Positions 1-5,549 of a DNA stretch of 5,549 nt are shown piece after piece. This stretch comes from Ruminococcaceae bacterium UBA5904 (GTDB lineage Bacteria > Bacillota > Clostridia > Oscillospirales > Acutalibacteraceae): positions 7,693 to 13,241 of the forward strand of contig DJEG01000031.1 of NCBI GenBank assembly GCA_002431305.1, in the 5' to 3' direction. Every line of letters begins with the position of its first letter. Within the stretch, counting starts at the first letter, position 1. The notes under the pieces are model-generated. The model was given only the letters and a program-made list of their open reading frames with translations. It was not told the DNA's origin and ran no database searches. The translations under genes were made by a program, and so were the position numbers.

Positions 1-53
1 GAGGGTGGATATAAACCTTATGAATTCGGCTCTCTTTTGCTATAAATAACGGA

Positions 54-1214
54 TTATTGGTTTATTCTGTATTTAACTCTTGACGAGTACTTTACGGATG
101 TGAGCAAGCCGAGTTTTTCGAATTTTAATACAAAACCTCTGATTGTTGCATAGGCGGCGTTACCGAAATCTTTTTCGAGCTGTTTTGTCGAAAATTCATC
201 GCTGCCGTAAAATGAGAGTACGAATTTCCACAGCTTTGATTCTTTGTCTGTAATTTTTCCGTCTCTCTCCGCTTCTCCGTATAAATTAATAACATCCGTA
301 TCGGCGGAGTATTTATTGATTTCATTATAAACATATTTTGTGAAGAACAGAATAAACGGCGTAACGTCGATTTTGCCGGAGTATTTTTTGTTTTCTTCTA
401 TGAGTGTAAATGCGTCGTAATACGCTTTGCGGTTCTTTTCTATCTTACCCGAAAAATCAATAAACAGAGCGGAGCGGTAACCTTTCTCGATAAGAAACCA
501 CAGATGAACGAGCCTTGCCATTCTGCCGTTCCCGTCGAAATACGGGTGAAGATATGCTATATAAAAATGAATTACGGCTGCCTTGACAAGGTCGTTGATG
601 TCGTCTTTTCGGTTTATAAAATCGAAAAGTTTTTTCATATATGCGCCCGGTTTTTCGTGTTCGATGCCCGCGTGTTCGACCCGGTCGCTGACGACGTAAA
701 CGGTGTCGTGACGATAGTATTTGCCGTCTTTCAGTCTGTTTTCGTCTTCAAGAAAATCTCCGATAGCCGTCATGTAGAGCTTATAAAAATTTTCCTCGTT
801 GATTTTATTGTTTGTATCGGATATAAAATCAAGTCCGCGCTTGATCCCCTCGATTCTGTTCTCCTCTTCGTCGGCGGGAGACATTCCTTTGAGAATCCTG
901 CGCACGCTGTCACGGCTGAAATCAATATTTTCTATTGCGGAGGTTGCTATAATCTCATTCTCCGCGGACTTTACGGAATAATTTTGATACTGCGGTTTTA
1001 ATAAAAGTTTTACGGCGTTTTGGCTGACCGAAGAAAAATCGTCAATGTATACGATATTATTCCCGTTGAAATCGTCCAGCGGCAGGGGCGTATAATATAA
1101 CTTATTCAATACCTTTAAAAATTCGCCGAAGTCCTCGCCGTATTTGTACTTCAGCTTGTCATAATTTGGAAAATGCTTATCTTTTATTATTTTTGAAAAA
1201 GTTTCTATATTCAT
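54..1214 (-). CDS. Fic family protein (probable AMP-transferase) with N-terminal inhibitory motif and C-terminal winged helix
   Basis: Fic enzymes usually transfer AMP from ATP to a Ser, Thr or Tyr hydroxyl of a target protein in the cytoplasm. The 386-residue protein has the catalytic motif HPYFDGNGRMAR at residues 223-234: His223 as base, Asp227 for Mg2+, and Gly228-Asn229-Gly230-Arg231 as the anion hole, with Arg234. The flap region precedes it (about 165-185, KYYRHDTVYVV). An N-terminal TSAIEN (91-96) fits the class II inhibitory motif [S/T]xxxE[G/N], in which Glu95 would block ATP binding, so the protein is probably self-inhibited and needs no separate antitoxin. Residues about 325-386 look like a winged helix (STKQLEKDFG, then a YATIRGFVLKFEKLGLL helix), suggesting DNA binding or target recognition. 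The start at 1214 is supported by AGAGG seven bases upstream. The gene is monocistronic. Family assignment is firm; the target protein is unknown. Confidence 0.95.
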   Translation of the reverse strand: MNIETFSKIIKDKHFPNYDKLKYKYGEDFGEFLKVLNKLYYTPLPLDDFNGNNIVYIDDFSSVSQNAVKLLLKPQYQNYSVKSAENEIIATSAIENIDFSRDSVRRILKGMSPADEEENRIEGIKRGLDFISDTNNKINEENFYKLYMTAIGDFLEDENRLKDGKYYRHDTVYVVSDRVEHAGIEHEKPGAYMKKLFDFINRKDDINDLVKAAVIHFYIAYLHPYFDGNGRMARLVHLWFLIEKGYRSALFIDFSGKIEKNRKAYYDAFTLIEENKKYSGKIDVTPFILFFTKYVYNEINKYSADTDVINLYGEAERDGKITDKESKLWKFVLSFYGSDEFSTKQLEKDFGNAAYATIRGFVLKFEKLGLLTSVKYSSRVKYRINQ

Positions 1215-1224
1215 AACAATACCT

Positions 1225-1254
1225 CTGATAGTAATTAGTATCAGTTTGTATCAG
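1225..1254 (-). promoter_or_regulatory. Operator-like palindrome plus direct repeat at the Fic gene start of transcription
   Basis: The 20-mer CTGATAGTAATTAGTATCAG (1225-1244) is palindromic at 18 of 20 positions. Its right half-site TATCAG recurs exactly ten bases further on (1249-1254), giving GTATCAGT twice with a 10-bp period (1238-1245, 1248-1255). The block spans from the -10 box through the expected transcription start to the ribosome binding site, a typical place for a repressor. The winged helix of the Fic protein itself is one candidate ligand; this is inference. The same bases could form a 6-bp RNA hairpin touching the ribosome binding site. Confidence 0.6.
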
Positions 1255-1281
1255 TATATCATGCGAAGAAAATAAAGTCAA
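1253..1281 (-). promoter_or_regulatory. Sigma-70-type promoter of the Fic gene
   Basis: Read on the minus strand there is TTGACT (1281-1276), a 17-base spacer and TATACT (1258-1253). Each box matches its consensus at five of six positions with ideal spacing. Transcription should begin near 1246, giving a leader of about 30 bases. The -35 box directly follows the T-tract of the upstream gene's terminator. Confidence 0.75.
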
Positions 1282-1311
1282 ATAAAAAAAGCCCCGTTTG
1301 TGAGGCTTTTT
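1281..1311 (-). terminator. Rho-independent terminator of the hydrolase gene
   Basis: On the minus strand AAAAAGCC (1311-1304) pairs with GGCTTTTT (1293-1286) across a ten-base loop, followed by further T residues. It lies about 20 bases after the hydrolase stop codon. The A-tract on the other side makes it nearly symmetrical, so it could also act on plus-strand transcripts. Confidence 0.75.
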
Positions 1312-1330
1312 CTGTATTTAAACGTATAAA

Positions 1331-2293
1331 TCATTCTTCTAAGAAATCGAACAGTCTGTCGAGGTATTCTTTGAGCGTTTTATTTTCCGCCATATATATT
1401 TCGTGCTTTGCCTCTGGGAATGAAACGAGTTTGCCGGAGGGGATTTTTGAAATAAATTCGTCCTGTGCGGGAAGTTCAACGGATGTGTCTCTGCCCGCCT
1501 GGAACAAAAGGACGTCGGCTTTTACGTTTTTGCAGTTATTTTCGTCGAGCATTACGGGAATAATCTTAATAGCCTGTCTTACCCATGAATACGACGGGCG
1601 CGAGGTCTGATAATTAATGTTGCCGACGCGTTTTTTCTGATAGTAGTCAAAACGAGCCTTGCTTGTGTCATGGCTCTGCTCGTAGGTTCTGTTTACGTCG
1701 AACGGCTTCGTTGTGATAACGGGGTGCTTGCCTCTGCCGAGAAATACTTCGGTCTCTGTTACAACCTTTGCCATGGGAATCGGGAGAGGGGATTTAAAAT
1801 GAATCATCGGCGCGTTGAGAACGGCTTTTTTGAAAATTTCGGGGTGCTGTTCGAGTGTGAGAACGGCGATAGCTCCGCCCATGGAATGAGCGTAGAGGTA
1901 AAGCGGAAGAGAACCCGAATTCGGCGTAACGATACGTTTTATAAATGTGTAGAAATCCTTGACATAATCGTTGAATTCGCTGACATATACGGTGTACGGG
2001 TCGATTGATTCTTTATAAGAAGCTCCGTGTCCGCGGTGGGTTACCGCAAAAACGTTATAGCCCTCGTTTATAAAATAATACGACATCTCTCTGAATTTTT
2101 CGGCGGACTCCGTGAATCCGTGGGAGATAACGACGCTCGCTTTCGCGTTGTCTGTTATGTAGTATTCGTATGAAATAGGTCTGCCGTCGAACGAATTGAA
2201 CGTACCCTCGTTACGTCTTTCGGCTAAGAACGGCTCGACTTCGTTTATCATAATATCCGAGTAATTGTTTTCGTCAAGAATCGGTGTTTTCAT
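1331..2293 (-). CDS. Alpha/beta hydrolase, lysophospholipase / monoacylglycerol lipase-like (PldB type)
   Basis: This is a serine hydrolase likely to cleave acyl-ester bonds of lysophospholipids or monoacylglycerols; the exact substrate cannot be read from sequence. In its 320 residues the oxyanion strand ends in SHGF (57-60). The nucleophile elbow is AHSMGG (135-140, Ser137), with Ala replacing the usual first Gly. The acid is probably Asp269 in FQAGRDT, and the catalytic His297 is in EAKHEIY. Residues about 160-240, between strand 6 and the Asp, form the cap that shapes substrate choice. VFAVTHRGHGAS (81-92) is the conserved stretch seen in this lipase group. There is no signal peptide or membrane segment, so it is probably cytoplasmic. 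The start is supported by AGAGGAAG seven bases upstream. The length and the full triad suggest an intact gene. It is transcribed alone, divergently from the GTPase operon. A general esterase role is the alternative. Confidence 0.9.
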   Translation of the reverse strand: MKTPILDENNYSDIMINEVEPFLAERRNEGTFNSFDGRPISYEYYITDNAKASVVISHGFTESAEKFREMSYYFINEGYNVFAVTHRGHGASYKESIDPYTVYVSEFNDYVKDFYTFIKRIVTPNSGSLPLYLYAHSMGGAIAVLTLEQHPEIFKKAVLNAPMIHFKSPLPIPMAKVVTETEVFLGRGKHPVITTKPFDVNRTYEQSHDTSKARFDYYQKKRVGNINYQTSRPSYSWVRQAIKIIPVMLDENNCKNVKADVLLFQAGRDTSVELPAQDEFISKIPSGKLVSFPEAKHEIYMAENKTLKEYLDRLFDFLEE

Positions 2294-2326
2294 ATCATAT
2301 CTTCCTCTCGTATGAGTTCTTTATTT

Positions 2327-2355
2327 ATTATACATATATTTTATCTCTAATGCAA
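2327..2355 (-). promoter_or_regulatory. Promoter of the hydrolase gene
   Basis: On the minus strand a perfect -10 box TATAAT (2332-2327) sits 17 bases after TTGCAT (2355-2350), a weak -35 with only three of six consensus positions. The start of transcription should lie near 2320, leaving a leader of about 27 bases. Confidence 0.6.
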
Positions 2356-2357
2356 GG

Positions 2358-2386
2358 TTGCAATCTTAATTAAAGAGTGCTATAAT
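2358..2386 (+). promoter_or_regulatory. Extended -10 promoter of the GTPase-glycosyltransferase operon
   Basis: TTGCAA (2358-2363), a 17-base spacer, and TATAAT (2381-2386) preceded by TGC give a perfect -10 with the TGn extension. Transcription should begin near 2393. It is divergent from the hydrolase promoter, the two -35 boxes being only two bases apart and forming the interrupted palindrome TGCAAGGTTGCA (2351-2362). Confidence 0.7.
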
Positions 2387-2404
2387 TAAATTTGCTAAAA
2401 AATC

Positions 2405-2412
2405 AAAGGAAG
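2405..2412 (+). promoter_or_regulatory. Ribosome binding site of the first GTPase gene
   Basis: AAAGGAAG lies seven bases before the ATG at 2420. This fixes the start, which also places the P-loop at the usual distance from the N-terminus. Confidence 0.7.
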
Positions 2413-2419
2413 CGGTCTT

Positions 2420-3559
2420 ATGACAAAAATAGACATATTCTCAGGTTTTCTCGGAGCGGGAAAAACCACTCTTATAAAGAAGCTCATAAATGAGGCGTAT
2501 AAGGGCGAAAAACTCGTCCTTATCGAAAACGAATTCGGCGAAATCGGTATCGACGGCGGATTTTTAAAGGACGCGGGTATCGAGATTACGGAGATGAATT
2601 CGGGCTGTATATGCTGTTCGCTCGTAGGCGACTTCGGTGAGGCTCTTAAAAAAGTTTTAAAGGAGTACGCTCCTGACAGAATTATTATCGAACCCTCGGG
2701 CGTAGGCAAGTTAAGCGACGTTATCAGAGCCGTTCAGAATATTCATTCGGACGAAATCGTACTTGACGGATTCACGACCGTTGCGGACGCGAATAAGTGC
2801 AAGGTTTATATGAAGAACTTCGGCGAATTCTTCAATGACCAGATTGAGCATGCGGGTACTATTATTCTCTCGCATACAAAGGGTATTAAGCAGGACAAGC
2901 TCGATACCGCCGTATCAATGATAAGAGAGCATAATCCCAACGCTGTTATCATTACGACCGATTGGGACGAGCTCGACGGCAAGCAGATGCTTGAGGCGAT
3001 TGAGAGAAAAGACACGCTCGAAGCCGAACTCGAACTTCTTAAAAAAGAGAGCGAGTGCGAGGATGACGATGATGACGACTGCTGCTGTCATCACGACCAC
3101 GAGCATGAACATGAACATCATCACGACCACGACCATGAGCATCATCACCATGACCATGACGAGCATGAGCATCATCACCATGACGACGATGACGACGAGT
3201 GCTGCTGCCGCCACGAACATGACCATGACGAGCATGACCACGACCACGAGCATGAACATCATCACCATCACCACCATCATCATGCCGACGACGTGTTCAC
3301 AAGCTGGGGCAGAGAGACCGCGAGAAAGTTTACCGCGGACGAAATCGAGGGCTGTCTCAAGGCTTTGGAAGATGAAAAGTACGGCACTATATTAAGAGCA
3401 AAAGGCATTGTCCCCGCCGAGGACGGAACATGGATTCATTTCGACTATGTTCCCGGCGAGCCGGACGTGCGCACGGGTTCGTCGGCTATAATCGGCAGAC
3501 TCTGCGTTATCGGCTCTAAGATTGACGAAAATGCCCTTGCGGAGTTGTTTAACGTATGA
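2420..3559 (+). CDS. COG0523/CobW-type G3E GTPase with His-Asp-Cys-rich insertion (putative metal chaperone)
   Basis: The protein probably uses nucleotide hydrolysis to deliver or hold a transition metal, with zinc the most likely for this group; the client is unknown. Over 379 residues it shows Walker A GFLGAGKTT (9-17), the switch I segment ENEFGEIGID (36-45), the family CxCC motif in GCICC (62-66: Cys63, Cys65, Cys66) and a Walker B/switch II strand IIIEPSG (88-94). At the guanine-specificity site it reads SHTK (151-154) where NKxD is expected. Residues 213-288 are a metal-binding insertion: acidic runs, two CCC triplets (221-223, 261-263) and 36 His between 224 and 288. A CobW C-terminal domain follows (about 295-379). 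It is the first gene of the operon, and its stop codon overlaps the next start by four bases. Regulation by a metal sensor such as Zur is plausible, but I see no convincing Zur box. Other COG0523 roles (nickel, cobalt, iron) cannot be excluded. Confidence 0.93.
   Translation: MTKIDIFSGFLGAGKTTLIKKLINEAYKGEKLVLIENEFGEIGIDGGFLKDAGIEITEMNSGCICCSLVGDFGEALKKVLKEYAPDRIIIEPSGVGKLSDVIRAVQNIHSDEIVLDGFTTVADANKCKVYMKNFGEFFNDQIEHAGTIILSHTKGIKQDKLDTAVSMIREHNPNAVIITTDWDELDGKQMLEAIERKDTLEAELELLKKESECEDDDDDDCCCHHDHEHEHEHHHDHDHEHHHHDHDEHEHHHHDDDDDECCCRHEHDHDEHDHDHEHEHHHHHHHHHADDVFTSWGRETARKFTADEIEGCLKALEDEKYGTILRAKGIVPAEDGTWIHFDYVPGEPDVRTGSSAIIGRLCVIGSKIDENALAELFNV
3062..3283 (+). repeat. In-gene repeat encoding two Asp-CCC-His units
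   Basis: Within the first GTPase gene two units can be aligned at a 40-residue (120-base) period. Unit 1 (3062-3181) starts D6-CCC-HH and unit 2 (3182-3283) starts D5E-CCC-RH; each continues as a His/Asp/Glu run. The DNA is made almost wholly of CAY and GAY/GAR codons, and the 18-mer GAGCATCATCACCATGAC occurs twice, 30 bases apart (3137-3154 and 3167-3184). Such DNA expands and contracts easily, so the length probably varies between strains. Confidence 0.8.
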
Positions 3560-4521
3560 TAGGTAAAAAGAAAGAGCCGGTAGAAATTCCGGTATATATG
3601 TTTCTCGGTTTTCTCGATTCCGGAAAAACGACGTTTATTCAGGAGACTATGGAGGATCCGAGATTCAACGACGGCGTAAGAACTCTTCTGCTCTCGTTCG
3701 AAGAGGGCGAGGAGGAGTACGACGTAAGTAAATTCGCAAGCTCCAACGTTTATATGCTCAATATTGACGATAAGGACAAAATGAATGAAGAATATCTGAG
3801 CGAGGAATTTAAAAAATCCAAGGCAATGCGCGTAGTTGTCGAGTATAACGGCATGTGGAACGTTCAGGATTTCTTCGAGGCAATGCCCGAGGGTTGGATG
3901 ATTGCACAGTGCATGTTCCTTGCCGACGCTTCGACGTTTAATTCGTACAATGCGAATATGAGAAGTCTTGTCGTTGATAAGCTCAGCATGTGCGAGATGG
4001 TAGCGTTCAACAGAATGACGAATTCCGACGAGCAGATGCCTCTGCACAAAATCGTCAGAGGCGTTTCCAGACGGTGCGATATCGTCTATGATTACGGCGG
4101 AGACAACACCGTATTCGACGAGATAGAGGATCCTCTGCCGTTTGACGTAAACGCTCCGGTTATTGAAATTGAGGACAAGGATTTTGCGCTGTGGTACAGG
4201 GATCTCATGGACGACATGAAAAAGTATCACGGAAAGACGGTTAAATTCAAGGGAATATGCGCGGTAAATCCGAAGTTCCCCGACAATGTTTTTGTCTGCG
4301 GACGGCATATAATGACGTGCTGTGTTCAGGATATAACGTATTGCGGACTAGCCGTAAAGTGGGATAATGCGAAGTCGATTAAAAACGCGGAATGGGTTAC
4401 GCTCGAGGCGAAGGTTGAAATAAGATTTTCAAAACTTTACGGACGTAAGGGACCCGTTCTCACCGCCGTTTCCGTTACTCCCGCGTCCGAACCCGAGGAG
4501 AAGGTCGCAACATTTTATTAA
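3556..4521 (+). CDS. Second G3E-like P-loop GTPase with C-terminal YcgQ/DUF1980-like (TIGR03943) domain
   Basis: I read this as a divergent CobW-fold GTPase fused to a different C-terminal domain. In 321 residues there is Walker A GFLDSGKTT (18-26) and a Walker B-like VVVEYNG (93-99) that lines up with IIIEPSG of the preceding protein. The NKxD position reads NRMT (152-155). CxCC is absent; the equivalent region is acidic (EEGEEEYD, 49-56). Residues about 222-308, starting HGKTVKFKG and holding CGRHIMTCCVQD (248-259), resemble the soluble C-terminal domain of YcgQ-family proteins, where a TCC motif follows a GRF/GRH strand. That match is from memory. No membrane segment is visible, unlike full YcgQ. 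The start codon lies inside the previous stop (ATGA), with GGAG eleven bases upstream, so translation is probably coupled. Partnership with the first GTPase in metal handling is inferred. A simple 'GTP-binding protein' label is the cautious alternative. Confidence 0.8.
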   Translation: MIGKKKEPVEIPVYMFLGFLDSGKTTFIQETMEDPRFNDGVRTLLLSFEEGEEEYDVSKFASSNVYMLNIDDKDKMNEEYLSEEFKKSKAMRVVVEYNGMWNVQDFFEAMPEGWMIAQCMFLADASTFNSYNANMRSLVVDKLSMCEMVAFNRMTNSDEQMPLHKIVRGVSRRCDIVYDYGGDNTVFDEIEDPLPFDVNAPVIEIEDKDFALWYRDLMDDMKKYHGKTVKFKGICAVNPKFPDNVFVCGRHIMTCCVQDITYCGLAVKWDNAKSIKNAEWVTLEAKVEIRFSKLYGRKGPVLTAVSVTPASEPEEKVATFY

Positions 4522-4536
4522 AGAAAGGCTGATATT

Positions 4537-5466
4537 ATGAAGCTGTCGCTTGTTATCCCGTGTTTTAACGAACAGGACAACGTCAGAGCATTTTATGACG
4601 AGACTCAAAGGGCTTTTAATTCGAAACGTTTCGATTATGAATTCGTATTCGTAAACGACGGAAGCCGTGACAATACGCTTAAAAATCTTCTTGATTTATA
4701 TGAAAGCGAGAGATTTTCGAATATACAGGTTGTTGATTTGTCGCGTAATTTCGGTAAGGAATCCGCCATGTATGCGGGACTTCAGAACGCGCGGGGCGAC
4801 ATGGTCTGTATAATCGACGCCGATTTACAGCAGAGACCCGAGGTTGTTCTCGAAATGATGGATATTCTCGACAACGAACCCGACGTTGACTGCGTGGCGG
4901 CGTTTCAGGATAAGAGGAAGGAGAGCAAGGCTCTCACATTCCTTAAATCGTCGTTTTATTCAATAATAAATAAGCTGTCCGACGTTCATTTTGAAAATGC
5001 AGCAAGCGATTTCAGACTTTTCAGACGAAATGTTCTTGAGGCGTTACTGAACATGACGGAGAGTCAGCGGTTTTCAAAGGGACTGTTTTCGTGGGTCGGA
5101 TTCAACACAAAGTACATTCCGTACACGGTAATGGAGAGAAACGCCGGCGAGTCGAAATGGTCTGTCAAAAAGCTGTTTAAGTACGCCCTGGACGGAATCA
5201 CGGCATTTACGGGCGCGCCGTTAAAACTGCCGTTTGTGTTCTCGGGCGTGAGCGCCGTTTCGGGACTGCTGTTTTTGATAATTTACGCGATTTATTCGGC
5301 GGCGGCAGGCACAGGCTTTCATTCGTGGGCGATAATCTTAACGTTTATAATGCTGTTTTCGGCTGTTCAGCTGTTGTGCTTAGGAATTATCGGCATATAC
5401 CTTTCGAGCGTGTTCTTCCAGAGCAAGAACAGACCGATTGTTATTGTTAAAAAGGTATATAAATAA
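4537..5466 (+). CDS. GT2 family glycosyltransferase, polyprenyl-phosphate (DPM1/GtrB-like) type
   Basis: The enzyme probably moves a sugar from a nucleotide sugar to undecaprenyl phosphate on the inner face of the membrane, supplying a lipid-linked donor for cell-surface glycans. The GT-A domain shows VIPCFNE (6-12), VNDGSRD (39-45) and the metal-binding DADLQQRPE (94-102, usually DADLQDPPE). Further family marks are ASDFRLF (156-162), RFSKGLFSWVGF (178-189) and RNAGESKWSVKKLF (201-214). Two hydrophobic segments at about 231-256 and 263-291 anchor the C-terminus, and the short tail KNRPIVIVKKVYK is typical of the GtrB/ArnC-like group. At 309 residues it is full length. AGAAAGG lies eight bases before the ATG, and only 15 bases separate it from the previous stop, so it belongs to the GTPase operon. 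The sugar is not predictable. No flippase or GtrC-type partner is visible in the window. Confidence 0.92.
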   Translation: MKLSLVIPCFNEQDNVRAFYDETQRAFNSKRFDYEFVFVNDGSRDNTLKNLLDLYESERFSNIQVVDLSRNFGKESAMYAGLQNARGDMVCIIDADLQQRPEVVLEMMDILDNEPDVDCVAAFQDKRKESKALTFLKSSFYSIINKLSDVHFENAASDFRLFRRNVLEALLNMTESQRFSKGLFSWVGFNTKYIPYTVMERNAGESKWSVKKLFKYALDGITAFTGAPLKLPFVFSGVSAVSGLLFLIIYAIYSAAAGTGFHSWAIILTFIMLFSAVQLLCLGIIGIYLSSVFFQSKNRPIVIVKKVYK

Positions 5467-5482
5467 AATAATAAATATAAGT

Positions 5483-5530
5483 GCGCCGAACCGCGTGACC
5501 CGAGAGGGGGACGGTTCGGCGCGGTTTTTT
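5483..5530 (+). terminator. Rho-independent terminator of the operon, with inner GAGA tetraloop hairpin
   Basis: GCGCCGAACCG (5483-5493) pairs perfectly over 11 bases with CGGTTCGGCGC (5512-5522) and is followed by GG and six T residues. The 18-base interior holds a second small stem, CCC-GAGA-GGG, with a GNRA tetraloop. It begins 17 bases after the glycosyltransferase stop and clearly ends the transcription unit. Confidence 0.93.
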
Positions 5531-5549
5531 GTGCATTTGTCAATGATGT

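Follow-up and report, generated by a model that had tools for sequence, protein, structure and literature searches.

A soluble P-loop/YcgQ-type fusion protein of Clostridia is related to parts of GTPase-permease operons and may act as partner of a COG0523 protein

What does the C-terminal domain of YcgQ, a membrane protein that accompanies a permease, do when it is joined to a P-loop domain in a soluble protein, and where does such a protein come from? The question is raised by a gene of Ruminococcaceae bacterium UBA5904 (GTDB lineage Bacteria; Bacillota; Clostridia; Oscillospirales; Acutalibacteraceae). We analyzed a stretch of 5,549 nt, here called the window (assembly GCA_002431305.1, contig DJEG01000031.1, positions 7,693-13,241, forward strand). 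On its plus strand, positions 3556..4521 encode a soluble protein of 321 aa composed of a divergent G3E P-loop domain, hereafter G2, and a DUF1980_C (YcgQ C-terminal) domain. A sequence-only reading of this DNA had already placed a P-loop domain and a YcgQ/DUF1980 domain in one protein and had suggested that a GTPase of a separate family, COG0523, replaced the membrane part of YcgQ. For the present analysis we compared 81 fusion loci, including the window itself (L001) and a 99% identical locus (L002), and surveyed 196 genomes class-wide and 398 genomes drawn phylum-wide. Motifs were counted in 79 fusions, leaving out L021 and L028 because of a wrong start choice. COG0523 proteins are called G1, and proteins from fusion loci are referred to as soluble (G1_sol in the case of G1).

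Residues 199-315 (4150..4500, plus strand) matched Pfam DUF1980_C (PF21537) with E=1.4e-22 and 80.3 bits against a cut-off of 25.9, and the fusion scored 92.9 bits with TIGR03943, above the curated cut-off of 88.8. Comparison of the domain with YcgQ by hhalign gave E=5e-25. In the structure model, which has a pTM of 0.73 and an uncertain relative orientation of the domains, this part is predicted to form an OB-like beta barrel, with helices and strands in the same order and at nearly the same spacing as in the YcgQ model. Matches in fold searches with the fusion model were mostly to the G domain and carry little information on the C-terminal domain. A CobW C-terminal domain was ruled out for residues 199-321, as Pfam found no CobW_C (PF07683) in the fusion and profile comparison with the CobW_C of the neighboring gene product gave a probability of 0.7%. 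The MTCC motif noted earlier at residues 253-256 belongs to an MTCC..D motif (residues 253-259; 4312..4332, plus strand) that is a likely metal site. C255, C256 and D259 are invariant in 77/77 aligned fusions, the longer pattern GR..M(T/S)CC..D is present in 79/79, and the YcgQ counterparts R216, C221, C222 and D225 are invariant in 59/59 aligned YcgQ sequences.

The G2 domain spans residues 10-190 (3583..4125, plus strand) and has the Walker A motif GFLDSGKTT at residues 18-26 (3607..3633, plus strand), where the sequence-only reading had seen it. K24 is invariant in 77/77 aligned fusions, and the P-loop lysine is kept in all 79 counted, in 71 by the first pattern and in 8 as GMLESGKT or GFLGSGKS. 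A G3-like motif, EYNG, follows at residues 96-99 (3841..3852, plus strand), with E96, N98 and G99 invariant in 77/77 aligned sequences. The nearest solved structure is YjiA, and the fold is closest to YjiA/HypB/UreG. The window protein scored 19.0 bits with Pfam cobW, under the gathering score of 20.7, which a relative (L155, 43.4 bits) passed. The GCxCC motif occurs in 0/79 fusions, and NKxD is replaced by NR (N152-R153-M154-T155 in the window protein; NR pattern in 75/79 fusions), which makes guanine specificity doubtful. Hence, the proposed G3E GTPase of COG0523 type is borne out with regard to a G3E-type P-loop but not as a strict COG0523 protein, as GCxCC and CobW_C are missing and NR is present.

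The view that the protein is soluble and lacks the YcgQ membrane part was also confirmed: there is no Pfam match to PF09323, the N-terminal membrane domain of YcgQ, and a hydrophobic segment is absent in 79/79 fusions. A chance or frameshift fusion was ruled out, as at least 8000 database relatives passed scoring and the 120 listed were all full-length. The combination, suggested earlier to be undescribed or poorly described, is common in sequence databases. Literature searches by family terms gave no description of a GTPase-YcgQ fusion, although an earlier one may exist, and the part of PMC2770081 consulted makes no mention of fusion, fused or permease. The class-wide survey found 34 full fusion genes in 32 of the 196 Clostridia genomes; in the phylum-wide draw, full fusions occur in 10 of 398 genomes, and two of these 10 belong to other classes.

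What the sequence-only reading had missed is a near-constant COG0523 neighbor with GCICC and a His-rich insert, located in the window at 2420..3559 (plus strand). It is a G3E GTPase of the CobW family with 379 aa and a CobW_C domain (Pfam cobW E=4.7e-37, CobW_C E=1.8e-6; YjiA E=4.8e-20). Its Walker A motif GFLGAGKTT (residues 9-17; 2444..2470, plus strand) and its metal-binding motif GCICC (residues 62-66; 2603..2617, plus strand) are found, the latter as GCxCC, in 74/74 complete partners, a count that leaves out the cut partners of L014 and L035. An insert rich in His, Asp, Glu and Cys (residues 212-288; 3053..3283, plus strand) precedes CobW_C. As GCxCC is kept in the partner and CC..D in the YcgQ-type domain, the likely metal ligands appear to be split between the two proteins. 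In the window, the partner's stop and the fusion's start overlap by 4 nt (ATGA, 3556..3559, plus strand; from ORF coordinates). With automatic start choice, the gap between the genes is at most 19 nt in 53/74 pairs and 365 nt at maximum, the values for L021 and L028 resting on the wrong start.

A COG0523 partner lies directly upstream of the fusion in 76/81 loci (74 complete, 2 cut by the contig), and the remaining five have no more than 501 nt of upstream sequence. In family f40 the gene order is reversed and the pair is kept together. Among the fusions of the class survey, 30/34 have an adjacent partner: 28 in L112-L141 together with L192, that of genome G138 in L157, and that of G119 judged by match place only. 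The other four comprise two at contig ends, one outside the neighborhood count and the partnerless L159, which has no COG0523 neighbor in about 3 kb on each side. This one fusion gene counts against a role as partner of a COG0523 protein.

We also looked at the surroundings of the pair. A consensus scan put the best promoter-like site upstream of the gene pair, at 2358..2386 (plus strand); it reads TTGCAA-17-TATAAT and has TG ahead of the second hexamer. It has 10/12 consensus matches and is the best of 9 sites in the scanned region 2280-4620, against 4.1 expected in shuffles; the score says nothing of function. An RNA element was rejected, as the search gave one weak match only (E=0.15), over the His-coding repeat. 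A Zur/Fur box upstream of the pair was rejected: no exact 7-base inverted repeat is common to more than 2/74 upstream regions, and of 12 selected regions only those of L149, L152 and L153 have palindromes that score above most shuffles, and these are mutually unlike. FUR, ABC-3 and ArsP_1 genes were detected near the soluble pair in 0/81 loci by tblastn (1e-6, seven queries, limited reach), and none of the five window proteins scanned with Pfam is an ArsP_1 permease. Hence, the nearby DUF318 permease that had been suggested as a check on the fusion was found in none of the 81 loci. The lack of zinc genes around the pair in these loci and of a recognizable Zur box upstream both count against a zinc role.

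When the fusion profile was searched against genomes, it also matched an ORF of about 520-600 aa adjoining membrane YcgQ genes, the match running through the first 170 residues. In five of five such proteins tested (L142, L144, L147, L151, L152), cobW and ArsP_1 both scored above their Pfam cut-offs, and further cases of this G2:permease type came from tblastn and databases, where they are named 'permease' (for example in Ruminiclostridium cellulolyticum, 524 aa). The operon order in L142-L152 is COG0523 (G1)-[G2:permease]-YcgQ, except that the COG0523 gene runs divergently in L147 and L149 and, for the genome of L150, lies on a separate contig. A stand-alone G2 lies between COG0523 and permease in L153 and L154 (209 and 218 aa; by Pfam for L153), and L160 and L161 contain a classical permease-YcgQ pair without G2. 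By tblastn, FUR is present in 5/13, ABC-3 in 4/13 and either in 7/13 of the loci L142-L154; Pfam backs these neighbors for L142, L146, L147 and L152. No NCBIfam regulator match of the FUR proteins passed the cut-off, so their identity as Zur is unsupported. The named families nearest to the ABC-3 genes are zinc families (AztB, ZnuB), below the NCBIfam cut-off. The permease part likewise has its best NCBIfam matches below cut-off, to SO_0444 Cu/Zn efflux (E=2e-28) and to SaoE (E=2.6e-22), and the best match of the G2 part, again below cut-off, is to a CobW-related selenoprotein. That the named family closest to the permease handles Cu/Zn efflux counts against the zinc role proposed below. According to the part of PMC6336718 consulted, Zur binds upstream of the ArsP_1 permease gene BAS1632, which is numbered next to the COG0523 gene BAS1633, and the sites are read there as activating; the binding speaks for the proposed role, the activating reading against it. 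An ArsP_1 match is absent in 23/32 fusion genomes, one of them the genome of the window at a completeness of only 68%. Only G146 has both systems by class-survey matches.

We asked how the soluble proteins are related to these operons. The GTPase-domain tree (87 rows, quick search, midpoint root) took in 21/34 different soluble G2, 23/32 G1_sol rows and two more of each from the 81 loci. The YcgQ-type-domain tree was built in the same way from 59 rows with 21 fusions as a sample; L176, a membrane YcgQ, was kept out of the G2 tree and entered here as a YcgQ row. All G2 fall on one side of a branch (support 93, not starred). Soluble G2 are grouped with one long-branch permease G2 (97), within a group that holds six more permease G2 (95) and leaves 5/12 permease G2 and both separate G2 outside. 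A group with support 98 holds the soluble G1 together with the permease-operon G1 of L143 and L152; the G2 and YcgQ domains of these two operons, whose G1 are nearest to the soluble ones, lie elsewhere. A branch with support 92 sets the YcgQ-type domains of the fusions apart, within a larger group (98) whose other members are all YcgQ of G2:permease genomes (7/12 such rows). Genomes G120, G174, G079 and G021 appear near the soluble parts in all three trees, and f54 in two of three, while the scattered parts of the L143 and L152 operons tell against such a shared placement. Together, these sequence trees show with moderate support that each of the three soluble parts (G1, G2 and the YcgQ-type domain) is placed among its counterparts in permease operons, and largely in the same ones. 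Since the fusion G2 groups with permease-linked GTPase domains, either fused or adjacent to the permease, it apparently derives from this permease-YcgQ module and not from an unrelated family, which corrects the earlier idea of replacement by a separate-family GTPase. This kinship appears unreported in the literature searched.

Constraining either soluble G2 or soluble G1 to one clade gave better trees than the free quick search. Hence, single origins are not rejected and the fine branching is unsure. A recent duplication of the neighboring G1 as the source of G2 was rejected, as a clade of soluble G2 plus soluble G1 had p 0.0006; L190, the G1 of genome G129 labelled G1_sol, was inside this joint clade and left out of the test of soluble G1 only. 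As the roots are midpoints, the direction from operon to soluble pair is one of parsimony only.

Because its parts place among those of permease operons in three trees, the soluble pair looks like the permease module minus its membrane parts. The YcgQ model contains three membrane helices, and positive charge is highest in the loop that joins helices two and three (mean K+R 4.3 vs 1.9 in the first loop and 2.4 at the N-terminus). Together with the three hydrophobic segments, this predicts that the C-terminal domain of YcgQ lies outside the cell, whereas in the fusions, which have no hydrophobic segment, the domain would lie in the cytosol. The COG0523 proteins of the two systems differ as well. 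The His content of fusion partners is 6.6-16.5% (n=74 loci; 7.3-13.7% in 27 class loci) and that of permease-type COG0523 proteins is 0.3-5.7% (n=16, of which L177, L181 and L190 were assigned without a permease seen alongside; 0.3-4.6% in the 13 with a permease seen).

We hypothesize that the fusion works in the cytosol as a nucleotide-gated partner of the His-rich COG0523 protein, a likely chaperone, and exchanges zinc with it through the invariant MTCC..D motif of the fusion. We give this reading a probability of about one in two. The metal, the nucleotide and the direction of exchange are our inferences for the fusion, and zinc in particular is suggested by the neighborhood of the permease form and by COG0523 proteins in general. 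The partner would bind and store zinc via its His-rich insert and GCxCC; the review PMC9164220 regards the CxCC of COG0523 proteins as metal-binding and describes G3E proteins such as HypB as dimers when nucleotide-bound. G1 and G2 may pair as G3E proteins do in such dimers, and nucleotide binding or hydrolysis would govern how metal passes between the partner's GCxCC and the fusion's MTCC..D and onward to client enzymes, the fusion taking or giving zinc depending on its nucleotide state. More tentatively, with slightly less confidence than in the role itself, we propose that Clostridia possess a GTPase-driven metal module of G1, G2, a DUF318 permease and a YcgQ domain that was rebuilt in one lineage as a permease-free, two-protein zinc chaperone. 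In this rebuilding, the permease and the YcgQ membrane anchor would have been lost and G2, cut from the permease, joined to the external metal-binding domain of YcgQ, which would thereby have moved into the cytosol. The His-rich insert gained by G1 may serve as a cytosolic metal store in place of supply through the permease.

Other explanations share part of this evidence, and the confidence we give to each does not exclude the others. The fusion might be a switch instead of a carrier, with G2 setting the nucleotide cycle as a heterodimer with the partner and MTCC..D sensing metal to time loading and unloading. The absence of GCxCC from G2 (79/79) with its retention in the partner (74/74), the pair staying together while gene order and distance vary, and the small separate G2 of L153 and L154 would all fit, yet nothing here separates sensing from carrying, and the invariant CC pair fits direct transfer too; we regard this possibility as doubtful, though the strongest of the alternatives. 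A module for efflux or detoxification of a thiophilic or toxic metal (copper, cadmium, mercury or an organometal), in which the soluble pair serves sequestration, appears rather improbable. A large His/Cys-rich store would suit that task, as would the sub-cut-off best matches of the permease to SO_0444 and SaoE and of G2 to a CobW-related selenoprotein. Under Zn or Cu stress SO_0444 is required (PMC3219624), and Zur control of the related permease gene, read as positive in the section of PMC6336718 cited above, would fit efflux. The COG0523 partner and the FUR and/or ABC-3 uptake genes at 7/13 permease-type loci point instead to scarcity.

The same neighbors, which point to metal, make it unlikely that the C-terminal domain binds no metal, with the CC pair acting as a redox switch or the OB-like barrel binding nucleic acid or protein only. 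A shared fold does not show function, and CC..D is conserved in proteins of either placement, in the cytosol and, as predicted for YcgQ, outside the cell. Least probable, at long odds, is a dedicated insertase for one metalloenzyme such as an M29 aminopeptidase, a role compatible with zinc exchange. Upstream of the partner, a gene for an M29 metallopeptidase is present in 23/69 loci with more than 1500 nt available (by Pfam with E=1.4e-161 for L011, by tblastn for the other loci). However, 2 changes suffice to explain the trait among 66 fusion-tree rows (20 with it; three of the 23 loci were left out, as their translated match contains a stop), which indicates about one inherited gene order and not repeated linkage, and Pfam found no M29 gene in the window. 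M29 aminopeptidase as a general client was therefore rejected.

The zinc-exchange reading has consequences beyond this locus. ScfAB, the YcgR/YcgQ homologues, occur in many Gram-positive bacteria and matter for the fitness of one of them in infection, and their function is described as unknown in the part of PMC5584981 consulted. The fusion and the G2:permease operons tie YcgR/YcgQ (ScfAB) to COG0523 chaperones and partly to FUR/ABC-3 uptake genes, a link to metal genes that makes YcgR/YcgQ function directly testable. If the reading holds, certain COG0523 proteins would work with a second GTPase dedicated to them, a point relevant to how metal reaches and leaves these chaperones, and the soluble pair would be a clear case of a predicted metal-transporter module becoming a soluble chaperone.

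Among known systems, YcgQ/ScfB (TIGR03943, DUF1980), the partner of YcgR/ScfA, shares DUF1980_C with R....CC..D; the fusion differs in lacking the PF09323 membrane part and an adjacent DUF318 permease and in having a P-loop domain at its N-terminus. The COG0523 metallochaperones (YjiA, YciC, ZigA/ZagA, CobW) have the G3E fold and Walker A in common with the fusion, which is set apart by the lack of GCxCC and CobW_C and by NR for NKxD; the true COG0523 protein of the locus is the neighbor. The nickel GTPases HypB and UreG have nickel clients and no added YcgQ-type domain, unlike the fusion. The SO_0444 Cu/Zn efflux family belongs to the permease superfamily of the G2:permease proteins, whose match to it lies below the NCBIfam cut-off; SO_0444 itself is a Shewanella protein with a known efflux phenotype (PMC3219624), whereas the soluble pair has no permease. 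The G2:ArsP_1 permease fusions share a homologous divergent G2 domain without GCxCC and a COG0523 gene nearby, and YcgQ is made separately: they carry a membrane permease, in whose place the window protein has the YcgQ C-terminal domain.

The membrane and soluble forms coexist in a single genome, G146. One of its loci (L153, 2564-6136) encodes, in this order, a COG0523 protein, a separate G2 GTPase-like domain protein, the permease and YcgQ, and another (L155, 1996-4056) encodes a pair made up of a His-rich COG0523 protein and the soluble fusion. This organism is well suited to comparing both forms.

We observed a third DUF1980_C architecture at five loci (L091, L093, L096, L097, and L105), where the proteins are 152-224 aa long, lack the CC motif and contain one or two hydrophobic segments; in the DUF1980_C domain tree, a single branch sets them apart from the other sequences. 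A second fusion paralogue is present at L159 (3162-4097); no COG0523 gene was found within ∼3 kb on each side of it, and the protein that follows it may belong to the NifX/NifB-type family, which it resembles by eye.

The length of the partner varies between 335 and 442 aa among relatives, and its His-coding insert (window 3053-3283) differs in length as if by repeat expansion. An M29 aminopeptidase gene lies upstream of the COG0523 partner in L011 (1986-3212) and at 22 other loci, reflecting more or less a single inherited gene order. The Fic/DOC family gene of the window (54-1214, minus strand; Pfam E=1.5e-14) is unconnected with the partner-fusion pair. A family 2 glycosyltransferase gene (4537-5466, plus strand; nearest NCBIfam PgfS, below cut-off) begins 15 nt downstream of the fusion, a gene order seen only in the window and the near-identical L002 when the first residues of the listed proteins were compared by eye.

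Among the permease-type loci, L142 (1-4645) has the gene order ABC-3 permease, FUR regulator, COG0523, GTPase domain joined to ArsP_1 permease, and YcgQ. The same order is present in L152 (372-5921), with an ABC ATPase gene in addition to the ABC-3 permease gene, and each of these two operons likely represents a complete metal-supply cluster.
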